NCBI GenBank assembly: GCA_020850535.1
Contig: JADZEM010000092.1
Coordinates: 1 to 34,104 of the forward strand
Length of the DNA: 34,104 nucleotides
Direction: 5' to 3'
DNA from: Chloroflexota bacterium
Lineage (GTDB): Bacteria; Chloroflexota; UBA6077; JACCZL01
This document shows positions 1 through 34,104 of this stretch, in pieces (position 1 is the first letter of the stretch; each line of letters begins with the position of its first letter). Below the pieces are notes generated by a model. That model was not told where the DNA came from and did no database searches. It saw nothing but the letters and a program-made list of their open reading frames with translations. The translations under genes and the position numbers were made by a program.

Positions 1-136
1 GTCACGCCGTCGCTGCGCGACGGTCGTCGGGAACGGCCGGCACTGGAGCGTCGCGCAGCGACTGCAGGAGTGTAGGCGGGGCTTTCAAGCCCCGACGCGG
101 CGGCACGACGCGCTCAACATACGATTGCACTGGTAG
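1..136. repeat. Partial copy of inverted-repeat (MITE-like) element
   Basis: Positions 1-110 are identical to 218-327, so the right half of the element described at 145-347 is present twice in tandem at the left edge. The half-element holds the stem arms around GTCGCTGCGCGAC and GTCGCGCAGCGAC and the small hairpin GGGGCTTTCAAGCCCC. After position 110 the copies diverge: here the end reads AACATACGATTGCAC instead of AACATGCAATCGC. The left half lies outside the window. Confidence 0.75.
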
Positions 137-144
137 CAGCATCA

Positions 145-347
145 GGGCGATTGCATGTTCACGGTGTCCCCGAAGCATCATGGAACGGGCGGTCGGGGAC
201 TGAAGTCCCCGCCTACAGTCACGCCGTCGCTGCGCGACGGTCGTCGGGAACGGCCGGCACTGGAGCGTCGCGCAGCGACTGCAGGAGTGTAGGCGGGGCT
301 TTCAAGCCCCGACGCGGCGGCACGACGACATCAACATGCAATCGCTC
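145..347. repeat. MITE-like element, complete copy A
   Basis: The element is about 203 bp and is bounded by the 15-bp terminal inverted repeat GGGCGATTGCATGTT (145-159) and its complement at 333-347, with one mismatch. Inside are three nested palindromes: GGGGACTGAAGTCCCC (195-210), a central stem of 13-bp arms (226-238 and 267-279), and GGGGCTTTCAAGCCCC (295-310). There is no believable coding frame. A second complete copy lies in opposite orientation at 33888-34100. The structure fits a non-autonomous miniature transposable element; no transposase is in the window. Confidence 0.75.
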
Positions 348-544
348 TGGGCCTGTGGCCCGAACTTTCACACGTCCCTCATGGTGGTGAAGTACACTGG
401 GCCAGCCTGGGCCATCATCCGCTCGCCGGCCAGTGCGTGGGTGTGCGTCTGCTGACAGCCTGCCTGTCGGTTGACTGACAGCCATGCTCGGCAGGTGCGG
501 GTAAGCTGTCTCGACGTCAGACGCCCTGGGACAAAGGGGGCTCC

Positions 545-1132
545 ATGCAGCAGGTCTTCGAACCGTCCCTGTTCACGCGGATGCAGCGCGCCGCGATGCT
601 CGACCGCACGCTCTACGACGAGGTCGAGCACGACCTGAGCGCGACCAATCAGGCGGCGACTGTCGTCGTCATGGTGGCGGTGGCCAACGGCATCGCCGGC
701 CTCTTGAGCGTGATGTTCGCCGCGGCACTCGGTGGCAGCCGGGGACTCCTGTTCTCGGTGTTCATGGTGCTCATCGGCATGGTGATGAACGTCGTCGGCT
801 GGATCGTCTGGTCCTACCTGACGTATTGGATCGGGACCACGGTCTTCAAGGGCACGGCGACGCCCGGCGAGCTGTTGCGGACCCTGGGCTTCGCCTCGAC
901 GCCGGCGCTGCTTGGGATCGCGTCGTTCATTCCGTGCCTGGGCGCGCTCGCGGCGTTGGCCGGCACCATCTGGATGATCGTGGCGGGCGTGGTGGCCGTG
1001 CGCCAGGCGTTGGACGTCGATACTGGGCAGGCGGTGATCACGGTGATCCTCGCCGCGATCCCGCTCATCATGATCTCGCTGTTCCTCGGGTTTATCACGT
1101 TCCTGGGCGGCATGGCGGCGTCTGCGTTCTAG
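545..1132 (+). CDS. Yip1-like multi-pass membrane protein
   Basis: This 195-residue protein is almost entirely hydrophobic after a short soluble N-terminus (residues 1-35). Four or five membrane segments can be seen, at about 37-59, 67-97, 118-155 (probably two) and 162-189. The order (short N-terminal region, long helices, a central tract resembling GTATPGELLRTLGFASTPALL) is that of the bacterial Yip1/YIP1 family, whose role in bacteria is unclear. The ATG start follows a purine tract AAAGGGGG at 533-540. The next gene, also a small membrane protein, begins 132 bp downstream on the same strand. The family call is moderately secure; no function is proposed. Confidence 0.7.
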   Translation: MQQVFEPSLFTRMQRAAMLDRTLYDEVEHDLSATNQAATVVVMVAVANGIAGLLSVMFAAALGGSRGLLFSVFMVLIGMVMNVVGWIVWSYLTYWIGTTVFKGTATPGELLRTLGFASTPALLGIASFIPCLGALAALAGTIWMIVAGVVAVRQALDVDTGQAVITVILAAIPLIMISLFLGFITFLGGMAASAF

Positions 1133-1264
1133 CCGATGCAACGAGGCGCGGCGCTGGCTGTTCTGGTGCAGTCTGGCTCAGCGCCTCTTGCCGCTCGTCA
1201 GGAGGGTTGACGCCGTCACGTGAGGCGGTAGAGTGGTATCCACCTGGCACCCGGAGGGGATTCG

Positions 1265-2245
1265 GTGGCGCAACAACAACCAGCGTACGCCATGGAGGCG
1301 TGTTTCAACTGCGGGCGGCCCTGGGGCCCGGGCTGCGCCTGCCAGTTCTGCAATCAGGTGTACGGTCAGCCAGTTGGCGTGCTGCTCTCCTCGCCGGGCA
1401 AGCGTTTCGGCGCGTACTGCTTCGAAGTTGTGCTCTGCATGGTGACGCTGGTCATCGGCTGGATGATCTGGTCGCTGGTGATCTACGGGCGCGGGCAGAC
1501 GCCGGCCAAGCAGTTGCTTGGGATGCGCGTCGTCAACCTGACGACGGGCGCACGGGCGGGCTGGGGCCGCATGTTCGTGCGGGAGTTTCTGGCGAAGGCG
1601 CTCGTCGGCATGGTGGCCGGGTGTCTGTTCTACGTCCCTTACTTCTGGCTGCTCTGGGACAAGAACAAGCAGGAGCTGTGGGACAAGATGCTGGAGACCA
1701 TCGTGGTGGAAGACCCGAGCGGCCTCGTGACCGACGTGCCGCCAGCCGGGTATCAGCCGCGAGGCGTCTCAAGCGGGCCGGCGCAGGGAGCCTACGGGCA
1801 GCCGGCCTACGGTCAGCAGTACGGGCTGCCACAGGGGAACCAGCCGCTGCCGTGGGGGCAGCCGCAGCAAGGCGGCTACGAGCCACAGCCTCAGCAGGGC
1901 GGCTACGGCCAGCCTCCGCAGCAGGGCGGCTACGGCCAGCCGCCGCAGCAGGGCGAGCAGGGCGGCTACGGCCAGCAGGGCGGCTACGGCCAGCAGGGCG
2001 GCTACGGCCAGCAGGACGGCTACGGCCAGCAGGGCGGCTACGGCCAGCAGGGCGGCTACGGCCAGCAGGGCGGATATGGCCAGTCTGGCGGCTACGGCCA
2101 GCAAGGGGGCTACGGGCAGCCTCAGCAGGGTGGCTACGGGCAGCCGCAGCAGGACGGGCATCAGGACCCCAACAATCCGCAGACGCCGCCTCCAGCCCCG
2201 CCTCCAGCCCCACGCACACCGCCTCCACCGCCCCAGCAGTCGTAA
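1265..2245 (+). CDS. RDD-like membrane protein with zinc-ribbon N-terminus and GGYGQQ-repeat tail
   Basis: This 326-residue protein has three parts. Residues ~12-29 carry five cysteines spaced [18 protein letters not shown], resembling a small zinc ribbon. Residues ~45-155 resemble an RDD domain: two or three hydrophobic segments, the signature [16 protein letters not shown] after the first pair, and a closing [17 protein letters not shown]. Residues ~165-326 are low complexity, with twelve GYGQ units and then a Pro-rich end. The start is GTG with GGAGGGGA at 1253-1260. RDD proteins are membrane proteins of mostly unknown function, some linked to transport. The tail is probably cytoplasmic and disordered, but the topology is inferred. 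Confidence 0.75.
1870..2158 (+). repeat. In-frame 18-bp minisatellite encoding GGYGQQ
   Basis: The core is tandem 18-bp units GGCGGCTACGGCCAGCAG, encoding GGYGQQ, with variants [20 protein letters not shown] and GGYGQPQQ. Twelve [GD]GYGQ motifs can be counted. Unit lengths remain multiples of three, so copy-number change would keep the frame of the RDD-like protein open. Near-identity at third codon positions suggests recent expansion by slippage or unequal recombination. Confidence 0.85.
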
Positions 2246-2292
2246 GACCGGGTGGCCGGGTCGGGGCGTGAGGGCCTATCCCAAGCCGTGTC

Positions 2293-2649
2293 TCAGCGCA
2301 GCTCGGACGGGTCGCTGCGGTCGCCGGGGTGATCGAGCGGGTCGCCGGGGATCTCCTTCTCCAGCCCTTCCGCGATCAGCCGGTCGTCGCCGGGGGCGGG
2401 CGGCTTCGGCACGCGGGCGGCAGCCGGCGCGAAGACCCGGCCCGGTGCACTGGCCTCGTGCTCTGCCGCCTCCTTCTCGTCGTGCGTGAGTGGGCGCGCC
2501 GGCTCGGCCATCAGTGAGTCGACGGCGTCGCCACGCACCTCATCCTGGCCGCGCTCGCTCTCGTCAAGGACCGTGTCGGCGTTCGGATCGCGCGGGGTGG
2601 TGGGCGGGTACGGACGCTCCAGCAGCAGCGGATCGCGGATTTCGTCCAT
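2293..2649 (-). CDS. Small acidic, probably disordered hypothetical protein
   Basis: I do not recognise this family. The 118-residue product is rich in Asp, Glu, Pro and Arg, has no membrane segment or obvious fold motif, and begins MDEIRDPLLLERPYPP. An upstream in-frame start at 2745 exists, but the ATG at 2649 is preceded on the minus strand by GAGGTGACATC, a good ribosome binding site, so the shorter form is preferred. Its 5' end faces the divergent SDR gene at 2853, and the 203 bp between them probably holds both promoters. Composition alone suggests an intrinsically disordered cytoplasmic protein. A non-coding interpretation cannot be excluded. Confidence 0.5.
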   Translation of the reverse strand: MDEIRDPLLLERPYPPTTPRDPNADTVLDESERGQDEVRGDAVDSLMAEPARPLTHDEKEAAEHEASAPGRVFAPAAARVPKPPAPGDDRLIAEGLEKEIPGDPLDHPGDRSDPSELR

Positions 2650-2746
2650 GATGTCACCTCTTGTGATGGTGCGCGCGTCGCAGCGCACGCCGCGCAGCTC
2701 TGTTTCACTCACCAGGGCAAGAGGTGTGCCCAGCAGGCCCGGCATC

Positions 2747-2752
2747 TATAAT
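2747..2752 (+). promoter_or_regulatory. Candidate -10 box upstream of the SDR gene
   Basis: A perfect TATAAT stands in otherwise GC-rich sequence 101 bp before the SDR start at 2853. No convincing -35 hexamer is seen 16-18 bp upstream, so this is a candidate only. Confidence 0.35.
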
Positions 2753-2852
2753 GCCGCGGGCCCTGACCTTAACAGTCGAGCGGTGAGGGCTGCTCGGGAA
2801 GTGGCGGCGCTGGCACGTTTGTGGCGCGTCGTCGGCTTGGGAGGTCACACCG

Positions 2853-3641
2853 ATGGATCTCGGCCTTGTAGGCAAGGTAGCCATCGTCACTGGCGGCAGC
2901 GCGGGGATTGGCTACGCGGCAGCGCGCTCGCTGGCTCGTGAGGGCGCGCGCGTCGTGGTCTGCGCGCGCACCGCGAGCACGCTGGCCGAGGCGGCGCACG
3001 CACTGCGCGAAGACACCGGCGGCGAGATCGTCGAGGCGGCCGGCGACGTGAGCAAGGATGCCGACATCCGCAGGCTGTTCGACATCGCCCTGGGCCGGTT
3101 CGGCCGCCTTGACGTGCTGGTGAACAACGCCGGCAAGTCCCATGCTGCGCCGCTCCTGACCGTGGACGACGCCGGCTGGCAAGATGACCTCGATCTCAAG
3201 CTGTTCGCGGCGATCCGCACGATGCGGCTGGCCGTTCCGCACATGCAGGCGGCTGGTGGCGGCTCGATCGTCAATGTCGTGAACATCGGGGCCAAGGCGC
3301 CGGCCGCCTCGTCGCTGCCGACCTCGGTGAGCCGCGCGGCCGGCATCGCCCTGACCAAGGCTGCCTCGCGGGATCTCGCGCCGCACAATATCCGCGTGAA
3401 CGCCGTCTGCATCGGCCTGATCAAGAGCGAGCAGCATCTGCGTCGGGCGCGTGCCGCCAACCGCATGGACGACCTCGACACCTTCTACGCCGAGTTGGCG
3501 AAAGCCCGCGAGGTGCCGCTGGGGCGCGTCGGCGAGGCCGAAGAGGCGGCCGACCTGATCGCGTTTCTGGCCTCTGATCGCGCGCGCTACATCAGCGGCA
3601 CGGCGATCAACATGGACGGCGGCGCGTCGGCGGTCGTGTAG
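2853..3641 (+). CDS. SDR-family oxidoreductase-like protein with replaced catalytic tetrad
   Basis: This is a 262-residue Rossmann-fold protein of classical SDR length. The nucleotide-binding TGGSAGIG motif is at 13-20, NNAG at 91-94, and the C-terminal part (SDRARYISGTAINMDGG) is typical. By hand alignment the catalytic Asn, Ser, Tyr and Lys positions hold Lys116, Asn144, Thr157 and Arg161. The usual YxxxK becomes TSVSR within SSLPTSVSRAAGIALTK. I recall a lineage with a similar GAKAP...PT..SRAAG signature usually labelled FabG-like, so this is probably an established divergent clade and not a decayed gene. Cofactor binding looks intact; the chemistry is unknown. Cytoplasmic and probably monocistronic. 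Confidence 0.85.
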   Translation: MDLGLVGKVAIVTGGSAGIGYAAARSLAREGARVVVCARTASTLAEAAHALREDTGGEIVEAAGDVSKDADIRRLFDIALGRFGRLDVLVNNAGKSHAAPLLTVDDAGWQDDLDLKLFAAIRTMRLAVPHMQAAGGGSIVNVVNIGAKAPAASSLPTSVSRAAGIALTKAASRDLAPHNIRVNAVCIGLIKSEQHLRRARAANRMDDLDTFYAELAKAREVPLGRVGEAEEAADLIAFLASDRARYISGTAINMDGGASAVV

Positions 3642-3773
3642 TAGAGTGGTCGCTGTTGTCATCGTTGCCACGCCTGCCGGGCTGCGTGCTGGTGGTACGC
3701 AACGTGCAATCGCCTGCCGCCCGGCGGGGATTCGTTACAATCTGCCGCCGCTCGGCCGTCGGGCCGCGGGGAG

Positions 3774-5330
3774 GTGAGCGTGGGCGCAGCACGGAGCGCC
3801 AGATCGCGTCGGGTTCATCGCGCCCTCGAAGTCGTGACTGGAGGGCTGACCTGGGCGATCCTGACGTCGCCGCTCTGGGGCGCGATACTCGCGCCGGGCC
3901 AGCTAGTGTTCTTCTTATTGCTCTTCAACGGGTACTGGGTTTACAAGTCGGCCAACATGGCCGTTTCCGCCCTGATCGGCTATCGCCGGCTGCTTGACGG
4001 GCAGAAGACGGACTGGTTGGGCGAGCTCCACGGCGTGGACGCCTGGCAGCGGATGCACCACCTGGTGATGGTGCCGACCTACCGCGAGCCGCCCGAGGTG
4101 CTGGAGGTGATGCTCGATCACCTTGCGGCCCAGGATCTCCCGCTGTCCAACGTCTCGGTGGTGCTCGCGTTCGAGGAGCGCGACCTTGACGCCCGGGAGC
4201 GGGCGGCGCGGCTCGTGGAGCAGTTCGAGGGGGCGTTCCGGCACCTCTGGGTGACGTACCACCCGGACCGTGAGGGGGAGATCCGGGGGAAGTCCTCGAA
4301 TCTGGCCTATGCGGCGCGCTGGGCCAAGCAGGCGCTGGTGGATGAGGGCGGCGTCGACATCGAGAACGTCATCGTCACCATCTGCGACGCCGACTCCCGC
4401 CTACACCACAAGTACCTGAGCGCGCTGACGTTCGGCTTCCTGACCAATCCCGCCCGTCGCTTCGCGATCTGGCAGCCCGCCTTGATGTTCTACTCGAACA
4501 TCTGGCGGATTCCGGCCATCGCGCGGATCAGCGCGGGGCTGTATTCGGTCTGGCAGCTGTCGCGGCTGGTGGCGAAGTACAAGCTGGTGACTCAGTCCAC
4601 CTACTCGCTCGGGCTGGCGACCTGCGAAGAGGTCGGCTACTGGGACGTGGACGTCATCCCCGAAGACTCGCGGATGTTCTTCAAGGTGTTCTTCGAGCTT
4701 GGGCACGAGCAGGAAGTCCGCGTCGAGCCGATCTTCCTGCCGGTCCTGGCGGACGCCGCCGAAGGGGCTGGCTTCTGGAAGACGGTGCTGAGCCACTATC
4801 GCCAGACGCGGCGCTGGGCCTGGGGCGTCTCGGACGTGCCCTACGTGGTGCGGCGGGCCTTCGAGCGCAAGGCTGTCCCGCTCTGGGCGCGGCTGCGGCG
4901 CGTGGCGTTCTACACCGAGGAGCACGTCTGCTGGCCGACGCACTGGTTCCTGCTGACCATCGGCGCGAACCTCGTGGCGCTGTTCGCTCCGACGGCCGCC
5001 TTGCAGCCCTCGAACGTGCTGCTCACGTCGGCGTCGGCGTGGCTGTTGATGCTGTGCCTGCCCTGCCTCGCGGTGGTGGTCTACCTCGACCGGCAACTGC
5101 GCCCGGAGCGGTCGGCCCCGCTGACGTGGTGGGACCACGCCATCAACATCCTGGTCTGGCTGTGCATCCCGGTCGTCGGGCTGATCCTGACGACGCTGCC
5201 GGCGCTCGACGCCCACACGCGGCTGCTGTTCGGCAAGTATCTGCACTACCAGGTGACGGAGAAGCTGCCGGCCGAGCGCGGCTACGCCCCGAGCTGGACT
5301 GACGGCGCATCCTCGGCTGGAGCGGCCTAG
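3774..5330 (+). CDS. Membrane-anchored family 2 glycosyltransferase (cellulose-synthase-like)
   Basis: This 518-residue protein has an N-terminal hydrophobic region (~20-60), a cytosolic GT-A domain and a cluster of membrane segments from ~395 onward. GT2 processive motifs are all present: VPTYREPPEVLE at the start of the fold, GKSSNLAYA, the DxD metal/nucleotide-sugar site D205-A-D207, the ED pair E297-D298 in IPEDSRMF, and the acceptor motif QTRRW at 344-348. The family uses nucleotide sugars to build or extend extracellular polysaccharide. The substrate cannot be read from sequence. The GTG start at 3774 overlaps a GGGGAGGTGA tract; GTG 3780 is an alternative. TACAAT at 3736-3741 may be the -10 box. 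Confidence 0.85.
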   Translation: MSVGAARSARSRRVHRALEVVTGGLTWAILTSPLWGAILAPGQLVFFLLLFNGYWVYKSANMAVSALIGYRRLLDGQKTDWLGELHGVDAWQRMHHLVMVPTYREPPEVLEVMLDHLAAQDLPLSNVSVVLAFEERDLDARERAARLVEQFEGAFRHLWVTYHPDREGEIRGKSSNLAYAARWAKQALVDEGGVDIENVIVTICDADSRLHHKYLSALTFGFLTNPARRFAIWQPALMFYSNIWRIPAIARISAGLYSVWQLSRLVAKYKLVTQSTYSLGLATCEEVGYWDVDVIPEDSRMFFKVFFELGHEQEVRVEPIFLPVLADAAEGAGFWKTVLSHYRQTRRWAWGVSDVPYVVRRAFERKAVPLWARLRRVAFYTEEHVCWPTHWFLLTIGANLVALFAPTAALQPSNVLLTSASAWLLMLCLPCLAVVVYLDRQLRPERSAPLTWWDHAINILVWLCIPVVGLILTTLPALDAHTRLLFGKYLHYQVTEKLPAERGYAPSWTDGASSAGAA

Positions 5331-5401
5331 CGGGGTCGTGGGTCGTGGAAGCATGCTGCCTGACATGCACCGCACGCTCGTAGCAATCACGCAACACCCC
5401 A

Positions 5402-5553
5402 TGTCATCCTGAGCGAAGCGAAGGACCTCACCCGCTGACCGTCACCTCTCGCGTCACTGGGTGAGGTACCCGCTTCTATGAGCATCATGGCGGCGGGCAT
5501 GCCGTCAACTGTCGCGTCAGCGGGTGAGGTCCTTCGCTTCGCTCAGGTTGACA
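5402..5553. repeat. Long inverted repeat of the CCTGAGCGAAGCGAAGGACCT family
   Basis: The arms 5408-5439 and 5516-5547 are perfect 32-bp complements, extendable to 38 bp with one mismatch (5402-5439, 5516-5553), separated by 76 bp. It lies in the 280-bp gap between the two glycosyltransferase genes. Shorter related units occur at 13055-13085 and, more diverged, at 28463-28820, so this is a dispersed repeat family. The unit is of a kind I recall as very common in GC-rich bacterial intergenic DNA. Confidence 0.8.
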
Positions 5554-5596
5554 ACTGGGACGTTCACGCTTTCACCATCACCCACGACCCTCCGCG

Positions 5597-5602
5597 TATA
5601 CT
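5597..5602 (+). promoter_or_regulatory. Candidate -10 box, possibly for a leaderless transcript
   Basis: TATACT ends only 8 bp before the GTG at 5611. A start site 6-9 bp downstream would put the first transcribed base at or next to the start codon. No ribosome binding site precedes that GTG, as expected for a leaderless message. No good -35 box is seen at normal spacing. Confidence 0.4.
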
Positions 5603-5610
5603 CCGGCCCT

Positions 5611-7770
5611 GTGAGTACCCCGCAGGCGCGAGACTTCCCGCGTGAACCCCTGGAGGCGGCCGGCTCGCCGGCGGCGGCCCGGGCGGCCGTGCGGGGCGGC
5701 GGATCGCTCGGCGTGGCGGGCCTCGGGCGCTGGGCGGACATCCTTGCGCCGCTGCTGATCGTGGCGGCTGCGCTGCCGATGCGCCTCGCCAACATCGGCA
5801 GCTACAGCGGCAAGGGCGACGAGGGCATCCGCGCCGAGCAGCTGCTGCTGATGGCCGCCGGCTTCCGCCCCGTCAAGGAGGTGTTCGCCTCGCAGGGGCC
5901 GCTCTCGCTCGACATCTTCTACCCGTTCTACCTGCTGCTCGGGCAGACCCTGGCTGGGGCGCGCCTCGCCGTGGTGGTCTGGTCGGTACTGTCGGTGCTG
6001 GCCGTCTACGCGACGGCGCGGCTGGTGGGTGGACGGGTCGGTGGCTGGATGGCTGCCGCGTTCACCATTGCCAGCCCGACGTACCTGAAGAACTCGCGGC
6101 TGGCGCTGGTCGAGATCCCCGCGATCTTGCCGGCCATCGTGGCGCTCGGGGCGGCCCTGGCCTACCAGCAGCGTCGAGAGCGGCGGTGGCTGGTGGTCTC
6201 GGCGGCGGCGCTGGCGCTGGCATTGGCGATCAAGCCGATGATCGTGGCGGTCGTGCCGGCAGTCGGGCTGGCGCTGCTGCTGGCGCACCTGCCTGCGCGA
6301 ATCAGCCCCCCGAGCCCTCCCCCGCACGCGGGAGAGGGGAGCACTCCCCTCTCCCGCGTGCGGGGGAGGGCTCGGGGGTGGGGGGCTCTCGTCTCCGTCG
6401 GGCGTATCCGCAGCTTCATGATGGACGTCCTGATCTACGCGGCCGTGGCTGGCGCGATCCTCGGCGTCATCGTGGTGTGGGTCGGGCCGACGGAACTGTA
6501 CGATCAGCTCGTTCGCTACCGGGTCGGTTCGCGGGCGGCTGAGGGCTGGTCGTTGGCCGATAACTGGGACATGCTCTGGGGGGAGCTGCAGTGGGATCAG
6601 CCGGCATTCTTTGCGCTCGGCGCGCTCGGCGGGCTGATCGCCCTGGCGCTCCGTCCACGGGCCGGCCTGCCGCTGCTCGCCTGGGGCATCCTCTCATTCG
6701 CCCTGCTGCTCATGTACTCGCCGCTCGGGATCAAGCACGCGGCGCTGCAGATCCCGCCGACCGCCCTGCTGGCCGGTATCGGCCTCGGGCTGCTGTGGCA
6801 GTGGGTCGCCCGGAGCCGTGATGCCCGCACGTTGGGTGCGCGGCGGCCGGCCGTGACGGGGCTCCGCTGGGCGGCTGTGGGCCTGTCGGTGCTGGTGGTT
6901 GGGGCCTACGGATTGACCCTGCCGACCGTCTTCGCCAAGGATCAGCAGGCGATGACCGTCGGGGACCTCGGGGCGGACCCGCCGTACCCGCAGGAGAGCC
7001 TGCTGATCCAGTCGCTCACCACGCCAGCCGACTTCATCCTGGTGGACGATCCGTACCTGGCGTTCCTCAACGGACGGAAGATGCCGCCCTGGCTGGTGGA
7101 CACGTCCTATTTCCGGATCCGGTCGGGCGCCCTGAGCGGCGCGGACGTGGTGGCGCACGCCGAACGCCACCACGTCCGTCTGATGCTCCTGGCCAGCGAC
7201 AACCTGCGCCAGTTGAAGAAGTTCGCGGACTGGGCGGATGAGCGGTTCGTCGTGGTCAAGATCGACGAGCGCTCCAACCGAAAGGACCGCGCCCTGTATC
7301 TCGCGGAGGACGCTGACCTGACGGCGGCCCGGGGGGCGGTACGCGCGGCCATTCCCGGCACGGTTGCCGTCGATGGCACGCTGGCAGGTCAGATCAGGGT
7401 CAGCAGCTACGCGCTCGACGCCGAGTCGGTGCGGGCCGGCGGCACGGTCGGGCTGACCGTCGAGTGGGAGGCTGCCGGCCCGATCCCGCTCGACTGGCGG
7501 CAGGTCACGTTCCTGCGGGACCGCTCGGGGCAGATCGTGGATCAGACCGAGCGCTCGTTGAGCGGCGGCAGCGGCGGCACCTCGACCTGGACGCCGGGCC
7601 GCTGGGTGTTCCGGTCGCTTGGCCTGCCGATCCCGGCGAAGACGCCGCCCGGCGAGTACACCGTCGGCGTGGGCCTGTACGACTCGAAGGCGCGGAAGCT
7701 GGCGACCGTGACGGCCGGTTCAGGCGTGGGCGGCGAGGAAGTCCGTCTCGGGACGATCCGCGTTCGGTAG
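5611..7770 (+). CDS. GT39-like (ArnT/PMT-type) membrane glycosyltransferase with in-frame palindrome
   Basis: This 719-residue protein resembles lipid-linked-sugar glycosyltransferases of the GT-C fold. It has about ten or more hydrophobic helices between residues 40 and 460, and an early extracytoplasmic loop with the acidic motif GKGDEGIRAEQ, where this family keeps its catalytic acid. A C-terminal region (~585-719) looks like an extracytoplasmic beta-sandwich with PGEYTVGVGLYDSKARKL. A 72-bp perfect palindrome at 6307-6378 inserts about 24 residues (PSPPPHAGEG...) between two helices. An earlier in-frame start at 5524 lies within the inverted repeat; GTG 5611 is preferred because of the adjacent TATACT. 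It likely glycosylates cell-envelope components; the substrate is unknown. Confidence 0.8.
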   Translation: MSTPQARDFPREPLEAAGSPAAARAAVRGGGSLGVAGLGRWADILAPLLIVAAALPMRLANIGSYSGKGDEGIRAEQLLLMAAGFRPVKEVFASQGPLSLDIFYPFYLLLGQTLAGARLAVVVWSVLSVLAVYATARLVGGRVGGWMAAAFTIASPTYLKNSRLALVEIPAILPAIVALGAALAYQQRRERRWLVVSAAALALALAIKPMIVAVVPAVGLALLLAHLPARISPPSPPPHAGEGSTPLSRVRGRARGWGALVSVGRIRSFMMDVLIYAAVAGAILGVIVVWVGPTELYDQLVRYRVGSRAAEGWSLADNWDMLWGELQWDQPAFFALGALGGLIALALRPRAGLPLLAWGILSFALLLMYSPLGIKHAALQIPPTALLAGIGLGLLWQWVARSRDARTLGARRPAVTGLRWAAVGLSVLVVGAYGLTLPTVFAKDQQAMTVGDLGADPPYPQESLLIQSLTTPADFILVDDPYLAFLNGRKMPPWLVDTSYFRIRSGALSGADVVAHAERHHVRLMLLASDNLRQLKKFADWADERFVVVKIDERSNRKDRALYLAEDADLTAARGAVRAAIPGTVAVDGTLAGQIRVSSYALDAESVRAGGTVGLTVEWEAAGPIPLDWRQVTFLRDRSGQIVDQTERSLSGGSGGTSTWTPGRWVFRSLGLPIPAKTPPGEYTVGVGLYDSKARKLATVTAGSGVGGEEVRLGTIRVR
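6307..6378. repeat. 72-bp perfect palindrome inside a coding sequence
   Basis: The 35-bp arms 6307-6341 and 6344-6378 are perfect complements around a 2-nt loop. The arms begin CCCCCGAGCCCTCCCCCGCA. Length is divisible by three and the reading frame of the glycosyltransferase passes through without a stop. A related but longer palindrome is intergenic at 10134-10252. Confidence 0.9.
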
Positions 7771-7796
7771 CTCGCGGGTCCGCTCGTGCCCGGCGC

Positions 7797-9941
7797 TCAC
7801 TCGCCCAGGCCGCGGCGGGCCTCTTCGTCCGTGGGGTCGAGCGCCAGAGCCGCCCGGTACGCTTCCACGGCAGCCTGCCGTGTCAGCGATGCCTGCTGGC
7901 GGGCCTCGCGCTCCTGCTCCGGCTTGTTTCGGCGGACGGCGTCTTCTGCCTGCGACAGGTGGCCCTGTGCCCGCGCCAGCAGCGCATCCCCGAGCAGGTC
8001 GTGGAGGATGGCCCGGTCGGTCGACGACCAGCCCTGCCGCTCGCCGCGCTCCACTACGCCGATCAACGTCATCAGGTCGAGCGCGACGTACGGCGCGCCG
8101 AGGTAGATCGGCTGCTGAAAGAGGCGAGCGTCGGGGGCCGCCTGTCGTCGCAGGCTGCTGTACTGACGGTAGGCCGCGCGGGCCGCGGCGGCGTCGCCCC
8201 GGAACGCCGCCGCCAGGGCCAGCATGTGCTGGACGCAGGCGCGGGCGGCCGTGCTGCCGGGGTCATCCCCGTTGCTGTGGTTCGCAGCGTCCGCTCGGTC
8301 CTGCAAGCCGTCGTTCAGGGTCGGGTAGCGCCAGGAAGCCGGCTGGTACGCACCGTCTTGCCAGCGAAAGGCGAACGTCATGACGGGGCTGGCCGCGTAG
8401 CTGCCGCAGTAGCCCGACTGCGGCAGCACGATCTCCGCGACGCCGTCGCCGTCGAGCTCGGCGAGGTCGACGACCGGCGTGTTGCTGCCCTCCACGAAGA
8501 GCGGCACGAGCGTCGAGCCGTTCCACTGGAGCACCCAGAGCAGGCCGGAGTGCGCTCCGACGACGGCCCCGAACGTCAGCTCGGCCTTGCCGTCGGCGTT
8601 CACGTCGGCGATGCTCACCGTGCCGCCCGGACCGCCGAGCAGGCCGCCGGCCACGTACGACGAGATGGGAGCGCCCGGCTCCAGGCCGTTCGGCCCGTCG
8701 TAGACGATGTACGGCTCGACCGGCGAAAAGCGCCCGGGTCCGCTCGCGAGCACGGCCACATCTTCGCGGCCGGCGCCACGCACATCGCCTGCTGCCGTCT
8801 GCACGAGGACGGACGCCGCCGGCAGCTGACGCATGAGCGCGTCCAGGTCGTGGGTCTGGTGGTGGTCGGCGGCGATCAGCCGCCAGCTCTCGCCGATCCG
8901 GGCTGCGCGCCAGGTTCCGCCGATGGTGACCCGTCGGCCCTCGGCCTCAGCGGTGGCAAGGTCGATGCGCGGATCGGGCAAGCTGACGCGGACGGCGACG
9001 ACGGCCTCCGTTGGCGCTGTTTGACTATTGTGGCGCCGCGCGGGCAACGGATCGAGCACGCGGACCTCTTCGACGCGGATCGAGGACGGCGCGCTGCTGG
9101 ACGCCGTGGCCGAGCGGCTGGCCTGGAGATCGTCGCCCAGGAGCGCCGTGGCCGCTGCGAGGTCGCCGCGCGCGAGGGCCGCGTAAAACGCGATGACCGC
9201 CGCCTCGGGTGTGGCGGCGGTCGGCGTGTCGTCCGGCAGCGCGAGCGACCGCTCCGCGAGCCGGTAGCCGTCACCGGCCCAGCGGTACGTTTCGGAGACG
9301 GTGGGCGGCGTCTGCCTGCCCTGCACCCCGCGCTCGGCCTGCTGGCGGCGGAGCACGGCCGGACCGCCGCCCGGGGCCGCCTCGATCGAGACCCCGGAGC
9401 CCTCCAGGTACGCCTCGACGCGGAACCCGGCTCCGGCCCAGGGCGGCGGCAACGTCCCGTGCTCGTCGGGGTCGGACGGCGGCACGTTCGAGTCGCCCGC
9501 GCCGAAGATCCAGATCGCCGTGCGTGGTGGAGCATTCGGGAAGCGGTTGGTGACAGTCAGGATGATGCGCGGGTGGCCGTCGCCGACGAGATCGCGCACC
9601 TGCAGCTCGCTGGAGCCGTTCGCATCGAGGACCGGCTCGCTGCGCAGCTCGGTCGGCGGCGCGCCGAAGAGGTGGACCGGCCGAATGCCGTCCTTGCTGT
9701 TGAGCAGCACCAGCAGCCCACCGCGCTGCGGCTGGCCTGGCGTGGTTCCGGGCACGCTAAAGAGGGTGACCGTGTCGTCGCGGCCATCGGAATCAAGGTC
9801 GCCGGTTGCCGTCTGCCGAATGATGGTGTTCGGCGGCAGAAACGCGGCCGGATCGGATTCGGCGGCCCGCGCCGGCGCAATCGTCAGGAGCTGCAGCACC
9901 ACCAGCACGAAGAGCAGGACCGCACGAGCTCGACGGAACAC
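7797..9941 (-). CDS. Exported FG-GAP/VCBS-repeat-like protein
   Basis: This 714-residue protein begins with a clear signal peptide (residues 1-26, basic MFRRAR, a hydrophobic core, then APARA before AESD). Calcium-loop-like motifs of FG-GAP/VCBS blades recur: GDLDSDGRDD at 47-56, and later DVNADGKAELTF and ELDGDGVAEIVL, with intervening beta-rich segments. The C-terminal ~140 residues are helical with a TPR-like stretch ending AYRAALALDPTDEEARRG. It probably acts outside the membrane as a beta-propeller scaffold; no enzyme motif is visible. The start is GTG at 9941. It converges on the upstream glycosyltransferase with only 26 bp between the stops. The link between the two is by position only. 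Confidence 0.7.
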   Translation of the reverse strand: MFRRARAVLLFVLVVLQLLTIAPARAAESDPAAFLPPNTIIRQTATGDLDSDGRDDTVTLFSVPGTTPGQPQRGGLLVLLNSKDGIRPVHLFGAPPTELRSEPVLDANGSSELQVRDLVGDGHPRIILTVTNRFPNAPPRTAIWIFGAGDSNVPPSDPDEHGTLPPPWAGAGFRVEAYLEGSGVSIEAAPGGGPAVLRRQQAERGVQGRQTPPTVSETYRWAGDGYRLAERSLALPDDTPTAATPEAAVIAFYAALARGDLAAATALLGDDLQASRSATASSSAPSSIRVEEVRVLDPLPARRHNSQTAPTEAVVAVRVSLPDPRIDLATAEAEGRRVTIGGTWRAARIGESWRLIAADHHQTHDLDALMRQLPAASVLVQTAAGDVRGAGREDVAVLASGPGRFSPVEPYIVYDGPNGLEPGAPISSYVAGGLLGGPGGTVSIADVNADGKAELTFGAVVGAHSGLLWVLQWNGSTLVPLFVEGSNTPVVDLAELDGDGVAEIVLPQSGYCGSYAASPVMTFAFRWQDGAYQPASWRYPTLNDGLQDRADAANHSNGDDPGSTAARACVQHMLALAAAFRGDAAAARAAYRQYSSLRRQAAPDARLFQQPIYLGAPYVALDLMTLIGVVERGERQGWSSTDRAILHDLLGDALLARAQGHLSQAEDAVRRNKPEQEREARQQASLTRQAAVEAYRAALALDPTDEEARRGLGE

Positions 9942-10400
9942 CGGGCTTCGCCTCAGCGCAGCGTGGCGGTCCGGCCCCGTTCGCGTGCAGGGAACGCACT
10001 GCCCACCACAGGGAACGACTGAGCGGCGCGGCGAGCGCGCGATTCCCCTTCGCGCTTCGCGGTGCTACGGGCCGAGTACGTCCGCAACGACCCGTCTGAG
10101 GCGGGCCACGCCGCGCGCCACCCGGTCGTCGGTAAAGGCCCTCACCCCCCAACCCCCTCTCCCTGTGCGCGGGCGAGGGGGAGACACACGAGGCTGTCGT
10201 TGCTCCCCCTCGCCCGCGCACAGGGAGAGGGGGTTGGGGGGTGAGGGCCTTTGCCACAGGAAATCATCAATCTTCATCAACCCCCGACTGCCCGCCTCAC
10301 CACGGTCTGGGAACGCCAACGAACGCGCGATCGCCCTGCGTCACTGCCCGGGTCTCATGCGCCGTCCGGCAGCGCGTGGTATCGTCCCGCGGGAGGCCGG
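9942..10400. other. Divergent intergenic region holding a large palindrome
   Basis: This 459-bp gap separates the minus-strand FG-GAP gene from the plus-strand MFS gene, so it should hold both promoters. Its main content is the palindrome at 10134-10252. A further in-frame extension of the MFS frame back to 10251 is rejected because the GTG at 10401 has a good ribosome binding site. No other gene is supported. Confidence 0.6.
10134..10252. repeat. 119-bp palindromic element (50-bp arms)
   Basis: The arms 10134-10183 and 10203-10252 are 50-bp complements (AAAGGCCCTCACCCCCCAAC at the outer end) around a 19-nt loop. Translated, it gives the TPQPPLPVRGRG-type peptide that often appears in spurious annotations, a sign of a widespread dispersed palindrome. 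It shares its C-rich outer arm and GCGCGGG/GCACGCGGG centre with the in-gene palindrome at 6307-6378, suggesting one family. Confidence 0.9.
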
Positions 10401-11672
10401 GTGACGGAGCAGGCGAACCCGCGCGAGCGGTACTGGCGTCGCAACCTGATCGCGCTGTGCGTGGCGCAGATCGTGACCCAGATCGCGTTCAACTTCGCGG
10501 AACCGTTCGCCCCGCTGTTCCTGCTGACGATGAACGTCGGCGGTCCGGCCCAGGCCGCGCAGTGGGCGGGCCTCTCCAACGCGGCCTCGGCGTTCGTGAT
10601 GGCGTTCACCCAGCCGCTCTGGGGCATCGTCGCGGACCGCTGGGGCCATCGCCCGATGGTCGTCCGGGCGATGGTCGGCGGCGGCCTGATGGTGCTGCTC
10701 CAGGGCTTCTCGACCGGGCCGGAGATGTTCGTCGGGCTGCGGATGCTCCAGGGGACCGTCGTCGGGAGCGTCCAGGCAGCAAACGCGCTGATCGCCACGT
10801 CAGCCCCTCGGCAGCGCCTGGGGCTGGCGCTCGGGATCATGCAGGTGGCGTTGCTGACCGGGCAGGCGCTGGGTCCGCTGTTCGGCGGGTTCGTGGCGGA
10901 CCACTTCGGGTACCGGTTCTCCTACCTCGCGTCGGGCGTGACGCTCGGGTTCGCCGGGTTGCTGGTGCTGGCGTTCTGCCGCGAGGAACGACCCCAGCAG
11001 CGGCCCGGCATCGCGCGCACCGGCACGCTCGCCGCGAGCCGCGAGCTGCTGGCGGTGCGCGCCTTCTACATCGCCATCGTGACGATCATGCTGGTGGACC
11101 TGGGCCGCAGCACCGTCAGCCCGATCCTGAGCCTGTACATCGCCAGCTTCAGCGCCAACGCGAACGCGGCAGACGTAGGCCTCGTGATCACGGCAGGCGG
11201 CCTGACCAGCGCCGTCGCAGCCCTCGCCACCGGCCACCTCAGCGACCGCTTCGGGCCGCGCGCGGTGCTGCTGGTCTGCCTGGCCGGCTCGGCGTTGACC
11301 TACGTTCCGCAGGCCTACGTCCATGACTTCTGGCACCTGCTGGCGCTGCGGGTGGCGCTGGGCGGCTTCCTGGGCGGGATGGCCCCCGCCGCCAACTCGC
11401 TGATCGCGACGCTGGTGCCGCCGGAGCGGCGTGGGTCGGCATTCGGGTGGACGGCGAGCGCCAGCGGCTTCGCCCAGGGGATCGGCCCGATCCTCGGCGC
11501 GTCGGTGGCGACGGGGTACGGGCTGGCGTCGGTTTTCCTGGTGACCGGCGCGTTCTATGCGGTCGCGTTCGTGTGGGCGCTGGTGGGGATGCGCCCGCGC
11601 ACGGCCGCCGTGCAGCCAGTGCCGGTGTCGCCCACCAGTCAGATTCAGAAGCGGCCACAGAGCAACGGATGA
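10401..11672 (+). CDS. MFS transporter, drug-efflux-like
   Basis: This 423-residue protein has twelve predicted helices in two halves. The loop-2/3 signature appears in both halves: GIVADRWGHRPMVV in the first and GHLSDRFGPRAVLL in the second, as in DHA1-type proton antiporters (MdtG-like). Start GTG 10401 follows GGGAGG at 10391-10396 with five bases between, which is why the longer open frame to 10251 is not used. The substrate cannot be assigned. It precedes the OPRTase-like double protein by 66 bp on the same strand. A TACAAT at 11682-11687 in that gap could give the downstream gene its own promoter, so co-transcription is uncertain. Confidence 0.85.
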   Translation: MTEQANPRERYWRRNLIALCVAQIVTQIAFNFAEPFAPLFLLTMNVGGPAQAAQWAGLSNAASAFVMAFTQPLWGIVADRWGHRPMVVRAMVGGGLMVLLQGFSTGPEMFVGLRMLQGTVVGSVQAANALIATSAPRQRLGLALGIMQVALLTGQALGPLFGGFVADHFGYRFSYLASGVTLGFAGLLVLAFCREERPQQRPGIARTGTLAASRELLAVRAFYIAIVTIMLVDLGRSTVSPILSLYIASFSANANAADVGLVITAGGLTSAVAALATGHLSDRFGPRAVLLVCLAGSALTYVPQAYVHDFWHLLALRVALGGFLGGMAPAANSLIATLVPPERRGSAFGWTASASGFAQGIGPILGASVATGYGLASVFLVTGAFYAVAFVWALVGMRPRTAAVQPVPVSPTSQIQKRPQSNG

Positions 11673-11738
11673 CTTCCCCCGTACAATCTCGCCGCGCGGC
11701 CAGACGCTGGCCTGTCGCCGCGCTGATGAGGAGCTGCC

Positions 11739-12971
11739 ATGACCCAGCCACCTGACCTCGCGCGCGTCCTCGTCGAGGCCGGCGCGGCAACTGCCACCAG
11801 CGATGGGCCGTCGGGGCTGACGCTCGACGTGACGGCGCTGCTGTCGTACCCGTCGCGCCGCGATCTCGTGGTCGAGGCCGTCGTGGGCTGGCTGCGGGCC
11901 GCCGCGCCGGACGCCGACCTGATCGTCTGCCCCAACATCCAGTCGCTGCCGCTGGCCACGCTCGCGGCCTCGGCGCTGGGCTTGCCGATGGCCTACCTCC
12001 GGCCCCGGCCGAAGGAGCATGGGCGTCGGCGTCAGGTGGAGGGCGTCCTGCCAGAGGGGGCGCGCACCGTCCTGCTCTACGACGAGCTGACGAATGAGAC
12101 GCCCGTGGCCGAGGCTCAGGAGATCGTCGAGGCGCACGGCGGCACGGTTCGGCGCGTGGCCGGGTTGCTCGGCGATGCCACGACCGCCGACGCCACGCTG
12201 ACGACCCGGGCGGCCGTGCGCGAAGGCATGCTGACCGCGCGCGGCGGTCCTGTGGGAGACGAGCCGCCGCCGGCGCTGCCGCTGCCATCCGAACAGCGGC
12301 GTCATCAGATCCGGGAGCGCGTCGCCGAGATTCTGCTCGCGGCTGGCGCGGTCAGCATCAACTCGCGTCAACCGTTCCGGTACGCCTCCGGCCTGCTCAG
12401 CCCGATCTACACCGACAATCGACTGCTGATCTCCCACCCCGCGCTCTGGGGCGAGGTGATCGCCGGGTACGCCGATGCGCTGGCCGTTGTGGCGGCGCGG
12501 CAGCGGGTCGATGTGCTGGCCGGCGCGGCGACCGCCGGCGTGCCGCACGCCGTGTGCGTGGCCCAGGCCACAAACTACCCGCTGACGTTCGTGGATCTGG
12601 GTGCGCCCAACGAGGCCGAGGACCGTTCGGGGCGCGCCTACGGTCGGCTGCGCTCTGGCGACCACGTCGTCATGATCGAGGATCTGGTGACCACCGGGAA
12701 GTCGGTGTTTGAGTCGGTGGCGGCCCTGCGCGAGCGCGGCGCGTCCGTAGGCTGGTGCCTCGCCATCCTCGCCTACAATCCGGCCGGCATCGGCGAGGTG
12801 TTGGCGGCGCAGGGGCTGGGGTTCACGGCGCTCTCGGACATCACCACGCTGCTGGATGTCGGCGTGCGGGGCGGTCAGCTCAGCGAGGCAGACCGTGACG
12901 CCGTGCTCCAGTGGCTGGACGACCCGAAGGCCTGGAGCGCCGCCGCCGAGGCCCGGATCGCCAGCGCCTGA
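11739..12971 (+). CDS. Tandem double orotate-phosphoribosyltransferase-like protein
   Basis: This 410-residue protein is twice the normal OPRTase length and has two matching halves. Residues ~185-370 form an OPRTase-like domain with SINSRQPFRYASGLLSPIY and the PRPP signature VVMIEDLVTTGKS (310-322), but no catalytic loop: the region reads DLGAPNEAEDRSGRAYG. Residues ~5-145 repeat the fold in the same order (LVEAGAATATSD, LLSYPSRRD, LIVCPNIQS). They carry the OPRTase loop RPRPKEHG (88-95, with Arg88, Lys92, His94), while the PRPP signature has decayed to VLLYDELTNETP (111-122). OPRTase makes OMP from orotate and PRPP in pyrimidine synthesis, and its loop works across the dimer. Here one chain may supply both roles. 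No other pyr gene is nearby, so another base substrate is possible. RBS GAGGAG 11728-11733. Confidence 0.85.
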   Translation: MTQPPDLARVLVEAGAATATSDGPSGLTLDVTALLSYPSRRDLVVEAVVGWLRAAAPDADLIVCPNIQSLPLATLAASALGLPMAYLRPRPKEHGRRRQVEGVLPEGARTVLLYDELTNETPVAEAQEIVEAHGGTVRRVAGLLGDATTADATLTTRAAVREGMLTARGGPVGDEPPPALPLPSEQRRHQIRERVAEILLAAGAVSINSRQPFRYASGLLSPIYTDNRLLISHPALWGEVIAGYADALAVVAARQRVDVLAGAATAGVPHAVCVAQATNYPLTFVDLGAPNEAEDRSGRAYGRLRSGDHVVMIEDLVTTGKSVFESVAALRERGASVGWCLAILAYNPAGIGEVLAAQGLGFTALSDITTLLDVGVRGGQLSEADRDAVLQWLDDPKAWSAAAEARIASA

Positions 12972-13346
12972 CGGCTGCTCTTCTCGATCGCTGCAGGGCG
13001 GAGGGTTTGAAAGAGCAACAGATGGTCGATGCTGATCACCGCATGCACGTGCCATTGTCGTCCTTCGCTGCGCTCAGGATGACAACGGCGAGTTGCACAT
13101 GTTCCAGCGCGTGTGCTGGCTGCCACGGTGGTGAAGCCATCCACTCCTGAACGGGTGCGGGTGAAGGACCGGTGGCCTGTCGGCTCGGGACGCCGGTCCG
13201 GGTGACGGGGGCTGGTCCCGGCCGGTCCCGGGACTTTCGCGGGCCGTCGTCCCGCACAGATCGGGACCGTAAGACGGGCCGAACGGCTCCAGCGCGCAGA
13301 ACCCTGCCAGCGAGACACTGTCTGTAGGGCTTGGAGGCCCACCCCG
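12972..13346. other. Intergenic region with one dispersed repeat unit
   Basis: No gene is supported in these 375 bp. At 13055-13085 there is one unit of the CCTGAGCG repeat family, TTGTCGTCCT and AGGATGACAA as 10-bp arms with one mismatch. Near 13190-13265 there are GC-rich stretches with repeated GGTCCCGG-like words that could fold. The promoter for the receiver/RND/kinase operon should lie here, but I cannot point to a clear one. Confidence 0.55.
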
Positions 13347-13793
13347 ATGACAGACACGCTGGCTCCCCACCTACGCCCCGAGACCGCTGCCCCGATCCGC
13401 GTCCTCATCATCGATGCCCACCCGGCCATCGGGTTGGGACTGACGCGGCTGGTCAGCATCATGCCGGGCGTCGAGGTGTGTGGGCTGGCGGCCCGCGGCG
13501 AGGACGGCCTGACCTGCGCCGACCTCGCCCCGCCCGACGTGGCACTGGTCGACGCCGAGCTGCCCAACGAGGCCAGCCTCGCCACCATCAGGCGACTCCG
13601 TCACGCCCTGCCGACGACCCGTGTCGTCGCGCTCGGCCTCTACAGCGCACGCCGCGCCGCTGCCCTGGCGGCCGGTGCGCACGCCTTTCTCTTGAAGGAT
13701 GCTGGCTTCGACGCCCTCCGCGCGGAAATCGTGGTCGGATCCGTGGAATCCCGTGAAGATCAGGCGTCGGTGCGGACGCCCCGGAGCGCCTGA
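13347..13793 (+). CDS. Stand-alone response-regulator receiver domain, partly degenerate
   Basis: This 148-residue protein is a single receiver domain (residues ~17-135) with no output domain. The phosphoacceptor Asp69 (VALVDAELPN) and Lys117 (AFLLKDAG) are present. The usual second acidic residue of the DD pair is Ala24 (IIDAHP), and the conserved Thr/Ser after beta-4 is Gly97 (VVALGLYS). It may therefore be phosphorylated poorly or work without phosphorylation. The sequence style is NarL-like, matching the receiver fused in the third gene of this cluster. Its stop is 3 bp before the RND start at 13797, so the two are almost certainly co-transcribed. Possible roles are a phosphate sink or competitor for the downstream kinase. 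Confidence 0.75.
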   Translation: MTDTLAPHLRPETAAPIRVLIIDAHPAIGLGLTRLVSIMPGVEVCGLAARGEDGLTCADLAPPDVALVDAELPNEASLATIRRLRHALPTTRVVALGLYSARRAAALAAGAHAFLLKDAGFDALRAEIVVGSVESREDQASVRTPRSA

Positions 13794-13796
13794 CCG

Positions 13797-16700
13797 ATGA
13801 GTCTCACCAGGACCGCCGTCTTCCACCCGGTGATCGCGCTGACGATCACCATTGCCATCGTGATCGGAGGCCTCGTCAGCTTCACCGGCCTCGGGTTAGA
13901 GCAAACGCCGCAGTTGAACGTCCCGATCGTCACCGTGCAGGTGACGATCCCCGGCGCAAGCCCGCGCACCATCGAGGAGCAGGTCACCCGCAAGGTCGAG
14001 GATGCCGTGGCCGGCCTCGGCAACATCAAGACGCTGTCCTCTGTCTCGCGGACGGGCCTGGCTACCGTCACCATCGAGTTCCGCGAGGGCATCGACGTGG
14101 ACGTGGCCGTCAACGACGTGCAGCAGCGCGTCAGCGGCGTCCGCAAGGAGTTCCCGGCCGAGGCCGAGGAGCCGACCTATCTCAAGCTCGACCTGAACGA
14201 CACGCCGGTGCTCTACCTCGCCGTCACGGCGCAGGCCGGCGCTGACCCAACGCAGCTCTACCGCGTGGCCGATGACGTCGTGCGCCCGCGCCTGGAGACG
14301 GCGAACGGCGTTGGCCGTGTGGTCGTGGTCGGCGGGCGCGAGCCAGAGGTCCAGGTCGAGGTGCAGCCGGACAAGCTGCGTGCCTACGGCCTGACCATCG
14401 ACGACGTGAGCAACGCCGTCCGCCTCCAGTTCATGAGCACCTCGGGCGGCGACGTGAAGGATGGCGCGGGCGACAGCAGCCGCCGGGCCTCGATTCGCAT
14501 CGACTCACGTGGGACCGACCTGAACCGCCTCGGCGCGCTGCCGGTCCAGTCACCGGATGGCTTCCGCACCGAGCTGCGGAACGTCGCCACCATCTCGCTC
14601 GGCGGCGCAGAGGCGACCGAGGTCGTCCGGCTGAACGGCCAGCCGGCGGTCGGCCTTCAGATCTACAAGCAGTCCAGCGCCAACATCGTGCAGACGGTGG
14701 ACACTCTGCTGCCGCTCTCCGAGCAGTTGAAGCAGGAGCTGCCGAGCGGCTTCTCGCTGGAGACGGCGATTGACGCCAGCACCGGCGTCCGCAAGTCCGT
14801 GCTGGGCGTCGAGGAGGAGCTGGGCCTCGCGGCGATCATCACCGGTCTGGTGCTGTTCTTCTTTCTGCACAGCTTCCGCTCGACGCTGATCGTGCTGATC
14901 GCGATCCCGACCTCGCTGCTGATCGCGCTGATCGTCATGAAGCTCGCGGGCCTGACCCTCAACACGATGACGCTCGTCGGCCTGACGACGGCCATCGGCA
15001 TTCTCGTGGACGACAGCATCGTCGTCCTCGAGAACATCATGACCCACCTCGGCCACGGCAAGGATTCGAAGACGGCTGCCGTGGAGGGCCGCTCTCAGAT
15101 CGGCATGGCGGCTATCGCGATCACGCTGGTGGACGTGGCCGTCTGGGGACCGATCCTCGCCATCACCGGCCTGGTTGGCGCGTTCCTCCGCAACTTCGCG
15201 CTGGTCATCATCGCGGCGACCCTCGCCTCGCTGCTGGTCAGCTTCACCCTTACCCCGCTGATCGCGTCGCGCTGGCTCTCGACGGGCGGCCACGATGCGC
15301 CGAAGGGGCTGGTCGGGCGGATCGCCTCGTTCTGGGAGCCGGCCTATCAGCTGCTGGAGAAGCTGTACGCGAAGCTGCTCGGGTGGTCGTTGCGCCACCG
15401 CCCGGTGATCCTGCTGCTGGCGCTCGGCATCTTCCTGCTCAACCTCGCGATCGTCCCGCGCCTGGGCACCGAGTTCGCGCCGGAGAGCAACGACGAGCGG
15501 ATCAGCGTGATCGGCGAGCTGCCGCCGGGCACGGCGCTGGAGGCCGCTGACCGCGCCGCCAAGCGCTGGGAGCTGGCGCTCGCCAACCAGGAGTACTTCC
15601 CCGAGGTGCACCGGGTGTACACCGTCGTCGGGCGGGGCGACGGCGACGCCGACCGCGAGCCGCGCTTCATCACCCTGACGCTGGACATCGGCGGCGGACA
15701 CTCGCGCGCGCGCACCAGCAAGGAAGTCGCGCGGGCGGTGGCCGATGCCGGCGAGATCGTGAACCCCGATCTGCAGGCGCGCGTTGGCGGCGCAACCCCG
15801 GGCGGCGGCGGCCAGCCGATCCAGGTGCGTGTCTTCGGCTCTGACCTGGACGAGCTGTCGCGGCTGGCCGAGCAGGCCCGCCAGCGGCTGGCCGGTCAGC
15901 CCGAACTGACCGACGTGACCAACAGCATGGCAACCTCACCAGAGGTGACCCTCGTCCCGGACCCGAGCCGCCTGATGGACTTGAGCGTCAACACCCAGGC
16001 GGTCGGTAACGCGGTGCGCGTGGCCTACCAGGGCGCGGTCGTGGGGCGGTACGCCGAGCCGAGCGGCGCCGAGCGCGATGTGCGGGTCCGCCTGCCGGAG
16101 AACCTGCGCTACAACAGCGCCGCCGTGACCGATCTGCCGCTCGCCATCCGAGGGGGTCAGGTCATCACGGTCGGGCAGGTGACGACGGCTCAGACCGACC
16201 AGTCGCCCACCCGCATCAACCGGGTCAACCGCCAGCGCATCGCGCTGATCGGGGCCGATGCCGCGGACGTGCCGCTGGGTACCGGCATCGCGGCGACCCA
16301 GAAGGCGATGGACGGGATGAGCCTGCCATCCGGCCACCGCTGGGCCTTCGCCGGGCAGGCGGCCGACCAGGCCGACTCGTTCCGTCAGTTGAGCCTGGGC
16401 CTGCTGGCCTCGGTGGTGCTGATGTACATGGTCCTCTCGATCCTCTACGAGAACTGGTTGCAGCCGGCCCTGATCCTCAGCGCACTGCCGCTGGCGACCG
16501 TCGGCGCGTTCGGTGGGCTGCTCCTGTTCCACCTGAACCTCGGCATCGTGGCGTTCATCGGGCTGATCGGCCTGTTTGGGATGGTCGGCAAGAACGCGAT
16601 CCTGCTGGTGGATCGCGCCAACGAGCTACGGAAGGAGGGGCTGGACCGCACGGCGGCGCTCCGCGAGGCTGGCGCGTCCCGCCTGCGCCCGATCCTGATG

Positions 16701-17252
16701 ACCTCGCTGGTGCTGATCCTCTCGATGCTGCCGGTCGCGCTCAAGCTCGGCGAGGGTGGCGAGGTCCGCGCGCCCATCGGCGCGGTGCTGGTTGGCGGCA
16801 TGGCGACCTCGACGGTGCTGGCGCTGCTCTACGTGCCCGTGGCCTACACCTACTTCGACAGCCTGGGGCAGTTGCTCGGGCGGCTGGCGACCTTCCGTCT
16901 GCGCCTGCCGACGTGGCGCAAGGTCGAGCCGCTCAAGAACCAGCCGTCGCGCGGCAAGGGCAAGCGGACCCGCGAGCCGCTGCCGGTTGCCGGCGGCGCG
17001 CCGACGGCCGAGGAGGCGGCCGAGCTGGCTGGTCACGCGGCGAGCGGGTCGGTCGACGCGGCGAGCCGCTCGCTCGACGGCTCGCGCGGACGCGGGTCGG
17101 GGAGCCGGCCGTCACGCGTGGCGCGCCGCGAGCGGCTCCAGGCGTATCATGATCGAAAGCTCGCCGACGCTGGCTGTGGGACTGACGAGCACGGGGCCGA
17201 GAACCGCGCGGTTGACGACCGAAGGGCTGACAGCCGGGGGGATGCCGCGTGA
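13797..17252 (+). CDS. RND-family efflux transporter (HAE1/AcrB type)
   Basis: This 1151-residue proton-driven transporter has the AcrB plan: an N-terminal helix, a large periplasmic-type loop with PGASPRTIEEQVTRKVEDAV, helices 2-6, a second large loop, and helices 8-12. The proton-relay residues are present: Asp405-Asp406 in GILVDDSIVVLENI and Lys932 in GMVGKNAILLVD. Residues from ~1030 form an unusual ~120-residue charged, Arg/Ser/Ala-rich cytoplasmic tail; AcrB-like proteins usually end near 1030-1050. No membrane-fusion protein or outer-membrane channel gene is nearby. It sits between a receiver protein and a kinase-regulator fusion, whose GTG overlaps its stop, so those genes probably control or sense its activity. 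Confidence 0.9.
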   Translation: MSLTRTAVFHPVIALTITIAIVIGGLVSFTGLGLEQTPQLNVPIVTVQVTIPGASPRTIEEQVTRKVEDAVAGLGNIKTLSSVSRTGLATVTIEFREGIDVDVAVNDVQQRVSGVRKEFPAEAEEPTYLKLDLNDTPVLYLAVTAQAGADPTQLYRVADDVVRPRLETANGVGRVVVVGGREPEVQVEVQPDKLRAYGLTIDDVSNAVRLQFMSTSGGDVKDGAGDSSRRASIRIDSRGTDLNRLGALPVQSPDGFRTELRNVATISLGGAEATEVVRLNGQPAVGLQIYKQSSANIVQTVDTLLPLSEQLKQELPSGFSLETAIDASTGVRKSVLGVEEELGLAAIITGLVLFFFLHSFRSTLIVLIAIPTSLLIALIVMKLAGLTLNTMTLVGLTTAIGILVDDSIVVLENIMTHLGHGKDSKTAAVEGRSQIGMAAIAITLVDVAVWGPILAITGLVGAFLRNFALVIIAATLASLLVSFTLTPLIASRWLSTGGHDAPKGLVGRIASFWEPAYQLLEKLYAKLLGWSLRHRPVILLLALGIFLLNLAIVPRLGTEFAPESNDERISVIGELPPGTALEAADRAAKRWELALANQEYFPEVHRVYTVVGRGDGDADREPRFITLTLDIGGGHSRARTSKEVARAVADAGEIVNPDLQARVGGATPGGGGQPIQVRVFGSDLDELSRLAEQARQRLAGQPELTDVTNSMATSPEVTLVPDPSRLMDLSVNTQAVGNAVRVAYQGAVVGRYAEPSGAERDVRVRLPENLRYNSAAVTDLPLAIRGGQVITVGQVTTAQTDQSPTRINRVNRQRIALIGADAADVPLGTGIAATQKAMDGMSLPSGHRWAFAGQAADQADSFRQLSLGLLASVVLMYMVLSILYENWLQPALILSALPLATVGAFGGLLLFHLNLGIVAFIGLIGLFGMVGKNAILLVDRANELRKEGLDRTAALREAGASRLRPILMTSLVLILSMLPVALKLGEGGEVRAPIGAVLVGGMATSTVLALLYVPVAYTYFDSLGQLLGRLATFRLRLPTWRKVEPLKNQPSRGKGKRTREPLPVAGGAPTAEEAAELAGHAASGSVDAASRSLDGSRGRGSGSRPSRVARRERLQAYHDRKLADAGCGTDEHGAENRAVDDRRADSRGDAA

Positions 17253-19759
17253 CCTGTCTCAGCGGCCGTCAGGGCAACGGGGTTCTGCGAAACGGAGCAG
17301 GCGTGGAACAGTACCAGTCGCACGCGGCGCCCACGTCCGAGGCAGCACCCTCGACTCTGGACCGGTTCAGGCTGGACGGCATCGGCAGCGAGCTTTCGCC
17401 GCCGGTGCTGGTGCCGTCCGGGATGCCGTCCGACATCACCCAGGTCTGGATCTTCTTCCTGCGGAGCGTCGGCGAGGTGCTCCGCGAGCACGCCAGGGAG
17501 CCTGAGGCCCGGGCCAGGGTGGCGCAGGCGTTCAAGGCGTTGGTGCCGCACGACGACATGCGGTTCGGTCGGTTCGAGGCGGGCGGCATGGTCTGGCTGC
17601 GTCCGGCCGACGACTACGACGCCCAACCGCCCGGTCCGCCGGTTCCCGTAGACGATCCGCTGATTCAGCAGGTGCTGTCGGAGGGGCGACCCCTGCTCCT
17701 GCCGCGGCGCGTCCTGGCCCCGCTCCGGCTCGGCTGGCAGCCGACCGGCGTGGTCGAGTTCAGCCATCGGCCGCCGTGGACGTACACGCCGGATCACCTG
17801 GCGGCGGCCGGCCTGATCGGCGAGCAGCTGGGCCCGATGATCGAGCTGATGTTCCACCTCAAGCAGGAGGAGCAGGCCCGCAAGCGGCTCGATGCACTCA
17901 TCGAGATCAGCCGGGCGATCAGCGTCTCGCTCGACCTGGACGAGATCCTGCCGGTCATGGCCCGCTCGCTGATCCAGGCGCTCGACCTCTCAAGCTGCAT
18001 CATCGCGCTGACGAACGACGACGACACGATGCTGGTGCCGCGCATCGTGATCGGAGACGATCTCTGGCCGCCGCACCTGGACCGGACGTCCAAGAACCCG
18101 CCGCATCCTCCCGTCCACCTGGACGATCCTGAGTGTGCGCCGCTGCTGACCCTCCGTCGGCCCACCGCGCTCACCGTCCCCGGGAAGATCGGGGACACCC
18201 GCCGAAAGGTCGGGCTGACGGTGCCCGAGCGCATCCTGGTCGTGCCGCTGGTCATCCGCGACCGTCTGCGCGGGGCCGCCGTGCTCCCGATCCGCGACGA
18301 CGCCCGCCAGTTCGGCGAGGAGACGCTGGCGATGGCGATGGGCATCGCGCAGTCGGCGGCGGTCGCCGTGGAGCACGCCCAGTTGTACGGCCGGGCGCGC
18401 GAGGTCGCCGTCGTCGAGGAGCGGAACCGGCTGGCCCGCGAGGTGCACGATACGCTGGCCCAGGGCATCACGGCCATCGCGCTGCAACTGGAGACGGCGG
18501 AGCGCCTGCTGCCGCCCGGGGCGGAGGCGAAGCGCATCGTCGCTGACGCCCGCGAGCAGGCCCACCGCTCGCTGGACGAGGCCCGGCGGGCCGTCTGGGG
18601 GCTGACCGCTAAACCGCTTGACGGAGCGTCGCTGCCCGAGGCGCTCCAGGGTGAGGTCGAGCGGTTCGAGCGTCGGACCGGTGTGGCCGCGCGCCTGACC
18701 CACGACGCCGAAGTTGAGCCGCTGACCGACGAGCAGGCGACGGCCCTGCTGCGCGTAGCCCAGGAGGCGTTGCACAACGTCGAGAAGCACGCCCAGGCGA
18801 CACGCGTGCGCGTCGAGCTGGTGCTGGACCGTGGCAGCGGCCTGCTGACGCTGCTGGTGGCCGACGATGGACAGGGCTTCGACCGGAGGACGCTGCCGGG
18901 GCCGGACGGCGGCTTTGGGCTGAGTGGGATGCGCGAGCGAATGCGTCTGGTTGGCGGCGAGCTGGAGGTCGAGAGCGCCGTCGGCTGGGGCACGCGCGTC
19001 CAGGCCCGGCTGCATGTCGAGTCGGAGCCGCCGGCCGTCGAGCCGGCCCTGGAGCACGAGGCTGGCCCGATTCGTGTGCTGCTGGTGGACGATCATCCGC
19101 TGGCGCGCGAGGGACTGCGGCGGCTGCTCGAAGGCCGCGACGACATGGTCGTGGTGGGCGAGGCTGGCGATGGCCTCCAGGGCGTCGAACGGGCGCTGGC
19201 CCTGCGGCCAGACGTGGTGCTGATGGACTTGCAGATGCCGCGTCTCTCGGGCGTTGGGGCGGTCCAGGCGTTGCGCGAGCAGTGGCACGATGCTCGGGTG
19301 TTGATCGTGACGACGTTCGCCCAGGACGAGCACCTGTTCGAGGCGCTGCGGGCCGGCGCGCGTGGCTATCTGCTCAAGGATGCCGGCCCGGACGCGCTGG
19401 CCTCGGCCATCAAGACGATCCACGAGGGCGGCTCGCTGGTGCAGCCGACGATGGCCGCCAAGCTGATCGACCGCTTTGGCGAGCTGGCGACCCGCGACCG
19501 GCTGGCCGAGCCGCTCACCGAGCGCGAGATCGAGATCCTGCACCTGGCGGCCGGCGGCGCTCGGAACAAAGAGATCGCCGACCGCCTGATCATCTCCGAG
19601 AAGACGGTGAAGAATGCGCTGAGCCGGCTGTACGGCAAGCTTGGGGCCAATGGCCGCGCGGAGGCGATCGCGCGGGGGCGGGCGCTCGGGCTGTTGCCGC
19701 TCGACGAAGCCCACTTCGAGCCGGAGCACAGCGGCGCAGAGGCCAGCGCCCGCCCCTGA
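17249..19759 (+). CDS. Single-chain GAF/HisKA_3 histidine kinase fused to NarL/LuxR-type response regulator
   Basis: This 836-residue protein unites both halves of a two-component system. A GAF-like sensor region spans ~210-375, preceded by a less clear domain. The HisKA_3 helix EERNRLAREVHDTLAQG carries the phospho-accepting His400. The HATPase domain has the N-box QEALHNVEKHA (Asn510), then VADDGQGF and GGFGLSGMRERM. From 607 a complete receiver follows (VLLVDDHP, Asp660 in LMDLQMP, YLLKDAG). It ends in a LuxR-type helix-turn-helix (~753-815, LTEREIEILHLAAGG). No membrane segment is seen, so it is probably cytoplasmic. GTG 17249 overlaps the RND stop (GTGA); GTG 17303 behind GGAG is an alternative start. 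It likely regulates the RND operon. Confidence 0.9.
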   Translation: MTCLSGRQGNGVLRNGAGVEQYQSHAAPTSEAAPSTLDRFRLDGIGSELSPPVLVPSGMPSDITQVWIFFLRSVGEVLREHAREPEARARVAQAFKALVPHDDMRFGRFEAGGMVWLRPADDYDAQPPGPPVPVDDPLIQQVLSEGRPLLLPRRVLAPLRLGWQPTGVVEFSHRPPWTYTPDHLAAAGLIGEQLGPMIELMFHLKQEEQARKRLDALIEISRAISVSLDLDEILPVMARSLIQALDLSSCIIALTNDDDTMLVPRIVIGDDLWPPHLDRTSKNPPHPPVHLDDPECAPLLTLRRPTALTVPGKIGDTRRKVGLTVPERILVVPLVIRDRLRGAAVLPIRDDARQFGEETLAMAMGIAQSAAVAVEHAQLYGRAREVAVVEERNRLAREVHDTLAQGITAIALQLETAERLLPPGAEAKRIVADAREQAHRSLDEARRAVWGLTAKPLDGASLPEALQGEVERFERRTGVAARLTHDAEVEPLTDEQATALLRVAQEALHNVEKHAQATRVRVELVLDRGSGLLTLLVADDGQGFDRRTLPGPDGGFGLSGMRERMRLVGGELEVESAVGWGTRVQARLHVESEPPAVEPALEHEAGPIRVLLVDDHPLAREGLRRLLEGRDDMVVVGEAGDGLQGVERALALRPDVVLMDLQMPRLSGVGAVQALREQWHDARVLIVTTFAQDEHLFEALRAGARGYLLKDAGPDALASAIKTIHEGGSLVQPTMAAKLIDRFGELATRDRLAEPLTEREIEILHLAAGGARNKEIADRLIISEKTVKNALSRLYGKLGANGRAEAIARGRALGLLPLDEAHFEPEHSGAEASARP

Positions 19760-19783
19760 CACGAGCACGCTGTGGGCCGTTGC

Positions 19784-19789
19784 TATACT
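19784..19789 (+). promoter_or_regulatory. Candidate -10 box for coaX-coaBC
   Basis: TATACT lies in the 72-bp gap after the kinase-regulator gene, 42 bp before the coaX start. It resembles the TATACT boxes before the tRNA gene and the peptide-binding-protein gene. No clear -35 box is seen. Confidence 0.35.
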
Positions 19790-19831
19790 CCCGAAGGCAT
19801 CCGATGGCTGGATGACAGGTGGGAGGGCGTC

Positions 19832-20638
19832 GTGCTCCTGGCGGTGGACATCGGCAACACGAACATCGTGGCCGGTGTGTTCGATGGCGACCGGCTGGCG
19901 ATGAGCTGGCGGCTGGCGACGGATCGGCGCAAGACGGCGGACGAGTACGGAGCGGCCCTCAGGACGCTGCTCGACCATCGCGGCGTGGACATGCGCGACA
20001 TCAAGGGGGTCTCCCTCTCCTCGACCGTGCCGCCGCTCACCGCGACGTTCCGCCGCCTGTCGGAGAGCTACTTCGACCTGCCGCCCGTGATCGCCGGCAT
20101 CGGCGTCAACACCGGCATCGTGGTGGCGACCGCCAACCCGCCAGAGGTTGGCCCGGACCGGATCATCAACTCGCTCGCCGCCATGATGCGCCACCGACTG
20201 CCGGCCATCGTGGTCGATCTCGGCACGGCCACCACCTTCGACGCCGTCTCCGCGGACGGCAAGCTGCTCGGGTGTACCATCGCACCGGGCATCGAGAGCG
20301 CGCTGGACGGGCTGATCTCGCGGACCGCCCGCCTGTTCACCGTCGAGCTGAAGGCTCCGCGCACGGCCATCGGGCGCAATACGGTGACCTCGTTGCGCGC
20401 CGGCGTGGTGCTCGGGTACGTCGGGCTCGTCGAGTACCTCGTCAGGCGGATCAAGGACGAGATGGAGGGCGACCCGCTGGTGATCGCCACCGGCGGCCTG
20501 GCCTCGGTGATCGTGCCCGAGACCCACTGCATCGACGTAGTCGATCCCGACCTCACGCTGCACGGGCTGCGCTTCCTGTACCAGTTGAACGCCGACGCGC
20601 CGGCGGTCCACTCGGGCGTTGCGGGAGCCGCCGAATGA
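19832..20638 (+). CDS. coaX: Type III pantothenate kinase
   Basis: This 268-residue enzyme phosphorylates pantothenate with ATP, the first step of coenzyme A synthesis. It has the ASKHA-fold motifs of CoaX in order: DIGNTN at 6-11 for phosphate binding, GPDR at 107-110 with the probable catalytic Asp109, and VDLGTATTFDAV at 128-139. Type III enzymes are not inhibited by CoA feedback in the way type I enzymes are and need a monovalent cation. The start is GTG 19832, five bases after GGGAGG, giving the usual N-terminus MLLAVDIGNTN; an in-frame start at 19772 would add 20 unlikely residues. Its stop overlaps the coaBC start (ATGA), so the two are translationally coupled. Confidence 0.95.
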   Translation: MLLAVDIGNTNIVAGVFDGDRLAMSWRLATDRRKTADEYGAALRTLLDHRGVDMRDIKGVSLSSTVPPLTATFRRLSESYFDLPPVIAGIGVNTGIVVATANPPEVGPDRIINSLAAMMRHRLPAIVVDLGTATTFDAVSADGKLLGCTIAPGIESALDGLISRTARLFTVELKAPRTAIGRNTVTSLRAGVVLGYVGLVEYLVRRIKDEMEGDPLVIATGGLASVIVPETHCIDVVDPDLTLHGLRFLYQLNADAPAVHSGVAGAAE

Positions 20639-21852
20639 GCCACGACGTCCTGGCCGGCAAGCGCATCGTGCTGGGCGTCACGGGCAGCATCGCGGCGTTC
20701 AAGGCCGTGGCCCTGGCAAGCCTGCTGACCCAGGCCGGGGCGCTGGTGGACGTGCTGATGACGCCCGAAGCCACGAAACTGATCCAGCCGCTCAGCTTCC
20801 AGGCGTTGACGCAGCGGGCCGTGCACGTGGACATGTTCAGCACGCTGGCAAACTCGGAGATCAGCCACGTCAGCCTGGGCCACCACGCGGATGTCGTCTG
20901 TGTCGCGCCGGCGACGGCTCACACCCTCGCGAAGCTCGCGCACGGGCTGGCCGACGATCTCGTCACGACCACCAGCCTCGCCACCCGCGCGCCGCTGGTC
21001 ATCGCGCCGGCCATGGACGCCGACATGTACGACCACCCGGCCGTGCGGGCCAATGTCCAGATCCTCCGCGAGCGCGGCGCGACGATGGTCGAGCCGGGCC
21101 ACGGGCGGATGGCGTCGGGGCTGGTTGGGCAGGGGCGGCTGGCCGAGCCGCCGGTCATCGCGGACACGCTGCGGCTGGTGCTGGCCCGCGACGGCGACCT
21201 TGCTGGCTGGAACGTAGTGGTGACGGCGGGAGGAACGCAGGAGGCCATCGACCCGGTCCGGTACGTCTCCAACCACTCGTCGGGCAAGATGGGGTACGCC
21301 ATCGCCGAGGCGGCCCGCGACCGTGGCGCGTCAGTGGTGCTGATCTCCGCGCCGACCGCCCTGAGCGCGCCGTTTGGCGTCCAGGTGCAGAACGTGCGAA
21401 GCGCCGCCGACATGCACGACGCGGTGATGGCCGCCCTGCCGGATGCCGATCTGCTGGTCATGGCGGCTGCCGTGGCCGACTACCGCCCGGCCACGGTGGC
21501 CGACCAGAAGATCAAGAAGAAGGACGACGAGCTGACGCTCCAGTTGGCGAGGACGACGGACATCCTCGCAGCGACGGCCATGCTGGCCGGTCCACGGCTG
21601 GTGCGGGTCGGCTTCGCGGCCGAGAGCCAGGATCTGCTGCAGAACGCCGCCGACAAGCTGGAGCGCAAGAAGCTCGACCTGATCGTCGCCAACGACATCA
21701 GCCGGTCTGACAGCGGCTTCGGGACGGACGACAACGCCGTCGTGCTGCTGGACCCGACCGGCCGCCAGCGGGAGCTGCCGTTGATGCCGAAGCGCGACGT
21801 GGCCGACCGCATCCTGGACGAGGCGCTGGCGATCCGGGCCGCTCGGGGATAG
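20635..21852 (+). CDS. coaBC: Bifunctional phosphopantothenoylcysteine decarboxylase / phosphopantothenate-cysteine ligase
   Basis: This 405-residue flavoprotein adds cysteine to 4'-phosphopantothenate and decarboxylates the product, giving 4'-phosphopantetheine. The CoaC half (~1-185) has the FMN-binding start GVTGSIAAFKA, the catalytic His78 in EISHVSLGHHAD and the substrate clamp PAMDADMY. The latter is a variant of PxMNxxMW with Asp for Asn. The usual ACGD.G.GR segment reads MASGLVGQGR, so the canonical Cys is replaced by Ser. I recall similar variants in other phyla, so it may be a normal lineage form. The CoaB half (~188-405) has VVTAGGTQEAIDPVRYVSN, KIKKKDDE and NDISRSDSGF. With coaX it supplies three consecutive CoA activities. 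Confidence 0.95.
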   Translation: MSHDVLAGKRIVLGVTGSIAAFKAVALASLLTQAGALVDVLMTPEATKLIQPLSFQALTQRAVHVDMFSTLANSEISHVSLGHHADVVCVAPATAHTLAKLAHGLADDLVTTTSLATRAPLVIAPAMDADMYDHPAVRANVQILRERGATMVEPGHGRMASGLVGQGRLAEPPVIADTLRLVLARDGDLAGWNVVVTAGGTQEAIDPVRYVSNHSSGKMGYAIAEAARDRGASVVLISAPTALSAPFGVQVQNVRSAADMHDAVMAALPDADLLVMAAAVADYRPATVADQKIKKKDDELTLQLARTTDILAATAMLAGPRLVRVGFAAESQDLLQNAADKLERKKLDLIVANDISRSDSGFGTDDNAVVLLDPTGRQRELPLMPKRDVADRILDEALAIRAARG

Positions 21853-22180
21853 TCAGCGGCCTCCGGGCCGTCTCCAAGATCGATTCACGACGATCCCCTT
21901 GCTGAACGGGGCCGTTCGGCGTCGGCAGGCGCACGCCGCCCACGAGCGTGTCGGGCGGTGGCCGGATGCCATCATCGTCGACCCTGGGCACATCCTGGCG
22001 GCTTTGCGCTGCCAGAAGCCGTGATGGACGCAGTTCTCCTCGCACATGTGTGTGCATGAAGCTCTGAGATGACGAGACGCTCTGTTGAATTGTGCCGCAC
22101 GGCGACGATCATTTTGATTAAACTCTGTGCTCCAGATCGGACGCACGAATCTGTGAGTCCTGAAGACGGATCTACCGTTC
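21853..22180. other. Intergenic region, relatively AT-rich in its 3' half
   Basis: No gene is supported in these 328 bp. Around 22080-22130 the composition becomes AT-richer than the surroundings, with TTGAAT at 22085-22090 as a possible -35 box for the downstream exported-protein gene. The matching -10 (ATCATT at 22108-22113) is weak. No repeat or structured RNA was seen. Confidence 0.4.
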
Positions 22181-23959
22181 GTGAGCGAGGCTGTAGTGCG
22201 GGAATCCTCATCAAACCGCTGGCGCGCCCCGTGGGTCGGGCTGGTCGTCCTGCTGCTCGTCGGATTGCAGGTATTGTCTGCTGGCGAGCATCGTGATGTT
22301 GAGGCCGCACCACTCGGGGCAGCCTGCAGTCCCCGCCCGCCGGTGCGCGTGCAGACCCAGCCAGAAAGCTCCACAACGCTGCTGGTGACGGTCACGGCGA
22401 CCACGTCAGCCTCGACGCCGACCAACCAGCTCAGCCAGATCCGGTTTGCGCCCGTCTCGAACGCCCTGGTGTCGATGCCGGGCAAGCTGACCAACAGCGC
22501 CGGCAATGTGACCGTCACGTTCGCGGCCGGCACGACCTCCGCCCAGTTCTCGGCACGTCGGATTGCCGGCGGGCAATCCATGACCGTGCCGGTGACGGTC
22601 GTGGATTCCTGTGGTGACTGGACCACCTTTGTCGGAGGTGGCGCCTCCTTCGGCGTCGGCCTACCGACCCCGACCGCAACCCCGCTGCCGACCGCGACCG
22701 TGACGCCGGCGCCGACCGCAACCGTGGCGCCAACGGCCACCTCGGCCCCGACGACCGCCCGGCGGGCCAACCTTCCGCGCTTCAGCGGATCGTTCGTCCC
22801 AGGGGAGGCTGCCGTCTTCTGGTACGGCCGGGTGACCCCGTCCGAGAACTACACCGACGTGCGGATCAGCTACTCCGCGACGGATCTCTGGGTGCAGGCG
22901 AACATCATGGACATGCACCTCCGCTACGATACTGCCGGCCAGACCAGCCGCCTCGAGGAGTTCGACGCGGTCGGCGTCACCCTCACCGCCCCGACAGGAA
23001 CGTATCGTTTCGTTTCTGGGCTCAACTGGTTCGAAGCTCGTACCAACTACCAGCGGTCCGTGCCGACCGTTCCATTCACGACGTCGACCGGCTGGCGTGG
23101 CAACGCACCCAACTCGGCGTTTGACAGCCAGAGCGACGACCGTGGCTGGGTTGCCACTTTCCAGATCCCGTTCGCCAGCCTGGGGCTCTCCACCCCCGTG
23201 GACGGCGCGGTCTGGCCGCTCGAGGTGATCACCTACGACCGTGACGACCAGGCTGGCGCGCAGCGGTCGCAGGCATCGTGGTCTGGCGAGATCCGCTTCG
23301 GTCTGCCGTCCTACACCGCTCCGACGACACCGGCTGGCACGGTCTCGATTCGCCAGACGACGGGCGGCACGTCGGTGCCAGACGCCGCGGTCGGCGGTGG
23401 CGCGGACTGCGGCGGTGCGGCTGATCCGGTCTATTTCGACCAGTGGGGGAGCTTCAACTACGCCGGCCGCACCGACATGAACGTGCAAAACCAGTCCGAC
23501 ATCGGGGACTGGCCCTGCTTCTCGAAGTACTACGTCACCTTCCCGCTCGGTTCGGTGCCATCCGGCAAGCGTATCGTGTCGGCTCGGCTGGTCATGCACC
23601 AGTTCGGCGGGTCGGGCAGCGCATCCGACACCCTCTATCCGTCGCTCATACAGGTTGCCACCACCGATCCGACCTGGACCGAGGGGACCATCACCTGGAA
23701 TACGGCCCCGCTCGCCCGTGAGAACGTCTCGCGCGCCGTGGTTCCGGTCTTCAAGGACACGATTGTCTGGCCGGGTGTCGAGCGGACCTGGGACGTGAGC
23801 GCGGCCGTCGCCACCGCCTATGCGTCAGGATCACCGCTCGCGCTGGTTCTCTATTCACCGGACGAGCCATACCACTCGGGCAAGTACTTCGTGACCTCGA
23901 ACACCGGTGACTGGAACGCTGCCGGCCGCCCCACCCTCGAGGTGACCTGGGGCAACTGA
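22181..23959 (+). CDS. Exported DNRLRE-domain protein with carbohydrate-binding-like middle domain
   Basis: This 592-residue secreted protein has a late hydrophobic export signal (~13-40, WVGLVVLLLVGLQVLSAG). A beta-rich region follows (~45-158), then a Thr/Pro/Ala linker (~160-192) built of PTAT-like units. A middle domain (~195-385) has GWVATFQIPFASLGLS and DRDDQAGAQRSQASWSGE, the style of CBM9/DOMON-like domains. A C-terminal DNRLRE-like domain (~395-592) has SARLVMHQFGGSG, TWTEGTITWNTAPL and WDVSAAVATAYASG. Proteins of this build are found at or beyond the cell surface; no catalytic residues are visible. GTG 22181 is the first start and GTG 22196 is also possible. It is probably monocistronic. 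Confidence 0.75.
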   Translation: MSEAVVRESSSNRWRAPWVGLVVLLLVGLQVLSAGEHRDVEAAPLGAACSPRPPVRVQTQPESSTTLLVTVTATTSASTPTNQLSQIRFAPVSNALVSMPGKLTNSAGNVTVTFAAGTTSAQFSARRIAGGQSMTVPVTVVDSCGDWTTFVGGGASFGVGLPTPTATPLPTATVTPAPTATVAPTATSAPTTARRANLPRFSGSFVPGEAAVFWYGRVTPSENYTDVRISYSATDLWVQANIMDMHLRYDTAGQTSRLEEFDAVGVTLTAPTGTYRFVSGLNWFEARTNYQRSVPTVPFTTSTGWRGNAPNSAFDSQSDDRGWVATFQIPFASLGLSTPVDGAVWPLEVITYDRDDQAGAQRSQASWSGEIRFGLPSYTAPTTPAGTVSIRQTTGGTSVPDAAVGGGADCGGAADPVYFDQWGSFNYAGRTDMNVQNQSDIGDWPCFSKYYVTFPLGSVPSGKRIVSARLVMHQFGGSGSASDTLYPSLIQVATTDPTWTEGTITWNTAPLARENVSRAVVPVFKDTIVWPGVERTWDVSAAVATAYASGSPLALVLYSPDEPYHSGKYFVTSNTGDWNAAGRPTLEVTWGN

Positions 23960-24219
23960 CCGCGCCACACGCACCACCTGGGCATCGGTCATCCTGGCTC
24001 CGGTGAGCGACGGACGCCCTCGATGGTGTCACGTCGTGGTGCGCCTCGGTCAGTCCTCTCCGCGGGCGCGGGCCTGACATACTGGCAGCCGGCCGGGCTA
24101 CCATCTCGCCCGAGCGCGGACCCCGTCATCGCCGACACACGTCACCGAGCAGCGTCGTCGGGCCGGGAGCCGCCATTGCCGGGCCGATCTCTTCGCCCGG
24201 CCTGGGGAGGAACGACCGT

Positions 24220-25692
24220 ATGCGGCTGGCTGCACTCGGGCTGGCTCACGAGACGAACACATTCTCCAGGGTGCTTGCGGACCTGGAGATGTGGGAAGTG
24301 TTGCGCGGCGACGAGCTGCGGCAGAAGCACGCGACGGCCACCACGACCCTGGCCGGCTACTTCTCGGCCAGCCAGAAGCTCGGCTTCGAGATCGTGCCGC
24401 TGATCTTCGCCACCACCGGCCCCATCGGGATCATCACGCGGCGGGCGTTCGACATCCTGGTGGACGAGATGCTCCAACTGTTGCGGGACAACGGCCCCTG
24501 GGACGGCGTCCTGCTGGCCCAGCACGGGGCTGCCGTCTCCGACGAGTTCCCCGACGCCGACGGCGAGATCGTGCGGCGGGTGCGCGAGGTGGTCGGGCCG
24601 GACGTGCCGATCGGCGTGAACTTCGACATGCACGCCAACGTCACCCAGAAGGTGATCGACCACAGCACGGTCACAGTGGTCTACGCCACCAACCCGCACC
24701 TGGACGCCAAGGAGCGGGCCGAGGAGTGCGCCGAGCTGATCGTCCGGACCATCAAGGGCGAGATCACCCCGGTCCAGGTGCTGGAGATGCCGCCGCTGGT
24801 GGTCAACATCATCAAGCAGTACACCGGCGAGGAGCCGATGAAGGGCATTGTCGAGACGATGCCGGAGATGATGCGGCGGCCGGGCATCCTCTCGGTCAGT
24901 ATCGCGGAGGGGTATCCGTACGCCGACGTCGAAGAGATGGGCATGAGCTTCCTGGCCATCAGCGACGGCGACCGTGAGGTGGCGCAGTCGGCGGCCCGCG
25001 CCATGGCCGATGTGGCCTGGGAGCGCAAGGAGGCCCTTCAGGGCGACATCCCGTCGATCGCCGAGGCGCTCCAGTACGCCGACGCCCAGCCCGAAGGCCC
25101 GATTGTGCTGATGGACGTGGGCGACAACATCGGGGCGGGGTCGTCGGCGGACTCGACGTTCCTGCTGGCCGAGGCGAAGCGGCTCGGCATTCGCGGCTAC
25201 CTCCAGACCCTCTACGACCCGGAGGCGGTAGGCGACTGCGTCGAGGTAGGCGTTGGCTCGAAGATCACGATGACGGTCGGCGGCAAGACGGATGACATGC
25301 ACGGCGAGCCGGTCATGGTGACGGGGACGGTCCGTGCGATCTCGGATGGCCTGTTCGAGGATCCGCTGCCGACCCATGGCGGCTGGCGCTTCTTCGACGG
25401 CGGAACCTCGGCGGTGCTGGAGACGACGGACGGCCACACCATCCTGCTGACCAGCAAGCGCGTCGGGAACACCAGCCTGGAGCAGATGTATTCGGTGGGG
25501 ATCGACCCGGCCCGCTACCGCGTGGTCATCGCGAAGGGCGTCGTGTCGCCCCGCCCGGCCTACTCGCGGGTGGCGAAGGAGATCGTGCTCGCCGACACGC
25601 CGGGCGTCACGACGACGAACCTCGGGTTCTTCGCCTACCGCAACCGCCGCACGCCGCTCTATCCGTTCGAGCTGGAGACGCCGTATCCGTGA
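24220..25692 (+). CDS. M81 family (MlrC/microcystinase C-like) metallopeptidase
   Basis: This 490-residue protein matches the M81/DUF1485 family in length and motifs: HETNTFS at 10-16, LLAQHGAAVSD with His102, the metal-site-like motif NFDMHAN with Asp136 and His138, then DVGDNIGAGSSADST and FFDGGTSAVL in the C-terminal half. MlrC, the named member, cleaves linear breakdown products of microcystin, but most members have unknown small-peptide or amide substrates. There is no signal peptide, so it acts in the cytoplasm. Start ATG 24220 follows GGGGAGGA at 24204-24211. A Dpp/Opp-type import system lies just downstream on the opposite strand, which suggests peptide import and breakdown, by context only. 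Confidence 0.9.
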   Translation: MRLAALGLAHETNTFSRVLADLEMWEVLRGDELRQKHATATTTLAGYFSASQKLGFEIVPLIFATTGPIGIITRRAFDILVDEMLQLLRDNGPWDGVLLAQHGAAVSDEFPDADGEIVRRVREVVGPDVPIGVNFDMHANVTQKVIDHSTVTVVYATNPHLDAKERAEECAELIVRTIKGEITPVQVLEMPPLVVNIIKQYTGEEPMKGIVETMPEMMRRPGILSVSIAEGYPYADVEEMGMSFLAISDGDREVAQSAARAMADVAWERKEALQGDIPSIAEALQYADAQPEGPIVLMDVGDNIGAGSSADSTFLLAEAKRLGIRGYLQTLYDPEAVGDCVEVGVGSKITMTVGGKTDDMHGEPVMVTGTVRAISDGLFEDPLPTHGGWRFFDGGTSAVLETTDGHTILLTSKRVGNTSLEQMYSVGIDPARYRVVIAKGVVSPRPAYSRVAKEIVLADTPGVTTTNLGFFAYRNRRTPLYPFELETPYP

Positions 25693-25719
25693 CGTTGGCC
25701 GGGCGATCCGTCAGGACGG

Positions 25720-26190
25720 CTATCCCTCGCCGTCGGTCTCGATCTGGATTTCCTGCCAGGAGCGCGCCTCGACAAACCGCGCGAGGTGCCGCGCATTCGT
25801 CGTCACGACTATCACTGGTTGCCCAATCTCTTCTGAGAACAACCGCACCTGTGCCGCCAGAATCACATCAATGTCGAGGGCAGCGGGGTCGGCAGTTGGG
25901 AGACCAGTTCGACGCGCTTCTGCCCACAGGTCGGCGGCTCTCAGCATGACCCCTCGTGTGATCCGAAGGAACTGCGACCACGCAATGAAGCTGTCCAGGC
26001 GGGCGATGCTCCTGGTTGCCTGGATGCGGACAAGTTCGCGGCGGACCTCATAGTCGCATACCTCTGAGACCAGAACACGGTGTCCTTGTTGGATGGCGCC
26101 GTCCAGCCAGCGCTGGAAACGCCGCGTCTCGGTCGTGGCCAGTGGATTGACCGCCATTCCCAGCGGCCCACTGTCAAGCGCCAGAATCAT
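25720..26190 (-). CDS. PIN-domain protein, probable toxin ribonuclease
   Basis: This 156-residue protein has the PIN-fold plan. Asp6 is in the opening strand (MILALDSGPLG), Glu48 in SEVCDYEVRREL, Asp106/Asp108 in ALDIDVILAAQ, and a final VVTTNARHLARF with Asn132. Those acidic residues hold the metal in PIN ribonucleases such as VapC. Its start overlaps the stop of the upstream gene by four bases (26187-26190), the usual coupling of antitoxin then toxin. The GC content looks a little lower than neighbouring genes, consistent with transfer. The RNA target is unknown. A housekeeping PIN role is less likely given the pairing. Confidence 0.8.
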   Translation of the reverse strand: MILALDSGPLGMAVNPLATTETRRFQRWLDGAIQQGHRVLVSEVCDYEVRRELVRIQATRSIARLDSFIAWSQFLRITRGVMLRAADLWAEARRTGLPTADPAALDIDVILAAQVRLFSEEIGQPVIVVTTNARHLARFVEARSWQEIQIETDGEG

Positions 26191-26498
26191 CCGCTCGCGC
26201 GCACCGCATCGTTTCGCTCGTAGCGATCATCGAGCGCGGCGCTGATGGCTTCCCAGGCGAGACGATGCTCATCCGGATCACCTTCAAGCATGGCTGCCAA
26301 CGAGGCCCGTTCCGATTCCATGCGCCGCGAACGCATGCTCTCGTTCTCTTCAAGATAGAACGACTCTGGGATCGCTGACATCCGCCAGTCCCGCTCAAGC
26401 CGAGTGAGGAACTCGTCGTGCATCCGCCCCTCGACCTCAAGCTCAGCTTCGGTCGCGTCTTGGCGTGAGTCTATCCGTCCAGAGTTCTCGGGCCACAT
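26187..26498 (-). CDS. Putative antitoxin of the PIN module, unrecognised family
   Basis: This 103-residue, strongly charged, probably helical protein has no DNA-binding motif that I can recognise. Its position is the argument: it lies directly upstream of the PIN gene, overlaps it by ATGA, and has the size of an antitoxin. Features are a central RMHDEFLTRLERDWRMSAIP and a C-terminal helix LAWEAISAALDDRYERND that could wrap the toxin. Start ATG 26498 has GGAG about nine bases upstream on the minus strand; the internal Met at 26423 is an alternative. It begins only 37 bp after the stop of the dppC-like gene, so read-through from the transporter operon is likely. Confidence 0.6.
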   Translation of the reverse strand: MWPENSGRIDSRQDATEAELEVEGRMHDEFLTRLERDWRMSAIPESFYLEENESMRSRRMESERASLAAMLEGDPDEHRLAWEAISAALDDRYERNDAVRASG

Positions 26499-26535
26499 CC
26501 GTCTCGCGCTCCGCAGGAATGATACGGCTTGCGGG

Positions 26536-27453
26536 CTACATGCCGCGCAGGTTCGGGTCGAGCAGGTCGCGGATGCCGTCGCCGAGCAGGTTCGCGCCGA
26601 GGACCGCCAGCGAGATCGCGATGCCGGGCATCGTCGAGATCCACCAGGCGTTGCTCAGGTAGTCGCGGCCCTCGGCCAGCATACGTCCCCACGAGGGCGT
26701 CGGCGGCTCCAGGCCCAGGCCGAGGAACGAGAGGCCCGATTCGAGCAGCAGCATCGTGGCAAGCTGTACCGTCGCCACCACGATGATCGGGGCGAGCGTA
26801 TTCGGCAGGATGTGACACGTCACGATCCGCCCGTCGCCAGCCCCCAGCGCCCGCGCCGCGCCGACGTAGTCCAGTTCTTTGAGCGAGAGCACGTTGGCGC
26901 GGACGGTCCGCGCGTAGATGACCCAGCCCGAGAGCGCCAGCACGCCGATCAGCGCCCCGAAGCTCCGCCCGACCACCGCGACGATGGCGATAGCCAGCAG
27001 GATGATCGGGAAGGCGAGCTGCACGTCCACGACGCGCATGATGATGTCGTCGGTCCTGCCGCCGACGTACCCTGAGATCAGGCCGGCCGTCACGCCGATC
27101 AGGCCCGACAGGACCACTGAGACGCCGGCCAGCATCAGCGAGAACTGCGCTCCGTAGAGCAGGCGGCTCAGGATGTCACGGCCCAGGTTGTCGCTGCCGA
27201 GGACGAAGCCGGACGCCGTGCCGAGGATGGCCGGCGGGCGCACGCGCGTCGAGAACCCAGGCTGCGTCGGATTGGCCGGCGCCAGGACCGGGGCCAGCAC
27301 GGCGGCGGCGATCAGCAGCACGAGCAGCGCGCCGCCGATCAGGATGGTCGGGTTGCGGCGCAACGCGCGACGCACGGCCCGCCATCGAGACGGCGCGATG
27401 CGGGCGCGGGAGGCGACGACCTCTGGAGTAGGTGTGGCTTCGACGGCGGTCAT
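26536..27453 (-). CDS. ABC-type peptide/nickel transporter permease, DppC-like
   Basis: This 305-residue inner-membrane protein has the DppC/OppC layout. An N-terminal cytoplasmic segment and first helix (~35-60) come first, then a loop with GSDNLGRDILSRLLYGAQFSL, and five further helices. The EAA-type cytoplasmic loop LDYVGAARALGAGDGRIVTCHILPNT would contact an ATPase. The end, GDGIRDLLDPNLRG, is typical. Start ATG 27453 overlaps the stop of the dppB-like gene (ATGA), which excludes the longer open frame. It works with the DppB-like partner to form the pore. No ATPase gene follows; a toxin/antitoxin-like pair does. The ligand is not readable; short peptides are the commonest. Confidence 0.9.
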   Translation of the reverse strand: MTAVEATPTPEVVASRARIAPSRWRAVRRALRRNPTILIGGALLVLLIAAAVLAPVLAPANPTQPGFSTRVRPPAILGTASGFVLGSDNLGRDILSRLLYGAQFSLMLAGVSVVLSGLIGVTAGLISGYVGGRTDDIIMRVVDVQLAFPIILLAIAIVAVVGRSFGALIGVLALSGWVIYARTVRANVLSLKELDYVGAARALGAGDGRIVTCHILPNTLAPIIVVATVQLATMLLLESGLSFLGLGLEPPTPSWGRMLAEGRDYLSNAWWISTMPGIAISLAVLGANLLGDGIRDLLDPNLRGM

Positions 27454-28370
27454 GAGTATCGAATCCGAGGATCGAGGACGGTATACGTCAGGTCTACCAG
27501 CAGGTTGATGACGATGAAGACGGCGGCCGCCAGGATCAGCACGACCTGGATGACGGGGAAGTCTCGGCGGAAGATGCTGTCCACCGCCAGCTTGCCGATG
27601 CCCGGCCACGCAAACACCGACTCGGTGATGACTGCGCCGCCGAGGAGGACGCCGATCTGCAGCCCGAGCACCGTCACGACGGGAATCGCAGCGTTCTTGA
27701 CCGCGTGCAGAAGGACCACCGTCCGCTCTGACAGCCCCTTGCTGCGCGCGGTGCGGACGTACTCCTTCCCCAGCACCTCCAGCATGCTCGACCGCGTCAG
27801 CCGGGCGACGAGCGCCGTCGGGTAGGCGGCGAGCGTGAGCGCGGGCAGGACGAGGTAGGCCGGGCTCTCGTAGCCAGAGGTTGGCAGCCAGCCGAGCAGC
27901 ACCCCGAACAGCAGGATCATCATGATCCCGAGCCAGAAGTTCGGGAGGGACTGCCCGAGTGCCGCCAGGAAGATGCTGCCGTAGTCAAAAATGGTGCGGT
28001 GGCGGGCCGCGGCCAGGATGCCGGCCGGCACGCCGAACAACACCGTCAGGGTGAAGGCCGCCAGCGCCAGGTGGATCGTCGGCCAGACACGCTCGGCCAC
28101 GACATCACGGGCCGGCGCGTTGAACTGGTAGGACTGGCCGAAGTTCCCCAGCGCGATGCTCTTCATGAAGACGCCGTACTGGACGTACAACGGCTCCTCC
28201 AGCCCCAGTTGCTCGCGGAGCTGGGCGACCTGGGCGTTCGACGCCCCTTCGGGCAGCAGCATCTTGGCAGGGTCGCCGGGCAGCACCCGCAAGATGCCGA
28301 ACACCACCAGCGACACGCCGAACAGCGTCAACGCCGAGTGGAGGATTCGTCTGAGTACGTATGCGCGCAT
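27450..28370 (-). CDS. ABC-type peptide/nickel transporter permease, DppB-like
   Basis: This 306-residue membrane protein has the DppB family order: an opening MRAYVLRRILHSALTLFGVS helix, an extracytoplasmic domain with EQLGLEEPLYVQYG and GNFGQSY, then five helices. The EAA loop reads EYVRTARSKGLSERTVVLLHA, and the protein ends LTYTVLDPRIRY. The start at ATG 28370 gives this standard N-terminus; an upstream Met (28418) would add 16 residues with no counterpart in the family. The preceding binding-protein gene ends 465 bp upstream, an unusually large gap filled by repeats (28463-28820). The permease may thus need its own promoter or depend on read-through. Confidence 0.92.
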   Translation of the reverse strand: MRAYVLRRILHSALTLFGVSLVVFGILRVLPGDPAKMLLPEGASNAQVAQLREQLGLEEPLYVQYGVFMKSIALGNFGQSYQFNAPARDVVAERVWPTIHLALAAFTLTVLFGVPAGILAAARHRTIFDYGSIFLAALGQSLPNFWLGIMMILLFGVLLGWLPTSGYESPAYLVLPALTLAAYPTALVARLTRSSMLEVLGKEYVRTARSKGLSERTVVLLHAVKNAAIPVVTVLGLQIGVLLGGAVITESVFAWPGIGKLAVDSIFRRDFPVIQVVLILAAAVFIVINLLVDLTYTVLDPRIRYS

Positions 28371-28462
28371 CCTGGTTTCCGCCCTCGCCGTCTGCCGCGC
28401 GGCCTGAACGGCGGCCAATGGTGCGCGCGGCCCGAAGCGTCACCGCCCGGGCCGCGCAGCAC

Positions 28463-28820
28463 AGGTGTGTCATCCCGACCGAAGCGAGGAACGAATCTCC
28501 TTGTTGTCGTCATCCCGACCCCATTCGGCACGCTCAGGGCCAGCTACGCGAGGAACGAGCACACCCCTCCGTCATCCCGACCGCGGCGCGGAACGAGCGG
28601 AGTGGTGGGATCTTCTCCTTCTGTGGCGTGAGGAAGATCCCTCGACTGCGTTCGCATGCTCACTTCGCTCGGGATCACGGTGGAGGGAGCATGCGAACGC
28701 CGCTCGGGATGACGAGGGGTGGCGCACGCTCACTCCGCTTGGGATGACGGTGGAGGGAGCACGCCTTGCCCTGAGCCTGCCGAATGGGCCACTCCGCTCG
28801 GGATGACGGGGCGGAGTGGG
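28463..28820. repeat. Cluster of degenerate GTCATCCCGA repeats in both orientations
   Basis: Three forward units of the form GTCATCCCGACC...GAGGAACGA (from ~28472, ~28512 and ~28573) are followed by four inverse units ending CGCT[CT]GGGAT[GC]AC (to ~28675, ~28711, ~28748 and ~28808). The whole could fold into long imperfect hairpins. It fills the gap between the binding-protein and permease genes, with no coding frame supported. The layout suggests repeated insertion of one dispersed element into its own copies. Confidence 0.75.
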
Positions 28821-28835
28821 CTTCAATGCCTTGTC

Positions 28836-30419
28836 CTAGCCGACGGTGACGTTGCTGAGCAGCACGTAGTAGTCGGGGCGCGCCTCGAAGCCGCCGACGC
28901 GATCCCGCGTGGCGTAGACCGCCGTGCTGTAGTACGGCCAGATGGTCGCCTCTTCATCGTCCCAGATGATCCGCTGCAGCTGCTCGTACTTCTGCTGCCG
29001 CACCGAGACGTTCGTGGAGCGCGCCTCGACCACCAGTTGCTCGACCGTCGGGTTGTTGTAGCGGCTCAGGCCAGCCGCGCCCTTCGCCGTGTACCACTGG
29101 CCGTAGTACCAGTCAGGGTCGTGCGGCATGTGCGCCCAGCCCGAGTAGAACATGTGGTAGGTGCCAGCCGTACGCGCCTCACGGGCAGCGGCGACCTCCA
29201 TCTCGCGGACGTTGACGGTGATGCCGACCTCGCCGAGCATCGCCTGGACCGCCTCGGCGATCTCCAGCTGCTTCGGGTACACGCCCTTCATCAGCACGAA
29301 GTCGATGGTCGCGCTGCTGATGCCGGCCTGGGCCATCATCGACTTTGCGCCGGCCGGGTCGTAGGTCTTGGCGCCGAGATTGGTGAAGCCAACCAGGCCG
29401 GGCGGCGTCGGGCAGGTGGCCGCCTGCGCGTACCCCAGGTGGAACTCGTTGATGATCGTGTCGCGGTCGATCGCCATGCTGATCGCCTTCCGCACGAACA
29501 CGTTGTCCACCGGCGGATTCTGCAGCTGGAACACCCACTGTTGCGTCTCGATGGCCGAGCGGGTCATCACCTGGACGCCCGAGCTGCCCATCAGCGTCGA
29601 GACCATGTCGGCGGGGATGCGGTCGATCACGTCGATCTCGCCGGCCCGCAGGCCGGCCACGCGGGTCGAGACCTCGGGGATGAACCGGTAGCGAACGGCC
29701 CCGACCTTCGGCGTGCCACTGACCCAGTAGCTCGGGTTGGCGACGAGGTCCACCACCTCGCCACGGGTCCAGCCGTTGAAGCGGTACGGGCCGGTGCCCA
29801 CGGGCCGCTCGAAGAAGGACGCCTCCTGGCCGGCAGCGCTGGCCGGGAGCATCCCGAGCATCGTCAGGTGCCCGAGCATCGCGCCGAAGGCGGTACGGGT
29901 GCGGATGATGACGCTGTACGGCCCCTCGGCCTCGACGCTGGTGATCTCGCCGAAGACCGAGTTCTTGATCAGCTTGGTGTCCGTCGCGACGCGGGTGATG
30001 CTGTAGACGACGCTGCTCGAATCGAACGGCGTGCCGTCGTGGAACATGACCCCCTGGCGCAGCCGGAAGCGCCAGGTCATGTCGTCGAGGATCTCCCAGG
30101 ACTCGGCCAGGGCGGGCACGAACTGGCTGTCGCCGGTCACGTCCACCAGCGGATCGAAGATGTGCCGTAGGACGGTCGTCGCGGAGATCGAGTAGTGATT
30201 CGCCGGGTCGAGGGTGAGCATCTGCTCGGACAGGCCAGCCGTGATCGACGCGCCACTCTGGAGCAGGACAGCCGCCGCGCGTGGCTGCGTGTCGAGTGTC
30301 GCGGCGGCGACGCGCCGCGGGACTTCGAGCCCCATCATGCCAACCGAGAGGCCGCCTGCCACGGCAGCTGCGCGTCCGAGGAACCCGCGTCGCGAAACCC
30401 GAGATGAGCCAGTGGTCAT
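28836..30419 (-). CDS. ABC transporter substrate-binding protein, DppA/OppA (SBP_bac_5) type
   Basis: This 527-residue extracytoplasmic protein has a twin-arginine signal at its N-terminus: SRRGFLGR at ~9-16, then a hydrophobic alanine/glycine-rich stretch to ~40. Family 5 features follow in order: LDPANHYSISATTVLRHIFDPL, ESWEILDDMTWRFRLRQGVMFHDGTPF, RPVGTGPYRFNGW, and VFVRKAISMAIDRDTI. Start ATG 30419 is preceded on the minus strand by GGGAGGG; a Met 20 residues upstream would bury the Tat motif. It should capture peptides or similar ligands and deliver them to the two downstream permeases. No lipobox Cys is evident, so retention may rely on an uncleaved Tat anchor. The ligand is unknown. 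Confidence 0.93.
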   Translation of the reverse strand: MTTGSSRVSRRGFLGRAAAVAGGLSVGMMGLEVPRRVAAATLDTQPRAAAVLLQSGASITAGLSEQMLTLDPANHYSISATTVLRHIFDPLVDVTGDSQFVPALAESWEILDDMTWRFRLRQGVMFHDGTPFDSSSVVYSITRVATDTKLIKNSVFGEITSVEAEGPYSVIIRTRTAFGAMLGHLTMLGMLPASAAGQEASFFERPVGTGPYRFNGWTRGEVVDLVANPSYWVSGTPKVGAVRYRFIPEVSTRVAGLRAGEIDVIDRIPADMVSTLMGSSGVQVMTRSAIETQQWVFQLQNPPVDNVFVRKAISMAIDRDTIINEFHLGYAQAATCPTPPGLVGFTNLGAKTYDPAGAKSMMAQAGISSATIDFVLMKGVYPKQLEIAEAVQAMLGEVGITVNVREMEVAAAREARTAGTYHMFYSGWAHMPHDPDWYYGQWYTAKGAAGLSRYNNPTVEQLVVEARSTNVSVRQQKYEQLQRIIWDDEEATIWPYYSTAVYATRDRVGGFEARPDYYVLLSNVTVG

Positions 30420-30741
30420 CCTGGTGCCCTCCCTCGCCGTCGAGCCGTCGTTCCCACTCGCGCACGGGGCGAGCGGCACGTCCTGGTCGAACGCCCTTTG
30501 TCCGACCGTCGGCTAACTGCCGACAGTATACGCGCGCACTCTTACCAGTGCTACCGCGCCCACGGGGCGCAGATGAGCGGCCCTCTTCCAGGAGAAACGC
30601 GGCTCTGCCCGCTACGATACGCACCCGCACGGCAGCTGTCCTCGGCGCTGTGCACAACCCTGACGGCGTTCCGTTTGGGGATGCTCGCGCCAGTTCTGGG
30701 CCGGCCTTGCCTGGGAGCGTCCCGACCGGTAGATTTGTGAT
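30420..30741. other. Divergent intergenic region upstream of the binding-protein gene
   Basis: No gene is supported in these 322 bp. On the minus strand TATACT (30530 down to 30525) is a candidate -10 box for the substrate-binding-protein gene. The part from 30600 to 30741 should hold the promoter of the plus-strand genes that follow; no clear boxes are seen. Confidence 0.45.
30525..30530 (-). promoter_or_regulatory. Candidate -10 box for the peptide-transporter operon
   Basis: Read on the minus strand the hexamer is TATACT, about 106 bp upstream of the ATG at 30419. It would give a leader of roughly 100 nt. No strong -35 match is present at 17 bp. Confidence 0.4.
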
Positions 30742-30936
30742 GTGGAATCGCCTGGGGTGGCGGAGCAGCGCGAGGGTGCCGGCGCGGTGGCTGAGGCCGC
30801 CGTCGAGGGGCTGACCACGTCTGCGCCGGCCAGCATGGTGGTGGCCGTACACGGCAACGGTGGCGGGGCGCACCGCTTCTCGCTGGTGACGCCCGCGATG
30901 CTGCCAGGACAACAGAAGGTGTACGGTCGTGAGTGA
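30742..30936 (+). pseudogene. Short frame resembling the N-terminus of an alpha/beta hydrolase
   Basis: The 64-residue translation contains VVAVHGNGGGAHRFSLVTP. This resembles the oxyanion-hole HG segment at the start of alpha/beta hydrolases, where a hydrophobic strand runs into HGxGG. The expected remainder (nucleophile elbow GxSxG, catalytic Asp and His) is absent: the frame stops at 30936, overlapping the next gene's GTG at 30929 by eight bases. It may be a truncated relic or a short translated leader coupled to the downstream gene. I see no second fragment in the other frames. The call rests on one motif. Confidence 0.35.
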
Positions 30937-33256
30937 GTCTCGAACGGGGCCGACCTGGGTGCTCCTAGGGTCGGGACGCTCCGCGAACCTGGGTGTGGGC
31001 AGCAAGGGTCGCCTGCTCGATCTGGCTGCGCGCGCGGGGCTGCCGGTTCCGCCGGGCCTGATCATCCTTGACGATGCGTGGCACGCGGCGTTGCGGCTCG
31101 GCATGGCGCGCCGGGACGCCGACCGCGTCGAGATCACCGACCCACGCCGGCTGCTGGCGCTGCTCGATCTCCCGCGCTTCGACGGCCCCATCGCCGTGCG
31201 CTCCACCTTCTCGCTGGAGGACACGCCGCGCCAGTCGCTGGCCGGCTACTTCACCAGCCACCTGCACGTCGATCCGCACGACCCCGCCCGACTGACGGCC
31301 GCATTGGAGGATGTCTGGCGGTCTGCCGAGCGGACCTCGCGGACGTTTCGGCGTGACGTGTTGCTGCTGCGGATGGTGCGCGCACGGTACGCTGGCGTCG
31401 CATTCACCGAGCAGGAGCACGAGGATGACCTTGTCAACCTGACGAAGGGCACGGCAGATCGGCTCGTCGCCGGCGAGGCGCCCGGTGAGCTGGTGCTGCT
31501 GCCTCGGCTGCGCGGCTGGGAAGCGCCGCCGGGGACCGCTGACCTGTTGCCAGGCCTGCCGTTTGCCGTGCGGCTCCAGACCCTGCTGCGGGATATTCGA
31601 CGCGTGTTCGGCCCGGGCGACTGGGATGTGGAATGGGCCGACGACGGCGTGCGCTGCTGGCTGATCCAGCTACGGCCCGTCACCCGCCCGACGCGCCGTG
31701 ATGAGGCGTTTACGCTCGCCAACCACAAGGAGATCCTGCCAGAGCTGCCCTCGCGCTTCATGGCGAGCCTGGTCGAGTCCTGCGCCGACCGGCTGTTCGC
31801 GAACTACCGCCGCTTCGATCCACGGCTGCCGGCCCACCGCCCATTCATCGAGTCGTTCCTGGGCCGCCCGTACATCAACCAGTCGCTCCTGAGCGAGATG
31901 ATGCGCCTCTTCGGCTTGCCGACGCGGCTGGTCACGGACTCGATTGGTGGACAGGCCGACCGCCCGGCCGGCCCGAACCTTCCGCGCCTGCTGCGGAACC
32001 TGCCGGTGCTGGGTCGCATGGGCGTGGCGCAGCTGTCGTCGGTCGGGGCGACGCGCCGGCGGATCGGCGAGATCCTCCACCACGCCGAGGAGCCGGGGAC
32101 GACGTTCACCGAGTGCGTCGAGACGCTCGCATGGCTGTACACCACGCTGGTCGGCGGCATGATGTCGTTGGCGGCGGCGATGAGCGGCCCGCTGGCGGCG
32201 TTGCGGGCGCTCGGGGTGCTGGAGGAGCACACGAGCCGTCACCGGACCGTCGCCACGGCGATCTTCGACGAGCTGGCGCCGTTGCGGACGCTGGTGCAGG
32301 CCGATCCCGAGCTGCTGGCGACGGTGGCGCGTGGCGAGGTGCCCAAAGACACGCGGTTTCAGTCGGCGTGGCAACGCTACCTCAAGCGGCATGGGCACCG
32401 AGGGGTTTTCGAGAGCGATATCGCCCGCCCGCGTTTTCGGGAGTCGCCGGCGCCGCTGCTGGCGGCCGTCGCGCACGCCGAGACGCCACGCACCGTTGTG
32501 CCGCGCCGGACGGCGCGTGGGACGGCCGCGCTGCCGCTCTGGTGGCAGAGCAGTCGGGCGATGCGTGCCCGCGAGAACCTGCGCTCGGTGGCGATGGTCG
32601 CCTTCGAGCGGGTGCGCCTGCGCCTGCTGGAGCTGGCGGACGAGGCGGTCAGACGTGGTGCGCTGCCAGACCGTGAGTCGCTGTGGCTGCTCGATGTGAA
32701 CGAGGTCCGCCGGCTCGACCTGGGGTGGCAGCCGGGGATGGCGTTCTTCGTGGAGCGGCGGGCCGAGATCCGGCGGCTGTCGCAGTATCACCTGCCGGAC
32801 CTGATTCGCCGATCCGACGACCTGGAGCAGTACCGGTCGGGCCGCCAGGACGCGGCGCAGGGACCGGTGGTGCGCGGGCTGAGCCTTGCCAGCGGCGACG
32901 TGCTGGGGCGGGCCTGGGTGCTCAGCGAGCCGAGCACGTCGCTGCCGCCCGAGCTGGAGTCCGAGTCCATCGTGCTGGTGGCCCGCTCGGTGGATGCTGG
33001 CTGGATCCCGACGTTCGGGCTGGTCGCGGGGGTCGTGGTGGAGACGGGCGGCGATCTCTCGCACGGCTCGGTCATCCTGCGCGAGATCGGGCTGCCGGCC
33101 ATCACCAACGCCCAACGGGCGACGGCGGTCTTCCAGTCCGGCGATCAGCTCTGGTTGCGGGCGGGCAGCGGCGTGGCCGAGCGCCTGTCCGCTGCGCCGC
33201 TCTCCCCGGCCCCGGCCCCCGTCCGCGATCCTGCGGAGTCAGCATCCGCCGAGTAG
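30929..33256 (+). CDS. PEP/pyruvate-binding-domain protein, rifampicin-phosphotransferase-like
   Basis: This 775-residue protein has the plan of PEP synthase-like phosphotransferases. An ATP-grasp-type domain (~15-250) has GSKGRLLDLAARAGLPVPPG, AVRSTFSLEDTPRQSLAGYF, NLTKGTADRLVAGEAPGELV and a closing LIQLRPVT. A central helical region (~260-680) contains NHKEILPELPSRFM and LVTDSIGG. A C-terminal swivelling phosphohistidine domain (~680-765) has ETGGDLSHGSVILREIGLP with His712. The same order and a similar size occur in rifampicin phosphotransferase (Rph), where the centre binds the antibiotic. The PEP-binding barrel of true PEP synthase is absent. The substrate is unknown; resistance must not be assumed. 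GTG start with AGAAGGT at 30914-30920. Confidence 0.85.
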   Translation: MSESRTGPTWVLLGSGRSANLGVGSKGRLLDLAARAGLPVPPGLIILDDAWHAALRLGMARRDADRVEITDPRRLLALLDLPRFDGPIAVRSTFSLEDTPRQSLAGYFTSHLHVDPHDPARLTAALEDVWRSAERTSRTFRRDVLLLRMVRARYAGVAFTEQEHEDDLVNLTKGTADRLVAGEAPGELVLLPRLRGWEAPPGTADLLPGLPFAVRLQTLLRDIRRVFGPGDWDVEWADDGVRCWLIQLRPVTRPTRRDEAFTLANHKEILPELPSRFMASLVESCADRLFANYRRFDPRLPAHRPFIESFLGRPYINQSLLSEMMRLFGLPTRLVTDSIGGQADRPAGPNLPRLLRNLPVLGRMGVAQLSSVGATRRRIGEILHHAEEPGTTFTECVETLAWLYTTLVGGMMSLAAAMSGPLAALRALGVLEEHTSRHRTVATAIFDELAPLRTLVQADPELLATVARGEVPKDTRFQSAWQRYLKRHGHRGVFESDIARPRFRESPAPLLAAVAHAETPRTVVPRRTARGTAALPLWWQSSRAMRARENLRSVAMVAFERVRLRLLELADEAVRRGALPDRESLWLLDVNEVRRLDLGWQPGMAFFVERRAEIRRLSQYHLPDLIRRSDDLEQYRSGRQDAAQGPVVRGLSLASGDVLGRAWVLSEPSTSLPPELESESIVLVARSVDAGWIPTFGLVAGVVVETGGDLSHGSVILREIGLPAITNAQRATAVFQSGDQLWLRAGSGVAERLSAAPLSPAPAPVRDPAESASAE

Positions 33257-33337
33257 TGTCGTGCCTGTGTGCCCCAACCTGGAACTGGCATGGTCCGGTC
33301 GCCAGGTGGCCCCATTGTCTGCGAAGGAGAGGACGAG

Positions 33338-33679
33338 ATGGCTGAGTCGCTCACGGCCCGTCAGTGTGCACCCTGTGAGGGGGGTGTCCCCGCGCTCACG
33401 CCCGAAGAGATCTCGCTGCTGCTGCTTCAGGTCCGGGGCTGGAGGGTGATCGACGGCAAGAAGCTGACGAAGACATATACGTTCTCGGACTTCGCGAAGG
33501 CTCTGGCGTTCGTCAACCGAGCGGGGACCGTTGCGGAGGCCGAGGGGCACCACCCTGATCTGCTGCTCAGTTGGGGCAGGGTGGTGGCCGAGGTCTGGAC
33601 ACACGCCATCGGCGGCCTCAGCGAGAACGACTTCATCCTGGCGGCCAAGCTCGACCAGGTATGGCCGGCCCCTCGGTAG
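33338..33679 (+). CDS. phhB: Pterin-4a-carbinolamine dehydratase
   Basis: This 113-residue enzyme dehydrates 4a-hydroxytetrahydrobiopterin-type intermediates so that tetrahydropterin can be recycled. It has the family length and signature: TPEEISLLLLQVRGWRVIDG at the start, the active-site EGHHPD (His71, His72, Asp74), then VWTHAIGGLSENDFILA with His89. An N-terminal CAPC segment (residues 10-13) also occurs in many relatives. Start ATG 33338 follows GGAGAGGA at 33325-33332; an upstream in-frame start at 33269 would add 23 unlikely residues. No aromatic amino acid hydroxylase is nearby, so the partner enzyme is unknown. The PEP-utilising gene ends 81 bp upstream. Confidence 0.93.
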   Translation: MAESLTARQCAPCEGGVPALTPEEISLLLLQVRGWRVIDGKKLTKTYTFSDFAKALAFVNRAGTVAEAEGHHPDLLLSWGRVVAEVWTHAIGGLSENDFILAAKLDQVWPAPR

Positions 33680-33712
33680 CGCGGACGGACCGCCGCCCTG
33701 GAGCTGATGAAC

Positions 33713-33740
33713 GAAAACGGCCCCGCCAGAAGGCGGGGCC
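33713..33740 (-). terminator. Intrinsic terminator of tRNA-Val
   Basis: The hairpin GGCCCCGCC (33719-33727), loop AGAA, GGCGGGGCC (33732-33740) is perfect over nine pairs. Read on the minus strand it is followed by GTTTTCG, so it terminates the tRNA transcript 14 bp after its 3' end. On the plus strand there is no U tract, although the hairpin could still hinder read-through from phhB. Confidence 0.8.
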
Positions 33741-33753
33741 GCCGCTGCTCGGT

Positions 33754-33826
<73 letters not shown>

Positions 33827-33838
33827 GAGGTGCCCCTG

Positions 33839-33867
33839 AGTATACCGTGTGAGGCCCGCGCGAGCAA
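33839..33867 (-). promoter_or_regulatory. Promoter of tRNA-Val
   Basis: On the minus strand TTGCTC (33867-33862) and TATACT (33844-33839) are spaced by 17 bp, a near-consensus housekeeping sigma promoter. It lies 12 bp before the tRNA 5' end, so the leader would be only a few bases. This is the clearest promoter in the window. Confidence 0.75.
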
Positions 33868-33887
33868 CGACGATCCTTGTCACACCA

Positions 33888-34100
33888 GGGCGATTGCATG
33901 TTGATGTCGTCGTGCGGCGGCGTCGGGGCTTGAAAGCCCCGCCTACCGTCATTCAGTCGCTGCGCGACGCGCCAGTCGCACCAGTGCCTGCCGTTCCCGG
34001 CGGCCGTCGCGCAGCGACTGAATGCGTGTAGGCGGGGACTTCAGTCCCCGACCGCCCGTTCCATGATGCTTCGGGGACACCAATGAACATGCAATCGCCC
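33888..34100. repeat. MITE-like element, complete copy B (inverted relative to copy A)
   Basis: The element is about 213 bp, bounded by GGGCGATTGCATGTT (33888-33902) and its perfect complement (34086-34100). It contains the same internal features as 145-347 in reverse order: GGGGCTTGAAAGCCCC, a stem with GTCGCTGCGCGAC/GTCGCGCAGCGAC arms, then GGGGACTTCAGTCCCC. Sequence between the stems differs from copy A while the arms are kept, which suggests selection or gene conversion on the folded structure. Confidence 0.8.
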
Positions 34101-34104
34101 GGAC

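Follow-up and report, generated by a model that had tools for sequence, protein, structure and literature searches.

A probable inverted pair of BoxC/PIT/TM-type repeats read in frame in a variable loop of a PMT_2-like glycosyltransferase from a Chloroflexota bacterium

The palindrome and its host gene

The window analysed here, a stretch of 34,104 nucleotides from the draft genome of a Chloroflexota bacterium (assembly GCA_020850535.1, contig JADZEM010000092.1), carries a gene for a PMT_2-like membrane glycosyltransferase that is interrupted, without loss of its reading frame, by a long perfect palindrome. The features at the locus are as follows.

5611..7770, plus strand: host gene, PMT_2-like membrane glycosyltransferase (Pfam PMT_2, E 2.5e-12; orthologues; ORF opens at 5524)
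6304..6387, no strand: whole symmetric element, two head-to-head units (from sequence, inverted repeat, and profile scores for both units)
6307..6341, minus strand: left arm, a reverse-strand unit with hairpin block and shortened G-rich third block (nhmmer 6339-6315, E 0.00042)
6344..6387, plus strand: right unit, CTCCCCTCTCCC - GCGTGC - GGGGGAGGG - CTC - GGGGGTGGGGGG (nhmmer 6346-6382, E 3.9e-5; regular-expression match)

The first 29 codons of the ORF that opens at 5524 derive from another repeat. An inverted pair at 5402-5553 (TGTCATCCTGAGCGAAGCGAAGG..., with 38-nt arms separated by 76 nt) extends into these codons, so the start at 5524 is doubtful; it probably lies too early, and the GTG at 5611 would be the likelier start. 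The PMT_2 match covers residues 135-257 and stops just short of the insert, while hydrophobic segments at 223-241 and 302-320 flank the residues encoded by the palindrome. The first-pass annotation, which had placed the palindrome between two hydrophobic helices of a membrane glycosyltransferase, is thus borne out on both points, although we call the protein glycosyltransferase-like. When the structure of the window protein was predicted by itself, without an alignment, the mean pLDDT was 43.9, and the model was set aside.

An inverted-repeat search recovered the 72-bp palindrome at 6307-6378 exactly as it had first been described: two arms of 35 nt each (6307-6341 and 6344-6378), 100% complementary and separated by a 2-nt gap. 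Its length corresponds to 24 codons in frame with an open host ORF (residues 262-285 of the 748-aa reading, PPSPPPHAGEGSTPLSRVRGRARG), and the earlier claim of an in-frame insertion of about 24 residues therefore holds as well. Adding the outer AG...CT ends gives a symmetric element of 84 nt, or 28 codons, in which the tail of the left unit is 6 nt shorter than that of the right (AGCCCCCC-GAG against AGCCCCCCACCCCC-GAG on the other strand). Fifty shuffles of the loop DNA gave a top inverted-repeat score of 10 against 35 for the palindrome, so chance is not its source. The RNA fold predicted for a 112-nt stretch has an energy of -99.6 kcal/mol (z -10.1, 0/200 shuffles as good), and the DNA fold predicted for the 72 nt a value of -53.6 (z -12.2).

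A high-copy repeat family

A single unit, present twice and head to head, makes up the palindrome. The unit has the blocks CCCTCTCCC / GGGAGAGGG / GGGTGAGGG: a pyrimidine block, followed after a short loop by a purine block and, beyond a linker, by a G-rich third block. The right unit shows the three-block anatomy of a triplex motif, whereas the third block of the left unit is shortened. The genome-wide scan for further copies that the first-pass annotation had proposed places the palindrome in a family, since the strict pattern GGGAGAGGG-N0-9-GGGTGAGGG has 74 + 75 = 149 matches in the genome and its backwards control 0 + 0; the same pattern is present in 57 of the 101 genomes surveyed. A variable-gap pattern, whose backwards control was higher (138 vs 55), served to list places and not as a measure of enrichment. 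One short pattern match, at C75:168, was rejected as a family member, being without the repeat tail. A canonical intergenic member lies in the window itself.

10131..10255, no strand: canonical intergenic family member, 53-nt arms, 98% complementary, 19 nt apart (inverted-repeat and profile searches)

In the fetched part of the genome the unit profile found 142 units in 90 places, which are not a random sample but were gathered through likeness to the window element, from pattern lists and from contig stretches; a reversed-sequence control, run with an earlier profile, gave 0 matches. These places comprise 51 '-+' pairs, one '--' pair and 38 singles, so that the head-to-head arrangement accounts for 51/52 two-unit clusters. 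Spacers of the 51 pairs fall at 6-14 bp (4), 21-25 bp (38), 70-76 bp (8) and 126 bp (1); the compact class (n = 6) includes two pairs of which only one half was detected by the profile and which were added by eye. All three blocks in order are matched by 109 units in the fetched stretches, the right unit of the window among them. At one predicted pair of triplex-partner positions they are A/A in 99, G/G in 5 (window included) and of other kinds in 5. As the G/G units are all of one loop type they may go back to a single event, and they look like one subfamily; triplex pairing may serve only as a lead.

Arms resemble each other within pairs throughout the family. For 47 pairs the mean edit distance was 3.6 within a pair (17 identical) vs 5.6 between pairs, a value as low as the former being reached in 0/10000 permutations. 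The perfect symmetry of the window element is therefore a family trait, and the recent arrival offered earlier as one reading of its perfect pairing need not follow. Such likeness is consistent with duplication of whole pairs or with repair by template switching. In the window element the symmetry is probably maintained by template switching in the hairpin, with one arm rewritten from the other, or else goes back to the origin of the pair as a unit.

Copies within genes

Using a codon score trained on the long ORFs of the genome, we found 12 of the 76 places not at contig ends to lie within one ORF, vs 452 of 1000 random positions, which means that genes are avoided by the family overall. On contigs C6, C23, C97, C102, C158, C163, C164, C165, C166 and C209 repeats lie about 250 bp or less from the ends. 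The compact pairs behave otherwise: all six are in ORFs, vs 2 of 32 spaced pairs, both of these at ORF ends (Fisher p 2e-4 at 5/6, by codon score alone, and 1e-5 at 6/6, in a small non-random sample in which loci L090 and L049 were assigned by hand, L049 being counted from its 720-aa ORF). As had been anticipated by analogy with the palindromic elements of Rickettsia (RPE), copies thus occur in frame inside genes, here in six ORFs of partly unrelated proteins: three PMT-like membrane proteins, UvrC, a penicillin-amidase-family protein and a CobB-CbiC fusion. In the two further PMT-like proteins the PMT_2 match was below the cut-off (L056) or just above it (L066), and the sixth compact pair lies in the CobB-CbiC linker of a 720-aa ORF. 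In-frame repeats in several genes imply that repeats dispersed through a genome can end up encoding protein.

In the penicillin-amidase-family ORF (L090, 7737-10514, minus strand) the in-frame repeat comes shortly before the sequence GSNQW, which contains the nucleophile serine, preceded by an excised spacer; the link is much shorter in the relatives L190 and L191. Single units are also read through in longer ORFs at L080, L079, L076 and L050, L079 encoding a PPDK_N / PEP-utilizers protein. Two related genomes were sampled for the motif: in 188 kb of genome G004 0/7 motif places were in an ORF, and 33 kb of genome G001 contained none.

The same loops in related proteins

Orthologues of the host protein are 62.5% (G001, aligned part) and 61% (G002) identical to it. 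Measured from anchor to anchor, the loop has 95 residues in the window protein, 74 in G001, 59 in G002 and 55-73 in the other 14 homologues, so that residues were gained in the window protein. The first-pass annotation had expected an orthologue alignment to prove insertion by an exact 24-residue gap; that proof failed, the loop being 36 residues shorter in G002 and 21 in G001, because loop length varies among orthologues. No empty site was found at the nucleotide level among the nearest orthologues (about 62-65% identical in protein); they are too diverged, and the loop too variable, to fix the edges or the event exactly. One contig scan returned only a 44% relative, a Chloroflexota MAG.

The window palindrome itself is absent from the loops of the relatives. 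Among 17 PMT-like loops taken from three genomes, inverted repeats beyond those of 50 shuffles occur in 3: those of the window protein, the G001 orthologue, which has an imperfect inverted repeat of its own unlike that of the window in sequence, and a G001 paralogue (locus L041, G001:C595, ORF L041_-1_2_1407), whose palindrome is perfect, with 21-bp arms, a 2-nt loop and yet another sequence. This recurrence of different palindromes in one loop, the very stable hairpin predicted and its position between hydrophobic segments would all suit a hairpin under selection in its host gene, where it would slow ribosomes between the helices or regulate the mRNA and owe its perfection to that selection. 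We consider this quite improbable, since a palindrome of such kind is lacking in 14/17 PMT-like loops, the G002 orthologue included, since the element type also occurs in unrelated soluble proteins (UvrC, penicillin-amidase family) and mostly between genes, and since arm symmetry is common to the whole repeat family and not special to the host gene.

UvrC offers a parallel. The UvrC of the window genome (L122, 4232-6472, minus strand) and its G001 counterpart (L209) carry different palindromes in the same loop, the one in G001 being perfect with 26-bp arms. These are the only 2 of 21 genomes with a long perfect palindrome there (scores 25 and 26; shuffles up to 10). In G004 the loop has triplex-motif-like stretches, recognized by eye, with an inverted-repeat score of 12 vs 11 in shuffles, and the remaining 18/21 loops score only 5-9. 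Separate insertions at one loop, in UvrC as in the PMT-like proteins, are the simplest reading; the alternative is one old insert that has since diverged or been overwritten.

That the palindrome is known here from a draft assembly, and that many copies lie at contig ends, where repeats break assembly, could point to an assembly or sequencing artefact. Yet the ORF runs through the repeat pair at six loci, palindromes occur in the same loops of independent genomes, and a family already described in E. coli K-12 (PMC4666352) has a matching unit, all of which makes an artefact highly improbable.

Mobility

The Y1 transposase (PF01797) had 0 matches in the window genome, whose completeness is 96%, while controls were positive in 5/14 genomes; mobility would therefore proceed without a known agent. 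Target-site duplication, the MITE criterion, gave no signal in 37 pairs (mean 1.49 vs 1.27 permuted, with 34/200 permutations as high). Doublets of a repeat set head to head at a favoured spacing are the arrangement described for REPINs (PMC3116915), and the pair might accordingly be a REPIN that owes its movement to a REP-associated tyrosine transposase from the same or a lost strain. Y1 transposases are also slightly commoner in genomes rich in the motif (23/42 vs 20/59, p 0.043, uncorrected for kinship). Against this, PF01797 has no match in G001 and G002 either, among the 23 genomes richest in the motif (50 matches or more) it is present in 12 and lacking in 11, and no GTAG or CGTC tag was seen at the unit ends when these were read by eye. 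We regard a REPIN so moved as improbable.

The window also holds a second palindromic family, at 6-313 and 33922-34052, with arms of about 48-51 nt and units with GTAGGCGGGG...CCCCG. It resembles GTAG-tagged REPs, though the genome is without a Y1 transposase, and has further copies at L099, L113 and L118. A cluster of imperfect inverted repeats lies at 28507-28818.

Interpretation

The palindrome is probably an inverted pair of the BoxC/PIT/TM type, read in frame as part of a variable loop between two membrane segments of a PMT_2-like glycosyltransferase, a tolerated insertion of a known type of repeat. This reading draws on the three-block unit and its many copies, the head-to-head pairing, the open frame, the shorter loops of relatives and the similar in-frame pairs of five other genes. 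The pair would have arrived as a unit by some mobility route, and would have survived through the kept reading frame and a Pro/Gly/Arg-rich linker tolerated by the loop, its effect on the protein being likely close to neutral. A wider suggestion, put forward tentatively and with more doubt than belief, is that compact pairs are the coding form of the triplex-motif repeat and spaced pairs the intergenic one, with different palindromes reaching the same UvrC and PMT-like loops repeatedly in this family of Chloroflexota and the repeats acting as a recurrent source of protein linkers.

If the reading as a tolerated insertion is right, a repeat described as intergenic in E. coli K-12 can become protein, and does so in a phylum rich in it (57/101 genomes by the strict pattern). 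These loci, among them two or more loops that carry palindromes in more than one genus, would form a set for following both the spread of short palindromic repeats that have no known transposase and the tolerance of proteins towards them.

Comparison with known systems

Literature searches turned up no report of the triplex motif inside coding sequence or from Chloroflexi, although one may exist, and none linking a compact form to genes; the link between compact pairs and coding sequence thus appears new to us, and rests on six cases. The closest known element is the BoxC/PIT/TM_ECO intrastrand-triplex motif of E. coli, whose blocks are listed in Table 1 of PMC4666352. The family described here shares with it the blocks CCCTCTCCC-loop-GGGAGAGGG-linker-GGGTGAGGG and the inverted pairs. 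In E. coli K-12, however, that paper has the motif always intergenic, with 5 inverted pairs among 23 motifs, whereas all six compact pairs here, that of the window included, are within ORFs (most other places being outside them), pairs outnumber singles among the fetched places, and the unit has a longer loop (GCGCACA or GCGTGC).

The likeness to REPINs (PMC3116915) lies in inverted doublets of a short high-copy repeat, which in REPINs act as one unit; the differences are that a RAYT was not found in the window genome and that the compact form occurs in coding sequence. Intragenic GTAG- or CGTC-tagged REPs come nearer in behaviour: as reported in the main text of PMC3733652, in-frame dimers, found in many species, encode 20-30 residues, with a bias towards repair genes and many of them in excision-repair genes, and recB of two Xanthomonas species carries different REPs at about one site. 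That main text names UvrABCD, although the word uvrC is absent from it. Our pairs resemble these REPs in being in-frame dimers at a recurrent loop and differ from them in unit sequence and in that the GTAG/CGTC tag was not seen.

Palindromic elements of Rickettsia and Wolbachia (RPE and WPE) are likewise in frame and tolerated in unrelated protein genes (PMC10969869, PMC2229807, PMC4224334). The in-frame palindromes in unrelated genes of the window genome share this much with RPE and WPE, a likeness in kind. They differ from RPE in size, RPE being 105-150 bp, and in their host, which has a GC-rich genome of 7.65 Mb and not the reduced genome of an endosymbiont.

Follow-up and report, generated by a model that had tools for sequence, protein, structure and literature searches.

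The window, a stretch of 34,104 nucleotides from a Chloroflexota bacterium (contig JADZEM010000092.1), contains a gene for a tandem orotate phosphoribosyltransferase (OPRTase) at positions 11739..12971 on the + strand. It encodes 410 aa plus a stop codon, and the Shine-Dalgarno-like sequence GAGGAG is located immediately 5' of its ATG. An MFS transporter gene (10251-11672) on the same strand ends 66 bases upstream and may be co-transcribed with the tandem gene. The translated string ALTPQPPLPVRGRGG was found on both strands at about 9990-10310, suggesting a pair of short repeats between genes, one inverted relative to the other. Between 13347 and 19759, also on the + strand, a response regulator, an AcrB-type efflux pump and a GAF-histidine kinase-receiver-LuxR hybrid follow in a row.

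The protein consists of an N-terminal OPRTase-like domain (about residues 1-165, 11739..12233, + strand), delimited by TIGR00336, an N-domain profile and the AF2 model, and a C-terminal OPRTase domain (residues 187-405, 12297..12953, +), delimited by NF001729 and by VIA alignment to 4ohc. The linker between them (about residues 162-186, 12222..12296, +) has low AF2 confidence (pLDDT ~55-78). In the NCBIfam scan NF001729 matched residues 187-404 at 5.6e-53, with a score of 179.7 against a cut-off of 245. A whole-genome profile search with TIGR00336 hit the halves separately (C-half 1.5e-22, N-half 4.5e-13); the score for the whole protein of 129.7 bits (cut-off 106.8) is the sum of these two stretches. 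The only Pfam domain above its cut-off was Pribosyltran. Compared directly by BLASTP, the N-half and the C-half were only weakly similar (25% identity, E 0.008), and the preliminary description of this DNA had stated that the two can be aligned. This was borne out by the separate TIGR00336 matches and by a profile of the tandem N-domains, which matched ordinary OPRTases with a probability of 100% (E 2e-60, 207 columns), so that both halves are OPRTase domains. The N-terminus of the protein aligns with the first helix of OPRTase.

AF2, run with 29 sequences, gave a confident two-domain model of the window protein (pLDDT 89.5, pTM 0.90), in which the secondary structure of the N-domain repeats the core of the C-domain. 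In VIA-align the window C-domain (184-405) matched 4ohc with Z 22.8 and rmsd 2.4 over 220 residues. The related tandem of Candidatus Methanoperedens (L081) was modeled at pLDDT 93.1 and pTM 0.79; its C-domain matched 4rv4 with Z 30.8, and its N-domain matched 1lh0 with Z 22.1 and rmsd 2.3 over 191 residues. The type I PRT fold with the OPRTase hood was thus found in the window C-domain itself, and the fold of the N-domain is taken from this relative.

The two domains differ in the motifs they hold. In the N-domain the catalytic loop YLRPRPKEHGRRRQVEG (residues 86-102, 11994..12044, +) is intact, with R88, K92 and H94, and is well predicted by AF2 (block 91-100, 83). By motif comparison the PRPP motif of this domain, VLLYDELTNETPV (residues 111-123, 12069..12107, +), is degenerate: relative to the normal form xxxEDLxSTGGSx the phosphate-loop acidic residue, the Gly and the Ser are all replaced. 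The hood motif is gone as well, and judged from the sequence this loss argues against an orotate-like ligand having been kept there. The C-domain holds an intact hood SGLLSPIYTDNR (residues 217-228, 12387..12422, +; motif comparison) and an intact PRPP motif VMIEDLVTTGKSV (residues 311-323, 12669..12707, +) with E314 and D315. Its loop region FVDLGAPNEAEDRSGRAYG (residues 284-302, 12588..12644, +) is degenerate and contains no K or H; the loop Arg, Lys and His are all missing, and AF2 confidence is low (block 291-300, 60). Neither domain therefore has both the PRPP motif and the K..HG loop; there is one of them per domain, exactly the split that the preliminary description had read from the two halves.

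Tandem OPRTases were searched for in 29 genomes of the same class and in a 400-genome sample of the phylum, and were found only in the window genome and in two further members of the class, G026 and G020. The former encodes a full-length tandem with 33% identity to the window protein; in the latter the tandem is split over contig ends. One C-domain segment of G020 ends two contigs (L041, end of contig 112; L042, start of contig 91). The two differ upstream of this segment, one being a tandem and the other not, and a recombinase-like ORF adjoins L042, which suggests either an additional copy fused in another way or an assembly repeat. Scanning the contigs of the genome collection with a single sequence gave no match; scanning the collection with a two-row alignment led to archaeal tandems in Candidatus Methanoperedens (L081), Thermoplasmata (L082), Aenigmatarchaeota (L083) and Nanohalarchaeota (L084). 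OPRTase has been described as a core protein of the Borg elements linked to Methanoperedens (PMC11208441), the only paper in the open-access literature found to link Methanoperedens to OPRTase. Later searches added L176 from the phylum of L083, and L190 and L191 from that of L084, both of the latter cut or broken close to contig ends. No tandem was found in the viral contigs searched, and the plasmid matches listed were only as long as a single domain. Profile searching thus found the two-domain order in class mates and in archaea with the same split of motifs; since at least eight further tandems, complete or in fragments, share it, this split is more than chance.

How strictly the split is kept was assessed on 9 tandem N-domains, 7 tandem C-domains and 69 single-domain OPRTases, the tandem proteins being related and hence not independent trials. 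In the N-domains the loop Arg and Lys were present in 9/9 and the His in 8/9; the single exception has Tyr, a residue that occupies this position in 13/69 single-domain OPRTases. The PRPP motif of the N-domains had lost the Ser in 9/9 and the Gly in 8/9. Its first acidic residue was also lost, with the motif of G026 so changed that the column is doubtful. The C-domains showed the reverse picture: the E, D, T, G and S of the PRPP motif were kept in 7/7, the loop Arg was lost in 7/7 and the Lys in 6/7. With windows ranked by conservation, the loop (17 residues) was first of 196 windows in the N-domains and 188th of 196 in the C-domains, and the PRPP window ranked 78/200 in the N-domains and 19/200 in the C-domains; in the single-domain OPRTases (n = 69) the loop ranked 33 and the PRPP motif 15. 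Of the 11 columns that are invariant in the N-domains, the loop contains five. The kept residues are fixed at an overall identity of ~30-40%, and the lost positions hold differing replacements, as would be expected under relaxed constraint.

The split is incomplete in L176, which has an altered N-domain motif (MKDIISTGDIL) and a C-domain loop that still reads VEKEHG, retaining K and H with the Arg gone. In the other archaeal tandems the C-loop Lys is lost and the N-domain hood mostly kept; the hood of the N-domain is lost in the proteins of the window genome, G026 and, as judged from the fragment, G020. A dead site cannot be concluded from an odd PRPP motif by itself, since L174 and L175 (genomes G541 and G594, from the phylum of Methanoperedens), which are single-domain and apparently the sole PyrE, carry phosphate loops of the form EDLIFDSSS and EDLIFDSRS, respectively, instead of EDLxSTGGS; both keep the catalytic loop. 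The phosphate loops of L187-L189 contain TDGGS or TDGNS.

In a tree with all rows the tandem N-domains formed one group (98/94 for the split from the rest), as did the tandem C-domains (86/87). When some long branches were removed, the position of the window N-domain floated; the C-domains of the window protein, L082 and G026 were the stable part of the link between bacteria and archaea. These trees favor a single fusion, with later transfer between archaea and this class of bacteria; it is favored rather than established because the window N-domain floats once the long branches are dropped. L176 looks like a candidate intermediate, and the series from L176 through the other archaeal forms to the window form reads as a progressive complementary loss, with the order deduced from comparison of present-day proteins. 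We consider it probable that the tandems make up a natural family of OPRTases with a single site, which arose when a gene fusion locked the homodimer in place and the halves afterwards gave up each other's task, and which occurs in graded forms in archaea and in one bacterial class.

In the OPRTase homodimer each subunit's loop folds over the active site of its partner (PMC10087573, PMC5430920), to which the title of entry 1oro also points. N:N or C:C pairs of the window protein would leave no complete site, and the motif pattern therefore needs N:C pairing. Our main reading, to which we assign a probability of about 0.83, is that the tandem is the OPRTase of UMP synthesis, a covalent pseudo-dimer with one composite active site. 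The two domains of one chain would pair like the subunits of a normal OPRTase homodimer, and the N-domain loop (R88, K92, H94) would extend across into the C-domain site, where PRPP and orotate would bind; the reciprocal site, made of the N-domain PRPP site and the C-domain loop, would be dead. The preliminary description had proposed such a pseudo-heterodimer with one live and one dead site, the latter of which may have become regulatory. The pseudo-heterodimer is strongly supported by the complementary losses of the relatives, and also by the two-domain AF2 model and by the lack of another pyrE-like gene in the searched genome; the N:C pairing, the loop reaching the C-site and orotate as the substrate are what we infer from them. 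The same complementary motifs would be required if the N-domain of one chain paired with the C-domain of another, so that each dimer of chains had two composite sites; with its poor order, the linker would allow such pairing in trans. However, the pTM of 0.90 of the single-chain model, as indirect evidence, suggests a defined arrangement inside one chain; pairing in cis is therefore favored on the model as the most likely form, and we regard pairing in trans as unlikely.

The composite site could also be dispensed with if the C-domain needed no loop to be active and the N-domain served only as a scaffold or a regulatory part. Every substrate-binding motif is indeed present in the C-domain. A scaffold, however, needs no loop, and no part of the N-domains is as conserved as the loop, which has nearly half of their invariant columns; moreover, acetylation of the loop Lys by itself lowers the kcat of the E. 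coli OPRTase 150-300 fold (PMC10087573). An active C-domain on its own thus seems improbable.

None of the other window ORFs scanned was recognised as a pyrimidine gene, and the preliminary description had taken this as a hint that the enzyme uses a base other than orotate. Such an enzyme, or a PRPP-binding regulator, would account for these neighbors, and regulators with a PRT fold are known, among them PurR and GfcR. The gene order in the Aenigmatarchaeota genome of L083, however, is pyrC, tandem, pyrF, prs. In a second archaeon (G874) pyrF lies directly upstream of the tandem, ~10 bases away and in the same orientation; the pyrF of G948 lies near the tandem on the opposite strand. In the window genome pyrR-pyrB-pyrC-carA-carB are found on contig 116 and pyrF, a gene of its own, is on contig 143; the window has no pyrimidine neighbors because the pyr operon is elsewhere in the genome. 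A search with OPRTase models found no second pyrE-like gene in this assembly, a fragmented MAG of 96% completeness and 4.6% contamination, from which, being fragmented, a second pyrE could be missing; the tandem is the only PyrE-like gene seen. The other hits of these models, when read, were PyrR, Apt and ComF, not PyrE; the last two were named from their sequences. With pyrB, pyrC, carAB and pyrF in the genome and no other pyrE-like gene found, orotate is the most likely base of the window enzyme. The idea of a different base is contradicted by the pyrC, pyrF and prs genes beside the relatives and by a pathway that has no other PyrE. As the OPRTase hood of the C-domain is conserved and Pfam and NCBIfam scans of the whole protein found no helix-turn-helix or other DNA-binding domain, we give a regulator or an other-base enzyme even less credit than an active C-domain on its own.

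No second clear OPRTase was found in G401, G402, G403, G945 and G948 either. In G026 a canonical pyrE is present, and in G400 there is in addition a GfcR-like protein. Besides its canonical pyrE and its tandem, G026 holds a third OPRTase-like gene on contig 31 (L046/L049, L167), encoding a 265-aa PRT protein whose nearest model among the OPRTase models of NCBIfam is PRK13809 (112 bits, under the cut-off).

Least probable of all is a decaying gene or a contaminant contig without function in this genome, as might be read from the low similarity to the relatives, the lost N-domain hood and the contamination of the MAG, because the frame is open, the key residues are conserved at ~30-38% overall identity and two further genomes of the class carry related tandems.

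OPRTase is a classic example of an active site that spans a dimer interface. If the composite-site reading is true, OPRTase catalysis is possible without two communicating or alternating sites, and a natural enzyme with one site per chain would directly test the need for cooperating or alternating OPRTase sites. The tandem also lets loop and site be mutated independently within one polypeptide, and the tandems together offer a graded series from a duplicated homodimer to an obligate pseudo-heterodimer. For annotation, a PyrE with a seemingly broken PRPP motif or an absent loop can be the half-site of a working enzyme.

No description of a tandem or pseudo-dimeric OPRTase was found in the open-access literature, and the window protein can be set beside several known systems. 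The OPRTase-like regulators (GfcR and others, PRK02277) have the PRT fold in common with the tandem. They carry a DNA-binding domain at the N-terminus, as do PurR-type regulators, whereas none was found in the tandem. The fused UMP synthases (PyrF-PyrE, PRK05500, and the UMPS of animals and Leishmania) also place OPRTase in a two-domain chain, but there the partner is OMP decarboxylase, a domain that Pfam did not find in the window protein, and in the tandem it is a second OPRTase. The homodimeric PyrE enzymes 3m3h/4rv4, 2aee, 4ohc and 1lh0, from Bacillus anthracis, Streptococcus pyogenes, Burkholderia cenocepacia and Salmonella typhimurium, respectively, share the fold, the hood, the PRPP motif and the loop elements with the tandem; they have identical chains and two identical complete sites, whereas the tandem has two unlike domains and would have one site. 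Subunit complementation in the Salmonella OPRTase was the subject of work by Ozturk and colleagues in 1995, whose title is listed in PMC5171910; in that work, combining subunits mutated in the loop with subunits mutated in the PRPP site reportedly gave heterodimers with one site restored. The tandem would be the natural equivalent of such a mixed mutant heterodimer, with the difference that those were engineered point mutants on separate chains and the tandem is an evolved fusion.
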